From Rhodoferax sp. (GTDB lineage Bacteria; Pseudomonadota; Gammaproteobacteria; Burkholderiales; Burkholderiaceae_C): 64,000 bases of DNA. The stretch covers positions 1 to 64,000 of the forward strand of contig NZ_JAQTWL010000001.1 in assembly GCF_028689295.1 (NCBI RefSeq). Reading direction: 5' to 3'. The notes beneath the pieces were generated by a model that was given only the letters and a program-made list of their open reading frames with translations, ran no database searches and was not told where the DNA came from. Position numbers and translations under genes: made by a program. Position 1 is the first letter of the stretch; every line of letters starts with the position of its first letter. Positions 1-64,000 of this stretch are shown here, piece by piece.

Positions 1-203
1 ACTTTTTTGACTTCTGCGCCAGCACCGTCCAGCGGCTTCACGTCGGTGATGACGGGCAGGGCAGCTGGGGTTGCGCCGGGCGCAGCCTGGGCCGCTGGTG
101 TCGTGGAGGTTTGGGCATGCGTCAGGCTGGAGAGCAGAGTGATTGCCAGCGCCGTAGCGCAGGCGCAGGACTTGAACATTCGAGCGATGTTGATTTGCAT
201 CAT
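1..203 (-). CDS. Secreted protein, N-terminal fragment (truncated by window edge)
   Basis: Only the first 67 codons are in the window. The sequence starts MMQINIARMFK and continues into a hydrophobic stretch ending near SLTHAQ, a convincing Sec signal peptide with a cleavage site after residue 30 or so. An Ala/Pro-rich linker and the segment LPVITDVKPLDGAGAEVKK follow. An AGGAA ribosome-binding site lies just upstream; its spacing suits the second ATG at 200 better than the first at 203. The visible tail vaguely recalls the entry into an FKBP-type prolyl isomerase domain, but too little is present to name the family. It lies downstream of the ROK kinase on the same strand, with an operator-like palindrome in between. 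Confidence 0.6.
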   Translation of the reverse strand, partial: MMQINIARMFKSCACATALAITLLSSLTHAQTSTTPAAQAAPGATPAALPVITDVKPLDGAGAEVKK

Positions 204-279
204 GGTTCCTAAAAAAGATGCTTTGGGGGGGCAACTGTCAGCAGTGTGCTGTCCATACCAAAGAAATGACCGCCACAAT

Positions 280-295
280 ATGGAAAGGTTTCCAT
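280..295. promoter_or_regulatory. Operator-like inverted repeat, LacI/GalR style
   Basis: ATGGAAA and TTTCCAT are perfect inverted arms around a 2-base GG spacer. The layout resembles LacI/GalR-family operators, which normally have a central CG. It lies about 75 bp upstream of the start of the truncated secreted protein, where a promoter would be expected. A second perfect palindrome, GTCATGGCCATGAC, lies at 320-333 just past the kinase stop codon. The regulator is not in the window. Confidence 0.4.
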
Positions 296-346
296 TTTAT
301 CCTGAAACAGGCATTGGACGTCATGGCCATGACCTCCGTGTTTACC

Positions 347-1354
347 CTATGCCACCAGCGCCAGCGCGCCAAAATCGCCCACGCGCTCGCCCAGGCCGGC
401 ACTGACCAGCTCGCAGCCATCGGTCAGTGCGGGCAACTTGCCATGCACCACGGCGCGCAATCGCGGCAAGAGGTAGTCGCGGTGATGCCAATAAACACTG
501 CCGCCCATGCTGATGCGCTGCAGGTCGAGCGTGACGATCAGGTTGTAGAGCATGCGCCCCATCACCCGGCACAGGTCGTCGATCAGGTCGATGGCCTTGG
601 CATCACCCGCGTAGGCCGCTTTGAAAAGCGCTGCGGCATCGGGGTAACCCAGGGGCTGAAAACGCCGCGCAATGGCGTTGCCGGCCACCAGCCCTTCCAC
701 ATCGCCCACGTTGCCGCAGCCGCACAGGGCGTCCGAGTTATCGCTGACAAACAGGTGCCCGGCGTGGCCGGCATTGCCATTCTTGCCGCGCAGCACCTGG
801 CCATCCACACACAACCCGGTGCCAATGCCGGTGCTCCAGGTCACGTAGGCACAGTTGGCCATCGGCTGGCCGTCAATTTGCAGTGCGCCCCAGCGGCGCT
901 CGGCTTCCAGTGCGCCAATGCCGTCGTTTTCGACCCGCACCTGGGCAAATGTGGCGCGCAAGGGCGCTTCGAGCAGGGCGGTTTGCCAGTCGTTGGGCAG
1001 GCCGCGCGCCTTGCCCGCCAGGCCGCCGCAGATGTTGGGCGCGGCCAGCTCGACCAGGCCCTGCTTGAGCACGAAAGGCCCGCAGGAGGACACGCCCACG
1101 CGCGCTATTGCCGAGCTTTGAACCCCGGCCAGCGCGCAGCTCTGGCCGATCATCCGGATGATCTGCTGCGCCAGCGCATCGTTCTGGCCACGGGTGGCGG
1201 TGGGCTCGGTGAGCTTGCCGCGGCTGCCCCGCGCATCGACGATGTTGACGGCCACCTTGGTGCCGCCAATATCGACACAGGCGACTGGGGCGCGGCCGGC
1301 GGGCAGGCGAAAGCCATCGGTTAAAACGTGGGTTGTCATAGGAGGTGTTTCCAT
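347..1354 (-). CDS. ROK family sugar kinase
   Basis: 335 residues, a normal length for ROK kinases, which phosphorylate glucose, fructose, N-acetylglucosamine or similar sugars with ATP in the cytoplasm. The phosphate-binding loop DIGGTK is at residues 28-33, the catalytic VENDG at 141-145, and a GNAGHAGH sugar/zinc-site motif at 193-200. The structural zinc motif is CGCGNVGDVE at 211-220: two cysteines and the glutamate are present, but the usual third cysteine is Asp218. No DNA-binding N-terminus is present, so this is a kinase and not an NagC/Mlc-type repressor. The substrate cannot be read from sequence. The start is uncertain: ATG at 1354, or ATG at 1339 (MTTHVL), neither with a strong ribosome-binding site. 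Confidence 0.85.
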   Translation of the reverse strand: METPPMTTHVLTDGFRLPAGRAPVACVDIGGTKVAVNIVDARGSRGKLTEPTATRGQNDALAQQIIRMIGQSCALAGVQSSAIARVGVSSCGPFVLKQGLVELAAPNICGGLAGKARGLPNDWQTALLEAPLRATFAQVRVENDGIGALEAERRWGALQIDGQPMANCAYVTWSTGIGTGLCVDGQVLRGKNGNAGHAGHLFVSDNSDALCGCGNVGDVEGLVAGNAIARRFQPLGYPDAAALFKAAYAGDAKAIDLIDDLCRVMGRMLYNLIVTLDLQRISMGGSVYWHHRDYLLPRLRAVVHGKLPALTDGCELVSAGLGERVGDFGALALVA

Positions 1355-1411
1355 AAATGCATCGGTCCGGTACCTGCGCGTGAACCCAATATGCCGACCA
1401 TGGGATGGAGT

Positions 1412-2344
1412 CTATACGGCGGTCGGTGACAGTTTTGCCATCAAACTATTTATTATTTGATTTTTGACGGCTGATGCTTCTTTGTAGTTCTCGTTCAAGT
1501 CCAAGGCCATGGCAAGGCTGATCAATTGATTGACACTGCTGATTCCGGTGGGCTTGAGACTTTGTAAATTCAATTTACTTGCATAGCCCCACCAAAACTC
1601 TGCAATGAAGGGCGAACACCATTGGCTCCACGGCTTTGTTTCTGCAATGAAATGAATAACAATGGAATTTCCACTTGAGACTATATTATTCCAGTCACTC
1701 CGCTTGGTGCGGTTAGGAAATACCTGACGATTCCATTTTGGATCAAGAGCAATTTTTCTCATTTCAGCATATTTATTAATAATGCATTGATCCATCAATG
1801 TTATTTCATTTTCGAATATCGAATAAATATCCCGGCATTTGGCTAGAAAAGCATCCTGCCGAAATCCATCAAGGTTCATCAGCATTACCCCGGAGTTGAT
1901 ATAACAATCCTCCTTTGCTCTTGGTATTTTGCTATTTTCTCCTTTATAAATATCTTCAACTCCCGCAATATAATTCCGCGTGACATCGATTTGATACAAC
2001 GCCGACAAATCTCCCTGCACAAGGGTATCGGAGTCGAGGTAAATTATCTTGTCTTCTTTGACGAGGTCTGGTATCAACAATTTCAAGTAAACCGCTGGAC
2101 TGAAGTGCTCTGTGATTTTCCAGTTGGTAAAATATTCATCACGGACGCCAATCAAAGAAATGTCGATTCCAAATTTTATTTTTATTTGATTGATCGAATT
2201 CATGCCCGCCAATGCGTCTGCTGGAACCAAGCAATAAATTTTTAATGGATGATTGGTGTGAAGAAAAAGTGAAAAAATGGATACTGCCGCATAATCCGCA
2301 TATTTTGCGTCAAAACAATATACGACCGGTATAGGTGATTTCAT
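1412..2344 (-). CDS. Glycosyltransferase family 8 protein (LgtC-like)
   Basis: 310 residues. The N-terminus (VVYCFDAKYADYAAVSIFSL) and the motif IIYLDSDTLVQGDL, with the metal-binding D-S-D triad at residues 104-106, are typical of GT8 retaining galactosyl/glucosyltransferases that use UDP-sugars. The late segment VIHFIAETKPW matches the second metal-ligand His region of the family. Such enzymes usually build lipopolysaccharide outer core or surface glycans at the inner membrane. The gene is visibly richer in A/T than its neighbours, which suggests transfer. It stands alone, with no other surface-sugar genes nearby, between the ROK kinase and the cassette-like region. The acceptor is unknown. 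Confidence 0.82.
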   Translation of the reverse strand: MKSPIPVVYCFDAKYADYAAVSIFSLFLHTNHPLKIYCLVPADALAGMNSINQIKIKFGIDISLIGVRDEYFTNWKITEHFSPAVYLKLLIPDLVKEDKIIYLDSDTLVQGDLSALYQIDVTRNYIAGVEDIYKGENSKIPRAKEDCYINSGVMLMNLDGFRQDAFLAKCRDIYSIFENEITLMDQCIINKYAEMRKIALDPKWNRQVFPNRTKRSDWNNIVSSGNSIVIHFIAETKPWSQWCSPFIAEFWWGYASKLNLQSLKPTGISSVNQLISLAMALDLNENYKEASAVKNQIINSLMAKLSPTAV

Positions 2345-2501
2345 TTTGGATTCAACGAATTGGTAACTGCCAGGGATAGTCTGAATAACATGCTACCACG
2401 CGCGGTAACAAGGCTCGCTTGACCCTACGGTCGAGATTGGGAATGTGCTCATTTGCTCTCGTGATGCGCATTCGCGGGCTAGAAAATGGGATGGTACATA
2501 A

Positions 2502-2574
2502 GCCACCAACGTCTGAATTCAGGGGCGACCGGCAGCTTTATCGCTGGGCGTCCCTTGAAATGATGGGTTAGCGC
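2502..2574 (-). other. attC-like integron recombination site, downstream of the PD-(D/E)XK gene
   Basis: Read on the minus strand, the site begins CGCTAACCCATCATTTCAAG and ends GTTGGTG, degenerate forms of the R-double-prime (RYYYAAC) and R-prime (GTTRRRY) boxes. Inside, the arm at 2518-2527 pairs with 2549-2559 and leaves one unpaired T at 2551, as in the extrahelical bases of attC hairpins. The upstream gene reads straight into the site and stops within it at 2519-2521. It shares the block CCCATCATT and the position of the bulged base with the site at 3095-3161. Assigned by eye; not scored with an attC covariance model. Confidence 0.6.
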
Positions 2575-3088
2575 GTCTTTCGCTCAATTGACGTTCGACG
2601 AGCGGCCAATTGTTCTCAAACCGCAACAAGTCCTCAACCCCATACCGATTGTCCAGAGACTTGTAATTGACAGGCCTCACCCATCCCTTCGGATCCATCC
2701 AACGTGTATAGGAAGCAATGCACGCCTCTTGAATATCAGATTTCTGGCAAATGAAAAACCGATCTGCAGCGCTGGTTTTGCCAAGCACGATACAAATGTA
2801 GATCAAATCTGGATGCTCTATGTTCTTAGGGCCACCATTGACTTGTTTTTTCGTTACTTCATCCATTTCGATATGGAGCCACATATCCGCGCGACTAGGC
2901 CACGTACTTCCACGAGAAGTCTTTACCTGAATCGGAATCGTCTGCAATGTGTCATCGCACACAAGAAGGTCATATTCGGGAACGTTGCCGGTGAAGGTTG
3001 TAGCGATGAATCCCCTGCGTCCGAGCTCTGCGCAGGCAAGGTATTCCCCGATCTGACCCGCGAGCTTATTTGAGAGACCTGTCGCCAT
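2519..3088 (-). CDS. Cassette-borne PD-(D/E)XK nuclease-like protein
   Basis: 189 residues. The N-terminal two thirds look like a compact Holliday-junction-resolvase-type PD-(D/E)XK fold: Glu15 in an IGEYLACAEL helix, Asp40 in EYDLLV, and Gln54-Val-Lys56 in PIQVKTSR, the usual E-D-(E/Q)xK layout. The family covers small DNA endonucleases and related DNA-binding proteins; the target is unknown. The C-terminal tail ANPSFQGTPSDKAAGRP is translated from the attC-like site that overlaps its 3' end, a common sign of integron cassette proteins. The gene starts 7 bp inside the boundary of the preceding attC-like site, so gene plus site make a compact cassette of about 0.6 kb. A role in defence or mobile-element competition is inference only. 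Confidence 0.7.
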   Translation of the reverse strand: MATGLSNKLAGQIGEYLACAELGRRGFIATTFTGNVPEYDLLVCDDTLQTIPIQVKTSRGSTWPSRADMWLHIEMDEVTKKQVNGGPKNIEHPDLIYICIVLGKTSAADRFFICQKSDIQEACIASYTRWMDPKGWVRPVNYKSLDNRYGVEDLLRFENNWPLVERQLSERRANPSFQGTPSDKAAGRP

Positions 3089-3094
3089 TTTGAT

Positions 3095-3161
3095 GCGCTA
3101 ACGTGGAGTTGATCGGCCTACGCGGCTTTTTGCGCAGGTCCGGTGGAATGATGGGCTAGCC
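3095..3161 (-). other. attC-like integron recombination site between two gene units
   Basis: Read on the minus strand, the site runs from GGCTAGCCCATCATTCCA to CACGTTAGCGC. The arm CGGCCTACGC at 3114-3123 pairs with GCGCAGGTCCG at 3132-3142 over nine base pairs, with one mismatch and one bulged T at 3139, around a short loop. The outer ends carry GCTAGC and GTTAGCG as degenerate R boxes. The stop codon of the upstream gene (TAG at 3156-3158) is part of the first box, and the next gene starts just beyond the last box. That is the geometry of a cassette junction. Confidence 0.65.
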
Positions 3162-4016
3162 ATTTTTTGGCGAAATACCTTCAACCACTTCAACGCCCAG
3201 CATGTTTCGCATGGGAATAAGTGACTGAGGGAGCTTTGATTCCAGGACAAGTAATGCTCGTGCGTTTTGTGGCCGTGACTCGGTGACCAATACTGCTTCC
3301 ATGACAGCCCGGTACTTAACGCACTGGAATAGCCCCCTGACAATATCGCCTTCAGCCGATATGGAGGACTTGACCTCCGCGGCTACCCAGACTTTTTTGC
3401 CATTAAATGAGACGTCCAGGCTGTCCCCAGACGGTAACGGAAATTCGGTGGTACCAGTTGGGGTGTTCGCGCCGAGCCCGATGACTTTTGGGTTCCGTGC
3501 GACATACGCCTTGAGAGCCTTGTGATCTTCGCTCTCGCCGCCACCGAAGCCGCCGGTAGCTTTGCTTACGAAAGGCGAGAAATCGGACGTTGTTGATTCA
3601 AGTTCGAGAGCATCGAGAACTTCATGCCATCGGGGGTACGAGAACACATGCTGAAGTTCTGCTTCAACGATTGCTCTCTTCTGTCGAAGCGGAAGCGTTG
3701 CAAAATCTTCTTTCTTCACGAGGAACCAACCGATGCCTTCTCCAGGCAGGCCCGTACTCTTGTTGACAACAAGGCATTGAATCGGTGGCACCTTGGATTT
3801 CCATGCTTTGGAAAGTCGCTCCAGAGACTGCCCGATGCTCCCAAGCACGTAGTTGAGGTTGCGCGGGTTAGGCATTCCCAACTCTTCAGCGAGACTGGAA
3901 TAGAAAACTGGAGCACCGGCCTTCGCTTGGCGGACAAGCAAAGGGAGTGCTGCGCGAGCTCTCACCTGATATGCCTTGTCTCCCGAGATTGGTTCAGAAA
4001 TTGTGGCAGTGCTCAT
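3156..4016 (-). CDS. PD-(D/E)XK nuclease-like protein with an N-terminal helical domain
   Basis: 286 residues from the ATG at 4016, chosen because GAGG stands 5 bases before it; an upstream ATG at 4064 would overlap the previous gene. Residues 20-110 look like a winged-helix-type DNA-binding segment (SLAEELGMPNPRNLNYVLGS). The C-terminal half carries a nuclease-like core: Asp201 in DSLDVSF, Glu214-Val-Lys216 in AAEVKSS, then a conserved-looking GLFQCVKYRAV helix at 228-238, as in restriction-endonuclease-like folds. It follows the trypsin-like protease gene by 19 bp, so the two are probably co-transcribed. Its stop codon lies inside the attC-like site. I do not recognise a named family. The pairing suggests a two-gene effector or defence unit, which is inference. 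Confidence 0.6.
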   Translation of the reverse strand: MSTATISEPISGDKAYQVRARAALPLLVRQAKAGAPVFYSSLAEELGMPNPRNLNYVLGSIGQSLERLSKAWKSKVPPIQCLVVNKSTGLPGEGIGWFLVKKEDFATLPLRQKRAIVEAELQHVFSYPRWHEVLDALELESTTSDFSPFVSKATGGFGGGESEDHKALKAYVARNPKVIGLGANTPTGTTEFPLPSGDSLDVSFNGKKVWVAAEVKSSISAEGDIVRGLFQCVKYRAVMEAVLVTESRPQNARALLVLESKLPQSLIPMRNMLGVEVVEGISPKNG

Positions 4017-4035
4017 GATGGCCTCGAACGTAGTG

Positions 4036-4809
4036 TTAGCAGTCTGCTTTTGTTTGACCATCAATAATCTCGTCGATTAGATGGGGCTTCCACACCACCC
4101 CCAACTGCGCTTCTAAAGATGACGCACCAAGCCGGCCCGAATATATGCCTGCGAACATGTCACCTTCGCCAAACCAATCATCATCTGCAATTTCTGTGGC
4201 CTGCGGATTGTTCTTATAGAACCCACGGTATCGAGAGATCACCGGAGAGCCAGACATGCCTGATCTCGTTGCTGTATCCACGAAATATTGTGGTTCAGAT
4301 GTTCCTGGTTCGGACGCGACGCTCGCCCGCTTCCAAACTGGTAGGCCGTGGGAGTTCATTATTCCCAAAGGGTAACCAAGGACAAACACATCGTGGGAGA
4401 CACGAAGACTCATCTTCTCGAACGGCATGTCATTTAGAACAATTGCTTTGAACTTTTCGCTTGGGGAAACAGGCAATGCTCCAATGTCTATCGCGCTGCC
4501 GGCAGTTGGATGGTGATACCACGCTGGGGTTCCATTTTCGATTAGCGATATGTCAAACCACTCGCGTTTGATGACTGGAGCGTTTAAGCACATGTAACAA
4601 GAGACGGCATCCGGAACCCCCCCATGATTTGCCAACGGCTTTCTGGTTATGGGATCTCTGCCGGAAAAGTTGTGCCAGTTAGAAATCAAGAACAGCCCAC
4701 CATTTCGGCGATAGAAAAAGGCAGTCCCAACAGCAAGTTCAGTAACTCCGAACTTCATCTTGATGAAGACCGGAACCTGTGAGAACGGGTCAGTCGCGAC
4801 GATGGCCAT
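4036..4809 (-). CDS. Trypsin-like (S1 fold) serine protease, cassette-borne
   Basis: 257 residues with no signal peptide, so probably cytoplasmic. The catalytic triad can be placed: His46 in SNWHNFSG, Asp108 in SAIDIGAL, and Ser186 in RSGMSGSPV, the GxSGSP nucleophile motif of trypsin/HtrA-fold peptidases. There is no PDZ domain, unlike DegP/HtrA. It is the first gene of a two-gene unit with the PD-(D/E)XK protein. The leader holds a perfect hairpin (4830-4849) 20 bp before the start codon, and no strong ribosome-binding site is visible. Stand-alone trypsin-like proteases occur in integron cassettes and in several phage-defence modules. The substrate is unknown; cleavage or activation of the partner nuclease is a hypothesis. 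Confidence 0.72.
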   Translation of the reverse strand: MAIVATDPFSQVPVFIKMKFGVTELAVGTAFFYRRNGGLFLISNWHNFSGRDPITRKPLANHGGVPDAVSCYMCLNAPVIKREWFDISLIENGTPAWYHHPTAGSAIDIGALPVSPSEKFKAIVLNDMPFEKMSLRVSHDVFVLGYPLGIMNSHGLPVWKRASVASEPGTSEPQYFVDTATRSGMSGSPVISRYRGFYKNNPQATEIADDDWFGEGDMFAGIYSGRLGASSLEAQLGVVWKPHLIDEIIDGQTKADC

Positions 4810-5318
4810 AGACTGCTAACTCAATATAAGGAGACAGCAACCTGTCTCCCTAACATGGCGCATGTCGCCGTAACACCGGAACAAAAAAACGACTGAAACC
4901 CGCATGGAATATAGGTCTCCGACGGCTTTCGTTCAATGGCAAGGGTCATAACAGTTCCAGAAATGCCAGCACGCGGATTTTTACGTCAACACGGGTGCCG
5001 GGTCAGTTGGGAGCAAATGTTTCGCCTGAACTATAGTCCATTGAGTGGCGCACCTGAATGACTCCCGCTGCAGCCCTTCGCGCGAACCAAGCTGACGATG
5101 TGAGCCAGAAACGTCGCCCGCAGAAATCGGGGACCATGCGCGACCCTCCGCCACAGAATTTGGTCCCCCAGCGTCCCAAAACCCCATTGGTGCGGTGCCT
5201 GAATCCCTGGTGGTCAGGTTTTATGATCAGACGCCGGGTGCCAAAGCGGTTGAAAGCTTTGGCATTGAATCTAAACTCGCACCATCTTTCTGAAACCAAC
5301 TTTTCAAGCTGACGCATC
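4810..5318. other. Gene-free stretch upstream of the cassette-like unit and purC
   Basis: No supportable gene. A perfect 8-bp hairpin, GGAGACAG/CTGTCTCC with loop CAAC, lies at 4830-4849. On the minus strand GTTAGGG occurs at about 4849-4855, the kind of box expected at the upstream boundary of an integron cassette, but no second pairing arm is convincing. Open frames on both strands between 5003 and 5312 have no recognisable domain and no good start, and may be decayed sequence. Confidence 0.45.
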
Positions 5319-6236
5319 ATGACCCAATCCCAGGCAGCCCTGCACACCTCCAACATCACCTCACTGCCGCTGCTGGCGCGCGGCAAGGTGCGCGACAACT
5401 ACGCGGTGGGTGACGACCGCATTCTGATGGTGGCCAGCGACCGCATCAGCGCCTTCGACGTGATCATGGGCCAGCCCATTCCGGGCAAGGGCGTGTTGCT
5501 GACCCAAATGGCGCTGTTCTGGTTTGACAAGTTGGGGCCGAAGGGCCTGAACATCTGCCCGATCCACCTCACCGGCGAGGCGCCCGAGAGCGTGGTCACG
5601 GCCGCCGAAATGCCGCAAGTGGCGGGCCGCTCGATGCTGGTCAAGCGCCTCAAACCCATTCTGGTGGAAGCCGTGGTGCGCGGCTACCTGGCGGGCAGCG
5701 GCTGGAAGGAATACCAGGACAACGGCGCGGTGTGCGGTGTCAAACTGCCCGCCGGTCTGAAAAACGCCAGCAAGTTGCCCGAGCCCATTTACACCCCGGC
5801 GGCCAAGGCTGAAATGGGCGACCACGACGAAAACATCACGTTCGAGAAGACCGTCGAGATGATCGGTGCTGACCTGGCCACGCGCATCCGCGACATCAGC
5901 ATTGCGCTGTACAAGGCGGCCAGCGCCTTTGCAGCCACCAAGGGCATCATCATTGCCGACACCAAGTTCGAGTTCGGCCTGGACCGGGACGGCACCTTGA
6001 TGCTGATGGACGAGGTGCTCACACCCGATTCGTCGCGCTATTGGCCCGCCGAGAGCTACCAGGAGGGCGTCAACCCGCCCAGCTACGACAAGCAGTTTTT
6101 GCGCGACTGGCTGGAAACCGCGCTGGTGGCGGGCAAGCCGTGGAGCAAAAGCCCGCCGGCACCGCACCTGCCGCGTGAGGTGATCGAAAAAACCGCGGCC
6201 AAGTACCAGGAAGCGCTGCACCGCCTGACGACCTGA
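5319..6236 (+). CDS. purC: Phosphoribosylaminoimidazole-succinocarboxamide synthase
   Basis: 305 residues. This cytoplasmic purine-pathway enzyme joins CAIR and aspartate with ATP to give SAICAR. Diagnostic features are [11 protein letters not shown] near the N-terminus, [23 protein letters not shown] in the middle, and the signature [14 protein letters not shown] near residues 228-241. Length and motif order match the longer proteobacterial/yeast-type SAICAR synthases. It is first in a purine cluster that continues with purE and purK after two unrelated genes. Confidence 0.97.
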
Positions 6237-6315
6237 GGTCACAACCCGATATCACCACGGATTTTTCGTGGCGTTTCATAATGGGCCTGTGTTCAACAAC
6301 CCACAGGAGACCGAC

Positions 6316-6897
6316 ATGGCCGCGAAAAAGATTCTGATGATTTGTGGTGACTATTGCGAAGACTACGAAACCATGGTGCCGTTCCAGGCGCTGCTGGCCG
6401 TCGGCCACACGGTGCACGCGGTGTGCCCGGACAAAAAGGCCGGTGACGCCATCAAGACCGCCATCCACGACTTCGAGGGCGCGCAAACCTACAGCGAAAA
6501 GCCGGGTCACAACTTTGCCCTGAATGCCACCTTTGCCGACATCAAGGCGCAGGACTATGACGCGCTGGTGCTGCCCGGTGGTCGCGGCCCGGAGTACCTG
6601 CGCACCTACCCGGCGGTGGTGGCCATGGTGCGGCACTTTTTTGATGCCAACAAACCGGTGGCCGCTATTTGTCATGCTGCGCAATTGCTGGCTGGGGCCG
6701 ATGTGCTCAAGGGCCGCTCCTGCTCAGCTTACCCGGCCTGCCAGGTCGAAGTCGAGCGCGCCGGCGGCACGTATGCCCAGATTCCGATTGACGCGGCGTT
6801 CACTGAAGGCAATCTGGTGAGCGCGCCCGCCTGGCCCGCGCACCCGGCCTGGATTGGGCAATTTCTGGCGCTGCTGGGCACCAAAATCACGCTGTAA
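6316..6897 (+). CDS. DJ-1/PfpI family protein
   Basis: 193 residues from the ATG at 6316, which has a clear AGGAGA ribosome-binding site 5 bases upstream. The fold signature is present: KKILMICGDYCEDYE at the start, the LPGGRGPEYL loop, and the nucleophile elbow AAICHAAQLL, in which Cys is followed by His. Family members act as glyoxalase III/deglycase-like stress proteins or amidotransferase-like hydrolases; the exact reaction cannot be told from sequence. It is cytoplasmic and lies between purC and the convergent thioredoxin/TPR gene. Confidence 0.88.
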   Translation: MAAKKILMICGDYCEDYETMVPFQALLAVGHTVHAVCPDKKAGDAIKTAIHDFEGAQTYSEKPGHNFALNATFADIKAQDYDALVLPGGRGPEYLRTYPAVVAMVRHFFDANKPVAAICHAAQLLAGADVLKGRSCSAYPACQVEVERAGGTYAQIPIDAAFTEGNLVSAPAWPAHPAWIGQFLALLGTKITL

Positions 6898-6925
6898 AGC
6901 ATGTCCACCCGCGTCCGGCGCGGGA

Positions 6926-7882
6926 TCAGTTGAGCATCATGCTCAGCTGACGCCGGTACTGCGACACCAGCGCCGCCTGCGGGTCTTCCTGCACGGTGGT
7001 CTTGCCCAGCACCTCGATGCCGCCTGCGGTTTTGCCGGTGGCCTGCGCCGCCGCCTTGGGCTTGGGCGGGGTCAGCAGTTCCAGAATGGCGACAAAGGTT
7101 TTGCGCGGCGCCTCATCGCCCCACTTTTTGTCACGCATGATGATTTCCAGCAGCTCGTCCATGGCTGCGGTCCACTCGCCCACGGCCATCAGCAGGCGGG
7201 CCTTGGCAAAGCGGGTGTCGAAGTCGCGCTTGTTCAGGGCAATCTTTTCGTCAAACTGCTCAATTGTCCAGCTGGCATGGGGGCCGGTGGCTGCAAATTG
7301 AATCGCATTGAGCCACTGCGACAAGGCTTCAAAGCGCAGCTGGCGCGGAATCTCTGACAGTTTGGGGGCCAGCGTGGCCTCGGCTTCTTCCAGCCCGCCC
7401 TGTTCGATCAACAGTTTGATGTAGTCATAACGGGCGTCGTCGTTGCCGGGGTCGGCGGCCAGCGCGTCGGCCAGCTTGGCCAGCGCCGCCTCGGTGTCGC
7501 CCGCCTGCAGCAGTTCCTGGGCGGCATCGGCCTCGGCTTCTGCCATCAGTTCGCCCTCGCTGGGCAGGTGCTTGTCCAGGAAGGCGCGTACTTGAGTGGC
7601 CGTCTGTGCGCCCATGAAGCCGTCAGCCGGCTTGCCGCCCATCATCAAAATGCAGGTGGGAATGCTGCGGATGCCAAAGGCCTGGGCCAGTTGCTGTTCT
7701 TGGTCCGAGTCGATCTTGACCAGCGTGAAGCGGCCCTGGTAGTCCACTTCGAGCTGTTCCAGAATGGGGCCGAGCGACTTGCACGGGCCGCACCAGGGCG
7801 CCCAGAAGTCGATCAGGATCGGCTGGGTCATGGAGGCGGCAATGACCTCGGTTTCAAAATTTTGGAGGGTGACTTCAATCAT
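6926..7882 (-). CDS. cnoX: Thioredoxin-TPR chaperone (CnoX/YbbN-like)
   Basis: 318 residues: an N-terminal thioredoxin domain (1-110) and a C-terminal helical TPR region (about 115-300). The active site WCGPCK (Cys31, Cys34) is intact, unlike E. coli CnoX, which lacks one cysteine, so this version may retain redox activity. CnoX holds oxidation-damaged proteins and hands them to GroEL/ES or DnaK in the cytoplasm. It is divergent from purE, with 37 bp between start codons, so the two promoters overlap. The family call is firm; the symbol follows the domain layout. Confidence 0.88.
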   Translation of the reverse strand: MIEVTLQNFETEVIAASMTQPILIDFWAPWCGPCKSLGPILEQLEVDYQGRFTLVKIDSDQEQQLAQAFGIRSIPTCILMMGGKPADGFMGAQTATQVRAFLDKHLPSEGELMAEAEADAAQELLQAGDTEAALAKLADALAADPGNDDARYDYIKLLIEQGGLEEAEATLAPKLSEIPRQLRFEALSQWLNAIQFAATGPHASWTIEQFDEKIALNKRDFDTRFAKARLLMAVGEWTAAMDELLEIIMRDKKWGDEAPRKTFVAILELLTPPKPKAAAQATGKTAGGIEVLGKTTVQEDPQAALVSQYRRQLSMMLN

Positions 7883-7919
7883 GTTGTTTACTCGCAGGGG
7901 TCAAACGTAAAATTCGGGC

Positions 7920-8414
7920 ATGAACTCAATACAAATCGGTGTGCTCATGGGCTCCAGCTCTGACTGGGACACCATGCAACACGCAGTCCACATTCTCCAA
8001 CAGTTCGGCATCACCTACGAGGCCAGGGTGGTCTCGGCGCACCGCATGCCCGACGATATGTTTGCCTACGCCGAAACGGCGGTGGGTCGTGGCCTCAAGG
8101 CCATTATCGCGGGTGCTGGGGGTGCCGCACACTTGCCCGGCATGCTGGCGGCCAAGACCACGGTGCCGGTGCTGGGTGTGCCGGTGGCCAGCAAACACCT
8201 CAGCGGTGTCGATTCGCTGCACAGCATCGTGCAAATGCCCAAGGGCATTCCGGTGGCCACGTTTGCCATTGGCGCTGCCGGGGCTGCCAATGCCGCGCTG
8301 TTTGCGGTGGCCATGCTGGCCAATTCAGACATTGTGTTGCGCGCCAAGCTCGACGATTTTCGTGCTGAACAAACCCAGATGGCGCGCGGCATGACGCTGC
8401 CTCCCAAGTTATGA
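7920..8414 (+). CDS. purE: N5-carboxyaminoimidazole ribonucleotide mutase
   Basis: 164 residues, class I PurE. It converts N5-CAIR to CAIR in purine synthesis and works as an octamer. Visible motifs are [14 protein letters not shown] (phosphate binding), VVSAHRMPD (catalytic His) and [13 protein letters not shown]. The stop codon overlaps the purK start by four bases (ATGA), so the two are translationally coupled, as expected for consecutive pathway steps. Confidence 0.97.
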
Positions 8415-9616
8415 CCGGGCCGATGTTGTTGCCCGGCGCAACGGGTTTGAATGGCAGCGGCCAGCAAACCACGCTCGGCGTGATGGGCGGCGGCCAGTTG
8501 GGACGCATGTTTGTGCAGGCCGCGCAAGCCATGGGCTATTTCACCGTGGTGCTCGACCCAGACGTGATCAGCCCCGCGGGTTTGGTGAGTCATTACCACA
8601 TCAAGACCGGCTATCTCGACGAGCAAGGCCTGACGCAACTGATGCAGCGCTGTGCGGCCGTCACAACCGAGTTCGAGAACGTGCCCGCAGGTGCCTTGGC
8701 CACCCTGGGTGCCGCGCGCCCGACCGCTCCCAGCGCCGATGCCGTGGCCATTGCACAAGACCGCATCAAGGAAAAAGCGCATTTGGCGCGCTCTGGCGTG
8801 CCAGTGGCGCCCTATGCGGTGATCGAAACGGCGGCGCAACTGGCTGCGGTGGCCGATGACTTGCTGCCCGGAATTCTGAAAACCGCACGCTTGGGCTACG
8901 ACGGCAAAGGCCAGATGCGCTGCAGCAGCCGCGCCGAGCTGGCGAGCGCTTGGGAGGCGCTGAAAAACGTACCCTGTGTGCTGGAGCAGATGCTGCCGCT
9001 GGCCGCCGAGTGCTCGGTGATCGTGGCGCGCGGTTGGGATGGCACGTGCGTCAATTTTGCGCCCCAGCTCAATCTGCACCGCGAGGGCATTCTGGCCGTC
9101 ACCGAGGCCCATGCGGGCAATCTGCCGCCAGCGCTTGCCAGCCAAGCGGTGAAAGCAGCCCGCACGATTGCTGAAGAACTGAACTACGTCGGCGTGCTGT
9201 GCGTGGAGTTCTTCGTGTTGCAGGAGGGCTCGCCCGAGCGCGCCAGGCTCGGTGGCCTGGTGGTGAACGAGATGGCGCCGCGCCCGCACAACAGCGGCCA
9301 CTACACGCTCGATGCCTGCGATGTGTCGCAGTTCGACTTGCAGGTGCGCACTTTGGCCGGCCTGCCCCTGGTTCAGCCGCGCCAGCACAGCGCCGCGGTC
9401 ATGCTCAATTTGCTGGGCGACCTTTGGGTGGATGGTGCCACGCCGGCGTGGGACAAGGTGCTGGCCTTGCCGGGCGTTCACCTGCACCTGTACGGCAAGC
9501 TCAAAGCCAGCAAGGGCCGCAAGATGGGTCATTTGACCGTCACCGCTGCCACGCCCGAGCTGGCCCGCAGCATGGCGCTGGCTGCGGCCAAGATACTGGG
9601 CATTGCGCCATTTTGA
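8411..9616 (+). CDS. purK: N5-carboxyaminoimidazole ribonucleotide synthase
   Basis: 401 residues. An ATP-grasp enzyme that makes N5-CAIR from AIR, bicarbonate and ATP, the substrate for the PurE encoded just upstream. The N-terminal [11 protein letters not shown] binds [23 protein letters not shown] and [15 protein letters not shown] mark the ATP-grasp core. The start overlaps purE by 4 bp. About 15 residues precede the usual GGGQLG start, so an internal start at a later Met is possible. Confidence 0.97.
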
Positions 9617-9636
9617 GCCGCTGCACCAAACGCATC

Positions 9637-9667
9637 CCGTCATGGCGAGCGTAGCGCGGCCATCCAT
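9637..9667. repeat. Palindromic repeat, single-arm copy before tsaC
   Basis: This 31-base copy matches one arm of the element at 10060-10144 except at two positions, T to G and A to C. The two changes are on opposite sides of its own stem (CATTGC/GCAAT becomes CATGGC/GCCAT), so they are compensatory and preserve the hairpin. It ends 3 bases before the tsaC start codon, where a ribosome-binding site would normally be. Confidence 0.75.
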
Positions 9668-9670
9668 GCC

Positions 9671-10774
9671 ATGATTTTGCCTGGTCATATACCTGAATCC
9701 ATAGCACAAGCTGCTCATTGCATCAGGGCAGGTGGCTTGCTGGGCTTGCCCACCGAAACGGTGTACGGCTTGGCCGCCAACGCGGACGATGACGCGGCGG
9801 TCGCGCAAATTTTCAAAGCCAAGGGTCGACCCGCCGACCATCCGCTGATCGTTCATGTGGCCGATGCCAGCGCGGTGGCACATTACGCATCCGAGGTGCC
9901 GGAGTTTGCCAGGCAGTTGATGGCCGCCTTTTGGCCCGGCCCGCTGACGCTGATCCTGCCGCGCCGCTCCGGTGTGGCCAATGCCGCCGCCGGCGGCAAC
10001 CCCACCATCGGCCTGCGCTGCCCGTCGCACCCCGTGGCCCAAGCGCTGCTGAAGGCGCTCATGGATTGCCGCGCTACGCTCGCAATGACGGCCAATTCGT
10101 CAGAACCCGTCATTGCGAGGAGCGAAGCGACGCGGCAATCCATGCCTTTGTGCGTTTGGGGCCTGGCTGCCCCGAGCGCCAACCAGTTCGGCCGCGTCAG
10201 CCCGACCACGGCCGCCCATGTGCAGGGCGAGTTTGGCGACGACTTGCTGATTCTGGACGGCAGCGCCTGTCGCGTCGGCATCGAGTCCACCATCATCGAT
10301 TGCACCCGTGGCCAGCCAGTGCTGCTGCGCCCGGGTGCCATCACGCCACAGCAGGTGCAAGCGGTTTGCGGGTTGAGGGTGGTGTCGAAAGATGAGGCGC
10401 TCGCCCAGGAAACCCCGGCTCCCAAGGCCTCCGGGACACTGGAATCCCATTACGCGCCGAAAGCCAGGGTGCGGCTGATGACCGCCCAGGCCTTGCAGAC
10501 GTCACTGGACCTGCTGGGTGCTGACATCGCTGGCAAAGCGTCAAAGGGGGGCTATCTGGTGGCTACCTATTCGCGCGCCATCCTCAAAACCGCCAATGCC
10601 CAGGTGTTATGCCGACGCATGCCCGATGACGCCGCCGCCACGGCACAGCAATTGTTTGCGGTGCTGCGCGCGTTCGACGCGCAAGGCGTCAAATTGATCT
10701 GGATCGAATCGCCGCCCGCCAGCCCCGACTGGGACGGCGTACGTGATCGCCTGCAACGGGCGTCAGCGGCCTGA
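9671..10774 (+). CDS. tsaC: L-threonylcarbamoyladenylate synthase (Sua5 type) with an in-frame repeat insertion
   Basis: 367 residues: a YrdC domain plus a C-terminal Sua5 domain (ESHYAPKA linker onward). It makes threonylcarbamoyl-AMP for the t6A37 modification of ANN-decoding tRNAs, an essential step. PTETVYGLAANA, KGRPADHPLIVHV, GLRCPSHPVAQALL and GLAAPSANQFGRVSPTT are all present. Residues 130-158 (MDCRATLAMTANSS and so on) do not belong to the family; they are encoded by an 85-bp palindromic element that splits a loop just before the SAN motif without breaking the frame. A second repeat copy occupies the leader, and no ribosome-binding site is visible before the ATG at 9671. The protein may tolerate the insertion, as the rest is intact. 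Confidence 0.93.
   Translation: MILPGHIPESIAQAAHCIRAGGLLGLPTETVYGLAANADDDAAVAQIFKAKGRPADHPLIVHVADASAVAHYASEVPEFARQLMAAFWPGPLTLILPRRSGVANAAAGGNPTIGLRCPSHPVAQALLKALMDCRATLAMTANSSEPVIARSEATRQSMPLCVWGLAAPSANQFGRVSPTTAAHVQGEFGDDLLILDGSACRVGIESTIIDCTRGQPVLLRPGAITPQQVQAVCGLRVVSKDEALAQETPAPKASGTLESHYAPKARVRLMTAQALQTSLDLLGADIAGKASKGGYLVATYSRAILKTANAQVLCRRMPDDAAATAQQLFAVLRAFDAQGVKLIWIESPPASPDWDGVRDRLQRASAA
10060..10144. repeat. Palindromic repeat inserted in frame inside tsaC
   Basis: Two long inverted arms, 10060-10091 and 10107-10144. Both carry CATGGATTGCCGCG at the outer end and TCGCAATGACGG at the inner end when read in the same sense; they differ only in a short middle segment, and a 15-base spacer separates them. 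The sequence type CGTCATTGCGAG...GCAATCC is a dispersed extragenic palindrome seen in many proteobacterial genomes. Here it is translated as part of an enzyme. Confidence 0.85.
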
Positions 10775-10794
10775 TCACCCGTGCATGCAGCCAG

Positions 10795-12144
10795 TTAGAG
10801 CCAGCCCGCCTGATGCAGGTTGGTGGTCACCAAGTCAGCCAGCAGTTTGTAGCCGTAGGGCGTGGGGTGGACGGTGTCGGCAAACAGGTACTTTGACACA
10901 TCACCAGGATTCAGGTTGCTTGCATTGCACACCAGCGAGCTGCCAAGCGCGTTGGGGCTCGGAGCTGTCAAATTACAAGCCGGCTGCGTCACGTTGCTGA
11001 GCCCATAGCTGGATGGGTTGGCGACCTGATTGCGGTTGTCGGCAAAGGCATCGACCACGCGGACGCCAGCAACGCCTTGTAACTCGGAAGCCAACACCTC
11101 ATTGAACCAAACGACCATGTTGAGGATGAGCCCCTGTGTTGCCTGGCTTTGAGCGAGGGCCGAGGGGGTCGAGCTGACATCGGGCAAATTCACCACCGCA
11201 ACATACCTTGCACCTTTGCCGACGACCTGGGTTTTGATGTAGCCGGCAAGTTCCTTGGCGGCCACGCCCATGGGCAGAACAGCCTCGGCAGCGCCATTGT
11301 TCTGGCCGTAGGCTGCGCCTGCGGTTGCGCCTGCAGCCTGAGCGGTTGCGACCAACGGGCCATAAACAGCCGGGTTTGCCACGGCAGAATTGCCCGGTTG
11401 AACCGCCGCAGCGCCAACGGCTGCTCCAACCACTGAGGCATCAGTATGTGCAGGGTTTGCCGCTTCAGTTTGAAGCGCCAAACCGATCGCCTGTGCAGCA
11501 GACGCCGGGTCGGTCGCACCCGCGGCAAGCTGACCGATCAGTGAGCTCGCAAAGGCCTGAGAACCAGCGGCTGTTGCTTTGGCGACCAATGCATCCAGCA
11601 ATCGCAACGCATCATTGCCACCGGCCATGACGGTCACCAGTTCGGTGCCGCTGAAGCTGCCCACTTTGCCCAGATGGGTGGCGATCTGCGTGATGATCGG
11701 CACTGTCAATTGGCCCAACGGGGAATTAACCGGCGCTGCGGCGCTGCCGGGGCCCACAGGATCGGTCACGCGGGCGCCACCCTGAGCGTAATTGGTGCAC
11801 CCCGGATGGTCCACCACAGGAATGGAAAATCCTTTGGATGGGTCGCCTGTCAGGCCGGTTTGTGCCGGGCAGGGCGCGGCAACGCCAATTTGCGCCGCCA
11901 TGAGTTCCGTCCAGTTGTTGCTTGGAATGGCTCCAATGATGCCATTGACGCTGTAGGTGCCACCTCCGAGCGCTGCAACGGTGCCCACTTTGTAGGTACC
12001 CACATCGCTCAAACTGTCGCCAAACGACACCAGCGCGGTGTACTGGATTGCTGGCGCCTGAACGACAGTATCGTCGCTGCCGCCACAAGCCACCACCAGC
12101 AGCGCCGCCGCCAAGGTGGCACCAAGAATTTTGAATTGCTTCAT
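10795..12144 (-). CDS. SGNH/GDSL-type esterase lipoprotein
   Basis: 449 residues. A lipoprotein signal peptide ends LLVVAC with the lipid-anchor cysteine at residue 20, followed by GGSDD. Block I FGDSLSDVG holds the nucleophile Ser44, AGGND is block III, and DTVHPTPYGYK near the C-terminus supplies the Asp-His pair. The family hydrolyses esters of lipids or polysaccharide acetyl groups in the periplasm or outer membrane. The middle (about 190-300) is an Ala-rich low-complexity insert. It could be an outer-membrane esterase; the substrate is unknown. It is convergent with tsaC, 20 bp away. Confidence 0.88.
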   Translation of the reverse strand: MKQFKILGATLAAALLVVACGGSDDTVVQAPAIQYTALVSFGDSLSDVGTYKVGTVAALGGGTYSVNGIIGAIPSNNWTELMAAQIGVAAPCPAQTGLTGDPSKGFSIPVVDHPGCTNYAQGGARVTDPVGPGSAAAPVNSPLGQLTVPIITQIATHLGKVGSFSGTELVTVMAGGNDALRLLDALVAKATAAGSQAFASSLIGQLAAGATDPASAAQAIGLALQTEAANPAHTDASVVGAAVGAAAVQPGNSAVANPAVYGPLVATAQAAGATAGAAYGQNNGAAEAVLPMGVAAKELAGYIKTQVVGKGARYVAVVNLPDVSSTPSALAQSQATQGLILNMVVWFNEVLASELQGVAGVRVVDAFADNRNQVANPSSYGLSNVTQPACNLTAPSPNALGSSLVCNASNLNPGDVSKYLFADTVHPTPYGYKLLADLVTTNLHQAGWL

Positions 12145-12255
12145 CTACTGTCTCCAAAAGATTAAAAGAACGACCGTACTATTTAACGCAAAGATCGTAA
12201 CCGTTTGCAGCCGGAAACGTGACTCGGGTAAACCCGCGAGCGTTGCTCCAATATC

Positions 12256-12510
12256 TCAGCGATAGCGCAGTTTCATCACCAAAATGGCGCTCGCCAGTGC
12301 CAGGGTGATGCAGTTGGCAATCACCACCGGCCAGGCGCCCAACATCAGGCCGTAGATCAGCCACAGAGCCACGCCCAAGGTGAACGCGCTGTACATGCCC
12401 AGCGAGATGCCCCGGACATCCTTGGTGCGGAAAGTGTGCAGCGCTTGCGGCAAAAAGCTGACGGTGGTCAGCACGGCGGCCAGGGTGCCGATCAGGTCAG
12501 TCAAAGTCAT
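12256..12510 (-). CDS. SemiSWEET sugar transporter
   Basis: 84 residues with three hydrophobic helices, the length of a bacterial SemiSWEET (half of a plant SWEET). The PQ-loop motif SFLPQALHTFRTKDVRGIS is clear near residues 18-36, followed by the second and third helices (GVALWLIYGLML and an Ala/Leu-rich segment). These proteins dimerise in the inner membrane and move sugars along their gradient. It stands alone between the esterase lipoprotein and dacB and may be transcribed with dacB, which ends 36 bp upstream. Confidence 0.88.
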   Translation of the reverse strand: MTLTDLIGTLAAVLTTVSFLPQALHTFRTKDVRGISLGMYSAFTLGVALWLIYGLMLGAWPVVIANCITLALASAILVMKLRYR

Positions 12511-12546
12511 GGTGTTCAGAAAGTGGGGGCAGCGCGCCGGTTGGCA

Positions 12547-13989
12547 TCACCGGGCCAGATTGTCCATCACGGCCCAGTCGATGAGGGCATCCAGCGCCGG
12601 GCGCACCGCTGCGGCGTTGGGGTGATTGACGATGGCCACCAGCGCATAGCGCTTGCCGCTGGCGGCGTGCACATAGCCCGCCAGTGCGGTCACCTCCTTC
12701 AGGCTGCCGGTTTTCAGGTGAGCGCTGGCGCTGCTGGCCTTGCTGCGCTTGAGCGTGCCGTCCACACCCACCAGGGGCAGTGATGACATCAGCTCGGGCA
12801 TATAGGGCGAGGCGTAGGCCAGTTGCAGCAGCTGCCCCAGCTGCTGCGCGCTGATGCGGTTTTGGCGTGACAGTCCCGAGCCGTTGTCAATGGTGGGGAC
12901 ATCGGTGGCGCTGATACGGCGCTGCCACCATTGGCGCACGGCTTCACGGGCTGACGCGGGGGTGGCGGGCGCGGGCAGGCCCAGGGTCAAAAACAGCTGC
13001 TGCGCCATCACGTTGTTGCTGAATTTGTTGATGTCGCGGATCACTTCGGCCAGCGTGGGCGAGGTGATCTCGAACGTGGCGGACTCGGCAGGTGCCGTGC
13101 CGCTGCGCACTGTACCGCTCAGCTGGCCACCCAAGCTGCGCCACAGGCCCTCAATGACGCGGGCGTTGTAGCTGGCGGGGTCGGCGTAGGCGACGGGCCA
13201 CACTTTTTCGCCGCAGCTTGCGGGGTAGCCGCCGTTGAAGCGGATGCGTGTGGGTTCGGAAAAATCGGCTTTGAGGTTGGCGCGGTAGTCGCCACAGGCC
13301 CCGTTGCTTGCTGATTTGCCCTGGCTGAGCGGTACGCTTGTCTGCAGTTGCACGCCCCACAACGGCGGATCAAATTGCACGCGGGCACTGTTGGTCAGTG
13401 GGTCTGGCACAAATGTCATCACCACCGATTTGAAATTGATCAGCAAGGCATCGGGCCCAGCGTTGTACGGTCGCAGGGGCTCGCTGTCAAATTCGGCCGG
13501 ATCCGTGGCGGGCGCCTCGAAAGCACTGTTATCCAGCAAGATGTCGCCAGCAATGGTGTGAATGCCCAAACTCTGCAGGCGGCGCAGCAGCAACCAGAGT
13601 TTTTCAAGCACCAGCTTGGGGTCGCCCTGCCCCCGGATGATCACGTTGCCTTGTAGCATGCCGTTGACCACCGGGCCATCCACCCAGACCGGTGTGGGCC
13701 AGGTGTAAGCCGGTCCGAGCAGATCGAGCGCAGCAGCGGTGGTAACCAGTTTCATGACCGACGCTGGGTTCATGGGCTGGTCTGCGCGGTGGCTGAGTCG
13801 TGGCTCGGTACGGCCGTCGGCGTCCCGTACCAGCAGGGCAATGGCGTCGGTCGGCACCTGGGCACGAGTAAAAGCTGCCTGCACCGCGCTTGGCAAGGCT
13901 TGCGCTAGGGCACTTGCGTCGCAAAGGCTGGTCAACACGCAAAGCAAGGTGTTTGCGAGGTAGCGTGTCAGGGGTTTGATAGCTTGCAT
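12547..13989 (-). CDS. dacB: D-alanyl-D-alanine carboxypeptidase/endopeptidase (PBP4 type)
   Basis: 480 residues from the ATG at 13989 (MQAIKPLTRY), which begins a Sec signal peptide; longer N-terminal readings lack one. Penicillin-binding motifs of the S13 class are in order: Ser77-Val-Met-Lys80, SNN in the segment KFSNNVM, and LKTGSL near the end. It trims pentapeptide stems and cuts D-Ala-meso-DAP cross-links in periplasmic peptidoglycan. Residues 100-290 form the large insert typical of PBP4 between the first two motifs. Confidence 0.94.
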   Translation of the reverse strand: MQAIKPLTRYLANTLLCVLTSLCDASALAQALPSAVQAAFTRAQVPTDAIALLVRDADGRTEPRLSHRADQPMNPASVMKLVTTAAALDLLGPAYTWPTPVWVDGPVVNGMLQGNVIIRGQGDPKLVLEKLWLLLRRLQSLGIHTIAGDILLDNSAFEAPATDPAEFDSEPLRPYNAGPDALLINFKSVVMTFVPDPLTNSARVQFDPPLWGVQLQTSVPLSQGKSASNGACGDYRANLKADFSEPTRIRFNGGYPASCGEKVWPVAYADPASYNARVIEGLWRSLGGQLSGTVRSGTAPAESATFEITSPTLAEVIRDINKFSNNVMAQQLFLTLGLPAPATPASAREAVRQWWQRRISATDVPTIDNGSGLSRQNRISAQQLGQLLQLAYASPYMPELMSSLPLVGVDGTLKRSKASSASAHLKTGSLKEVTALAGYVHAASGKRYALVAIVNHPNAAAVRPALDALIDWAVMDNLAR

Positions 13990-14074
13990 TTTTCTATTAT
14001 GAAGTGTCGGGTGGTCGCCGATCGGTTGTTGCACTATTCTTGAGTCTGTTGTTTGAAATGGAGCGTTGATCCCC

Positions 14075-14821
14075 ATGGAAAAAATCATCCTCATCACGGG
14101 CGGCGGGCGTGGCATTGGCGCAGCCTGTGCGCAGCTGGCAGCCCGGCAAGGCTACGCCGTTTGCATCAGTTTCATAGCCGATGAGGTCGCAGCCACCCAA
14201 GTCGTTTCCGCCATTGAAAGTGGCGGCGGCAAGGCGTTGGCGATCCAGGCCGACGTGTCTGACGAGTCTGATGTTGAACGCTTGTTCGGCGCGGTGGACA
14301 AGCGACTTGGGCGCTTGAACGCGCTCATCAACAATGCGGGCATTTTGTTTCCGCAGATGCGCGTTGAGCAAATGGATGCGGCGCGCATCAATCGTCTTTT
14401 GGCAATCAATGTGACCGGCAGTTTTTTGTGCGCACGCGAGGCCGTGCGGCGCATGTCAACCCGGCACGGCGGTCTGGGCGGCAGCATCGTCAACGTTTCT
14501 TCGCGCGCCGCAGTCCTTGGTTCGCCGGGAGAGTATGTTGACTATGCGGCCTCAAAAGCCGCACTGGACGCCTTGACGATCGGCTTGTCGAAGGAGGTGG
14601 CCAATGAAAAGATACGTGTCAATGGCGTGCGCCCAGGTCTGATTCATACAGCCATACATGCCAGCGGTGGCGAACCGGGCCGCGTCAGCAGGCTGCAGTC
14701 GTCGGTGCCCATGGCGCGCGGTGGCGATCCGCTGGAGGTGGCAAGGGCCGCACTGTGGCTGCTCTCGGATGAGGCCTCTTACACCACCGGATCATTCATT
14801 GACGTGTCGGGTGGACGTTGA
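14075..14821 (+). CDS. SDR family oxidoreductase
   Basis: 248 residues from the ATG at 14075, with GGAG 11 bases upstream. Classical short-chain dehydrogenase layout: ILITGGGRGIGAA (NADP(H)-binding TGxxxGxG), the NNAG stretch INNAGILFP, a catalytic Ser in VNVSSRAAV, and YAASKAA with Tyr and Lys. The end TGSFIDVSGGR is typical of FabG-like glucose/3-ketoacyl reductases. The natural substrate is unknown. It is a monocistronic gene upstream of the convergent tRNA-Pro gene. Confidence 0.92.
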   Translation: MEKIILITGGGRGIGAACAQLAARQGYAVCISFIADEVAATQVVSAIESGGGKALAIQADVSDESDVERLFGAVDKRLGRLNALINNAGILFPQMRVEQMDAARINRLLAINVTGSFLCAREAVRRMSTRHGGLGGSIVNVSSRAAVLGSPGEYVDYAASKAALDALTIGLSKEVANEKIRVNGVRPGLIHTAIHASGGEPGRVSRLQSSVPMARGGDPLEVARAALWLLSDEASYTTGSFIDVSGGR

Positions 14822-14887
14822 CCGGGCAAACTACAGCGTGTGCCGAGGTGGTGGGTAAACCTGGATATTGGTGCCAGAAAGCAAAAC

Positions 14888-14915
14888 GGGTTAGCAGTCG
14901 AAAACCGCTAACCCA
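14888..14915 (-). terminator. Terminator of tRNA-Pro
   Basis: On the minus strand GGGTTAGC...GCTAACCC forms an 8-bp stem followed by GTTTTGCTTT, 10 bp past the tRNA 3' end. Confidence 0.65.
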
Positions 14916-14925
14916 TTGATTTTAT

Positions 14926-15002
<77 letters not shown>

Positions 15003-15020
15003 ATTTTTTGCCGTGGAACG

Positions 15021-16031
15021 TCAGGATTGACGCTCCAACAACTGAGCCGCCAATTGTATCAAACACTGCCTGTGCGCATTGTCTGGCAACTGCTCTGCGG
15101 CGGAGATGGCGCGGCGCGCTTCGTCTGCGGCCGCCTGGCGCGCCACATCGAGCGCGCCAGTGGCTTGCACAATGGCTACCACTCGGTCGATCAGCTCAAG
15201 CTTGCCGGTTTCGATAGCGCTTTGAATGAGTTCACGTTCGCTGGCACTGCCGCGTTGCATGGCGGCGATCAGGGGCAGCGTGGTTTTGCCCTCGCGCAGG
15301 TCATCGCCCAGGTTCTTGCCCATCACGGTGGCATCGCCGGTGTAGTCGAGCACGTCGTCTATCACTTGAAAGGCAGTGCCAAGTGCTTGACCATATTCGG
15401 CACAGGCGGCCTCTGTGCTTGCGTCTGCACCCGCCAGAATGGCGCCCACGCGCGCGCTGGCTTCGAACAGTTTGGCGGTTTTGGAACGGATCACCTGCAG
15501 GTAGCCCGCTTCATCGAGCGCTGCGTTGTGCATGTTCATCAACTGCATGACCTCGCCTTCGGCAATGATGTTGGTGGCGTCTGCCAGTACTTCCATGATG
15601 CGCATGCTTTGCGCATCGACCATCATCTGAAAGGCGCGGGAATACAAAAAATCGCCCACCAGCACACTGGCCGGATTGCCAAAGGTTTCGTTGGCAGTGG
15701 CGTTGCCCCGGCGCAGCGATGAGTCGTCCACCACGTCGTCATGCAGCAGGGTGGCGGTATGTATGAACTCCACCACAGCCGCCAGGTTGAAGCGCTGCGC
15801 GCCTTTAAAGCCGAGCGCGCCGCAAATCAACAGCAGCAGCGCGGGCCGCAGCCGCTTGCCGCCGGCCGAGATGATGTAGCGGGAAACCTGGCCAACCAGC
15901 GGTACGCCAGAGTCGAGGCGTTGCGCAATGACCGCATCAACCTCGCGCATGTCCTGCGCGATGATCGCCGTGGCGTTGTTATTTTTGGAGTGGGTGGCGT
16001 TCAAGACGGTGGCTCGGTTAGTTGCGCGCAT
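15021..16031 (-). CDS. ispB: Octaprenyl diphosphate synthase
   Basis: 336-residue trans-prenyltransferase that extends farnesyl-PP with isopentenyl-PP to the ubiquinone side chain. Both Asp-rich metal motifs are present: [15 protein letters not shown] (first) and [12 protein letters not shown] (second), along with GGKRLRP for pyrophosphate binding. It could make C40 or another length; the symbol reflects the usual octaprenyl enzyme of this position. It is divergent from rplU (134 bp gap), a conserved arrangement in proteobacteria. Confidence 0.94.
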
Positions 16032-16165
16032 TATAGAAAGCCCGTGCGCGACTTTTGTCTGCCTGAAACCTCAATTGGCTATGAATCGGTACTTTTCGAA
16101 ACTTGTGTGATAATTACGGGCTCTGCGAAAATTCGTTTGCAGTGTTAATCTTTGAAGAGGTCAAT

Positions 16166-16477
16166 ATGTACGCGGTCATAAAAACCGGTGGCAAGCAATA
16201 TCGGGTTGCTGCTGGCGAAAAAATTAAAGTAGAACAGATTGCTGCGGATGTAGGCCAAGAGATTGTGATCGACCAGGTTCTGGCAGTCGGTAGCGGCGCA
16301 GAACTCAAGGTGGGCACACCCTTGGTGTCCGGTGCAACTGTCAGTGTCACGGTGCTGGCACACGGCAAACACGACAAGGTCAGCATTTTTAAAATGCGCC
16401 GTCGTAAACACTATCAAAAACGTCAAGGTCATCGTCAACAATTCACAGAACTGCTGATTGGTGCGATTACGGCCTGA
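16166..16477 (+). CDS. rplU: 50S ribosomal protein L21
   Basis: 103 residues, standard length, beginning [20 protein letters not shown] with a GAAGAGG ribosome-binding site. L21 binds 23S rRNA domain V and interacts with L20. The C-terminal [19 protein letters not shown] is diagnostic. It is first of the rplU-rpmA pair. Confidence 0.98.
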
Positions 16478-16532
16478 CAATTTTGCGGGACAGATCTTTA
16501 GCTCTGTCCCCAACTGATTAAGAAAGAGAATC

Positions 16533-16793
16533 ATGGCACATAAAAAAGGCGGCGGCTCGACGCGAAACGGGCGCGATTCCAAGCCCAAAATGCTCGGTGT
16601 GAAGATGTTTGGCGGCCAGCTGGTCGCTCCTGGTGCGATCATCGTGCGCCAGCGCGGCACCCAGTTCCACCCTGGTGCCAATGTCGGCATCGGCAAAGAC
16701 CACACGCTGTTTGCATTGGCTGAGGGCCATGTGTCGTTCGCCATCAAGGGCGCTCTGAACCGGCACACCGTGAGCGTGACAGCAGCAGCTTAA
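16533..16793 (+). CDS. rpmA: 50S ribosomal protein L27
   Basis: 86 residues. The start [17 protein letters not shown] and GVKMFGGQ are diagnostic. The flexible N-terminal tail reaches the peptidyl-transferase centre. It follows rplU by 55 bp and ends at a strong terminator before obgE. Confidence 0.98.
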
Positions 16794-16817
16794 GGGCTGA
16801 CGTGCGTTCACACAAGA

Positions 16818-16843
16818 CCCTGCGCGCGGCGCGGGGTTTTTTA
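16818..16843 (+). terminator. Terminator after rplU-rpmA
   Basis: CCCTGCGC/GCGCGGGG forms an 8-bp stem with a 3-base loop, followed at once by TTTTTTATTT. Confidence 0.85.
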
Positions 16844-16905
16844 TTTATGAAACCTTGTTGGGCAAGCGCAGTGACGGAAAGCGTGCTGGCTCTGTACTCA
16901 ACTAA

Positions 16906-18054
<1,149 letters not shown>

Positions 18055-18072
18055 CTTGTCCAAGAAGGTCCA

Positions 18073-19209
18073 ATGGCTCAAGAACAAGAGAACTTAGTAT
18101 TGCGTGATGCGCATCGCGTGGTCATCAAGGTGGGTTCCAGCCTGGTGACCAACGAAGGCCGGGGGCTGGACGAGGATGCCATTGGCGAATGGTGTCGGCA
18201 AATGGCGGTGCTGGTGCATCAGGGGCGCGAAGTCATCATGGTTTCCAGTGGCGCCATTGCCGAAGGCATGAAGCGGCTGGGCTGGGTCAAGCGGCCGCAT
18301 GAGATTCATGAATTGCAGGCTGCGGCGGCCGTCGGGCAGATGGGCCTGGCGCACATGTACGAGACCAAACTGCGCGAAAACGGCCTGGGCAGTGCTCAAG
18401 TGCTGCTCACGCACGCCGATCTGGCGGACCGCGAGCGCTACCTCAATGCGCGCTCCACGCTGCTCACGCTGCTCAAACTCGGTGTGGTGCCGGTCATCAA
18501 TGAAAACGACACGGTCGTCAATGACGAAATCAAGTTTGGCGACAACGACACGCTGGGTGCCTTGGTTGCCAATCTGGTGGAAGCGGATGCGCTGGTGATT
18601 CTGACCGATCAAAAGGGGCTGTTCACGGCTGATCCGCGCAAGGACGCCAACGCAGAGTTTGTGCATGTGGCGCAAGCGGGTGATGCCACTCTTGAGGCCA
18701 TGGCCGGTGGCGTTGGTTCCAGCCTGGGGCGCGGCGGCATGATCACCAAGATTTTGGCGGCCAAGCGGGCAGCGGGTTCGGGTGCTTCGACCGTGATCGC
18801 CTGGGGACGTGAGCCTAATGCCTTGTTGCGCCTGAGCCGGGGCGAGGCCATTGGCACGCTGTTGGTGGCGCCTACCCAAAAAACCCAGGCGCGCAAGCAG
18901 TGGATTGCGGACCATCTGCAATTGCGCGGTGCGGTGACCGTGGATGCCGGCGCTGTGGCCCGCCTGCAGGGCGATGGTTCGAGCCTGTTGCCCATCGGCA
19001 TGGTGGCAGTCGAGGGCGATTTTTCGCGTGGCGACGTGATTGCCATCCGCGATCCCCAAGGGCTTGAAATTGCCCGTGGCTTGGCCAATTACGCCAGTAC
19101 CGAGGCGCGCCTGATTTGCCGCAAGCCCTCCAGCGCGTTTGAGGGTCTGTTGGGATACTCGGCTGAGCCCGAAATGGTGCACCGCGACAACCTGGTTCTC
19201 AAACGCTGA
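18073..19209 (+). CDS. proB: Glutamate 5-kinase
   Basis: 378 residues: an amino-acid kinase domain (1-260) and a C-terminal PUA domain (about 285-370). It phosphorylates glutamate in the first step of proline synthesis and is usually inhibited by proline. Visible motifs are [35 protein letters not shown] and [13 protein letters not shown]. It follows obgE by 18 bp in one operon. Confidence 0.96.
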
Positions 19210-19240
19210 TCAGTGCTGCTGCCGGCATTGTTGAGCCGAG

Positions 19241-19756
19241 CTAATTGGCCGTGAGCTTTCTGAGGATGTCAGCCGCCGAGTTGGCACTGGCGTTCCCTTC
19301 GCAGGCGCCTTGACGGGCCAGTGCCAGTGCGTGTTTCGAGGGCTGCCTGTCATCGAGTCCACGCCACTCAGGCTCTTTCACGATCGTCCAAAAGCCGTTG
19401 GCGTTGGCTCGGGCATAAGTTTTGACCTCACCCGTGTTACAGCGAATGCCTTCATAAAACGCATTTAACGAGCCACTGGGGCTCATTGCCACCATGACAT
19501 AGCGCACGATACCATCCGGCGTGATGGCCAGGGTGCCGGGATCAACGCCAAATTGCATGCTCACATAAGGCGGCATGTCGATGGCGATCCGACGGTTGGG
19601 GTCAAACTTGGGCGGCGCGGGAACTTCTGTTTCTTGCCAGTCGGGGTTATCAACCAGGCCTTGTGCATGCACACCGATAGAGCAGCAGACCATTCCCAAG
19701 ACCAGCCAGCGTTTGCACCTTGAAGGCCAGAGTCTTGGGAACTGTGATTCACACAT
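19241..19756 (-). CDS. CNP1-like family secreted protein
   Basis: 171 residues from the ATG at 19756, starting [10 protein letters not shown], with a hydrophobic signal segment ending GVHAQG. The body, with [15 protein letters not shown], a [21 protein letters not shown] stretch and TGEVKTYAR, matches the CNP1-like family of betaproteobacterial periplasmic proteins first noted in Neisseria. Function is unknown. Its start overlaps the end of rppH by 8 bp, so translation is coupled. Confidence 0.78.
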
Positions 19757-20366
19757 GCTGTTGTCCCGCCTGGGGATCGGATTCCAGGGTGGCCCCCGGC
19801 GGCATCTCGAAACTCGCATCGGGCATGTCGGCGCACGATTGCTCCAGATCAAGCGGCCGGATGCCCTGGCGAAGAAAACGGTTGCGGTAGTCATTGCGCG
19901 GCAAAAAGCGCGACAACTCGGTGAGCGCCGTCACATAGACCTCGCGCTTGAATTCCACCACGGCATCTAGCGGCACCCAGTAGTCGTTCCAGCGCCAGGC
20001 GTCGAATTCAGGGTGGTTGGTGGCGCGCAGGTTCAAATCCCAGTCATGACCAACGAGTTGCAATAAAAACCAGATTTGTTTCTGGCCTTTATAAAAACCG
20101 CGCGAGTCGCGGCGAATAAAACGGTCTGGCACCTCATAGCGCAACCAGTCACGGGTGCGGGCCACGATGCGAATATGTTCGCGCAGCAGCCCAACTTCTT
20201 CATGCAGTTCCCGAATCATGGCTTGCTCGGGGGTTTCACCCCGGTCAATGCCACCCTGCGGAAACTGCCAGGAGTGCGTCCGAATACGCTTGCCCCAAAA
20301 CACCTGATTCTTCTGGTTGAGCAGGACGATGCCGACGTTGGGCCTAAAGCCGTCCCGGTCAAGCAT
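19749..20366 (-). CDS. rppH: RNA pyrophosphohydrolase
   Basis: 205 residues from the ATG at 20366 ([14 protein letters not shown]). The Nudix box [22 protein letters not shown] has all catalytic glutamates. RppH removes pyrophosphate from the 5' end of transcripts and starts RNase E-dependent decay. [15 protein letters not shown] and the C-terminal RFLPRNDYR support RppH/NudH over other Nudix enzymes. A poorly conserved 25-residue tail follows. It is divergent from proS. Confidence 0.94.
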
Positions 20367-20457
20367 AATCAAACCCCAATTTTTAAATTAGCTTGATTAT
20401 GCACAGCATGAGCCGTGCGGCAAGCGACATAACCCTGACATATTGCCGGATATCCCT

Positions 20458-22200
20458 ATGCGAGCCTCTCAATTTTTCATTTCCACCCTCAAGGAGGCCC
20501 CGGCTGATGCCGAAATCGTCAGTCACAAGCTCATGATGCGCGCCGGCATGATCAAAAAACTCGGCGCCGGCATTTACACCCTGATGCCCATGGGGCTGCG
20601 CGTGGTCAAAAAAGTGGAGGCGATTGTGCGCGAAGAGATGAATCGGGCTGGCGCCGTTGAACTGGCCATGCCGGTAGTGCAGCCAGCCGAGTTTTGGCAG
20701 GAAACCGGCCGTTTTGAGAAAATGGGCCCGGAGTTATTGCGCATTAAGGACCGCCACGGGCACGACTTCGTGATCCAACCGACCAGCGAAGAGGTGGTGA
20801 CCGACATTGCGCGCCAGGAAGTCAGAAGCTACAAACAGCTGCCGAAGAATTTTTACCAGATCCAGACCAAGTTTCGCGACGAGCGCCGTCCGCGTTTTGG
20901 CCTGATGCGCGGACGCGAATTCATCATGAAGGACGCCTACAGCTTTGACCGTGATCAGAACAGCGCCAAAGCCAGCTACCAGGTCATGGCGCAAGCCTAC
21001 CGGCGCATTTTCGACCGATTTGGTCTCACTTACCGCGCCGTGGCGGCCGACAGCGGCGCGATCGGGGGGGATTTGAGCGAAGAATTCCAGGTGATTGCCG
21101 CCACCGGCGAAGATGCCATCGTCTACTGTCCGGGCAGCGACTATGCCGCCAACATGGAAAAAGCAGAAGCGCTGGCACCCGCAGGCCCGCGCCCTGCTGC
21201 CGCACAAACCATGACCAAGACCGCGACGCCGGGCAAGAGCACCTGCGCTGCAGTGGCTGAACTGCTGGGTGTGCCGCTGAAAAACACCGTCAAATCCTTG
21301 GTGCTGGCCACCGACGCACTCAACGAACTTGGTGAGGTGGTTCAAACGCAGGTCTGGTTGCTGCTGCTGCGCGGCGACCACGACATGAACGAAGTCAAGG
21401 TCAACAAGTTGCCGGGCTTGCAGGCTTTCCGCTTTGCCAGCCTCGGTGAGATTGAAGAGCACTTTGGTTGCCTGCCTGGTTACCTAGGTCCGATCGGCCT
21501 GAAAAAACCGGTGCAACTCGTGGTGGATTGTGAAGTGGCGGTGATGAGCGACTGGGTCTGTGGCGCCAACGACGCCGACTTTCACATCACCGGCGTCAAC
21601 TGGGGCCGTGACCTGCCCGAGCCAGCGCTGGTGGCCGACTTGCGCAACGTGGTGGCGGGAGATGCATCGCCCGATGGCCAGGGTGCGCTGGTGATCGAGC
21701 GCGGCATTGAAGTGGGCCATGTGTTTTATCTGGGCACAAAGTACAGCCGGGCCATGAATGCCACCTTTTTGGACCAGAACGGCAAACCCCAGTTCATGGA
21801 AATGGGCTGCTACGGCATCGGCATCACGCGCCTGCCCGCCGCCGCCATCGAGCAAAATCACGACGAGCGCGGCATCATCTGGCCCGACGCCCTGGCGCCT
21901 TTCACCGTGGTGCTGTGCCCGATCAATGCTGAGCGTTCGCCAGAGGTCAAAGCCGCTTCAGAGCAGCTTTATGCCGAGTTGCTGGCCGCCGGTGTCGATG
22001 TGTTGCTGGACGACCGTGGCGAGCGCCCGGGCGCGATGTTTGCCGACTGGGAGTTGATTGGCGTGCCGCACCGCATTAACATTGGCGACCGCGCCCTGAA
22101 GGAAGGCAATGTGGAATACCAGAACCGTCGAGACGCCGTTCCCAGCGCGGTGCCAGTCAGCGGTATTGTGGGCCAACTGCTGGCCAAGCTCAAGGCCTGA
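20458..22200 (+). CDS. proS: Prolyl-tRNA synthetase
   Basis: 580 residues from the ATG at 20458 ([15 protein letters not shown]). A class II synthetase of bacterial type with motif 2 ([21 protein letters not shown]), an editing insertion domain between about 220 and 390 that clears mis-charged Ala-tRNA, motif 3 ([14 protein letters not shown]) and an anticodon-binding domain at the C-terminus. It is cytoplasmic and essential. Confidence 0.97.
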
Positions 22201-22232
22201 GGGGCGAAATCAATCAGCGGCGCAAGAAAGAA

Positions 22233-22868
22233 ATGATGAATCTGACCCGGCGCGTTCTTCTTGGGAATGCCTTATCGATCCCGCCATGGTTCGCTGGGAG
22301 CGGCGCGCTTCTTTTTCAAGCGCCATCCTGGGCCGGAATGCAGGTTGAAGAGCCGCTGGCCGACTCGGTTCGCACGGCCTTGAGTTCGGCCATTTCCAAC
22401 CAGGCGCCACCAGTGCCAGAGTTTCACGACACCGAGTCTCGGCTGCGCTATTTGCGCTGGCTGGGGGCCATGAGCGAACGATTGGTCAAGAAAAAATCGG
22501 ACTGGACAACCCGCAAGGAATTTCTGCAAACGGTCTGGTACGAGTCCATGCGTTCAGGGCTGGATGTGTCGCTGGTACTGGGTTTGATCCAGGTGGAGAG
22601 CAACTTTCGCAAGTTTGCCGTGAGCAGCGCGGGCGCGCGCGGTTATATGCAGGTGATGCCCTTCTGGACGCGGCTACTGGCCGATGGCGATGCCGGAAAA
22701 CTGTTTCACATGCAGACCAATCTGCGCTTTGGCTGCGTGATTTTGCGCCACTACCTGGACCGCGAAAGAGGTGACTGGTTCATGGCGCTGGGCCGCTACA
22801 ACGGCTCACGGGGCAGGGCGCCTTACCCGCAGGCCGTGTTGACTGCGCAGAAGGTCTGGCTGGCTTAA
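22233..22868 (+). CDS. Lytic transglycosylase (SLT domain)
   Basis: 211 residues. The N-terminus MMNLTRRVLLGNAL has a twin-arginine-like pattern and a hydrophobic segment ending PSWAG, so it is exported. The SLT goose-lysozyme-like domain (about 95-205) has the catalytic Glu in LIQVESNFRKFAVSSAGARG, then YMQVMPFW. These enzymes cleave peptidoglycan glycan strands to 1,6-anhydro-MurNAc. It is only 32 bp after proS and probably transcribed with it. ATG 22233 or 22236 may be used. Confidence 0.9.
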   Translation: MMNLTRRVLLGNALSIPPWFAGSGALLFQAPSWAGMQVEEPLADSVRTALSSAISNQAPPVPEFHDTESRLRYLRWLGAMSERLVKKKSDWTTRKEFLQTVWYESMRSGLDVSLVLGLIQVESNFRKFAVSSAGARGYMQVMPFWTRLLADGDAGKLFHMQTNLRFGCVILRHYLDRERGDWFMALGRYNGSRGRAPYPQAVLTAQKVWLA

Positions 22869-22869
22869 G

Positions 22870-23196
22870 TCAGTGGGCCGGCGTGCCCAGCATGGTCTGC
22901 AATTCACCGTTTTCGTACATTTCCATCATGATGTCGGAGCCGCCGATAAATTCGCCCTTGTAAAAGAACTGGGGAATGGTGGGCCAGTTGCTGTAGTCCT
23001 TGATGCCAGCGCGAATGCCGTCGTCTTCGAGCACGTTGACGGTTGTGATGGCTTTGGGATCTACGCCGCAGGCTTTCAGGATTTGCACCGCGCGGCCCGA
23101 GAAACCGCACTGCGGAAAGCTGGCTGTGCCTTTCATGAAAAGCAAAATGTCGTTGTGTTTGACCAGGTCGTCAATGCGTTGTTGTGCGTCGCTCAT
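22870..23196 (-). CDS. grxD: Monothiol glutaredoxin (Grx4 type)
   Basis: 108 residues with the CGFS active site at 30-33 (FPQCGFSGRAVQIL), WPTIPQFFYKGEFIGGSDIM and a standard length. Grx4 binds a [2Fe-2S] cluster as a glutathione-ligated dimer and delivers it to target proteins. It is the last gene of the minus-strand hemA-prfA-prmC-slyX set, after a 100-bp gap. Confidence 0.96.
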   Translation of the reverse strand: MSDAQQRIDDLVKHNDILLFMKGTASFPQCGFSGRAVQILKACGVDPKAITTVNVLEDDGIRAGIKDYSNWPTIPQFFYKGEFIGGSDIMMEMYENGELQTMLGTPAH

Positions 23197-23298
23197 GCTG
23201 GGTATTCCTAAGTTTAAAAACAGGCCGGATTATTTCACTTTTGAAGCGTCGTGGGGGTGAAACCCTGACGCGTTTAGGGCTGCTTGCGTCAATCAACA

Positions 23299-23517
23299 TC
23301 AATAGTGGGGTGGTAACTCGTCGCGCAGGTTGCGCGGGGTGGCCATGTCTTCTGGCGGCGCTTGCTGGCGCAGCCAATGTACTTCGCGCTCCAGACGGTC
23401 GATCTGTTCCTGCTGGCGGATGATGATCTGGTCGAGCTTGTCGAGCAGGTCTTCGGCAAAACTGGCCTTGACTTCCAGTTGGGTCAGTCGGTCTTCGGTG
23501 TGAGTCGGTGCCATCAT
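23299..23517 (-). CDS. slyX: SlyX family protein
   Basis: 72 residues, almost all coiled coil (TEDRLTQLEVKASFAEDLLDKLDQIIIRQQEQI), ending in the family tail PPHY. Function is unknown; it is widespread in proteobacteria as a small cytoplasmic protein. Its ATG overlaps the prmC stop codon (ATGA), which favours the start at 23517. Confidence 0.92.
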   Translation of the reverse strand: MMAPTHTEDRLTQLEVKASFAEDLLDKLDQIIIRQQEQIDRLEREVHWLRQQAPPEDMATPRNLRDELPPHY

Positions 23518-24374
23518 GGGTTGGGTTTCGGGTTGAGTTGTCCGCCGCTGCAGCGCTCGATGCCCGCCAGGTCCCGGCGAGACTGCACCGGTGCGAATCC
23601 TGCCTGTGTCAGCAAGTTGCGCACCGCCTGCGCCTGATCGTAGCCGTGTTCCAGCAGCAGCCAGCCGCCCCGTGCCAGATGTCTGGGCGCCTGGGTGATG
23701 ATCTGGCGCAGGTCGTCCAGACCATCTTCACCGCTACTGAGCGCTTGTGCTGGCTCGAATTTGAGCGTCGCCAGGTGCTGGTCAAGCTCTGCAATATACG
23801 GCGGATTGGCGACGATGCATTTGAATGATTCGGAGGCGTCAGGCAATGCTGCAAGCCACGCCCCCTGATGGAAGTTGACGTCCAGCTTGAGCCGCTGGGC
23901 ATTGGACTGGGCAACGGCCAGAGCGCCAGTGCTTAAATCGGTAGCGTGGACTTCAAGCGTGGGTTGGCTGGCCTTGAGCGCCAAGGCGATGGCACCGCTG
24001 CCCGTGCCCAGATCCAGCACACGGTGCCCGCCGTCCAGAGTCTCCAGCGCCCAACTCACCAGCGTCTCGGTGTCGGGCCGGGGCACCAGCACACGGGCAT
24101 CCACCCGCAAGTCCAGCCCAAAAAATTCCTTGTGGCCTGTAAGGTAAGCCAGCGGCTCGCCGGCCAAGCGTCGTTGCACCAGGTTTTCCAGAGAAGCGGC
24201 ACGCTCGGGCGGCAACGGATCGATGTCGTGCGCCAGCAGCCAGCCGCGTTGTGTTTCGGGTCGGTCCAGCACGTGCAGTGACAACAACTGGGCGTCCAGT
24301 CTATCCAATCCCCTGCTTTGCAGGCTGGCGAGCGTTTGCCCCACGGTGGGTTGAGCCGACTTGACTGTATTCAT
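23514..24374 (-). CDS. prmC: Release factor glutamine methyltransferase
   Basis: 286 residues. It methylates the Gln of the GGQ motif of release factors, including the PrfA encoded just upstream. N-terminal helical domain 1-80; S-adenosylmethionine fold with LDLGTGSGAIALALK at 120-134 and the catalytic NPPY at 190-193. It lies 6 bp after prfA, a near-universal pairing. Confidence 0.97.
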   Translation of the reverse strand: MNTVKSAQPTVGQTLASLQSRGLDRLDAQLLSLHVLDRPETQRGWLLAHDIDPLPPERAASLENLVQRRLAGEPLAYLTGHKEFFGLDLRVDARVLVPRPDTETLVSWALETLDGGHRVLDLGTGSGAIALALKASQPTLEVHATDLSTGALAVAQSNAQRLKLDVNFHQGAWLAALPDASESFKCIVANPPYIAELDQHLATLKFEPAQALSSGEDGLDDLRQIITQAPRHLARGGWLLLEHGYDQAQAVRNLLTQAGFAPVQSRRDLAGIERCSGGQLNPKPNP

Positions 24375-24380
24375 TGCGTC

Positions 24381-25475
24381 TCAGGCATTGAGTTCGAGTG
24401 CTGCCAGTTGCGCGGCAGCTTCGTGGGCCTGCAGCGCGGTCACGACATCGTCCAGATCACCTTCCATGATGGAGAGCAGCTTGTACAGCGTCAGGTTGAT
24501 GCGGTGGTCGGTAAGCCGCCCCTGCGGAAAGTTGTAGGTGCGGATGCGGTCGCTGCGATCGCCGCTGCCGACCAGGCTTTTGCGCTGGGCAGCGTCTTTG
24601 GCGGCGCGTTCGCTACGGTCCTTTTCATGGATGCGGGCCGTGAGCACCTTGAGCGCCTGCGCCTTGTTGCTGTGTTGGCTGCGCCCGTCCTGGCATTCGG
24701 CCACGATGCCGGTGGGCAGGTGGGTGATGCGCACGGCAGAATCGGTCTTGTTGATGTGCTGACCGCCGGCGCCGCTGGCGCGGTAGGTGTCGATGCGCAG
24801 GTCCGAGGGATTGATTTTGATGGCCTCAGTATCATCGGGCTCGGCCAGCACCGCCACGGTGCAGGCGCTGGTGTGGATGCGGCCCTGGGTTTCCGTGACC
24901 GGCACGCGCTGCACGCGGTGACCACCGGACTCGAACTTGAGCGCGCCATAAACCTGGCCGCCTTCGACTTTGATCACCACTTCCTTGTAGCCGCCGAGCT
25001 CGTTCATCGATTCGCTCAAAATCTCGGCGCGCCAGCCGCGCCGGTCACAAAAGCGCAGGTACATGCGCGCCAGATCAGCCGCAAACAGGGCTGATTCGTC
25101 ACCGCCGGTGCCGGCACGGATTTCAATAAAGGCATTGCGCGCGTCATCGGGGTCCTTCGGCAGCAGCATGCGCTGCAACTCGGCCTCGAGCTGCTGCAAC
25201 TCGGCGCGCGCGGCCTCGATTTCTTCTTGCGCCATCTGCGTCATGTCCGCATCATCTGCTGAACTTTGAAGCAGATCCTGGGCGGCCGCCAGATCAGCTT
25301 CGCGTTGCTGGTAGCGTTGCCAGCGGCTCGCCACGGCGGCCACTTCGGTGTGCTCACGCGACAGCAGCAGAAATTGCGCCATGTCGTTCATGATGTCGGG
25401 GCGTGACAGCAAAAACTCCAGTTCTCCCAGGCGGTCGGTGTAACGGGCAAGTTGCTGGCGAAGAAAGGGTTTCAT
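24381..25475 (-). CDS. prfA: Peptide chain release factor 1
   Basis: 364 residues from ATG 25475 ([12 protein letters not shown]). It reads UAA and UAG stop codons. GGQ lies at 237-239 in [19 protein letters not shown], and the PxT-type codon-recognition region (VPVTETQGR) is at 191-199. The upstream frame extension toward 25670 lacks family similarity and was left out. It follows hemA, as in most proteobacteria. Confidence 0.98.
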
Positions 25476-25528
25476 GAGGCAGTGGGCAAGGTGATGGGGC
25501 GACGATTTATTTGTATGGGCGATCTGAT

Positions 25529-25576
25529 GGCTGTCATTGCGGTCGTCACCGCAATCAATGGATTTCTGCGACAGCC
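25529..25576. repeat. Nested inverted repeat in the hemA-prfA spacer
   Basis: The outer arms GGCTGTC and GACAGCC enclose a perfect 8-bp hairpin ATTGCGGT/ACCGCAAT with loop CGTC. The core TCATTGCGG...GCAATC resembles a worn copy of the tsaC palindromic element, but too much has changed to be sure. It is in the 130-bp gap between hemA and prfA. Confidence 0.5.
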
Positions 25577-25605
25577 CCGACCCGGTCTGGGGGGTGCCAG
25601 GACAG

Positions 25606-26865
25606 CTATCGTTCTTTGCGCAAAAAGAAGTGCTGGATGGCGGTACTGGCGTGCTCGCGCGCCTTCGCATCGCCTGCGCGCAACTCGGCCATGGCGCCGT
25701 GCAGCATTTTTTGCGTCAGCCCCTTGGACAAGGCTTCCAGCACGGCGTCCACATCAGCGCCCTTGGCCAATAGCTTGCGGGCGCGGGCAATCTCATTTGC
25801 GCGCCACTCGTCGGCCTGGGCGTTGAGCTGCTGAATCAGGGGCACAGAGCCACGCTGGTCGATCCAGTGCATGAAACTCAGCACGCCGGCATCGACAATG
25901 GCCTCGGCCTGCGCCACCGCCGCCTGGCGGCTGGCCTGCGCGGTTTGCACCACGCTGGAGAGGTCATCGACGGTGTACAGGTAGATGTCTTCCAGCGCTT
26001 TGACTTCCACCTCGATGTCGCGCGGAACGGCCAGATCGACCATGAACATGGGGCGGCGTTTGCGCTTTTTCAAAGCACTTTCCACCGTGCCCAGGCCAAT
26101 GATGGGCAGCGTGCTGGCGGTGCAACTGATGACGGCGTCAAACTCGTGCAAGCGATCGGGTAACTCGGCCAGGTGCATGACCTCGCCGCCGAAACGGCTG
26201 GCCAGCTTTTCGCCGCGCTCCAGGGTGCGGTTGGCGATCACCATGCACTTGGGCGTTTTGGCGGCAAAGTGGGTAGCGCACAGTTCGATCATTTCGCCCG
26301 CACCAACAAATAGCATTTTGACTTCGCCGAGGTCCTCGAACAATTGCCCGGCCAGGCGCACGGCGGCAGCGGCCATGCTGATGGAGTGCGCGCCGATTTC
26401 GGTCGAGGTGCGCACCTCTTTGGCCACAGCAAACGAGCGCTGGAACAACTGGCTCAGCGTGTTGCCCAATGCGCCGGCGGCTTCGGCGGCGCGCACCGCG
26501 TTTTTGATCTGGCCCAGAATCTGGGTTTCCCCCAGTACCATGGAGTCCAGCCCGCTGGTGACGCGAAACGCATGGCGAGCGGCGCGGCTGTCTTCGAGGG
26601 TATAGGAATGGGTACGCAACAGTGCAGGGGAGACACCACCGGTCTCGGCCAGCCAGTCGAGCGTGTGCTCCAGCTGGGGTTGTTCACCAGCGCAATAAAT
26701 CTCGGTGCGGTTGCAGGTGGAGATCAGCGCGGCTTCGGGCTGGTTTGGCAGCGATTCGCGCAAGCCCCGCAAAGTGGGTTCGACCTGGTCGATGGCGAAC
26801 GCGAAGCGACCGCGCAGGTCGAGCGGCGCGGTCGTGTGATTGATGCCTAATGCCCAGACTGCCAT
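25606..26865 (-). CDS. hemA: Glutamyl-tRNA reductase
   Basis: 419 residues from ATG 26865 ([20 protein letters not shown]). First committed step of C5 heme synthesis: it reduces Glu-tRNA to glutamate-1-semialdehyde with NADPH. Catalytic Cys51 in [30 protein letters not shown], and the NADPH loop [12 protein letters not shown] are clear. The C-terminal dimerisation helix includes [26 protein letters not shown]. It starts the hemA-prfA-prmC-slyX operon. Confidence 0.98.
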
Positions 26866-26936
26866 GACTGGATTATAAAATCTCCCGCCATGTGCTTTGA
26901 CTTGCATCATTTTTTCTTTTTTCCTCAAGGTCTTTA

Positions 26937-27215
26937 ATGAATCTGCTGGCACTGCTCAACCATGTCATCAACTTCGCGGCGCCCGCTGCGTGGCTGGCGT
27001 TGCTGCTGCCGTGGCTGGCCCGATTGCTCTTCAGCAAAAGATCGTCACGTTTTCCTCTGCGCAAGCAGGCGGTCGTCATTTTTGTTGCAGGTCTGCTGGT
27101 CTTGCTGATCGGCTTGGTGACGTTCGGTCAGGACGGCAAGATGATGACTTATATGGCCCTGACGCTCACTGCCGCCACCAGCCAGTGGGTCATGCTCAAA
27201 GGCTGGCGGGGCTAA
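26937..27215 (+). CDS. Small inner-membrane protein of unknown function
   Basis: 92 residues with two or three hydrophobic segments (about 10-32, 46-63 and 69-85) separated by a basic loop, [20 protein letters not shown] stands 7 bases before the ATG. It resembles small conserved membrane proteins found beside hemA in Comamonadaceae, but no family name can be given. Its 3' end overlaps the convergent ugpQ gene by 20 bp. Confidence 0.7.
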
Positions 27216-27969
27216 ACAAGTCCACCCGGTCGGTGATGATGCCATCCAGACCCAGGTCCAGCAGACGCCGGGCCGTGGTTTTATCGTTGACGGTGTAGCT
27301 CAGGGTCCTGAACCCGGCGCTTTTGGCTTGCGTCATGCTGGACTGGTCCCACAGGAGGTGGTCACAGATGATGGCCACACAGCCCAGGCGCAGCGCAGTT
27401 TTCAGCCAGCCGGGCCACAGCGCATCCAGCAGCAGACCCCGTGGCAGCTCCGGCTGCGCCTGCATGGCGGCTTCCAGCGCGGTCACGTCAAAGCTGCTCA
27501 GGAGTGGTGGCACGGCGGCGTTTTGCCACAGGCGGGCTGCCTCTCGGGCCACCACGTCACCGGTGTGGCGCTCCAGGCCGGGTGTGGGCTTGATCTCGAT
27601 ATTCAAAAAAAAGCCATTGCGCAGGCAATAGCGGGCAACGGCCTCAAAAGTGGGCAGCGGCTCGGCGGCAAAGGCGCGTGAATGCCAGCTTCCGGCATCG
27701 AGTTGGGCCAGCGTGCTCCAGGTATGGTCGCCAGCCGTGGCGCCGTGCTTCGCATCCAGCGTATCACCGGCATTGGTGGTGCGCGTCAGGGTGTCATCGT
27801 GCAGCAAAAAAGGCACGCCGTCGCTGCTCAGTTTGACGTCGCATTCGAACATGCGGTAGCCGTGGCTGGCGCCAAGAAGAAAAGCGGCCAGCGTGTTCTC
27901 GGGCGCCAGTTTGCCGGCGCCCCGGTGGGCGATCCAGCGCGGGTAGGGCCAGGGCCGGGGGGCTGGCAT
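27196..27969 (-). CDS. ugpQ: Glycerophosphodiester phosphodiesterase (UgpQ type, cytoplasmic)
   Basis: 257 residues, no signal peptide. GDPD domain: WIAHRGAGKLAPENTLAAF (metal- and substrate-binding His-Arg and Glu), FECDVKLSSDGVPFLLHDDTLTRTT and LNIEIKP. It hydrolyses glycerophosphodiesters to glycerol-3-phosphate and an alcohol. No ugpBAEC transporter is nearby. It lies 3 bp after lysS on the same strand and is probably co-transcribed. Confidence 0.94.
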   Translation of the reverse strand: MPAPRPWPYPRWIAHRGAGKLAPENTLAAFLLGASHGYRMFECDVKLSSDGVPFLLHDDTLTRTTNAGDTLDAKHGATAGDHTWSTLAQLDAGSWHSRAFAAEPLPTFEAVARYCLRNGFFLNIEIKPTPGLERHTGDVVAREAARLWQNAAVPPLLSSFDVTALEAAMQAQPELPRGLLLDALWPGWLKTALRLGCVAIICDHLLWDQSSMTQAKSAGFRTLSYTVNDKTTARRLLDLGLDGIITDRVDLFSPASL

Positions 27970-27972
27970 GGT

Positions 27973-29547
27973 TTATTTTTCCTGCGTTTCGCGACGCAGG
28001 GCAGGGAACAGGATCACGTCGCGGATGCTGCTGCTGTCGGTGAGCAACATCATCAGCCGGTCCAGGCCGACGCCGCAACCGCCGGTGGGCGGCATGCCGT
28101 ACTCCAGCGCGCGGATGAAGTCGTGGTCATAGTACATGGCCTCGTCGTCACCATCGTCCTTGGCGGCCACCTGGGCCTGGAAGCGGGCGGCTTGTTCTTC
28201 GGCGTCATTCAACTCCGAGAAACCATTGCCGAACTCGCGCCCGGTGATGTAGAGCTCGAAACGCTCTGTGACTTCCGGACGGGTGTCGTTGGCGCGTGCC
28301 AGGGGAGAAATTTCGGTCGGGTGCTCCATGATGAAGGTGGGCTGCCACAGCTGTTCTTCCACGGTCTCCTCAAAGTACAGCACCTGCAGGCTGGCCAGGC
28401 TGCGCGTCGAGATGTGATGCTTGGCCTCGGTGATGCCCAGCTTTGGCAGCACCGAGCGCAACCAGGCAGCGCTGTCCACTTTCAGGCCCGAACCGTTGTC
28501 GAGCATCTGACCCGCTTCGGTGTACTTGCAAATGGCTTCATGGATGGTCAGGCGCTCGAACGGCGGGGACAGATCCACCGCCCTTCCGCCGTAAGTCAGC
28601 TGCAGCGTGTCCACCGCCTTGTGGGCGGCATCGCGGATCAGCGCTTCGGTGAAGGTCATCAGGTCCTGGTAGTCCCAGTAGGCCGCATAGAACTCCATCA
28701 TGGTGAATTCGGGGTTGTGGCGCACGCTGATGCCTTCGTTGCGGAAGCTGCGGTTGATCTCGAACACGCGGTCAAAACCGCCGACGATCAGGCGCTTGAG
28801 GTACAACTCGGGCGCGATGCGCAGGAACATCTGCTGATCCAGCGCGTTATGGTGCGTGGTGAAGGGCTTGGCATTGGCACCGCCGGGGATCGGGTGCAGC
28901 ATGGGCGTTTCCACTTCCAGAAAGTCGTGCGCCACCATGAATTCGCGTATGCCGCTGACCGCCTTGCTGCGCGCGATGAAGCGATTTTTGGTCTCTTCAT
29001 CGGTCATGAGATCGACATAACGCTGGCGGTATTTGATCTCCTGGTCGGCCATGCCGTGAAACTTGTCGGGCATCGGCCGCAGGCTCTTGGTCAGCAGGCG
29101 GATGCTGCTGGCGTGAATCGACAGCTCGCCGGTTTTGGTCTTGAAGACCAGGCCTTCGGCTGCCACGATGTCGCCCAGGTCCCAATGCTTGAAGGCCGCA
29201 TAGATGTCTTCACCCACATCGTCGCGCTTGATGTAGATCTGGATTCTTCCCGTGCTGTCCTGCAGCGTGGCAAAACTGGCCTTGCCCATGACGCGCTTGA
29301 GCATCATGCGCCCGGCCAACTTGGCTGTTGCGCCTTGTTCGATCAGACCTTCCGGGGTTTGCCCGGCGTGGGCGGCAAACAGGTCGGCGGCATGGTCGGT
29401 CGGCTTGAAATCGTTCGGAAAGGCGGGGCCCTTGCCCTCGGTCTGAGCCTGGCGCAGGGCTTTGAGTTTTTCGCGCCGCTCCAGAATCAACTGGTTTTCG
29501 TCCTGTGCCATCGGACTGGGTGCGGCGGCGGTGGTGTGGTCAGACAT
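27973..29547 (-). CDS. lysS: Lysyl-tRNA synthetase, class II
   Basis: 524 residues from ATG 29547 ([10 protein letters not shown]). An N-terminal OB-fold anticodon-binding domain (about 60-160) is followed by the class II core: motif 2 in [20 protein letters not shown] and motif 3 in [13 protein letters not shown]. The first 25 residues are a poorly conserved extension. Cytoplasmic and essential. Confidence 0.97.
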
Positions 29548-29689
29548 GTGGGGCAATCTATAAAAGCAGCCAAAGGATCGCCAGCAAGGCAGATAGAGGT
29601 TTGGCAAAGCCTCGTATTTTAAGAGCTTGAGGGCTCACCGTTATGCCGCCGCTATGATGCGCACTGCTTTACAACAGCGCATTGGTGCC

Positions 29690-30256
29690 ATGCTTTATCA
29701 GATTGTTTCTTTGTTGCTCGAGGTGGTCGCAGGCATTGTCAGCGGTGCCTGCCTGCTGCGGCTGTACATGCAGGCGCTGCGCGTGTCCATGTCGGCGCGT
29801 TCGGGCAACCCGCTGGGGCGGTTTGTGTTTGCCCTGACCGACTGGATCGTCTTGCCGCTGCGGCGCGTGTTGCCTGCGCTCGGCGTGCTCGACAGCGCCA
29901 GCCTGGTGGCTGCCTTTTTGTTGCAACTGGCCAAGTTTGCCTTGCTGTGGCTGCTCGCCGGCGCGGGTGGCGGGCTGTTTGCGTTGCCCGTATTGGCGCT
30001 GTTCGGCTTGCTGGGCATGGCCATTTCTGGCATGACGGTGGCGGTGATTGTTTATGCCGTGCTGTCCTGGGTGCCCGCGCCATCGGTCCTCAGCGAGGTG
30101 ATGGCGCGTCTGGTCGAACCCCTGTTGCGACCCATTCAGCGCGTGGTGCCGCTGGTGGGTGGCATTGACCTGTCGCCACTGGTGCTGCTGCTGGTGCTGC
30201 AAATGGCGGCGATCGTCCTGGGGAACCTGCAGGCGTTGGTCTTGCGTATGGGGTGA
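29690..30256 (+). CDS. YggT family membrane protein
   Basis: 188 residues with two YGGT repeats, each a helical pair with a loop RxxxPLRRVLP / PLLRPIQRVVP (about 55-65 and 145-156). Start at ATG 29690 (MLYQIVSLLLEVV). The family lies in the inner membrane and has been tied to osmotic stress and cell-division septum positioning in other bacteria; its biochemical role is unknown. It is divergent from lysS and ends at a strong terminator. Confidence 0.9.
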   Translation: MLYQIVSLLLEVVAGIVSGACLLRLYMQALRVSMSARSGNPLGRFVFALTDWIVLPLRRVLPALGVLDSASLVAAFLLQLAKFALLWLLAGAGGGLFALPVLALFGLLGMAISGMTVAVIVYAVLSWVPAPSVLSEVMARLVEPLLRPIQRVVPLVGGIDLSPLVLLLVLQMAAIVLGNLQALVLRMG

Positions 30257-30277
30257 GCGCTGCCAGGGATAAAAAAG

Positions 30278-30308
30278 GCCCGCTGACTTTGCAATCAGCG
30301 GGCTTTTT
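30278..30308 (+). terminator. Bidirectional terminator between yggT and the DEAD-box gene
   Basis: GCCCGCTGA/TCAGCGGGC is a 9-bp stem, with A-run on one side and TTTTT on the other, between two convergent genes. Confidence 0.88.
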
Positions 30309-30324
30309 CGGATGACGGGGTCAG

Positions 30325-32214
30325 TTAGCGATCGGTTTTGGAAAAGCGCTTTTGCGCGTCACGTGGCACGAACACCTTGCCACCACCGGCGGGTTTGGCA
30401 AACGCCGGTTTGCCGAACGCGGGTTTGCGGGTGGCAAAATCACCGCGCGGAGCGGCACTGGTGTTGCGGTCGCCGGCAAAGCGGTCGTTGAAGCCACCCT
30501 TGCGCTCGTAGCTGAAGCCTTCGCGAGGGGCGCTTTCACGCGGTGCAAAAGAGCGTTCTTCACGGCCAGCAAAACCGCCGCCGTTGCCCTGGTAGTTGCC
30601 TGCCCCGACCATGCGCGGTCCGCCGGCATTTCTGTCGGCGAAGCCACCACGCGGGGCATCGAAGTTGCCGCGAGGCGCATCAAAACCACCGGTGCGACCA
30701 CCACCGCCAAATTTGCGGTCACGGCCGTTGAAATCACCGCCGCCACGGCTGTCGCGACCGCCAAAATTACCGGGGCGCGACTCGGGAGCACGTTGTTTGG
30801 GCTCCAGACCGGGAATGGTTTCGGCCTTGATCGGCTGGCGGCTGTAGGCTTCGATATCAAAAATCTTGCGGCGGTCGCGCAGCTCGGCAAACGTGACGGC
30901 CAGACCATCACGCCCGGCGCGGCCGGTGCGGCCGATGCGGTGGGTGTAGTCTTCAGCTTTCATGGGCAGGCCAAAGTTGAACACGTGGGTCACGGTCGGC
31001 ACATCCAGGCCGCGGGCTGCCACATCGGTGGCCACCAGAATTTGCACTTGGCCCTGGCGCAATGCCATCAAGCGGCGGTTGCGCAGGCCCTGGCTCAAAG
31101 CGCCGTGCAAGGCGACCGCATCGAAGCCCTCTTGCTGCAGGTCGTTGGCCAGACCGTCACACTCGATCTGGGTGCTGGCAAAGACAATCGCCTGGTTGAT
31201 GGTGCTGTCGCGCAGCCAGTGGTCGAGCAATTTGCGTTTGTGCTGGGCGTTGTCGGCCCAGAACAGCACCTGCTTGATGTTGGCGTGTTTTTCCTGCGGA
31301 CTGTCGATGGTGATGCGCTGGGGCTCTCGCATGACGCGGGCGGCCAGTTGCTGAATGCGCGGCGCAAAGGTGGCGCTGAACATCATGGTTTGCTTGCGGC
31401 CAATGGTGAGTTGGTTGATTTCAGCCAGATCGTCCGAGAAGCCCAGGTCGAGCATGCGGTCAGCCTCATCGACCACAAGGAATTGCACCTGGTCGAGCTT
31501 GATTTGCATTGAGCGTTGCAGGTCGAGCAGGCGGCCCGGGGTGGCCACCACCAGATTGGCGTTTTGCAACTTGGCAATCTGCAACTGGTAAGGCATACCG
31601 CCGACGATGTTGGCCACGCGCAGGCCGCGGCAATGCTGCACCAGGTCGATGGCGTCGTGCGCCACTTGTTGGGCCAGTTCACGCGTCGGGCACACAATCA
31701 GGGCGCCGGGGGTGGGGGCACTGAAGTGGCGCGGGTTGGTCGGGTCCTTGCGCTTGGCGCGTTTCGGGGGTGCTTCACCCTTGGCAGCGGCTTCAGCCAC
31801 AGCGCGTTCGTATTCGGCGCGGGCGTCGATTTCAACTTGTTCTTGCTGTTTGAGCAAGGTATGCAGCACCGGCAACAGGAAGGCGGCTGTTTTGCCGCTG
31901 CCAGTCTGGCTGGAGACCATCAAGTCGATGAAGCGGGCGCTGTTGCCGTCGTCACTGACACCTTGCATGGCCAGCGGAATGGTCTTGAGCTGCACCGTGG
32001 TGGGCTGGGTAAAGCCCAGGTCTTTGACCGCCTGGATCAGTTCCGGGGCCAGGCCCAGCGTGACAAAGCCGTTGGGAATGTCGGCTGCGACCGGGGCAGC
32101 AACTTCAGCGTCAGCCTCGGTGGCGTCAACGACGTCGTGGGGCAGCAGGTTGATGTCGTTGGAGATAACTTCGGCAGACGAGAGTTCGCCAGCCGCTAAA
32201 GTAGCGTCAGTCAT
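30325..32214 (-). CDS. DEAD-box RNA helicase with a Gly/Arg-rich tail
   Basis: 629 residues from ATG 32214, with AGGA 7 bases before it. Helicase motifs are complete: Q-motif (GFTQPTTVQLKTIP), I (SSQTGSGKT), Ia (PTRELAQQ), DEAD in VVDEADRMLD, SAT (MMFSATFAP) and the HRIGRTGRAGR motif VI. A basic insert of about 45 residues lies between motifs I and Ia, as in other Burkholderiales RhlE-type enzymes. The last 160 residues are low-complexity RNA-binding repeats (FDAPRGNFDAPRGG, KPAFGKPAFAKPA). Likely roles are ribosome assembly, mRNA decay or cold adaptation. The leader carries a terminator-like hairpin. Confidence 0.94.
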   Translation of the reverse strand: MTDATLAAGELSSAEVISNDINLLPHDVVDATEADAEVAAPVAADIPNGFVTLGLAPELIQAVKDLGFTQPTTVQLKTIPLAMQGVSDDGNSARFIDLMVSSQTGSGKTAAFLLPVLHTLLKQQEQVEIDARAEYERAVAEAAAKGEAPPKRAKRKDPTNPRHFSAPTPGALIVCPTRELAQQVAHDAIDLVQHCRGLRVANIVGGMPYQLQIAKLQNANLVVATPGRLLDLQRSMQIKLDQVQFLVVDEADRMLDLGFSDDLAEINQLTIGRKQTMMFSATFAPRIQQLAARVMREPQRITIDSPQEKHANIKQVLFWADNAQHKRKLLDHWLRDSTINQAIVFASTQIECDGLANDLQQEGFDAVALHGALSQGLRNRRLMALRQGQVQILVATDVAARGLDVPTVTHVFNFGLPMKAEDYTHRIGRTGRAGRDGLAVTFAELRDRRKIFDIEAYSRQPIKAETIPGLEPKQRAPESRPGNFGGRDSRGGGDFNGRDRKFGGGGRTGGFDAPRGNFDAPRGGFADRNAGGPRMVGAGNYQGNGGGFAGREERSFAPRESAPREGFSYERKGGFNDRFAGDRNTSAAPRGDFATRKPAFGKPAFAKPAGGGKVFVPRDAQKRFSKTDR

Positions 32215-32224
32215 GAAATATCCT

Positions 32225-32264
32225 AAAAAACGAAGAGCGCCGCAAGTTGTGCGGCTGCTCCGTT
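32225..32264 (-). promoter_or_regulatory. Terminator-like hairpin in the helicase leader (possible attenuator)
   Basis: On the minus strand GCCGCA/TGCGGC around a 5-base loop extends outward with bulges (GAG/CTC, AACG/CGTT) and runs into TTTTTT, directly followed by the AGGA ribosome-binding site and the ATG. A terminator inside a leader, before the start codon, suggests regulated read-through. Confidence 0.5.
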
Positions 32265-32627
32265 CATGGTTAAAAAACATCAACCATCAAACGGAACCGG
32301 CTCTGACTCAGCTAGGTGAGTGCGTCGAGAAGCTGGGAGGTCTTTTTAAGGCAGGTTGAAAACAACCTGGCACGAGACCCAGTGAATGTTGGGAGATGTA
32401 CAAAATACGCTGTGATTTCAGCGAAGCCGCAAATTATGCCACAGATTCTGGTTTCTACTGCGTTGGCACGCCAAACGGTCATGGTTCAGTTTGAACGAAG
32501 GGTGTTACAAATTTGTTCGCGCGGGTTATGGCACCGTAATCTGCGTAAGGAGTCCTGAAAACAGAGGCAAGATAAATCTGGTGTTTTATCGTAAATTGAC
32601 GCCGTTTTTCGATCTGAGTATTCTGGT

Positions 32628-32663
32628 GATCGTTAGCTATGTGAGTGAACCTGGCTAACGATC
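32628..32663. repeat. 10-bp perfect inverted repeat at the island edge
   Basis: GATCGTTAGC and GCTAACGATC face each other across 16 bases. It has no T-run and lies about 70 bp upstream of the predicted -35 of the PanA-like gene. It may be a protein-binding site for the pair or a trace of recombination; there is not enough to choose. Confidence 0.5.
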
Positions 32664-32731
32664 CCTACTTGATTTGTTGTTTGTTTATAGCGGCATCCAT
32701 CAGAAATTCATGGCTTCTGCCATAAAATTCG

Positions 32732-32759
32732 TTGAAGTTCAAGGGTTAAGCCCCATAAT
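32732..32759 (+). promoter_or_regulatory. Predicted sigma-70 promoter giving a leaderless panA-like mRNA
   Basis: TTGAAG and CATAAT with 16-bp spacing. Transcription should start about 7 bases after the -10, at or beside the ATG at 32767. No ribosome-binding site precedes that ATG, which fits a leaderless message. Confidence 0.5.
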
Positions 32760-32766
32760 TCGCAAT

Positions 32767-33252
32767 ATGGCCACTTACAGCACAAGCCTCGTCGCTAACG
32801 CCTTCTTATACAAGGCGCGGCAAAGCGGTGTCCAAATCTCACACATGAAGTTGCAGAAGATGGTTTTCTTCATGCACGCATGGAGTCTTGCTTCCATCGG
32901 TGCGAGTTATGTGAACGAACGGCCGGAAGCATGGCCCTATGGCCCCGTCTTCGATACTTTGTATCACGAGTTGAAGAGCTTCGGTTCGCGCAACATTGAT
33001 GCATACCTGATGCAAATGAACTCCGAAACTGGAGAGCGGCAGGCTCTGGTTCCGGTCTTTTCAGACAGCGCATTTTGGGGGCTACTAGAACAAGTTTGGA
33101 ATCGTTACAGCTCATTCTCAGCCCTCCAGCTATCTGCGCTGACGCATGAGGCGGGCGGCCCCTGGGATCAGGCGCGTCAGACATGTGCTGGGTGGCTTCC
33201 AGACGAAGCCGTTCGCGATTACTACAGGCCACAAATCCCGCATGTCAACTGA
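32767..33252 (+). CDS. Panacea-domain (SocA/DUF4065-like) protein, candidate antitoxin
   Basis: 161 residues from the ATG at 32767 (MATYSTSLVANAFLYKA). Panacea signatures are in order: KLQKMVFFMHAWSLA at 28-42, EAWPYGPVFDTLYHELK at 54-70, and LSALTHEAGGPWDQAR at 122-137. Proteins with this domain include Caulobacter SocA, phage GepA and PanA antitoxins that neutralise many unrelated toxins. It overlaps the next gene by 11 bp, which is typical of toxin-antitoxin operons. An upstream ATG at 32710 would add 19 residues with no family likeness. The antitoxin role is inferred from domain plus partner. Confidence 0.82.
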   Translation: MATYSTSLVANAFLYKARQSGVQISHMKLQKMVFFMHAWSLASIGASYVNERPEAWPYGPVFDTLYHELKSFGSRNIDAYLMQMNSETGERQALVPVFSDSAFWGLLEQVWNRYSSFSALQLSALTHEAGGPWDQARQTCAGWLPDEAVRDYYRPQIPHVN

Positions 33253-33694
33253 CTCCGGATTGGGAGGCGAACCGGCCACCGCTCCCACTGGCGCAGCGCA
33301 AATAGTACCGCCCATCAAAGCACCGTCTAAAAAATTTTGGCAGTTTGGACAAGAGCGGGATGAGCGCAAGCAGATCGAAAAAGATGGCTCCCAAAGCCAC
33401 AATGTTCGTCGCTTGGCAGCGTACGGCGGTGTCGTTGTCTCTGCGATCTTGTACTTGGCAGGCTTGGGAGTTATTGCTCTATTTCTCGGATTGATCCCCG
33501 GTCACGGAAGAGTTGACCCGTCGATGTGGCATATTGTTGTGGCCGTGCTGGTTGCGCTGTTCACCGTCCCCACGGTACTGGTGATTGCGATCCTCAAGGT
33601 GACATCGCCGAGCCATGCAAGTGAATTGCCGACAACGGCGCATGAGGCCCTCGGGAAGATGTTTGAAAAGGTCGTAGACAAGATATGCGGCTGA
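33242..33694 (+). CDS. Two-helix membrane protein, candidate PanT-like toxin
   Basis: 150 residues from the ATG at 33242, which lies inside the end of the Panacea gene. The N-terminal 57 residues are polar and charged (GQERDERKQIEKDG), followed by two strong transmembrane segments at about 61-84 and 96-119, a short loop, and a C-terminal amphipathic tail (HEALGKMFEKVVDKICG). PanA antitoxins are known to pair with membrane-acting toxins of this general build, but this sequence matches no toxin family I recognise. It ends 5 bp before a strong terminator, so the two genes form a closed operon. Confidence 0.65.
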   Translation: MSTDSGLGGEPATAPTGAAQIVPPIKAPSKKFWQFGQERDERKQIEKDGSQSHNVRRLAAYGGVVVSAILYLAGLGVIALFLGLIPGHGRVDPSMWHIVVAVLVALFTVPTVLVIAILKVTSPSHASELPTTAHEALGKMFEKVVDKICG

Positions 33695-33699
33695 GCTAA

Positions 33700-33718
33700 C
33701 CCGCCTAGGCGGGTTTTT
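33700..33718 (+). terminator. Terminator of the PanAT-like operon
   Basis: CCCGCCTAGGCGGG is a perfect 14-base palindrome followed by TTTTT. Its T-run includes the stop codon of the convergent transposase gene. Confidence 0.88.
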
Positions 33719-34553
33719 ATTGCCCCATCGTGTCCATCATCATCACGATGTCTTCCATATCCCAAAGGAAGTCAGCAACACCCGCCTCCATCGCTGGTGT
33801 CGTCTTGATCGAAGTGTGAATCTTGACAAAGTTGTAAACCATGAAATAGAAGCTGACTGCGTGCATGTGGTTTTGCAGCTTCTTGCTGAATGCGTTAGTC
33901 AGCCGCGTGAACCTGCGCATCCCCATCCGCATGGAAAGATTGGCCCGCTCCACATGCGATGTACTGATGTGGTCCGCGTCTGGATTGCCATAGACCCGGA
34001 GCTTTTCGCAGCTTGTCATCGTTGCCGGGCTGTAGCGGCGTTTTGATTCTTTCAAGCCTTCATCGGCATAGGTCTTGTTGAGCACGCCATAGTCCACCTT
34101 GCCCTTGAAAGCGTGCTCTACTGCTTCTGGATAGACCCTGAGACCATCGGTACTCAGTTGGACCCGAACAGCCAGGCGCGAAGCCAGGTCATCCATGAAT
34201 TCATAGGCGCATTCGCGGCTGCGGGTACCCACCAGCCAGCAAGGCATCAGCTTGGTTTCCGGGTCAATCGCAGTGAACGTGTAGCAGTCACCGTTTCCAT
34301 TTTCGTCGTCGGCAGGGACGTTCTTTTGCTTCATGCCGATGAAGCTCCAGATTTCGTCAACTTGAACTTTCTTGATCGTGAGTTTGCGCATGGTGCGATC
34401 TTGGTACAGAGCGCAGGCTTCGCCAGCGTCGGCCAGCAGTTTGAGGATGGTGTTCTTACTTTTGCCGGTGATGCGCGACGCTGCATTGATGCCTATACCC
34501 TCTGATAGAGCATTCAGGATTTGTACGCGGTCTTGGGTGGAGAGCTTGTTCAT
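33717..34553 (-). CDS. IS1-like DDE transposase
   Basis: 278 residues from ATG 34553 (MNKLSTQDRVQILNALSEG). An N-terminal helix-turn-helix (INAASRITGKSKNTILKLL) leads into a catalytic core with Asp66 in QVDEIWSFIG, Asp136 in LSTDGLRVY and Glu202 in SHVERANLSMRMG, a plausible DDE triad as in IS1/IS1595-like enzymes. The frame is intact. No terminal inverted repeats or target duplication can be seen, and the 3' end abuts the PanAT terminator exactly. It may be a single-copy, non-mobile or degenerate element. A strong promoter and an operator-like palindrome lie directly upstream. Confidence 0.85.
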   Translation of the reverse strand: MNKLSTQDRVQILNALSEGIGINAASRITGKSKNTILKLLADAGEACALYQDRTMRKLTIKKVQVDEIWSFIGMKQKNVPADDENGNGDCYTFTAIDPETKLMPCWLVGTRSRECAYEFMDDLASRLAVRVQLSTDGLRVYPEAVEHAFKGKVDYGVLNKTYADEGLKESKRRYSPATMTSCEKLRVYGNPDADHISTSHVERANLSMRMGMRRFTRLTNAFSKKLQNHMHAVSFYFMVYNFVKIHTSIKTTPAMEAGVADFLWDMEDIVMMMDTMGQ

Positions 34554-34578
34554 GTTACTGGCACCTTTATTAAAGTGA

Positions 34579-34606
34579 ATTATATGCCAGAGTGAAAGAA
34601 AGTCAA
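34579..34606 (-). promoter_or_regulatory. Near-consensus sigma-70 promoter of the transposase gene
   Basis: On the minus strand TTGACT (34601-34606) and TATAAT (34579-34584) stand 16 bp apart. A near-perfect palindrome CACCTTTATTAAAGTG at 34562-34577 lies right after the -10, over the transcription start, and could be an autoregulatory operator. Such a strong promoter is unusual for a transposase. Confidence 0.7.
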
Positions 34607-34671
34607 GAAACAAACGAGAACAAAAGAGCCTCGTTAAATAAACGACTAAATTTATATGCGCGAAGCGGAAC

Positions 34672-34790
34672 GCTCACCACAGAACGGGGTGAGCCTTAGC
34701 CGTAAAAGCAGGGCTTGACCGTAGCCAAGCCCTGATGTAGCATTCGAGAGCTACCTAGTCAGTCTAATAAAGTTCGCTGGATGCTATCCA
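34672..34790. other. Run of four small hairpins (possible structured RNA or 3' UTR)
   Basis: Four perfect stem-loops in 120 bases: GCTCACC/GGTGAGC at 34672-34694, CAGGGCTTG/CAAGCCCTG at 34709-34734, GTAGC/GCTAC at 34737-34754 and TGGAT/ATCCA at about 34778-34790. On the minus strand the second is followed by CTTTT and may terminate the winged-helix gene that ends at 34806. The clustering is denser than a single terminator needs. Confidence 0.5.
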
Positions 34791-34805
34791 TGCTCCCTCC
34801 AATCT

Positions 34806-35336
34806 TTACTTAGTGCCCTTGTTCGGGCTTGGTTGCAAATTGAAAGCCTCAGTGTGTTGCGCACTGAGGTTTTCGCCTTTTATGGAAAGGGAATACCTAT
34901 TTGGTGTACTCCCCTTCCCCTCAAAAGTTCTGACGATCTTCCCGTCTTCTACCAGCTTAGCCAACTCTGCGGAGATACGAGCTTTGGGAGATTTGCCAGC
35001 AACCTCATAACCGCTAGCCGCCATTACGTCATGAACCAGTGGTGCGGTGAACTCTTGAGAACCCAATTTAGAAACCACAGCCCAAACGTCACTCGGAAAA
35101 GTACTCGTAGTTGTTGTCACAGAAAATTTCGAAAGGTCGATGACGCCTTTCATATCTGTAGCTACTTGTGGCGCAGGGATGACACGTTGCGATTCAGCAA
35201 CAACGGTAGATTTTTTCGCTTTTGAAACAAGGTATTCAAGGACGGCCTCTTCTTTAATGAGGTCTATGCGAGTCTTCTCAATTTTTTCTTTTAGTTCTTC
35301 AATCTCATTCTGGATAGAGCTATGAATTGCAGTCAT
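34806..35336 (-). CDS. Coiled-coil plus winged-helix-like protein, unknown function
   Basis: 176 residues. Residues 5-45 form a charged coiled coil (EIEELKEKIEKTRIDLIKEE). After a Ser/Thr-rich linker, residues 80-155 look like a winged helix: helix-turn-helix TAPLVHDVMAASGYEVAGKSPKARISAELAKL, then DGKIVRTFEGKGSTPNRYSL as the wing. Such proteins bind DNA as dimers. No family is recognised. A strong own promoter precedes it and no operon partner is evident. It lies in the accessory island between the transposase and a small Lys/Gly-rich protein; it could be a local regulator. Confidence 0.68.
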   Translation of the reverse strand: MTAIHSSIQNEIEELKEKIEKTRIDLIKEEAVLEYLVSKAKKSTVVAESQRVIPAPQVATDMKGVIDLSKFSVTTTTSTFPSDVWAVVSKLGSQEFTAPLVHDVMAASGYEVAGKSPKARISAELAKLVEDGKIVRTFEGKGSTPNRYSLSIKGENLSAQHTEAFNLQPSPNKGTK

Positions 35337-35377
35337 TTGAACCGTCCTTGCCTATCGGCGTTGCTACTAATACGAAA

Positions 35378-35406
35378 ATTATAGATGAAACACAAACGAT
35401 ACACAA
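35378..35406 (-). promoter_or_regulatory. Sigma-70 promoter of the winged-helix gene
   Basis: On the minus strand TTGTGT (35401-35406) and a perfect TATAAT (35378-35383) with 17-bp spacing, 42 bp before the start codon. Confidence 0.7.
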
Positions 35407-35437
35407 GAGACTAAATACATTTAAATCGAAACGAAAA

Positions 35438-35465
35438 AGCAAAAGCCCGCACTTGGCGGGCTTTG
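35438..35465 (-). terminator. Terminator after the small Lys/Gly-rich gene
   Basis: AAAGCCCGC/GCGGGCTTT around a short loop. On the minus strand it is followed by TGCTTTTTCG, 20 bp past the stop codon at 35484. Confidence 0.75.
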
Positions 35466-35483
35466 CAATTGATTGCACCACAG

Positions 35484-35687
35484 TTATTTCTGCCATCGGG
35501 CCTGTGCTGCTTTCTTGGCTAACTCTGATCTCTCTTCCTCGGAAAGCTCGGCCATGCGCTTAGCGCCCCCTTTTAGCCCGCCCTTGCGGCTGTTCTCCTG
35601 CCTGGGCGTAGTCACAGGCTTAGGCTTCTCCCCCGTAGCTTGCTGAACCACGTCAAAAGCAACTTGGGTGAAATCTTTTTTAGTCAT
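35484..35687 (-). CDS. Small Lys/Gly-rich conserved protein (KGG motif)
   Basis: 67 residues starting MTKKDFTQVAFDVVQQATGE and holding RKGGLKGGAKRMAELSEEERSELAKKAAQARW. The block resembles short histone H1-like/KGG-type proteins that are common in proteobacterial accessory DNA, and the basic, Ala-rich end is compatible with nucleic-acid binding. Function is unknown. It has its own terminator, and is the last gene of the island before orn. Confidence 0.72.
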   Translation of the reverse strand: MTKKDFTQVAFDVVQQATGEKPKPVTTPRQENSRKGGLKGGAKRMAELSEEERSELAKKAAQARWQK

Positions 35688-35774
35688 ACCGCTACGATAG
35701 CAGACTGATCTGTTTCAGGCTATGGTTTGTAACTTTTGAGATTTTCAAAGTGAACCATGACCCGCCAAACTCGA

Positions 35775-36362
35775 TCAGTCAGGCAGTTTTATGAAGTGTG
35801 TGCGGTAGTGTTCCAACTCGTCAATGGACTCATGCACGTCGGCCAATGCGGTGTGGCGCTGCTTCTTTTTAAAACTCTTGTACACCCCGGGCGCCCAGCG
35901 CTTGGAGAGTTCCTTGAGCGTGCTGACGTCCAGGTTACGGTAGTGGAAAAAAGCCTCCAGCTTGGGCATGTATCTGGCCAGGAAGCGGCGGTCCTGGCCA
36001 ATGCTGTTGCCGCACATGGGTGTGCTGCCTTTGGGCACGTACTGGCTCAAAAATTGCAGCAGAATTTGCTCGACTTCAGCTTCGTCCATCGTTGATGCCT
36101 TGACCTTGTCGGTCAGTCCGCTTTTCCCGTGCGTGCTCGTGTTCCATTTGTCCATTTTGCCGAGCAGGTCGTCGTTCTGGTGGATCACCAGCACCGGGCC
36201 CTCGATGCGCCGGGTCAAATGGGCATCGGTGACGATGACCGCAATTTCAATGATGCGCTCGTGCGCCGGGTTCAAGCCCGTCATCTCGCAATCCAACCAG
36301 ATCAGGTTGAGGTCCGATTTGGCCAGGGGCGCGGGTTCAGTGGGGGTGTTGGCATTGTGCAT
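35775..36362 (-). CDS. orn: Oligoribonuclease
   Basis: 195 residues from ATG 36362 ([20 protein letters not shown]). DEDD-type 3'-5' exonuclease that degrades 2-5-mer RNA and pGpG: Asp24 and Glu26 in [25 protein letters not shown] and the [14 protein letters not shown] end motif. Frame beyond 36362 overlaps the divergent protease gene and lacks similarity, so it was left out. Essential in many proteobacteria. Confidence 0.97.
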
Positions 36363-36399
36363 GGCCCGAATTGTCACCGATGGCCTAAACTTCGCGCTC

Positions 36400-37689
36400 A
36401 TGACCGACATGCCATTATCCACTTCACTCGCTTTGATCTCCTTGTTTGTCGCCGCTCTGGGTTTCGGTTTGTTACTCAGGTTCTGGCTCAGTTCGCGCCA
36501 GATTCGCCACGTGGCACAGCATCGCGAGCAGGTTCCCGCCGCTTTTGCGGGCACCATTTCCCTGGCTTCGCATCAAAAAGCGGCCGATTACACGCTGGCC
36601 AAGGCGCGCCTCGGGCTGTTGGAGATGGCTCTGGGCGCAGCCGTGCTGCTGGGCTGGACACTGCTCGGTGGACTCTCTGCATTGAACCAGGCGCTGATGC
36701 AGTGGATCGGCGATGGCATGACCCAGCAATTGGCCTTGCTGGTGGCATTTGTGGTGCTCAGTGGTGCGATCGATCTGCCGCTGTCGTGGTACCAGACCTT
36801 TGTGCTGGAACAGCGCTTTGGGTTCAACAAAATGACGCTCAAACTGTGGCTGGTTGACCTGCTCAAATCCAGTCTGATCGGCGCTTTGATCGGCTTGCCG
36901 ATTGCCGCCTTGATTTTGTGGATGATGGCGGCCATCGGTAACCTATGGTGGCTGTGGGCCTGCTTGTTCTGGATGGGTTTCAACGTGTTGCTGCTGGTGA
37001 TCTACCCGACGCTGATTGCGCCGCTGTTCAACAAATTTGCGCCGCTGGAAGACGAAATATTGCGCTCGCGTGTGACCGCCTTGATGCAACGGTGCGGCTT
37101 TTCTGCCAAAGGCCTGTTTGTCATGGATGGCAGCAAGCGCAGCGCCCATGCCAATGCTTATTTCACCGGCTTTGGCGCCGCCAAGCGGGTGGTCTTTTAT
37201 GACACGCTGCTGGCCAAGCTCAGTGCCCCCGAAGTGGACGCGGTGCTGGCGCATGAGCTGGGGCATTTCAAACACAAACACATCATCAAACGCATCGTTT
37301 CGATGTTTGCCCTGAGCCTGGCCGGTTTTGCGCTGCTGGGTTATTTGACTCAGCAAGTCTGGTTTTACACCGGCCTGGGGGTTCAGCCCAACGTGGCCTC
37401 TGCGAACGACGCGCTGGTCCTGCTGCTGTTCATGCTGGCCATGCCGGTGTTCAGCTTCTTCATTGCGCCGCTCTTCGCCCAGTTGTCGCGCAAGCATGAG
37501 TTTGAAGCCGATGCCTATGCGGTCAGGCAAACCAGTGCGCAGGATCTGTCGACAGCGCTGCTCAAGCTCTACGAGGACAATGCCGCCACGCTGACGCCTG
37601 ACCCGCTGTACGTGCGCTTTTATTACTCTCACCCCGGAGCGACGGAACGCCTGGCGCGCATGCAGGGTGGTGCCTCGGCGGCAGTTTGA
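36400..37689 (+). CDS. M48 family metalloprotease (Ste24/CaaX-protease type)
   Basis: 429 residues from ATG 36400. Multi-pass inner-membrane protein: helices near 8-28, 72-95, 110-128, 155-180 and 183-205 precede the catalytic HELGH at 285-289, and further helices near 300-320 and 340-360 lead to EFEADAYA, which carries the third zinc ligand. The layout matches Ste24/M48A, not the shorter HtpX. Likely role is membrane protein quality control. It starts 38 bp from the divergent orn and leads an operon with phhB and rsgA. Confidence 0.93.
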
Positions 37690-37704
37690 GTTTTTGAGTT
37701 AAAC

Positions 37705-38037
37705 ATGCCTTTAAACCAACACTCACGGGCCTTCACGGCGACTGAAATTGTGACCAAACTGGTTAAGCTGGAGGGCTGGCGCTTGAGCGGAGATGGCGCC
37801 GAGGTGGTGATCGAAAAAACCTTCCGTTTTGCCGATTACGCCCGGACTCTGCTGTTTGTCAACGCCGTGGCCTGGCTGGCCCAGGCGCGCAACCATCACC
37901 CCGAACTGGTCGTGCAGTTCGACCGCTGCGTGGTGCGCTACAGCACGCACGATGTGGCTGGGCTCTCGCAGGCAGACTTTGACTGTGCGGCCGCAGTGGA
38001 CGCGCTGCCTGGCGCTGCCAAGCCAAAGCTTTTATGA
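37705..38037 (+). CDS. phhB: Pterin-4a-carbinolamine dehydratase
   Basis: 110 residues. The core motif HHPELVVQFDRCVVRYSTHDVAGLSQAD carries the catalytic His-His-Pro and the distal His. It recycles the pterin cofactor of aromatic amino-acid hydroxylases, or acts as an all-purpose pterin dehydratase. No hydroxylase gene is nearby. It overlaps rsgA by 4 bp (ATGA). Confidence 0.93.
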   Translation: MPLNQHSRAFTATEIVTKLVKLEGWRLSGDGAEVVIEKTFRFADYARTLLFVNAVAWLAQARNHHPELVVQFDRCVVRYSTHDVAGLSQADFDCAAAVDALPGAAKPKLL

Positions 38038-38951
38038 ACCACGCGCAACGTGTACCCGGCCTGATCGTGGCCAACTACGGGCGTCACTTTTTGGTTGAGA
38101 ACGAGGCAGGTGAGCGCCTGATTTGCCACTCAAGAGGTAAAAAAAGCCAGGGCGTGGTGGGCGACCGGGTGTTGTGGCTGCCCTCGCAGGACGAGGGAAC
38201 GATTGAAAAAATTGAGCCACGGCGCAACCTGTTTTATCGGCAGGACGATGTGCGCACCAAGCTGTTCGCCGCCAACTTGGATCAGGTGCTGATTTTGATC
38301 GCGGCCGAGCCCGAATTTTCCAGCAGCCAACTCTCGCGCGCCCTGATTGCCGCTGAAGAGCAACACATCACGCCGATCATTGCACTCAATAAAAGTGATC
38401 TGGCCGAGCCTTTTGCCCGCGCCTGGAACTGGCTGGCGCCTTACCGCCACATGGGTTATGACGTGCTGGCGCTGTCGCTCAAGGACGAAGCCGCAAGTCG
38501 TGCTGCCCTGAGCCAGCGCCTAGCCGACAAAACCACGCTGGTGCTGGGTCCGTCGGGGGCGGGGAAAAGCACGCTGATCAACTGCCTGATTCCCGGTGCA
38601 CTGGTGCAAACTGGCGTTTTGTCACAAGCCCTGAGCAGCGGCAAACACACCACCACCAGCACCACCTGGTACTGGGTGGATGCGGAAAAAACCACGGCCT
38701 TGATCGATTCGCCCGGGTTCCAGGAATTTGGCCTGAACCACATCGACCCAGCGCAGCTGGCGGCCTACATGCCAGACCTCAAGCCCCATGTGAAAAACTG
38801 CAAGTTCTACAACTGCAGCCACTTGCACGAACCCGGTTGCGGTGTGATTTCTGCGGTAAATTCAGACAACAAGCCTGACAGCATCAGTGTGAACCGCTAT
38901 CAGATTTATGGCGATCTTTATGCTGAGCTGAAGCAGATGCGGCGTTATTGA
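38034..38951 (+). CDS. rsgA: Small-subunit ribosome GTPase RsgA
   Basis: 305 residues. An N-terminal OB-fold (VVGDRVLWLP), then the circularly permuted GTPase order G4 (LNKSDL at 118-123), G1 (LGPSGAGKST at 171-180) and G3 (DSPGFQEFG), followed by a zinc-binding domain (CKFYNCSHLHEPGC). RsgA checks late 30S maturation at the decoding centre. It ends 9 bp before the convergent hisC. Confidence 0.97.
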   Translation: MNHAQRVPGLIVANYGRHFLVENEAGERLICHSRGKKSQGVVGDRVLWLPSQDEGTIEKIEPRRNLFYRQDDVRTKLFAANLDQVLILIAAEPEFSSSQLSRALIAAEEQHITPIIALNKSDLAEPFARAWNWLAPYRHMGYDVLALSLKDEAASRAALSQRLADKTTLVLGPSGAGKSTLINCLIPGALVQTGVLSQALSSGKHTTTSTTWYWVDAEKTTALIDSPGFQEFGLNHIDPAQLAAYMPDLKPHVKNCKFYNCSHLHEPGCGVISAVNSDNKPDSISVNRYQIYGDLYAELKQMRRY

Positions 38952-38960
38952 TTTGGCAGG

Positions 38961-40043
38961 TCAGGCCTTGGCTGTGACCAATTTGGCCAACGCCGCAACC
39001 ACCTGATCACATTGTTTGGGTGTGCCCACGCTGATGCGCAAATAGGCGTCGATGCGGGCTTGTTTGAAATGCCGCACCAGCACACCCTGGGCGCGCAAGC
39101 CAACAGCGAGATCAGCGCCCTCATGGTTGGGGTGACGGGTAAAGACAAAATTGGTTTGCGACGGCAGCACCATAAAGCCCAGGTCTTCCAGCGCCAGTAC
39201 CATGCCTTCGCGGCTGCTCATCACTGCCTGGCGGGTTTGCTCAAAATAGCGCTGGTCTTCAAAGGCAGCGACGCCACCGGCCAGCGCCAGCCGGTCCAGC
39301 GGGTAGGAGTTGAAGCTGTTCTTGACGCGGTTCAGCGCCTCTATCAAGTGGGCCTGGCCACAGGCGTAGCCGATGCGCAAACCCGCCAGCGAGCGTGACT
39401 TGGACAGCGTGTGCACTACCAGCAGGTTCGGGTAGCGGTCGATCAGGGCCATGGCCGTTTGACCGCCAAAGTCCACATAGGCCTCGTCGATCAGCACCAC
39501 CCGGTCCGGGTGCATTTGCAGCAGGGTCTCAATGTCGTTCAGTGGTAGGCCGATGCCCGTGGGCGCATTGGGGTTAGCAATCACCACGCCGGCGATGGCC
39601 TGGTCGGCCGCACAGGCGTAGTCGGCCACGTTCAGTTGCAGGCCTTCGCGCAGCGGCACGGTGCGCACAGCAATGCCGTACAAGCCGCAATAGACCTTGT
39701 AAAAGCTGTAGCTGATGTCGGGCATCAGCAGTGGGCAATCCTGCTGGAAAAAGGCAAAAAAGGCATGCGCCAGCACTTCGTCAGAGCCGTTGCCCAAGAA
39801 CACCTGTTGTGGCTTGACTCCGAAGTTGTCGGCAATGGCTTGGCGCAGCGCTGTGCCATCGGGGTCGGGGTAAAGCTGCAGGCCCTGTTGCGCGGCTTGC
39901 TGAATGGTCGCTACCACGCGGGGCGACGGGGGATAAGGGTTTTCGTTGGTGTTGAGTTTGACCAGATTCGCCATTTTGGGTTGCTCGCCGGGCACATAGG
40001 GCACCAGTTGTCCGACGATGGGGCTGATGAATTGGGGGTTCAA
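38961..40043 (-). CDS. hisC: Histidinol-phosphate aminotransferase
   Basis: 360 residues, fold-type I PLP enzyme. [11 protein letters not shown] at the start, NPNAPTG, the Asp-Ala-Tyr motif DEAYVDFG, and [14 protein letters not shown] with the PLP lysine. It makes histidinol phosphate in histidine synthesis. It lies away from other his genes here, so it may be the second, dispersed HisC copy found in some Burkholderiales, or act on aromatic substrates. Confidence 0.92.
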
Positions 40044-40112
40044 GACAGGGTTCTCTTTAAAAGTTGTCGCGGTTGATGACTGAACAATGCAAGTTGGATT
40101 TTGAATTCAATC

Positions 40113-41075
40113 TCAGGCAATGAATCGTGCCAGCGTCAGGAGTGCCAACAGAACAAGCCACATGACCACGGCACGCCAGACCAGACCCACCAAAATGGCC
40201 AAGTGCGCCAGCTCAGGCGGCGGGCGCAGGATGAAACTATGGGCCGATGCCAAACCCTCCGTTGCGGGCGAACTGGCGGCGTTTGCTGCCAATATCTGAA
40301 GGTTTATGGCGCCGGCAGTGGCGGCCAGCACCAGGCCATCGTTGTCAGTGCCTGATTGCGCCGCGTAACGGCGCCATCCATCGATGGCCTCTTCGAAATT
40401 GCCGACCACGGCAAAGCCCAGTCCAGTGATCCGTGCCGGAAGGGCGTCGATCCATTGCCATGCCGCCAGTGCATTGGTTTGCAGGGCTTGGCTGATAGGC
40501 TGCTGCAAGGCCCGCCCTTTGTAATGCCAATATCGGGCGACAAATTCGGCCAATCGGTACAACACCGCACCCATGGGACCGAAACCAAGTGCCGCCAGCA
40601 CTGAAAACCAAGCCAGCACCCCAAAGACATGGCGATGGGCGGCCAGTACGGACAGTTCGATGACCCGGGCAATGATGTCGCTACGCGACCAGGACTGGAT
40701 GTCGATGTGTTGCCACTCGGCTAGCAGCGAGCGCGCCAGCGCGTCGTCATCGTTGGCCAAGGCATCGCGGACCTCGGTGAAGTGAAAACTGAACTGTCGA
40801 AAGCCAAGCGAGGCGTACAGCACCAGAGAACTCCAGAGCAGCGCCAGGGGCCAACCGACCCAGAAGGCCAGTGACCAATAAATCAACAAGGCCAGCCCGG
40901 ATGGCCCGCCCACAGCGAGGCCCCAAGCCAGCCAGCCGTGCAGTGGCTTGCCGGCATCCAGATTACGGCTGCAGAAACGCACCCACGAACGCATGGCAGC
41001 ATGGACGGGGTTGCCGCGGCCCAAGGGACGCGCCTGTTCCAGTAACAGGGCAAACAGCACAGAGATGAAGCTCAT
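40113..41075 (-). CDS. CobD/CbiB family membrane protein
   Basis: 320 residues from ATG 41075 (MSFISVLFALLLEQARPLGR). Four or five transmembrane segments, including one near residues 50-80 and one close to the C-terminus. It resembles the short CobD/CbiB-type branch common in betaproteobacteria, related to adenosylcobinamide-phosphate synthase and AmpE. No other cobalamin gene is present, so a role in B12 synthesis is doubtful. It lies 26 bp downstream of the Nudix gene and is likely co-transcribed. Confidence 0.8.
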   Translation of the reverse strand: MSFISVLFALLLEQARPLGRGNPVHAAMRSWVRFCSRNLDAGKPLHGWLAWGLAVGGPSGLALLIYWSLAFWVGWPLALLWSSLVLYASLGFRQFSFHFTEVRDALANDDDALARSLLAEWQHIDIQSWSRSDIIARVIELSVLAAHRHVFGVLAWFSVLAALGFGPMGAVLYRLAEFVARYWHYKGRALQQPISQALQTNALAAWQWIDALPARITGLGFAVVGNFEEAIDGWRRYAAQSGTDNDGLVLAATAGAINLQILAANAASSPATEGLASAHSFILRPPPELAHLAILVGLVWRAVVMWLVLLALLTLARFIA

Positions 41076-41100
41076 GTCTGAATCATAGCGGCTGCATGTC

Positions 41101-41772
41101 TCAGGCTTGCAAAAAACGGTAAAAGTTGCGCAACATGCCAGCTGTGGCACCCCAGATAAAGCGCTCGGTGGTCGCGTCGCGGTAGGGCATCGACAACCAT
41201 TCACGCTGGACGCCTTGCCAATCCATCCGATGGTGGCGATGGTGAGCCGGGTTCATCAAATAGACCAGTGGCACCTCGAACACATCTGCGACCTCGAACG
41301 GGTTGGGGTGCAACACCATGTCGGGTGAAATCAGGGCCACTACCGGCGTGACATGAAAAGCCGAGCCCGTGACATAGACCGGCAACTGGCCCAGCACTTC
41401 CACAAATTGCGCCGCCAGACCAATTTCTTCCAGAGCCTCGCGCAGGGCGGTCGCAACCGCGTCCGTATCCGTGTCATCCACCTTGCCGCCCGGAAATGCG
41501 ATCTGCCCAGAATGGGTCGACAAGTGCTGCGTGCGCAGCGTGAGCAACACTGTCGGCTCCGGGCGCTGCACGATGGGCAGCAACACTGCGGCGGGCATGG
41601 GCGTGCGCTCCATAAACTTTTTCTCATGCAGGAACTCGGCCTGCCAAGCGGGCGGCGCGGCAAACCGCGATCGCAAGGCGTCAGCTTGCAGTGCCGCGGG
41701 GTGCACGGCTGGCAGATGGCGGTCCACCTGGGTCACCGGCACTTTACGCGGGTCTAGTTTGGGCGCGGTCAT
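41101..41772 (-). CDS. Nudix hydrolase, CoA pyrophosphatase type
   Basis: 223 residues. The Nudix box is GGKVDDTDTDAVATALREAL followed by EEIGL, preceded by STHSGQIAFPGG, the CoA-pyrophosphatase (NudL/YeaB) signature. It hydrolyses CoA or oxidised CoA to 4'-phosphopantetheine and 3',5'-ADP. The N-terminal 60 residues include the typical RFAAPPAWQAEF lead-in. Confidence 0.9.
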   Translation of the reverse strand: MTAPKLDPRKVPVTQVDRHLPAVHPAALQADALRSRFAAPPAWQAEFLHEKKFMERTPMPAAVLLPIVQRPEPTVLLTLRTQHLSTHSGQIAFPGGKVDDTDTDAVATALREALEEIGLAAQFVEVLGQLPVYVTGSAFHVTPVVALISPDMVLHPNPFEVADVFEVPLVYLMNPAHHRHHRMDWQGVQREWLSMPYRDATTERFIWGATAGMLRNFYRFLQA

Positions 41773-41797
41773 GGGAATCTGGCGATAAAAAGTCGAA

Positions 41798-41829
41798 AAA
41801 AAACCGCCACAGTGAACTGAGGCGGTTTT
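41798..41829 (-). terminator. Terminator of the rpsP-rimM-trmD-rplS operon
   Basis: AAAACCGCC/GGCGGTTTT is a 9-bp stem with a 12-base loop, followed on the minus strand by a run of T, 20 bp past rplS. Confidence 0.9.
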
Positions 41830-41849
41830 CTAAGCGGCGTGCTGGCGTA

Positions 41850-42233
41850 TCAAGCGGCGCTGGCTGCCACCGTTTTACGCGCTGGCAATTTTTCCTTGAT
41901 ACGTGCCGACTTGCCGCTGCGGTCACGCAAGTAGTAGAGCTTGGCACGACGCACATCACCACGGCGCTTGACTTCAATGCTGGCAATCAGCGGGCTGTAG
42001 GTCTGGAAAGTGCGCTCGACACCTTCACCGCTGGAGATTTTGCGTACCGTAAAGCCGCTGTTGAGACCGCGATTGCGCTTGGCAATCACCACGCCTTCGT
42101 AGGCTTGCAGACGCTTGCGGGTGCCTTCAACCACATTCAAGCTGACGACAACGGTGTCGCCCGGGCCAAATTCGGGGATGGTTTTGCCAAGACGAGCAAT
42201 TTCTTCTTGCTCAAGGGTTTGGATAAGGTTCAT
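41850..42233 (-). CDS. rplS: 50S ribosomal protein L19
   Basis: 127 residues from ATG 42233 ([20 protein letters not shown]). [20 protein letters not shown] and [13 protein letters not shown] are diagnostic. L19 sits at the 30S-50S interface. It is the last gene of the operon and is followed by a strong terminator. Confidence 0.97.
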
Positions 42234-42306
42234 AGTTTCTTTCAAAGATCATGTCAGCACCAGCGTCACTATGACGCATGCCACTGTGCAAAGCACCTTG
42301 GCGGTC

Positions 42307-43074
42307 TTACGGAGGATCGGGAAGCCCGCAATTATAGCTTGAGAGAACAGCCTCATCCGTTGTGTCTAAATAACCAGCATTGCGGGCCAGTTCAATCAGT
42401 TCAGGACGCAGGCGTTGCGTGAGCAGCAAGCGTTGGTTGCGGCGCCAGCGCTCGATGTTGACATGGTGGCCGCTGAGCAGCACGTCGGGGACGGCCCGGC
42501 CCTGCCAGATTTCGGGGCGGGTGTAATGCGGGCAATCCAGCAGTCCATCGAGGGCCGGGTTGAAACTGTCCTGGGCATGGCTGTCTGCGTCTCCCAGCAC
42601 GCCGGGTTGCAGGCGGGCAACGGCGTCGAGCAGCGCCATGGCGGCAATTTCTCCGCCAGACAGCACAAAGTCGCCCAGACTGATTTGCTCGGTGACATGG
42701 GTGTCGATAAAGCGCTGGTCAATGCCCTCATAGCGACCGCACACCAGCACCGCACCACGACTGGCAGCCCAGCGGGTGACCATGGCGTGGTCAAGGGATT
42801 TGCCGACCGGGGAAAACAAGACGACGGGTACGTCATCCGGGCGCTCGCAGCTAATGCTGGACAGGCACTGCGACAGCGGTTCGACCATCATCACCATGCC
42901 GGGACCGCCGCCGAAGGGCCGGTCATCGACCCGGCGGTAATTGCCCTGGGCAAAATCGCGCGGGTTGTGTAACCGCACATTGACTTGTCCAGACTCGAAG
43001 GCGCGACGGGTAACGCCCGTGCTCAAAAATGGCGCAAACAATTCCGGAAACAGCGTCACCACATCAAATTGCAT
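42307..43074 (-). CDS. trmD: tRNA (guanine-N1-)-methyltransferase
   Basis: 255 residues. SPOUT-class enzyme with a trefoil knot that makes m1G37 in tRNAs with G36, preventing +1 frameshifts. MQFDVVTLFPELF, YRRVDDRPFGGGPGMVM, GRYEGIDQRF and LGDFVLSGGE are present. It includes tRNA-Pro(CGG), encoded in this window, among its expected substrates. Confidence 0.98.
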   Translation of the reverse strand: MQFDVVTLFPELFAPFLSTGVTRRAFESGQVNVRLHNPRDFAQGNYRRVDDRPFGGGPGMVMMVEPLSQCLSSISCERPDDVPVVLFSPVGKSLDHAMVTRWAASRGAVLVCGRYEGIDQRFIDTHVTEQISLGDFVLSGGEIAAMALLDAVARLQPGVLGDADSHAQDSFNPALDGLLDCPHYTRPEIWQGRAVPDVLLSGHHVNIERWRRNQRLLLTQRLRPELIELARNAGYLDTTDEAVLSSYNCGLPDPP

Positions 43075-43084
43075 GGGGCTGCTC

Positions 43085-43648
43085 TTAATAATCAGCTTGC
43101 CAATCCACCAGAATGCGGCGCTCGCCCAAGTTCACATCATCAATGTAAACCGCGACAAAAGGAATCATGATTTCCACCGTTTTGCCATCGCGCACTTGGT
43201 CGATCACCAGCACGGTTTGCGGGCCGGTGGTCAACAGGTCGCGCACATGGCCCAGGGACACGCCTTCGCGGTTGATGACGTCAAGCCCGATCAAGTCGAC
43301 CCAGTAGTACTCGTCTTTTTGGGCGCTGGGAAAGCTGCTGCGCGCAATGAAGATGCGGGCACCGCGCAGACTGTCGGCCGCATTGCGGTCGTCGATGCCG
43401 TGCGCGCAAGCGACCACCATGTCGGAGTGGATTTTCGCTTCCTTGATGCGTAACTTGCCCACGCCAGAAAAGGTTTCGACACCTTTTTCAGTGGGCAGCA
43501 GAAACCAGATTCTGGAAGAAAAAAGCGCCTCGGGGTCGGCGCTGTAAGGGAGAACCTTGAACCATCCCTTGATGCCCCAGGCATCAAGGATGCGCCCGAC
43601 TTCGATGGCATCTGCCGGTAATTCGGCAGCCTCCAGGCCGGGCAGCAT
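43085..43648 (-). CDS. rimM: Ribosome maturation factor RimM
   Basis: 187 residues from ATG 43648; TTG codons just upstream at 43649-43657 are possible alternatives directly after the rpsP stop. The N-terminal RimM barrel (VGRILDAWGIKGWFKVLPYS) is followed by a C-terminal PRC domain (DEYYWVDLIGLDVINREG). It binds S19 and helps mature the 30S head. Confidence 0.95.
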   Translation of the reverse strand: MLPGLEAAELPADAIEVGRILDAWGIKGWFKVLPYSADPEALFSSRIWFLLPTEKGVETFSGVGKLRIKEAKIHSDMVVACAHGIDDRNAADSLRGARIFIARSSFPSAQKDEYYWVDLIGLDVINREGVSLGHVRDLLTTGPQTVLVIDQVRDGKTVEIMIPFVAVYIDDVNLGERRILVDWQADY

Positions 43649-43657
43649 CAACAACAA

Positions 43658-43909
43658 TCAGGCTGCTTTGGCAGCAGATTGTTTGATCAGACGTTCAACG
43701 GTGGGGGAAGCTTGCGCGCCAACGCTGCGCCAGTAAGTCAAGCGGTCCTGGGCAATACGGATGCTTTCTTCGTTGGCGGTGGCGATCGGGTTGTAAAAAC
43801 CGATGCGTTCGATAAAGCGGCCATCGCGACGGGTGCGTTTGTCAGCCACCACAATATTGAAAAACGGGCGAGCTTTTGCACCGCCACGGGCGAGTCGAAT
43901 GACGACCAT
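43658..43909 (-). CDS. rpsP: 30S ribosomal protein S16
   Basis: 83 residues, [20 protein letters not shown], with a strong AAAGGA ribosome-binding site. [20 protein letters not shown] is diagnostic. First gene of the rpsP-rimM-trmD-rplS operon; a hairpin GTGGAA/TTCCAC lies in its leader. Confidence 0.98.
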
Positions 43910-44040
43910 GATGTATCCTTTGGGGAAGTGGAATGACTTCCACGAAAATTGGCATTTAACCTGGCGTTTGAGACACGCGACATAACCACCCGGTTATGCG
44001 ACACGCCAGACAGCCGCACATTATATCGTTGACAAACGCC

Positions 44041-44562
44041 ATGCCCATCATTCGCCCCTGTCAAACTGACGACATTGCACAAATTACCGCCATCTATGCC
44101 CATCATGTGTTGCACGGAACCGGCACTTTCGAGATCGATCCGCCGTCTGAGGCGGACATGGCGCAACGCCGCACCGATGTTTTGAGCAAGGCTTTGCCCT
44201 ATCTGGTGGTGGTTGATGGCTCACAAACGCTGGGTTTTGCCTATTGCAACTGGTTCAAGCCGCGGCCGGCTTACCGTTTTTCAGCCGAGGATTCCATTTA
44301 CCTTGCGCCAGCGGCAGTCGGGCAAGGCCTGGGGCGCACCTTGTTGGCCGAACTGATGGCTCAGGCTGAGCGCGCCGGTGTGCGCAAATTGATCGCAGTG
44401 ATTGGCGACTCGAATAACCTGGGGTCGATCAATGTCCACCGCAGCGCCGGTTTTGATCATGTGGGCACGCTCAAGTCCTGCGGCTGGAAGTTCGGGCGCT
44501 GGCTGGATGTGGTCATGATGGACAAGGCTTTGGGGCAGGGCGACAGATCGGCTCCGGCCTGA
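44041..44562 (+). CDS. GNAT acetyltransferase (phosphinothricin acetyltransferase-like)
   Basis: 173 residues from ATG 44041 (MPIIRPCQTDDIAQITAIYA). The acetyl-CoA loop AVGQGLGRTLLAELMAQAE and the C-terminal HVGTLKSCGWKFGRWLDVVMM match the Pat/Bar/YncA branch, whose members acetylate L-phosphinothricin, methionine sulfoximine or similar amino acids. The natural substrate is unclear. It is divergent from rpsP and convergent with the phosphate transporter. Confidence 0.9.
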   Translation: MPIIRPCQTDDIAQITAIYAHHVLHGTGTFEIDPPSEADMAQRRTDVLSKALPYLVVVDGSQTLGFAYCNWFKPRPAYRFSAEDSIYLAPAAVGQGLGRTLLAELMAQAERAGVRKLIAVIGDSNNLGSINVHRSAGFDHVGTLKSCGWKFGRWLDVVMMDKALGQGDRSAPA

Positions 44563-44577
44563 GCGCTTGGGCAAACC

Positions 44578-45588
44578 TCAGAACACCTGCAAGCTGATCC
44601 AATAGGCCACTGCTGCGACAAACGCACTGGCTGGAATGGTCAATATCCAGGCCCAGATGATGTTGCCGGCCACGCCCCAGCGCACCGCGCTGGCGCGCCG
44701 TGTGGCACCCACTCCCACAATGGCGCCGGTGATGGTGTGGGTGGTCGAGACCGGTACACCCATGGCGGTGGCCAAAAACAAGGTGATGGCGCCGCCGGTT
44801 TCGGCACAAAAACCGCCGACGGGCTTGAGTTTTGTGATTTTTTGCCCCATGGTTTTCACAATGCGCCAGCCACCCAGCATGGTGCCCAGGCCAATGGCGC
44901 TGTAACAAATCAGGATGACCCAGGTTGGTGGGGTGCTGTCGGCCACGTTGGTGTAACCGGTGGCGATCAACAGCATCCAGATGATGCCAATGGTTTTTTG
45001 CGCATCGTTGCCGCCATGCCCCAGGCTGTAGGCGCCAGCCGACACCAATTGCCAGCGCCTGAACCATTTATCCACCTTGAGCGGTCTGAAACTGCGAAAA
45101 CTCCAGGAGACCCCGATCATCATGGCGGATCCCAGTAAAAAACCCAGCAGGGGTGAGACAAAAATAAACACGACCGTTTTCAGAATGCCGGCAGAAATCA
45201 GCGAGTCAACGCCTGCCTTGGCGATGGCAGCTCCCACAATGCCGCCAATCAGGGCATGTGACGAACTGCTGGGGATGCCGTAGTACCAGGTGATGAAGTT
45301 CCAGGTGATGGCGCCGACCAGGGCGCCAAACACCACGTGGGTATCGACCACGCCGGGCAGCACGATGCCCTTGCCCACCGTGGCCGCCACGCTCAGGTGA
45401 AAGATAAAGATGGCGACGACGTTGAAAAATGCGGCAAAGACAACGGCTTGACCCGGTTTGAGCACGCCGGTGGAGACCACGGTGGCGATGGAATTGGCGG
45501 CATCGTGAAAGCCGTTCATGAAGTCAAAGACAACGGCCATCATGACCAGAACCACCACCACCCACAGCGCGGCTTGTACCGTTTCCAT
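44578..45588 (-). CDS. Inorganic phosphate transporter (Pit family)
   Basis: 336 residues with about eight transmembrane helices and the two inverted PiT signatures: FDFMNGFHDAANSIATVV near the N-terminus and GHGGNDAQKTIGII near residue 195. It moves metal-phosphate with protons across the inner membrane, at low affinity. Its partner, a DUF47 PhoU-like protein, lies 20 bp upstream in the same operon. Confidence 0.95.
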   Translation of the reverse strand: METVQAALWVVVVLVMMAVVFDFMNGFHDAANSIATVVSTGVLKPGQAVVFAAFFNVVAIFIFHLSVAATVGKGIVLPGVVDTHVVFGALVGAITWNFITWYYGIPSSSSHALIGGIVGAAIAKAGVDSLISAGILKTVVFIFVSPLLGFLLGSAMMIGVSWSFRSFRPLKVDKWFRRWQLVSAGAYSLGHGGNDAQKTIGIIWMLLIATGYTNVADSTPPTWVILICYSAIGLGTMLGGWRIVKTMGQKITKLKPVGGFCAETGGAITLFLATAMGVPVSTTHTITGAIVGVGATRRASAVRWGVAGNIIWAWILTIPASAFVAAVAYWISLQVF

Positions 45589-45608
45589 AGTCCAGAACCT
45601 CGCGCCAA

Positions 45609-46256
45609 TCAGGAGTTCTCGAGGACCACACCCTCGATCAAATTTGCCACGTCCTCACAGCGGTCGGTGATGGTCTCCAGCAATTCGTAAATGGCCTTGA
45701 GCTTGATGAGTTCGCGCACATCGGGTTCCTCGCGGAACAATTTGCTCATGGCGGTGCGCATCACGCGGTCGGCATCGCTTTCAAGCTTGTCAATTTCGTC
45801 GCAGGTCTTCAGCGCTGCTTCGGCGGTGGAGGCCTCGGCAATTTTGCTCAACAACTGCACGGCATCGCGCACCCGCTCGCAGCACTTGACGCTCAAGTCG
45901 GTGAGCCGTGTGATCTCATCCGTCATGTGATGCACGTCGTAAAGGGCCATGGTCTCGGCTGAATCCTGGATCAGGTCGGCGACATCGTCCATGGTGTTGA
46001 TCAAGCTGTGAATCTGCTCACGGTCGATCGGCGTGATGAAAGTTTTGTGAAGCGCCTTGTTGACCTCATGGGTGATGCGATCTGCTGCGCCTTCGGCCTG
46101 GTTGACCTCGTTGTGGAATTTTTGACGAAGCGGCAGGTCACCATAGTTGGCCACCAGATTCGAGAAAGCACGGGCCGCCGCAACGATGTGATCTGCGTGC
46201 TGGTTGAAAAGTTTGAAAAAATTGGTGTCGCGGGGGAGCAGTTTGCCAAAAAACAC
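45609..46256 (-). CDS. DUF47 family PhoU-like protein (Pit accessory)
   Basis: 215 residues, all-helical, starting MFFGKLLPRDTNFFKLFNQH. The family motif VNKALHKTFITPIDREQIHSLINTMDDVADLI is clear. DUF47 proteins partner Pit transporters, and probably control their activity or phosphate signalling. The operon pairing with the transporter supports the role. Confidence 0.93.
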   Translation of the reverse strand: MFFGKLLPRDTNFFKLFNQHADHIVAAARAFSNLVANYGDLPLRQKFHNEVNQAEGAADRITHEVNKALHKTFITPIDREQIHSLINTMDDVADLIQDSAETMALYDVHHMTDEITRLTDLSVKCCERVRDAVQLLSKIAEASTAEAALKTCDEIDKLESDADRVMRTAMSKLFREEPDVRELIKLKAIYELLETITDRCEDVANLIEGVVLENS

Positions 46257-46341
46257 GGAGAACTCCTTGGGGATGTTTCAAAACCATGACGGTTTGAAGA
46301 CTTGCCTGAGTTTAACTGTCGGCGCATGATCGCCAGAAACA

Positions 46342-46377
46342 AAAACGCCCCGTAGCGCAAGCCACGAGGCGTTTTTT
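46342..46377 (-). terminator. Terminator of acnB
   Basis: AAAACGCC/GGCGTTTT encloses a looser inner stem; A and T runs on both sides let it work in both directions. It is 45 bp past the acnB stop. Confidence 0.8.
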
Positions 46378-46421
46378 AAATCTGAACGACATCATTCAGG
46401 ATGCCGTCTGCTCAAGTCCCG

Positions 46422-49019
46422 TCAGGCTGTAGCAGTGTCTTTCACCAAAGCCGCGGCATCGGTGTAATCCTGCACCTTGTCAAAGTTCAGGTATTTGTAG
46501 ATCTTGCTGCTGTCCGCCGTCAATACGCCCATGTCGGCCATGTACTCTGCTTTGGTCGGAATGCGACCCAGCTTGGAGCAGATGGCGGCCAGCTCGGCGC
46601 TGCCAAGATACACGTTGCTGTTCTTGCCCAGACGGTTCGGGAAGTTTCGTGTTGAGGTGGAGAACACCACCGCACCTTCTTTCACCTGCGCCTGGTTGCC
46701 CATGCACAGGCTGCATCCCGGCATTTCCATGCGCGCGCCAGCGCTGCCCAACACGCCGTAATGGCCTTCTTCGCTGAGTTGTTTGGCGTCCATCTTGGTG
46801 GGTGGGGCCATCCAAAGTTTGACCGGAATGTCGCGCTTGTTTTCCAGCAATTTGGAGGCGGCGCGGAAATGGCCGATGTTGGTCATGCAGGAACCGATAA
46901 ACACTTCCTCGATCTTGGTACCGGCCACGTCAGACAGGGTTTTGACGTCGTCCGGGTCGTTCGGGCAGGCCACGATCGGCTCGTGAATGTCAGCCAGGTC
47001 GATCTCGATCACGCTGGCGTACTCGGCGTCATCATCACGTTTGAGGAGTTGTGGATTTGCCAGCCAGGCTTGCATGGCCTTGATGCGGCGGTTGATGGTG
47101 CGCACATCCTGGTAGCCGTTGGCAATCATCCACTTGAGCATGACGATGTTGCTGCTAAGGTACTCGATGATCGGCTCTTTGTTGAGGTGCACGGTGCAAC
47201 CGGCGGCGCTGCGTTCGGCGGAAGCGTCTGAGAGTTCGAATGCTTGTTCGACCTTGAGGTCTGGCAAGCCTTCAATTTCAAGAATGCGGCCGGAGAACAC
47301 GTTTTTCTTGCCCTGCTTGGCCACGGTAAGTTCGCCCGCCTTGATGGCGTAAAGCGGAATGGCGTTGACCAGGTCGCGCAGCGTGACGCCCGGCTGCAAG
47401 GTGCCTTTGAAGCGCACCAGTACGCTCTCGGGCATGTCCAGCGGCATGACCCCGGTGGCAGCGGCAAAGGCGACCAGGCCCGATCCCGCCGGGAAGCTGA
47501 TGCCGATCGGGAAGCGGGTGTGGCTGTCGCCGCCGGTGCCCACGGTGTCAGGCAGGAGCATGCGGTTGAGCCAGCTGTGGATGATGCCGTCACCCGGGCG
47601 CAGCGGAATGCCGCCGCGGTTGCTCATGAACTCGGGCAACTCGTGGTGCATTTTGACGTCGATTAGTTTGGGGTAAGCAGCGGTGTGACAGAACGACTGC
47701 ATCACCAAGTCGGCGCTAAAGCCCAGGCAAGCCAGGTCTTTCAGCTCGTCTCGCGTCATCGGACCGGTAGTGTCCTGTGAGCCAACGCTGGTCATTTTGG
47801 GTTCGCAATAAGTGCCAGGCAGCACGCCTTGGCCTTCAGGCAAACCGCAGGCACGACCGACAATTTTTTGCGCCAGGGTGAAGCCCTTGCCGGTGGCCTT
47901 TGGGTTTTGCGGCAGGCGGAACAGGGTGGACACCGGCAAGCCCAATGCCTCGCGAGCCTTGGCGGTCAGGCCACGGCCGATGATCAGCGGGATACGGCCG
48001 CCAGCGCGCACTTCGTCCAACAGCACGTCGCTCTTGAGCTTGAATTCGGCAATGACTATGCCATCTTTCAGGGCTTTGCCGTCATACGGACGCAACTCGA
48101 TGGTGTCGCCCATGCCCATTTGGCTGACGTCGAGCTCGATCGGCAGGGCGCCGGCATCTTCCATGGTGTTGTAGAAAATCGGCGCAATCTTTGCGCCAAG
48201 GCAGACACCGCCAAAGCGCTTGTTGGGCACAAAGGGAATGTCTTCTCCGGTGAACCAGAGCACGCTGTTGGTGGCCGACTTGCGACTCGACCCGGTGCCG
48301 ACCACGTCGCCCACATAGGCGACCAGGTTGCCACGGGCGCGCAGGTCTTCGATGAACTTGACCGGTCCGCGCTTGCCGTCTTCTTCAGGCGTGACGCCGT
48401 CGCGCTTGTTCTTGAGCATGGCCAGGGCGTGCAGCGGAATATCCGGGCGGCTCCAGGCATCAGGTGCCGGGCTCAGGTCGTCAGTATTGGTCTCACCCGT
48501 GACCTTGAGCACGGTCAGCGTGATGCTTTGCGGCACTTCCGGGCGGCTGGTAAACCACTCGGCATCGGCCCAGCTTTGCAGCACCGCTTTGGCGTGTGCG
48601 TTGCCTTTATCGGCTTTTTCCTTGACATCATGGAACTGGTCGAACATCAACAGGGTTTTTTTCAGGGCAGTGGCGGCCACCTGGGCCACGGCCGCGTCGT
48701 CGAGCAGGTCGATCAGCGGGGTCAGGTTGTACCCTCCGAGCATGGTTCCGAGCAATTCAGTCGCTTTTTCACGGCTGATCAGCGCGCATTTTTCGGTGCC
48801 GTGCGCCACGGCAGCCAGGTAGCTGGCCTTGACCTTGGCGGCATCGTCAACACCCGCTGGCACGCGGTGGGTGATCAATTCGACCAAAAAATTTTCTTCG
48901 CCCTTGGGCGGACTTTTCAACAGCTCAATCAGCGCAGCGGTTTGCTGCGCGGTGAGTGGCAGGGCGGGAATGCCGAGTGCGGCGCGTTCGGCGACGTGGA
49001 CACGGTAAGTTTGCAACAT
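46422..49019 (-). CDS. acnB: Aconitate hydratase B
   Basis: 865 residues, the length of AcnB. Interconverts citrate and isocitrate with a [4Fe-4S] cluster. The N-terminal HEAT-like helical domain (1-160) and the swivel domain ([42 protein letters not shown]) precede the core, the order specific to AcnB and opposite to AcnA. Cluster cysteines lie in VFIGSCMTN and [13 protein letters not shown] near the C-terminus. The apo form can bind mRNA in other bacteria. Confidence 0.98.
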
Positions 49020-49124
49020 GGGGAACTCCTTTAAATCAAAAAATGCGCTGGGCGGTGATAGGGGTGGCGTCAGTCGGTCAAGAAGAAATGACGGGCAAGG
49101 GTCTAAGGATGTTATTTGCCATCA

Positions 49125-50171
49125 TCAGGCAGAGAAAAAAACCTGGGCAGGATCATGGTTTTGCAAACTGGCGGTTTGATGGGCGCGCACCAGCACTTGC
49201 CAGAAATAACGGTAACTGGCGCGGTCATGCAAATGGCCATCGACTGAAATCGGCGCCCAGTCTGCGGCATGCGCGGCACAGACGATGCGGCTGGCCTGAT
49301 CCACCTCATGGGCCACCGGTGCAAAGGCTGCCAGAATCGGTCGAATCTGATCCGGGTGGATGCTCCACATCCGTCCAAAACCAAGGGCACGACTGGCGTA
49401 ACTGGCAGCCTTTTCCAGTCTGGCAGCGTTCTTGAACTCGGTCACCACGCAGTGTGAAGCCACTTTGCCGAAGGCGTGACAAGCCGCTGAAAGAGCCAGC
49501 TTGGCGCGCACCACCAGCGGATGGCTGAATTGATCAAGATCCTCGGGCCGACTGAGTTCGGACGTGCCCATGGCGCTGGCCGGAATGGCACCGCCATGGG
49601 CTGAGACAAAGTCCATCAAACCAAAGCTGAGTGATTCAATGCGGGGGTGCGCGGCGATGGCCGCCACATGGTGCACTGCCAGCGGCGACTCGATCAGAAC
49701 GTGAATCGGCAATTGGGTGGTGCGACCGCTGGAATTGGCCGCCTGATCAATGTGGATCAGGGCAAGTTCGAGGTCGGCTACACAATCAACCTTGGGGATC
49801 ATCACATGGCACAAGGACTTTGCGGCGCGCCCCACAATGATCTCGACATCTTGCTCAAATGCCGGGTGATCGACAGCATGCACCCGCGCCGCAATTCGGG
49901 ACAGACCATGATGAGGCGAATGCCGGCTCGCAGACCATGCGTTTTCAGCAAGCCCTGCGACCATCTCGGCATGGTCTCTTTCTGCGCCAATTGGCGCCCC
50001 GTCCTCGCAATCGAGCGTGACATCAAAAACACAGGTGCCGAACTCTTGCGCCAGTTCGGCCTGCAAGGCCAAACTTTTGACCATGCGCGACTGCACGCCG
50101 CAGTAGTGGTCGCACACCGGCAAGGGTGTAGCGGCTGCCGGGCCGAGCAGTACGTCGCGCGGGTGGGTCAC
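49125..50171 (-). CDS. HpcH/HpaI aldolase/citrate lyase beta-like protein
   Basis: 348 residues if it starts at the GTG at 50171; further upstream the frame overlaps mdh and has no family likeness. TIM-barrel C-C lyase fold: FDVTLDCEDGAP (metal/acid), IPKVDCVADLE, HVLIESPLAVHHVAAIAAHPRIESLSFG and MWSIHPDQIRPI. Relatives cleave citryl-CoA, malyl-CoA or related CoA esters. It sits between mdh and acnB, which suggests a link to the TCA cycle, but no CoA ligase gene is nearby. Product not assignable. Confidence 0.88.
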   Translation of the reverse strand: MTHPRDVLLGPAAATPLPVCDHYCGVQSRMVKSLALQAELAQEFGTCVFDVTLDCEDGAPIGAERDHAEMVAGLAENAWSASRHSPHHGLSRIAARVHAVDHPAFEQDVEIIVGRAAKSLCHVMIPKVDCVADLELALIHIDQAANSSGRTTQLPIHVLIESPLAVHHVAAIAAHPRIESLSFGLMDFVSAHGGAIPASAMGTSELSRPEDLDQFSHPLVVRAKLALSAACHAFGKVASHCVVTEFKNAARLEKAASYASRALGFGRMWSIHPDQIRPILAAFAPVAHEVDQASRIVCAAHAADWAPISVDGHLHDRASYRYFWQVLVRAHQTASLQNHDPAQVFFSA

Positions 50172-50193
50172 GAGCCTGACTTTGGACTGGGGA

Positions 50194-51180
50194 TTACAGC
50201 AGGTGGGCGACGCCGGCCTGCTCGTCCTGCAGTTCCTTGAGCGTCTTGTTGATGCACTCCTGGCTGAATGCGTCAATGGTCAAACCTTCGACCAGCTTGT
50301 ACTCGCCACCTTCGCAGGTGACCGCGAAACCAAATAGGGTGTCCTTTGGAATGCCATATTGGCCATCCGATGGAATTCCCATGGTGACCCACTTTCCACT
50401 TGTTCCCAAGACCCAGTCGTGCATGTGGTCGATGGCGGCATTAGCAGCCGAAGCAGCCGAAGACACGCCGCGGGCTGCAATGATGGCTGCGCCGCGTTTG
50501 CCCACGGTCGGCAGGAAGGTGTTGGCGTTCCAGTCGGCGTCGTTGATCATGTCCTTGACGCTCTCGCCGTTGATGGTTGCGAATCGGTAGTCGGCGTACA
50601 TGCTTGGAGAGTGGTTGCCCCAGACCGCCATTTTTTCAATAGCAGCCACCGCCTTGCCGGTCTTGGAGGCCAATTGGCTCAAGGCGCGGTTGTGGTCCAG
50701 GCGCATCATGGATGTGAAGTTTTTGCGGGGCAGATCGGGCGCGCTCTTCATGGCAATGTAGGCATTGGTATTGGCCGGGTTGCCCACCACCAGCACGCGC
50801 ACATCGCGGCTGGCCACGGCATTGAGAGCCTTGCCCTGCGCGGTGAAAATTTCGGCATTGACAGCCAGCAGTTCGGCGCGTTCCATACCGGGGCCACGGG
50901 GGCGAGAACCGATCAGCAGGGCGTAGTCCACGTCCTTGAAAGCGGTCATCGGGTCGCTGTGGGCTTCCATGCCGACGAGCAAGGGAAAGGCGCAGTCTTG
51001 CAGCTCCATCATCACGCCTTGCAGGGCCTGTTGGGCTTTTTCAACCGGCACTTCAAGCAGGCTCAGCACGATGGGCTGATCTTTGCCCAGCATTTCGCCG
51101 GAGGCAATACGAAACAGAATGGCGTAACCAATTTGACCTGCTGCGCCGGTAACGGCAACGCGGACGGGCTTTTTGCTCAT
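50194..51180 (-). CDS. mdh: Malate dehydrogenase
   Basis: 328 residues of the MDH type 2 class common in betaproteobacteria ([20 protein letters not shown] with the NAD-binding GxxGxxG). The catalytic His lies in [19 protein letters not shown], and the substrate Arg in [11 protein letters not shown]. Oxidises malate to oxaloacetate. It is divergent from the GntR gene, with a shared regulatory region, and is followed by the HpcH-like gene 22 bp downstream. Confidence 0.98.
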
Positions 51181-51259
51181 GGTGAAATCTCCAGAAGGGT
51201 TAAGAAAAAATTCAGTGAGTGCAGGGTGAACAGCTCGCAGTCACCTGTTTAGAGCGCCA

Positions 51260-51318
51260 AGTGTACTCTCGAAAACCCTAAATTTTCAATTTGTCTTATG
51301 TCTTATATAAGATATGAT
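51260..51318. promoter_or_regulatory. Divergent mdh/gntR promoters with a palindromic operator
   Basis: gntR promoter: TTGTCT at 51291-51296 and TATGAT at 51313-51318, 16 bp apart. The perfect palindrome TCTTATATAAGA at 51301-51312 fills the spacer, and an extra half-site, GTCTTAT, precedes it. mdh promoter on the other strand: TTGAAA at 51284-51289 and TACACT at 51260-51265, 18 bp apart. A protein bound at the palindrome would block gntR and touch the upstream side of mdh. Confidence 0.72.
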
Positions 51319-51359
51319 TCGGAAAAAACGACAACACCATCCATCGAGACAAAACCACC

Positions 51360-52163
51360 ATGCAAACCTTTCCTGAACCTGTCACCGAGCCCGCCATGAT
51401 GTCACCCGAGGTCGCCATTTCGCAGGCGTCCATGGCAACGCCGGCCTTCAGTCCCTTGTATCGGCAGATCAAGGGATTGATCCTCAACAGCTTGCGCGCC
51501 GGCGAATGGAAGCCCGGCGAACTGATTCCCAGTGAAATGGATCTGGCGGCGCGCTTTCATGTGAGCCAGGGAACGGTGCGCAAGGCCGTTGACGAATTGG
51601 CTGCCGAAAACCTGCTCCTGCGCCGGCAAGGCAAAGGCACTTTTGTTGCAACCCATGCCGAACAGCAGGTGCAGTTCCGTTTTCTCAAACTGGTGCCTGA
51701 CAGCGGCACCCGGGGCAGTGAAGGTCCGGCGCAGCGCGACATCATCGAATGCAAGCGCAGCCGAGCCAGCGCCGACGTGGCGCGGGCGCTGGCTTTGCGC
51801 AATGGCGACAACGTTCTGCAGGTGCGCCGGGTACTGAGCTTTGGCGGTGCCCCGATCATTCTGGAGGATATCTGGTTGCCTGCAGCACCTTTCAAGGGCC
51901 TGTCAGCGGAACAACTGGCCAACTACCAGGGCCCCATGTACGCCCTGTTCGAGACCGAGTTCAATATGCGCATGGTGCGCGCCGAAGAAAAGATACGGGC
52001 CATTGCGGCAACAGCGCAGCATGAGCAACTGTTGAAGGTGGCGCCAGGAACCCCGCTGTTGAGTGTCGAGCGCGTTGCCTACACCTACCGCGATGAACCC
52101 ATGGAACTGCGCCGTGGCTACTACCGGACCGACACGCATCACTACCACAACACGCTTGGTTAA
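51360..52163 (+). CDS. GntR/HutC family transcriptional regulator
   Basis: 267 residues. A non-conserved 30-residue N-terminus, then the GntR winged helix-turn-helix (FSPLYRQIKGLIL, then PSEMDLAARFHVSQGTVRKAVDEL, and LRRQGKGTFVA), then a UTRA ligand-binding domain (about 115-260, with ARALALRNGDNVLQVRRV and AEEKIRAIAATAQHEQLL). UTRA proteins sense small metabolites. It lies between mdh and the sdh-gltA operon, so a TCA-cycle regulator is likely; the ligand is not known. Confidence 0.93.
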   Translation: MQTFPEPVTEPAMMSPEVAISQASMATPAFSPLYRQIKGLILNSLRAGEWKPGELIPSEMDLAARFHVSQGTVRKAVDELAAENLLLRRQGKGTFVATHAEQQVQFRFLKLVPDSGTRGSEGPAQRDIIECKRSRASADVARALALRNGDNVLQVRRVLSFGGAPIILEDIWLPAAPFKGLSAEQLANYQGPMYALFETEFNMRMVRAEEKIRAIAATAQHEQLLKVAPGTPLLSVERVAYTYRDEPMELRRGYYRTDTHHYHNTLG

Positions 52164-52346
52164 ATGGCTTCTTTCCTGGATGTCAGCTTGAAGTCCGTTT
52201 GACGTGTCATCCTTCCATATTAAAAGAAAATGTTTGACTGACATCAAACAACCGAGGGGTCTGGTGCTTGCTGCATTGCAATAGAATTTACGAGTTCTTA
52301 TTTCACACGCGGTTATCCAGTCGTTAACTAACCAAGAAAGCATCGT

Positions 52347-52790
52347 ATGTCTGAAACAACGGCTAGCACAGCAAAAAAAAATCCCGAGTTCTACAACATT
52401 GATGGCGCGTCGCTCATCAGCTACCGATGGCCACTGGCGTCGATCGCTTCCGGCATGCACCGGGTCAGTGGAGCCATTCTGTTTTTCCTGATGCCGTTCA
52501 TCATCTGGATGTTTGACAACTCCATTTCCTCCGAGATTTCATTTTTGAAATTCAAGGCCGCCTTCAACGAGGGCATGCTGGGTTTGCCTGGTTTCATCTG
52601 GAAATTGGTGGCTTTGGGCATCATCTGGGCCAGCCTGCACCATTTCATCGCGGGTCTGCGCCACTTATGGATGGATACGCACCACGAGCAGGTCACCAAG
52701 GATTTCGGTCGCCAGACAGCGGTTACGGTGATGGTGCTGACCCTCACACTGACGCTTGTGCTGGGTGCCAAACTTTTCGGTCTTTACTAA
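52347..52790 (+). CDS. sdhC: Succinate dehydrogenase cytochrome b556 subunit
   Basis: 147 residues, three transmembrane helices. SGMHRVSGAILF is the SdhC signature, with quinone-site Ser and Arg; LHHFIAGLRHLWMD carries the heme-ligand His. Membrane anchor of complex II. First gene of sdhCDABE-gltA; a 180-bp upstream region separates it from gntR. Confidence 0.97.
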   Translation: MSETTASTAKKNPEFYNIDGASLISYRWPLASIASGMHRVSGAILFFLMPFIIWMFDNSISSEISFLKFKAAFNEGMLGLPGFIWKLVALGIIWASLHHFIAGLRHLWMDTHHEQVTKDFGRQTAVTVMVLTLTLTLVLGAKLFGLY

Positions 52791-52807
52791 TCATTCTGGA
52801 GTCATTC

Positions 52808-53173
52808 ATGTCTGTCAATTTCGGATCCCACCGCCTGGTCGTTGGCGCTCACTACGGCATGCGCGACTGGCTGTCGCAGCGTGTCACCGCCGTCATCATG
52901 GCTTTGTTCACTGTGCTGGTGCTGGCGCAACTGGTTTTCAGCAAGGGCCCGATTGGCTACGAACTTTGGGCTGGCATTTTTTCTCCGCAATGGATGAAGT
53001 CGCTGACCTTCATGGTCATTCTTTCCATGCTCTACCACGTGTGGGTTGGCATGCGCAACATTTTTCAGGATTACGTCAAACCTTACGGCGTGCGTTTTGT
53101 CATGCACGTGTTTGCCATCGCCTGGCTGGTCGCCTGCACCGGCGGTGCCATCGAAGCCCTGTGGCGTCTGTAA
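52808..53173 (+). CDS. sdhD: Succinate dehydrogenase membrane anchor subunit
   Basis: 121 residues from ATG 52808. Three transmembrane helices; GMRDWLSQRVTAVIMALF at the start and MLYHVWVGMRNIFQDYVKPYG match SdhD, with the quinone-site Asp-Tyr. Second membrane anchor of complex II, 17 bp after sdhC. Confidence 0.96.
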   Translation: MSVNFGSHRLVVGAHYGMRDWLSQRVTAVIMALFTVLVLAQLVFSKGPIGYELWAGIFSPQWMKSLTFMVILSMLYHVWVGMRNIFQDYVKPYGVRFVMHVFAIAWLVACTGGAIEALWRL

Positions 53174-53254
53174 GCCTGCGGCAAAACGACAGGTCTTTGT
53201 GCGCCCGGCTTACGTCAGTGCGTGCAGTATTTCATAACCAAGACAAAACTTATC

Positions 53255-55057
53255 ATGACTGCAACTTCCAAAATTTCTACGCGTAAATTTGACGTCGTCA
53301 TCGTCGGGGCCGGCGGCTCCGGCATGAGCGCGTCGCTGCAACTGGCCAATGCCGGCCTGAACGTGGCGGTGCTCTCCAAGGTGTTCCCAACGCGTTCGCA
53401 CACAGTGGCAGCACAAGGCGGCATTGCCGCATCGCTGTCCAACATGAACGAAGACAACTGGGACTTCCACTTTTACGACACCATCAAGGGCGGCGACTGG
53501 CTAGGCGACCAAGATGCGATCGAGTTCATGTGCCGCGAGGCACCCAAGGTGGTTTACGACCTTGAGCACTACGGGATGCCCTTTGACCGCAACCCGGACG
53601 GCACGATTTACCAGCGCCCGTTCGGCGGCCACACCAGCAACCATGGTGAAAAGGCCGTGCAACGCGCTTGCGCTGCGGCTGACCGCACCGGGCATGCCAT
53701 GCTGCACACGCTGTACCAGCAAAACGTCAAGGCACGCACCAACTTCTTTGTTGAATGGATGGCCCTCGACCTGATTCGCGACGCCGACGGCGACGTGGTC
53801 GGCGTGACCGCGCTGGAAATGGAAACCGGTGAATTGCACATCCTGCAGGCCAAGAACGTGCTGCTTGCCACGGGCGGTGCCGGGCGCATTTTTGCCGCAT
53901 CGACCAACGCGTACATCAATACCGGCGACGGCCTGGGCATGGCGGCGCGCGCCGGCATCCCGCTGCAGGACATGGAGTTCTGGCAATTTCACCCCACCGG
54001 CGTCTACGGCGCCGGTGTGCTGTTGACTGAAGGCTGTCGCGGTGAAGGCGCCATCTTGCGCAACAGCAACGGCGAGCGCTTCATGGAGCGTTATGCGCCG
54101 GCCTACAAAGACCTGGCAACGCGGGACTTTGTCTCGCGCTGCATGGACCAGGAAATCAAGGAAGGTCGCGGCTGCGGACCTAAAAAGGACTACATCAACC
54201 TCGACATGACGCACTTAGGGGCCGACACCATTGCCTTGCGGCTGCCGAGCGTGCAGGAAATCGGCCACAACTTCGCCAATGTGGACATCACCAAAGAGCC
54301 CATTCCCGTGGTGCCCACCAACCACTACCAGATGGGCGGCATCCCCAGCAGCATTTCCGGTCAGGTGGTTGCGCCAAAAAATGGCCAGCAAGAAATCGTC
54401 AATGGTCTGTATGCGGTGGGTGAATGCTCATGCGTCAGCGTTCACGGCGCCAACCGTCTTGGCTGCAATTCCTTGCTTGACATCATCGTGTTCGGTTTTG
54501 CGGCGGGCAATCACATCATCGAGCAATCCAAGAAGACCGCCAGCCACAAGCCGCTGCCGGAAGATGCCGCAGCCCGGTCCCTGGATCGCTTGAATCAACT
54601 TGACAAGAGTACTTCGGGTGAGTACTCGCAAGTGGTGGCTGGCGACATCCGCGCCGCGATGCAGTTGCACGCTGGTGTGTTCCGCACGCAGGCCAGCATG
54701 GACGAAGGTGTCAGGAAGATTGCAGCGCTGCGTGAACGCGTGGCGGGCATGGGTCTGAAAGACAAGTCAAAGGTGTTCAACAGCGACCGCATCGAAGCGC
54801 TCGAAGTGGACAACATGATCGAAGTCGCGCAGTCCACCATGGTCTCAGCGGCCGCCCGCAAGGAATGCCGCGGTGCCCACAGCGTGCTCGACTACGACCG
54901 CCCGGCCGACGACCCCACATGCCCGCTGGGCCGTGACGACGTCAATTGGCTCAAGCACACGCTCTGGGACAAGGCCACCAACAGCCTGAGCTACAAGCCG
55001 GTGGTGCTCAAGCCTTTGACCGCCGAGTCGATCGCCCCCAAAGTCCGCACATTCTGA
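53255..55057 (+). CDS. sdhA: Succinate dehydrogenase flavoprotein subunit
   Basis: 600 residues from ATG 53255. FAD fold VVIVGAGGSGMSASL; His49 in TRSHTVAAQGG for covalent FAD; ENFQFHP-like region EFWQFHPTGVYGAG; active-site Arg region in GLYAVGECSCVSVHGANRLG. Oxidises succinate to fumarate on the cytoplasmic side of the membrane. Confidence 0.98.
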   Translation: MTATSKISTRKFDVVIVGAGGSGMSASLQLANAGLNVAVLSKVFPTRSHTVAAQGGIAASLSNMNEDNWDFHFYDTIKGGDWLGDQDAIEFMCREAPKVVYDLEHYGMPFDRNPDGTIYQRPFGGHTSNHGEKAVQRACAAADRTGHAMLHTLYQQNVKARTNFFVEWMALDLIRDADGDVVGVTALEMETGELHILQAKNVLLATGGAGRIFAASTNAYINTGDGLGMAARAGIPLQDMEFWQFHPTGVYGAGVLLTEGCRGEGAILRNSNGERFMERYAPAYKDLATRDFVSRCMDQEIKEGRGCGPKKDYINLDMTHLGADTIALRLPSVQEIGHNFANVDITKEPIPVVPTNHYQMGGIPSSISGQVVAPKNGQQEIVNGLYAVGECSCVSVHGANRLGCNSLLDIIVFGFAAGNHIIEQSKKTASHKPLPEDAAARSLDRLNQLDKSTSGEYSQVVAGDIRAAMQLHAGVFRTQASMDEGVRKIAALRERVAGMGLKDKSKVFNSDRIEALEVDNMIEVAQSTMVSAAARKECRGAHSVLDYDRPADDPTCPLGRDDVNWLKHTLWDKATNSLSYKPVVLKPLTAESIAPKVRTF

Positions 55058-55082
55058 TCCGGAACAGTCAAGGAGAATTCAT

Positions 55083-55787
55083 ATGGCCAAACGTACCTTC
55101 CAAATCTACCGCTACAACCCAGACACTGACAGCAAACCCTATATGCAGACGCTGGAGTTGGAGCTCGACGGCAGCGAACGCATGTTGCTCGATGTGCTCG
55201 TCAAGCTCAAGGCACTTGATCCGACCCTGTCGTACCGGCGCTCCTGCCGCGAAGGCATTTGCGGCTCGGATGCCATGAACATCAACGGCAAGAACGGTCT
55301 GGCCTGCCTGATCAACATGCGCACCTTGCCCGACACCATTGTCTTGAAGCCGCTGCCGGGTCTGCCGGTGATCCGTGACCTGATCGTTGACATGACGCTG
55401 TTCTTCAAGCAATACCATTCGATCAAACCCTACCTCATCAACGAGACCAGGCCTCCTGAAAAAGAGCGCCTGCAAAGCCCCGAAGAGCGCGACGAGCTCA
55501 ATGGCCTGTACGAGTGCATTCTGTGTGCCAGCTGCTCGACCAGTTGCCCGGTGTTCTGGTGGAACCCAGACAAATTTGTCGGCCCCGCCGGGCTGCTACA
55601 GGCCTACCGCTTCATTGCCGACAGTCGCGATGAGGCCACCAGCGAGCGCCTGGATAACCTCGAAGACCCGTACCGACTGTTTCGCTGCACCACCATCATG
55701 AATTGCGTCGATGTCTGCCCCAAAGGCTTGAACCCGACCAAGGCGATTGGCAAGATCAAGGAACTCATGGTGCGTCGCGCCATCTGA
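55083..55787 (+). CDS. sdhB: Succinate dehydrogenase iron-sulfur subunit
   Basis: 234 residues. [2Fe-2S] ligands in SCREGICGSDAMNINGKNGL; [4Fe-4S] and [3Fe-4S] ligands in CILCASCSTSCP and CTTIMNCVDVCPKGLNP. It carries electrons from SdhA to the quinone site. 25 bp after sdhA. Confidence 0.98.
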   Translation: MAKRTFQIYRYNPDTDSKPYMQTLELELDGSERMLLDVLVKLKALDPTLSYRRSCREGICGSDAMNINGKNGLACLINMRTLPDTIVLKPLPGLPVIRDLIVDMTLFFKQYHSIKPYLINETRPPEKERLQSPEERDELNGLYECILCASCSTSCPVFWWNPDKFVGPAGLLQAYRFIADSRDEATSERLDNLEDPYRLFRCTTIMNCVDVCPKGLNPTKAIGKIKELMVRRAI

Positions 55788-55788
55788 T

Positions 55789-56100
55789 ATGCAAACACCG
55801 GGCATGGCTGCAGGCGATGAACTGATCGACGAACGGGTTTTAAGCAAGCTCAGGTGGCGGTGTCGCCGGGGCTTGCTCGAAAACGATATTTTCATCGAAC
55901 GTTTTTTCAACAGGTTTGCCACCACGCTCACTGTCAAGCAGGTGCAAGGTCTGAACGCTCTAATGGACTTGAGCGATGCAGACCTGCTCGATTTGCACCT
56001 TGGGCGCAAAACATTGGCTCAAGTCGATGCCAACCTGGTGCAGGACGAAGTTTGCGAAGTTTTGGAAATGTTGAAACAACCACTTGAAAGGTCACTATGA
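55789..56100 (+). CDS. sdhE: FAD assembly factor SdhE
   Basis: 103 residues from ATG 55789, one base after the sdhB stop. The RGxxE motif is [14 protein letters not shown] at about 29-42. SdhE binds SdhA and promotes covalent flavin attachment. Slightly longer than the usual 80-95 residues, with a non-conserved N-terminus. Overlaps gltA by 4 bp. Confidence 0.94.
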
Positions 56101-57407
56101 AGCTAGCTGAAAATAAAGCCACCCTGTCGTTTAGCAATGGCAGCCCGAGCGTCGATTTGCCGGTTTACCAGGGCACGGTTGGCCCGGATGTGATCGACAT
56201 CCGCAAGCTCTATGGCCAAACCGGCATGTTCACCTACGACCCCGGCTTTCTGTCCACCGCCTCGTGCCAGTCCGCCATCACCTACATCGATGGCGACAAG
56301 GGTGAATTGCTGTACCGCGGTTATCCCATCGAGCAGTTGGCCAGGCAGTGCGACTACCTCGACACCTGCTATTTGTTGCTCAAAGGTGAATTGCCCGATC
56401 TGCAACAGCGCCAGGACTTTCACAAGCTCATCATCAGCCACACCATGGTCAATGAGCAGATGCAGTTTTTCCTGCGTGGCTTCCGCCGTGATGCACACCC
56501 CATGGCCGTGCTGACCGGTCTGGTCGGCGGCCTGTCGGCTTTCTACCATGACAGCACCGACATCACCAACCCTGAACACCGCGAGATTGCGGCCATTCGC
56601 CTGATCGCCAAAATGCCCACGCTGGTGTCCATGGCCTACAAGTACGGCATAGGCCAGCCCTACATGTACCCGCAAAACGACCTCAGCTACGCGGGCAACT
56701 TCCTGCGCATGATGTTCGGTACGCCGTGTGAAGAGTTTGTGGTCAACCCGGTGCTGGAACGCGCCCTGGACCGCATCTTCATCTTGCATGCAGACCACGA
56801 GCAAAACGCCTCCACCTCGACCGTGCGCCTGTGCGGCTCGTCGGGCACCAACCCGTTTGCGGCCATCGCTGCCGGTGTTGCCTGTCTGTGGGGCCCGGCA
56901 CACGGCGGTGCCAATGAAGCCTGCCTGAACATGCTCGAAGACATTCAGCGCCAGGGCGGCATTGCCAAGGTGGGCCATTTCATGGAGCAGGTCAAGGACA
57001 AGAATTCCGGTGTCAAACTGATGGGCTTCGGCCATCGGGTTTACAAAAACTACGATCCGCGCGCCACCCTGATGCAGGAAACCTGCAATGAAGTGCTGCA
57101 AGAGCTCGGTCTGGAAAATGACCCCTTGTTCAAGCTGGCCAAACAAGTCGAAAAGATCGCCCTCGAAGACGATTATTTCGTCTCGCGCAAGCTCTATCCC
57201 AATGTTGACTTCTACTCGGGTATCGTCCAGCGCGCCATCGGCATTCCGGTCAACCTGTTCACCGGCGTCTTTACCCTGGCGCGTACAGTCGGCTGGATTG
57301 CCCAACTCAACGAAATGATCAGCGACCCCGAGTACAAAATCGGCCGTCCGCGTCAGTTGTTCACTGGCTCCGTCACGCGTAACGTGTTGCCTGTGGCTGA
57401 ACGCTAA
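56097..57407 (+). CDS. gltA: Citrate synthase, type II
   Basis: 436 residues, hexameric NADH-sensitive class by length. [14 protein letters not shown] carries a catalytic His and Arg, and [16 protein letters not shown] another His. Condenses oxaloacetate and acetyl-CoA. Translationally coupled to sdhE through the ATGA overlap, so complex II and citrate synthase are made from one operon. A strong terminator follows. Confidence 0.98.
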
Positions 57408-57424
57408 AAATACCTAGCGCTTCA

Positions 57425-57462
57425 AAAGCCCGCCGGCTGGCAACACCGGCGGGCTTTTTTTG
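57425..57462 (+). terminator. Terminator of sdhCDABE-gltA
   Basis: AAGCCCGCCGG/CCGGCGGGCTT is an 11-bp stem with an 8-base loop, followed by TTTTTTT, 18 bp past gltA. Confidence 0.93.
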
Positions 57463-57518
57463 TAGTTCTGAGTTGGCCTGCCAGCCGTTTAAAATCCGCG
57501 ACTCACCTAGGAACCACC

Positions 57519-58967
57519 ATGGGACGCACCCTTTACGACAAACTCTGGGACGAGCACGTCGTCCATACCGAAGAGGACGGCACCGCGCTGCTCTATATTG
57601 ACCGCCATCTGGTGCACGAAGTCACCAGCCCTCAGGCGTTCGAAGGCCTGCGCCAAACCAAGCGGCCGGTTTGGCGCGTCAGCTCGATTGTGGCCACGGC
57701 CGACCACAACACGCCCACCACCGGCTGGGAACTGGGCTATGACGGCATCACCGACCCGACCAGCAAGGAGCAGGTGATGACGCTCGACGCCAATATCAAG
57801 GAATATGGCGCAGCCGCCTACTTTCCCTTCATGTCGCAGCGCCAGGGCATCGTGCATGTGATCGGCCCCGAGAATGGCGCCACGCTGCCTGGCATGACCG
57901 TGGTATGCGGTGACTCGCACACGTCCACCCACGGCGCTTTTGGCGCCCTGGCGCACGGCATCGGCACCAGCGAGGTCGAACACGTCATGGCCACGCAAAC
58001 CTTGCTGGCCAAAAAAGCCAAAAATATGCTCGTCCGGGTCGAGGGCGCCATACCGCGCGGCTGTGGCGGCAAGGACATCGTGCTGGCTGTCATCGGCAAG
58101 ATCGGCACTGCTGGCGGCACCGGCTTCACCATTGAATTTGGCGGCGCCGCCATCCGCGCCCTGAGCATGGAAGGCCGCATGACGGTGTGCAACATGGCCA
58201 TCGAGGCGGGTGCCCGTGCTGGCCTGGTGGCGGTGGACGACAAAACCATTCAGTACGTCAAAGGCCGTCCCCTGGCCCCCGGCTACAACTCGCCCAGCGC
58301 GGCCGCTGCGGCGGTGGAGTGGGACCAGGCGGTGGCCTACTGGAAAACCCTGCATTCCGATGCCGATGCCCACTTTGACGCCATCATCGACATAGACGCC
58401 TCGCAGCTGGTGCCGCAAGTGACTTGGGGCACCTCGCCCGAGATGGTGCTCGGCGTCAATGATCGGGTGCCTGATCCTGATCGTGAAAAAGATGCCAACA
58501 AGCGCGGCGCCATGGAGCGCGCGCTGGCCTATATGGCGCTGGCGCCCGGCAAGGCGCTCAACGACCTGTATGTGGACAAGGTGTTTATCGGTTCATGCAC
58601 CAACGGCCGCATCGAAGACATGCGCGAGGCGGCCGCCGTGGTGAAAATATTGGGCCGCAAAGTGGCCCCGAACATCCGCTTGGCAATGGTTGTGCCAGGT
58701 TCCGGCTTGGTCAAGGCGCAGGCCGAGCGCGAAGGCTTGCACGAGATATTTCTTGCGGCAGGCTTTGAATGGCGCGAACCTGGTTGCTCGATGTGTCTGG
58801 CCATGAACGCCGACCGTCTTGAGCCAGGTGAGCGCTGTGCCTCCACCAGTAACCGCAATTTCGAAGGCCGCCAGGGCGCCGGCGGCCGCACCCATTTGGT
58901 CAGCCCCGCCATGGCAGCGGCAGCCGCCATCCATGGTCATTTTGTCGATGTGCGCAAGTTTGTCTAA
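57519..58967 (+). CDS. leuC: 3-isopropylmalate dehydratase, large subunit
   Basis: 482 residues. [4Fe-4S] enzyme that isomerises isopropylmalate with LeuD in leucine synthesis. [35 protein letters not shown] and [20 protein letters not shown] carry the cluster cysteines. First gene of leuC-entericidin-leuD-leuB. Confidence 0.98.
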
Positions 58968-58988
58968 CCCAACCCGTAGAACTTCACC

Positions 58989-59120
58989 ATGAAATCATTG
59001 AGCACCATGTTGATGACAGCCGCTTTGCTGGTCATGGTCGGTTGCAACACCGTCAAGGGCGTTGGCCAGGACCTGCAAAAAGCAGGCTCAACGATCGAAG
59101 ACGCAGCCAAGAGCAAATAA
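58989..59120 (+). CDS. Entericidin A/B family small lipoprotein
   Basis: 43 residues between leuC and leuD. Lipobox in LLVMVGCNTVKG with the modified cysteine at residue 19, then the short amphipathic helix GVGQDLQKAGSTIEDAAKS that defines entericidins. In E. coli EcnA/EcnB form an antidote/toxin lipoprotein pair; here only one copy is present. The leuC-ecn-leuD order is a recurrent Burkholderiales arrangement. Confidence 0.88.
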   Translation: MKSLSTMLMTAALLVMVGCNTVKGVGQDLQKAGSTIEDAAKSK

Positions 59121-59129
59121 AGGCACACC

Positions 59130-59780
59130 ATGCAAAAATTCACCTTGCACAAGGGCCTGGTGGCCCCGATGGACCGGGAAAATGTGGACACCGACGCCAT
59201 CATTCCGAAGCAGTTCCTCAAGTCGATCCGCAAAACCGGCTTTGGCCAGAATCTGTTCGACGCTTGGCGTTATCTGGATGCGGGCTACCCCGGCCAGGAC
59301 CACGACAGCCGCAAATCCAACCCCGACTTTGTGCTGAACCAGCCGCGCTATCAGGGGGCTTCCATCCTGCTGGCGCGCAAGAACTTTGGCTGCGGTTCCT
59401 CGCGCGAGCATGCACCCTGGGCGCTGGACCAGTTTGGTTTTCGCGCCATCATCGCCCCCAGCTATGCGGACATTTTTTTCAACAACAGCTTTAAGAATGG
59501 CCTGTTGCCAATCGTACTGCCAGAATCTCAGGTGACTCAATTGTTCAATGAAGTCATGGCGTTTCCCGGCTACACGCTGACCATCGACCTCGAGCGCCAG
59601 GTAGTCATCAAGTCCGATGGCGCCGAGTTGCCTTTCGAGGTGCAGGCCTTTCGCAAATATTGCCTGCTCAATGGCCTGGACGACATTGGCCTGACGTTGC
59701 GCCATGCTGACAAAATCAAGGCCTTCGAGGCCGAACGCCTGACCCAGAAACCCTGGCTCGCGCACACCATGCTGGCCTGA
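59130..59780 (+). CDS. leuD: 3-isopropylmalate dehydratase, small subunit
   Basis: 216 residues, the swivel domain partner of Leu[17 protein letters not shown] and [15 protein letters not shown] are diagnostic. It starts 9 bp after the entericidin gene with no separate promoter visible. Confidence 0.98.
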
Positions 59781-59804
59781 GCCATTTCTTCTGGATCGCA
59801 AATA

Positions 59805-60902
59805 ATGACTATGAAAATTGCAGTTTTGCCCGGTGACGGGATTGGTACCGAGATCGTCGCCGAGGCGGTCAAGGTTTTGCACGCGCTGGATCTGAATCTT
59901 GAAATGGAAAGTGCCTTGGTCGGCGGTGCCGCCTTTGAAGCGCATGGCCATCCCTTGCCAGAGTTCACCCTGTCACTGGCCAAGCAAGCCGACGCCGTGC
60001 TGTTTGGCGCGGTGGGCGACTGGAAATACGACACGCTCGACCGCCCGCTGCGCCCTGAACAAGCCATTTTGGGACTGCGCAAGCACCTCGGGCTGTTTGC
60101 CAACTTTCGCCCGGCCATCTGCTACGAGCAACTGGTGGCATCGTCCAGCCTCAAACCGGAACTGATCGCGGGCCTCGACATTTTGATCATCCGTGAATTG
60201 ACCGGCGACATCTACTTTGGCCAGCCGCGCGGCCGTCGCGTCGCCGTCGATGGACATTTTCCGGGCAGCGAGGAAGCCTTTGACACCATGCGCTACAGCC
60301 GCCCTGAGATCGAGCGCATTGCCCACGTGGCATTCCAGGCGGCGCGCAAGCGCAAGGCGGCCGGTTCCGAGGGTCGCGTGACCAGTGTTGACAAAGCCAA
60401 TGTGCTGGAAACCTTCCAGTTCTGGAAAGACATCGTGACAGAGGTCGGTTTGCAGTACCCTGACGTGGCGCTCGACCACATGTACGTGGACAACGCCGCC
60501 ATGCAACTGGTGCGCGCACCCAAGAAGTTCGACGTGGTGGTCACCGGCAACCTGTTTGGCGACATCCTGAGCGACGAGGCGTCGATGCTCACCGGCTCGA
60601 TCGGCATGTTGCCCTCGGCCTCCATGAATGCCAACAACCAGGGCCTGTTCGAGCCCAGCCATGGCAGCGCGCCCGACATTGCCGGCAAGGGCATCGCCAA
60701 CCCGCTGGCCACCATTTTGAGCGCGGCCATGATGTTGCGTTTCAGCCTGAACCAGGCGCAGGCGGCAGACCGCATTGAGACGGCAGTCAAGGCCGTGCTG
60801 GCGCAGGGCTTGCGCACTGCCGACATCTTCAGCGCTGGCAGCATGCGTGTCAGCACCCGTGAAATGGGCGATGCGGTGGTCAGGGCATTGCAATCGACGT
60901 GA
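59805..60902 (+). CDS. leuB: 3-isopropylmalate dehydrogenase
   Basis: 365 residues. Oxidative decarboxylation of 3-isopropylmalate with [37 protein letters not shown] and [17 protein letters not shown] are present. ATG 59805, or 59811 two codons later. Confidence 0.98.
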
Positions 60903-60972
60903 AGCCGGGCACATGATTTCCTGTTTGTCCTGAATACTTGTAAAAATTTAATTGATCTGAAAAGGGTTTGTG

Positions 60973-62136
60973 ATGAAAGTAGGTAACTTGGTGGGTTTGG
61001 TGGGCTGGCGTGGCATGGTGGGCTCGGTACTGATGGACCGAATGCAGACCGAGGGTGATTTCGCACTGATCGAGCCAGTGTTTTTTTCCACCTCCAACGC
61101 GGGTGGTGCGGCGCCGTCATGGGCCAAAAACGAAACCATGCTGAAAGACGCTTTTGACATCGACGCGCTCAAGAAATGCGACATCGTCATCAGCGCCCAG
61201 GGCGGCGACTACACCACGGCAGTCTTTCCCAAGCTGCGTACCGCAGGCTGGAACGGTCACTGGATCGATGCCGCCTCGACCCTGCGCATGAAAGACGACG
61301 CCATCATCGTCCTCGACCCGGTCAACCTGCCAGTCATCCAGACCGCGCTGAAAAAAGGCGGCAACAACTGGATTGGAGGCAACTGCACCGTGAGCTGCAT
61401 GCTGATGGGCGTGGGCGCGCTTTATAAAGCGGGTCTGGTGGAATGGATGAGCACCCAGACTTACCAGGCTGCCAGCGGCGGCGGCGCCCAGCACATGCGC
61501 GAATTGCTGACGCAATTTGGTACTCTGAACGCCGAAGTCAAGGCGCTGCTGGACGATCCCAAGTCGGCCATTCTGGAAATCGACCGCAAGGTGATTGCCA
61601 AACAGCGCGCCCTGAGCGCCTCTGAGACCGCCAACTTCGGCGTGCCGCTGGGTGGCTCGCTGATTCCGTGGATCGACAAGGACCTGGGGCTTGGCAAGCA
61701 GTCCGACGAGCCCGGTTGGGGCATGTCGCGCGAAGAGTGGAAAGGCATGGCCGAGACCAACAAGATTCTGGGCCAGGGCGCCGCTTTTGGCAGTGCCGAG
61801 ACCCCGGTGGACGGCTTTTGCGTGCGCGTTGGCGCCATGCGCTGCCACAGCCAGGCGCTCACCTTCAAGCTCAAAAAGAACGTGCCTTCGGCGGACATAG
61901 AAGCCATGATCGCCGCCGACAACGCCTGGGTCAAGGTGGTGCCCAACACGCGCGAGGCCACCATCCAGGATTTGACCCCGGTTGCTGTGACGGGTACGCT
62001 CACCATCCCTGTGGGCCGGATCCGCAAGCTGGCCATGGGGCCCGAGTATGTGGGCGCGTTCACAGTGGGTGACCAACTGCTGTGGGGCGCTGCCGAGCCG
62101 CTGCGTCGCATGTTGCGTATCTTGTTGCAAACCTGA
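60973..62136 (+). CDS. asd: Aspartate-semialdehyde dehydrogenase
   Basis: 387 residues from ATG 60973; an in-frame GTG directly before it is an alternative. Makes aspartate semialdehyde for lysine, threonine, methionine and diaminopimelate. [17 protein letters not shown] binds NADP; the catalytic Cys is in [28 protein letters not shown] and the C-terminal [17 protein letters not shown] are typical of the proteobacterial class. 70 bp after leuB. Confidence 0.97.
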
Positions 62137-62340
62137 TACGCCGGGAGCCGCAAGGCCAGCGTTTGTTTCATTCAAGGCATGATTTGGGCAATGGATCGTC
62201 CGGTTTCACCATATAGAATCATCAGCTGTCAGCAGCCTTGCCGTCTGATGCCACGATGGCGGATCAGTACGAATTGATTGATGGCATGGGTGCAAGGGTG
62301 CGTTCCTGTTTTTTGCAGGTTGAAAACTGGAGTCAGAAAA

Positions 62341-64000
62341 TTGATTGCAAAGTCTTATCGACGTGAACTCACCGCTGTGGCATTTGCTGCGCTCCTGGCT
62401 TTAGGAGGCACCAATGCACAGGCGCTTTCGCTGGGGCGGATTACCGTTCAATCTGCCCTGGGCGAGCCCTTGCGCGCAGAAATCGACATCCCGGAAATCA
62501 ATGCCGATGAGGCCGCCACGCTGAATGCCAAGATCGGTTCGCCGGCGGCTTTCAAATCGTCGGGCATGGAGTACAGCTCGGTGCTGCCGAGTGTCCGGAT
62601 AACATTACAAAAGCGTTCTGATGGACGCGCCTACCTGCGCTTGAGCGGCGAACGTTTGGTTCAGGAGCCCTTTGTCGATCTGATTCTGGAGGCCAGTTGG
62701 AGCGCGGGCCGCGTGGTGCGCGACTACACCATGCTGTTTGATCCGCCCGGTCTGCGCGCGCCGGCACAACCGGTCACGGTTCCCTTGACGGAGTCCAAGG
62801 CGGCTCCAATGCCACGTTCGGCACCGCGTTCCGAACCACTGTCCGCGCCGCCAGCGGCCCAGCCTGCCGCCCGCCAACGTGCCGCGGACGCTGGCGCCAA
62901 AGCAGCTCCGGCGACTGCTCGCGGCAACGGACAGAAGGTGACAGTTCGACCTGGTGAAACGGCTAGCAAAATTGCCATGGCGCACAAGTTGTCCAATGTT
63001 TCATTGGACCAAATGCTGGTGGCAATGCAGCAGACCAATGCCACGGCTTTTATTGAGGGCAACGTCAACCGCATCAAGGCCGGGGCGATTCTGGCTTTGC
63101 CGACGGCGGAGCAGGCCCGGCTGATCACGCCAGTGCAGGCCAGCCAGATCATCACGGCGCAAAGCCAGGATTTCAATCGTTTCCGCCAAACGCTCGCCGG
63201 CAATTCGGCGCTTGTCAAGCAGGTGCCAGCCGAGCGCGGTATCAGCGGCACCATCCAGGCGACGGTAGAAGACAAGAAGTCTGCAGTGCCAACACCCGAC
63301 AAGCTGACCCTGTCCAAGGGCGCTGTTCAAAGCGCTTCCGATTTGGAAAAATTGGCCCTGGCGCGCAATGCCGAGGCCAGTGCCAGCCAGGCAGCCCAGA
63401 ACATCAAAAACACCGAAGACCTCAACCAATTGGCCAAAACGGCTGCATTGATGGCGGCCTCTGGCGCCGCCTCCGCCAGCGAGGCTGAATCAACTGCGCC
63501 CAATGTCCCTGCATCGGCCCCGCAGGTCGCTGTTGCTGCGCCTGCAGCCCAAAAGCCGGCTTCTGCGGATGTGGCAGCACCCCCGGTGACCGTTCCGACA
63601 CCCACATTCGGTTTTCTTGATGAACTGATTGCCGCCCCTTTGTTGCCCGCGGGTGCCGCTGCGTTGATTTTGCTGTTGGTCGGTCTGGGGTTTTATAAAG
63701 TCCGTCAGCGCAAGGAAAAAGAGCTTGCTGACAACTCCTCCTTTATGGCAAGCGGTTTGCAGGCAGAGTCATTCTTTGGCCAAAGTGGTGGGCAGGATGT
63801 TGACACTGAAGAGAGCCAGGCCCCCGGTTCTGCATTTCCGTCTCCAGCCAGTCAGTTCGGTGAGGAGGAAAATGTTGACCCGTTGGCACAGGCCGATGTT
63901 TATCTGGCTTACGGCAGGGACGTCCAGGCCGAGGAGGTTTTGAAAGGGGCACTGCTGGCCCAGCCTGGGCACCTTGCAATTCATCAAAAATTGCTAGCGA
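62341..64000 (+). CDS. fimV: FimV-like pilus/polarity protein, N-terminal part (runs off the window)
   Basis: The first 553 codons are visible. I place the start at TTG 62341: GGAG stands 8 bases before it and the peptide MIAKSYRRELTAVAFAALLA...NAQA is a clean signal peptide; an in-frame ATG at 62281 would add 20 odd residues. Then LSLGRITVQSALGEPLRAEI (FimV N-terminal domain), a Pro/Ala-rich linker, a LysM-like domain (QKVTVRPGETASKIAMAHK, about 195-250), a transmembrane helix near 440-460, and the start of an acidic cytoplasmic region with a TPR-like ADVYLAYGRDVQAEEVL motif. FimV organises type IV pilus assembly and polar signalling. Confidence 0.93.
   Translation, partial: MIAKSYRRELTAVAFAALLALGGTNAQALSLGRITVQSALGEPLRAEIDIPEINADEAATLNAKIGSPAAFKSSGMEYSSVLPSVRITLQKRSDGRAYLRLSGERLVQEPFVDLILEASWSAGRVVRDYTMLFDPPGLRAPAQPVTVPLTESKAAPMPRSAPRSEPLSAPPAAQPAARQRAADAGAKAAPATARGNGQKVTVRPGETASKIAMAHKLSNVSLDQMLVAMQQTNATAFIEGNVNRIKAGAILALPTAEQARLITPVQASQIITAQSQDFNRFRQTLAGNSALVKQVPAERGISGTIQATVEDKKSAVPTPDKLTLSKGAVQSASDLEKLALARNAEASASQAAQNIKNTEDLNQLAKTAALMAASGAASASEAESTAPNVPASAPQVAVAAPAAQKPASADVAAPPVTVPTPTFGFLDELIAAPLLPAGAAALILLLVGLGFYKVRQRKEKELADNSSFMASGLQAESFFGQSGGQDVDTEESQAPGSAFPSPASQFGEEENVDPLAQADVYLAYGRDVQAEEVLKGALLAQPGHLAIHQKLLA

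Follow-up and report, generated by a model that had tools for sequence, protein, structure and literature searches.

Organization of the locus

The window, by which we mean the whole stretch of DNA that was analysed, comprises the first 64 kb of contig C20, part of a draft genome of 3.49 Mb that is ≈97% complete. Just upstream of purC, it contains an attI-type sequence, two attC sites, and genes with cassette-type limits, and of intI only a short relic is present (Table 1). Base 1 of the window is the contig end, which hides the far side of the array. An integron is a bacterial platform that captures genes, and a cluster of attC sites lacking an integrase is called a CALIN.

Table 1. Features of the array, listed from its head toward the contig end.
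Feature	Position	Strand	Basis
Decayed leader and remnant of the 5' end of a divergent intI (non-functional)	4920-5064	+	Alignment with the upstream side of other attI copies
attI	4816-4919	-	Model R2, 67.7 bits, E 3.1e-18 genome-wide; putative crossover G4820|T4819
Cassette 1, trypsin-like peptidase, 257 aa (gene 4036-4809)	4029-4819	-	Limits inferred from attI and the start of cassette 2
Probable collapsed attC (R'' TGCTAAC, ACTAC, GTT; stem lost)	4027-4041	-	By-eye comparison with the cassette start GTTAGCCAT
Cassette 2, nuclease-like protein, 286 aa (gene 3156-4016)	3102-4028	-	92% DNA identity to L178; ATG start as in homologues
attC of cassette 2 ("site 2"), degenerate	3096-3161	-	R1 51.9 bits, E 1.1e-11 genome-wide; R3 25.8 bits, E 4e-5 in 64 kb
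Cassette 3, 189 aa (gene 2519-3088)	2510-3101	-	ORF; weak PDDEXK_5
attC of cassette 3 ("site 1")	2504-2573	-	R1 36.8 bits, E 6.2e-7 genome-wide; R3 32.6 bits, E 3.6e-7 in 64 kb

The two attC sites

A sequence-only reading of this DNA had proposed attC-like sites at 2502-2574 and 3095-3161. Both are real and lie on the minus strand, with limits refined to 2504-2573 and 3096-3161. They have CCCATCATT in common, and their R''/R' boxes are CGCTAAC/GTTGGTG and GGCTAGC/GTTAGCG, where the R'' box of attC 3096-3161 reads AGC in place of the AAC of relatives. In the covariance alignment, 1 of the 14 modelled pairs is broken in attC 2504-2573 and 3 of the 14 in attC 3096-3161, and an extrahelical A occupies the same place in both sites, in agreement with the unpaired base reported in the same arm. 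Genes on the minus strand end inside the sites, as had also been claimed: the 189-aa ORF is translated into attC 2504-2573 as ANPSFQGTPSDKAAGRP, and the TAG stop codon of the other gene is in the R'' box of attC 3096-3161.

The covariance check was done with our own models rather than those of IntegronFinder. Model R1 was built from 14 aligned attC sites, with 14 pairs from the R and L boxes, taken from arrays of the same genome, of genus relatives, and of other relatives with intact intI; the window was left out. Four of these training sites (L008c, L103, L104, and L106) were first noticed through their similarity to the window, and the stricter model R3 comprises only the remaining ten. Both sites were matched above noise, and the result that had been named as speaking against attC sites, no covariance match at either one, was not obtained. 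The third-best match of R1 in the window reached only 12.1 bits (E 0.64), which is noise, and the next matches of R3 in the 64 kb beyond both sites scored 12.9 and 11.1 bits (E 0.32 and 1.1). In the genome-wide search, where 150 of 4569 first-look candidates were scored with R1, the window sites ranked 4 and 8 among the 16 matches listed at E up to 10. Free folding of both attCs was no better than that of shuffled sequence (z -0.28 and -0.90), compared to z values of -3.15, -3.63, and -5.29 for three relatives folded alongside. Both sites are degenerate attCs.

Three probable cassettes and their genes

The array probably comprises three cassettes, one of whose attC sites would have collapsed at 4027-4041. 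Cassettes had been proposed at 2506-3099 and 3100-4855; the two attCs of that proposal stand, whereas 3100-4855 more likely holds two cassettes and, in addition, the attI. The evidence for a third cassette is a motif of 15 bases. GTTAGCCAT precedes the gene for the 286-aa protein in the six relatives that served as comparison loci for the collapsed attC (L178, L179, L180, L181, L197, and L211), and the DNA before it differs among them. In the window, the gene for the trypsin-like protein ends in TGCTAACACTACG, followed by TTCGAGG, and the AGCCATT of L178 is absent. Cassette 1 has no recognisable attC stem, and there was no covariance match at 4027-4041. We infer that the junction of this gene with cassette 2 is an attC that has lost its stem.

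The 257-aa protein of cassette 1 matches Pfam Trypsin_2 (E 1.8e-7) and PADLOC PDC-S45 (E 1.3e-11), and its gene has homologues in 3 others of 349 genomes, as does the gene of cassette 2. The ORF listed for the latter (302 aa) begins 16 codons too early compared to aligned homologues, which leaves a protein of 286 aa. Its conserved pattern GDSLDV..EVKS..GLFQCVKY is read as PD-(D/E)XK-like, and its N-terminal part presumably resembles, by motif, an alkyltransferase-type DNA-binding domain. Pfam DNA_binding_1 was matched in 1 of 33 family members (E 0.018) and Tox-REase-9 in 5 of 33 (best E 6e-4); nothing convincing was found among solved structures or in PADLOC. The 189-aa protein of cassette 3, whose gene has homologues in 2 other genomes of the 349, matches Pfam PDDEXK_5 at E 0.01, below the family cut-off. 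The product of cassette 2 is probably a DNA-binding nuclease and that of cassette 1 a trypsin-like peptidase, and both may serve phage defence, a guess from family resemblance by which the cassette genes look like possible defence genes.

Directly past the last attC, a family 8 glycosyltransferase gene occupies 1412-2344. It has no DNA match in six genus relatives at E 1e-5, and it may represent a final, attC-less cassette or have been acquired separately.

The cassette 2 gene in other bacteria

We retained the best 80 of the 153 relatives of the 286-aa gene in genome contigs. The best segments stood at 93% in a betaproteobacterial MAG, 90% in a Pseudidiomarina MAG, 88% both in Pseudomonas sp. 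WN033 and in a gammaproteobacterial MAG, and 82% in Halomonas. The DNA of cassette 2 is 92% identical to L178, from a betaproteobacterial MAG, between window positions 4028 and 3154, and the limits of this identity are the base after the G|TT crossover (4028) and the R'' box. An attC match lies at the gene end, on the same strand, in 9 of the 80 best relatives (L178, L180, L185, L186, L187, L196, L203, L205, and L211); seven of these matches have E <0.001 and two are weak (L185, E 0.041; L203, E 0.31). The stop codon is inside R'' in eight of the nine, L187 being the exception. The gene is thus carried as a cassette by bacteria of distant lineages, too. R1 gave no attC match at the gene end, at E up to 0.5, in the other 71. 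Relatives of the protein were also present on 8 viral contigs (L258-L265), and in none of these was there an attC match at the gene end by the same search.

Between the window and L178, the gene is 92.1% identical, its fourfold sites 80.5%, and the attC interior 79% over 52 aligned bases (z ≈7). Exchange of the attC is therefore not needed for this pair. The window attC is nearest to attCs of the genus (81-85%, z ≈12), and that of L178 is nearest to other attCs (z 10.9). The sequence 3' of the gene in L179 and L197, with limits set by eye and no R1 match, is unrelated to the window attC (z <0), but the L179 gene agrees with that of the window at just ≈53% of fourfold sites. The coordinates of L197 and L211 hold frameshifts, and their identities are unusable in this comparison of fourfold sites and attCs. 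With regard to attC exchange, these comparisons are no more than suggestive.

attI and the intI relic at the head of the array

The sequence-only reading had offered a choice between a CALIN and the edge of a larger array. The first of these is supported, and the array also has a head, an attI and a relic of the intI start, at 4816-5064. Model R2, a sequence-only model of 12 attI copies from 8 genus genomes with the window left out, found attI 4816-4919 as its only match in the same genome at E up to 0.01. Window DNA at 4816-5009 is similar to two places in the relative G004, one of which is ≈100 bp from a broken integrase N-terminus, the spacing expected of attI. The attI is 83% identical over 63 bp to contig C41 of G004, and the region of the intI relic is 72% identical over 148 bp to contig C21 of that genome. 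Within this region, window 4944-5064 is 70.7% identical to L154 (E 3.6e-9) and window 4920-5009 is 78% identical to L156 (E 4.7e-14), and a relic of the intI start was further supported by multiple alignment with attI copies. The relic extends to roughly 5064, and its decay puts it beyond the reach of protein searches; no intI match was obtained anywhere in the window by tblastn at E 0.01, or near the array in a TIGR02249 search of the genome at E 1e-5.

A plain DNA query located the attI segment in 11 of 89 genus genomes. R2 matched in 25 of the 89, this genome included, at 46 places at E up to 0.01, of which 12 are the training copies. The maximum was six attI relics, in G004, followed by four each in G096 and G101. 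A copy in G101 (contig C48) is adjoined by a nearly full-length, frameshifted intI (64% to the genus IntI), with three attC matches downstream.

In 15 attI copies that were compared, the upstream side is common over about 90-290 bp; past the site, the first 200 bases showed no similarity between any two copies (blastn E 0.01). Two of the copies (L105 and L147) have 2.5 kb in common and represent one place in two species, and two pairs of copies share a segment ≈1 kb further downstream. Four copies (L104, L148, L150, and L157) have an altered GTT core, and L155 has an uncertain limit. Overall, a conserved upstream side followed by variable cassettes is consistent with attI-like behaviour, as in a complete integron. 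A reading of these sites as ends of a mobile element was dropped, because the repeat shared by the surroundings of L149 and L155 turns up at unrelated positions in L146, L148, L149, and L156 as well.

Kinship with class 1 integrons received no support from plasmid records, and the plasmid-type attI1/intI1 DNA of that class was not found. Against 72,556 plasmid records, window 4780-5200 gave short matches only, in 82 records, with E at least 1 among the 15 listed and none from enterobacteria in the organism tally, and the L105 attI region had no plasmid match at E 1. The window attI may resemble attI1.

The purC-fba neighbourhood

We looked for an empty site in other genomes, where purC, fba, brnTA, and VapBC were identified by eye among the ORFs. 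In G003 and G010, purC comes after fba across an empty gap of about 120-165 bases. A BrnTA-like pair and an attC match (24.1 bits) are present between fba and purC in G021, and a VapBC-like pair in G023. The G021 case is not claimed to be the same integron, because its attI resemblance amounts to 11 exact bases (E 0.08) and there was no R2 match. In the genome of the window, fba is on another contig (C69), so that the place is rearranged and offers no clean empty site. The fba-purC gap (L061, L058, L059, and L060) is a possible insertion hot spot.

Integrases elsewhere in the genome

A search for an intI gene outside the window had been suggested. Remnants were found, all of them split or partial, and no full-length intI was found in the ≈97% complete draft, although a copy may have escaped assembly. 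A split intI adjoining attCs lies between era and recO (C20:117206-117793), 114 kb from the array, and a C-terminal piece adjoining an attC lies beside ftsZ (C23:45613-45792), these neighbours being named by eye. In a search of 60 genomes, intI above the family cut-off was present in six of the same genus, one of them partial. R1 matched attCs at about eight places in the genome, the window included.

Origin of the array

We conclude that the feature is, very probably, a decayed sedentary chromosomal integron, and formally a CALIN, because of the attC and attI matches, the intI relic, and the cassette limits shared with relatives. The attC-bounded cassettes without an integrase gene agree with the CALIN assignment of the sequence-only reading: our own covariance models, not IntegronFinder's, gave at least two attC sites, and no intI was found nearby at E 0.01 (tblastn, window) or E 1e-5 (TIGR02249, whole genome). 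Of a complete integron, the array has cassettes ending in attCs with R'', L'', L', and R' boxes and an extrahelical base, in degenerate form, and a 5' relic in place of a functional intI.

In the history that we propose, a formerly intact IntI would have inserted circular cassettes at the attI crossover (G4820|T4819), with the newest cassette next to attI and the cassette genes reading away from purC. All but a short initial stretch of the intI gene would then have disappeared, one attC would have collapsed, and the other two would have drifted; the three genes would now be fixed because of these losses.

An integrase from elsewhere could instead have inserted the cassettes into a non-classical chromosomal site (attG) that was never an integron platform. 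Such an insertion has been published (Loot et al., 2024, as cited in PMC12901181), and integrase remnants exist elsewhere in the genome, one of them with an array 114 kb away on the same contig. However, an attG is a chromosomal site without attI, and the head of this array carries an attI of a recurring type and traces of the intI start, which makes this origin improbable. We give equally little credence to an array that is still active, with an integrase from another locus of the genome acting on it in trans: attC 2504-2573 retains 13 of the 14 modelled pairs and the genome has several attC clusters, but no full-length intI was found in the draft, and the intI genes that adjoin attCs are split or C-terminal. 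Ordinary repeats or chance palindromes at gene ends, with which the weak free folding of both attCs would accord, are hardly conceivable in the face of the covariance matches with a window-blind model, the attI, and the sharp cassette limits in relatives.

The decayed chromosomal integron resembles systems described in the literature. It is like a CALIN of IntegronFinder 2.0 (PMC9024848) in having two attC sites and no integrase gene, and differs in that the definition there asks for no trace of attI or intI and the array retains both; it is a CALIN traceable to a former integron through its attI. Pseudo-integrons (Nemergut et al., 2008; PMC2426708) likewise have a decayed integrase, whereas that of the array is almost wholly gone and one attI type recurs at many places in the genus. 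In the same survey, pseudogenes made up almost one-third of the intI genes, and multiple integrase genes were present in 20% of bacteria. Decayed integrons, CALINs, and genomes with several integrases have already been described (PMC9024848; PMC2426708), as has the likeness of attCs within a taxon (PMC8352920).

Less expected are the number of relics that one attI type has left across a genus and the occurrence of one gene with several attC types; excerpts of the open-access (PMC) literature yielded no report of either pattern. A tentative explanation, which we regard as possible and rather doubtful, is that a genus platform (intI start plus attI) has been repeatedly copied or re-inserted at differing sites in the chromosome, each relic with its own first gene, and that cassettes swap their attC at R'' across hosts and adopt the host type. 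Were this so, it would offer a way into the question of how cassettes form. The origin of cassettes was without a reliable model as of 2016 (PMC4792948), and a gene that occurs with several attC types bears on this problem.

The era-recO integron and other attC clusters

The integron between era and recO in the same genome (C20, about 117-124 kb; L008) has a split intI and more attCs than the array (five in L008, one of them at E 0.22), and its attC at L008:14951-15017 has 21 exact bases in common with attC 3096-3161. Unlike the array, it has no attI match by R2 at E up to 10. Further attC matches in the genome are at C25:896 and 2420, C51:30024-33151, C20:92951, C20:255136-256355, C23:14667, and C23:135157. 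No intI relative was found (tblastn E 1e-3) in the stretches examined around them, C20:92951 and C23:14667 excepted; the stretch around C23:14667 has a tyrosine-recombinase-like match.

By eye, the first genes of the era-recO integron (L008:10983-12340, C20 ≈118 kb) encode a TIR-type protein and then a caspase-like protease, with an attC match 3' of them (L008:12378-12449), and they are possibly a defence pair carried as a cassette. On C23 (L009:12595-14616), the intI fragment beside ftsZ is followed by cassette-like genes, named by eye, and an attC match (14556-14616). This array includes a BrnA-like antitoxin, a close relative of which lies between purC and fba in G021 (L059:3802-4203).
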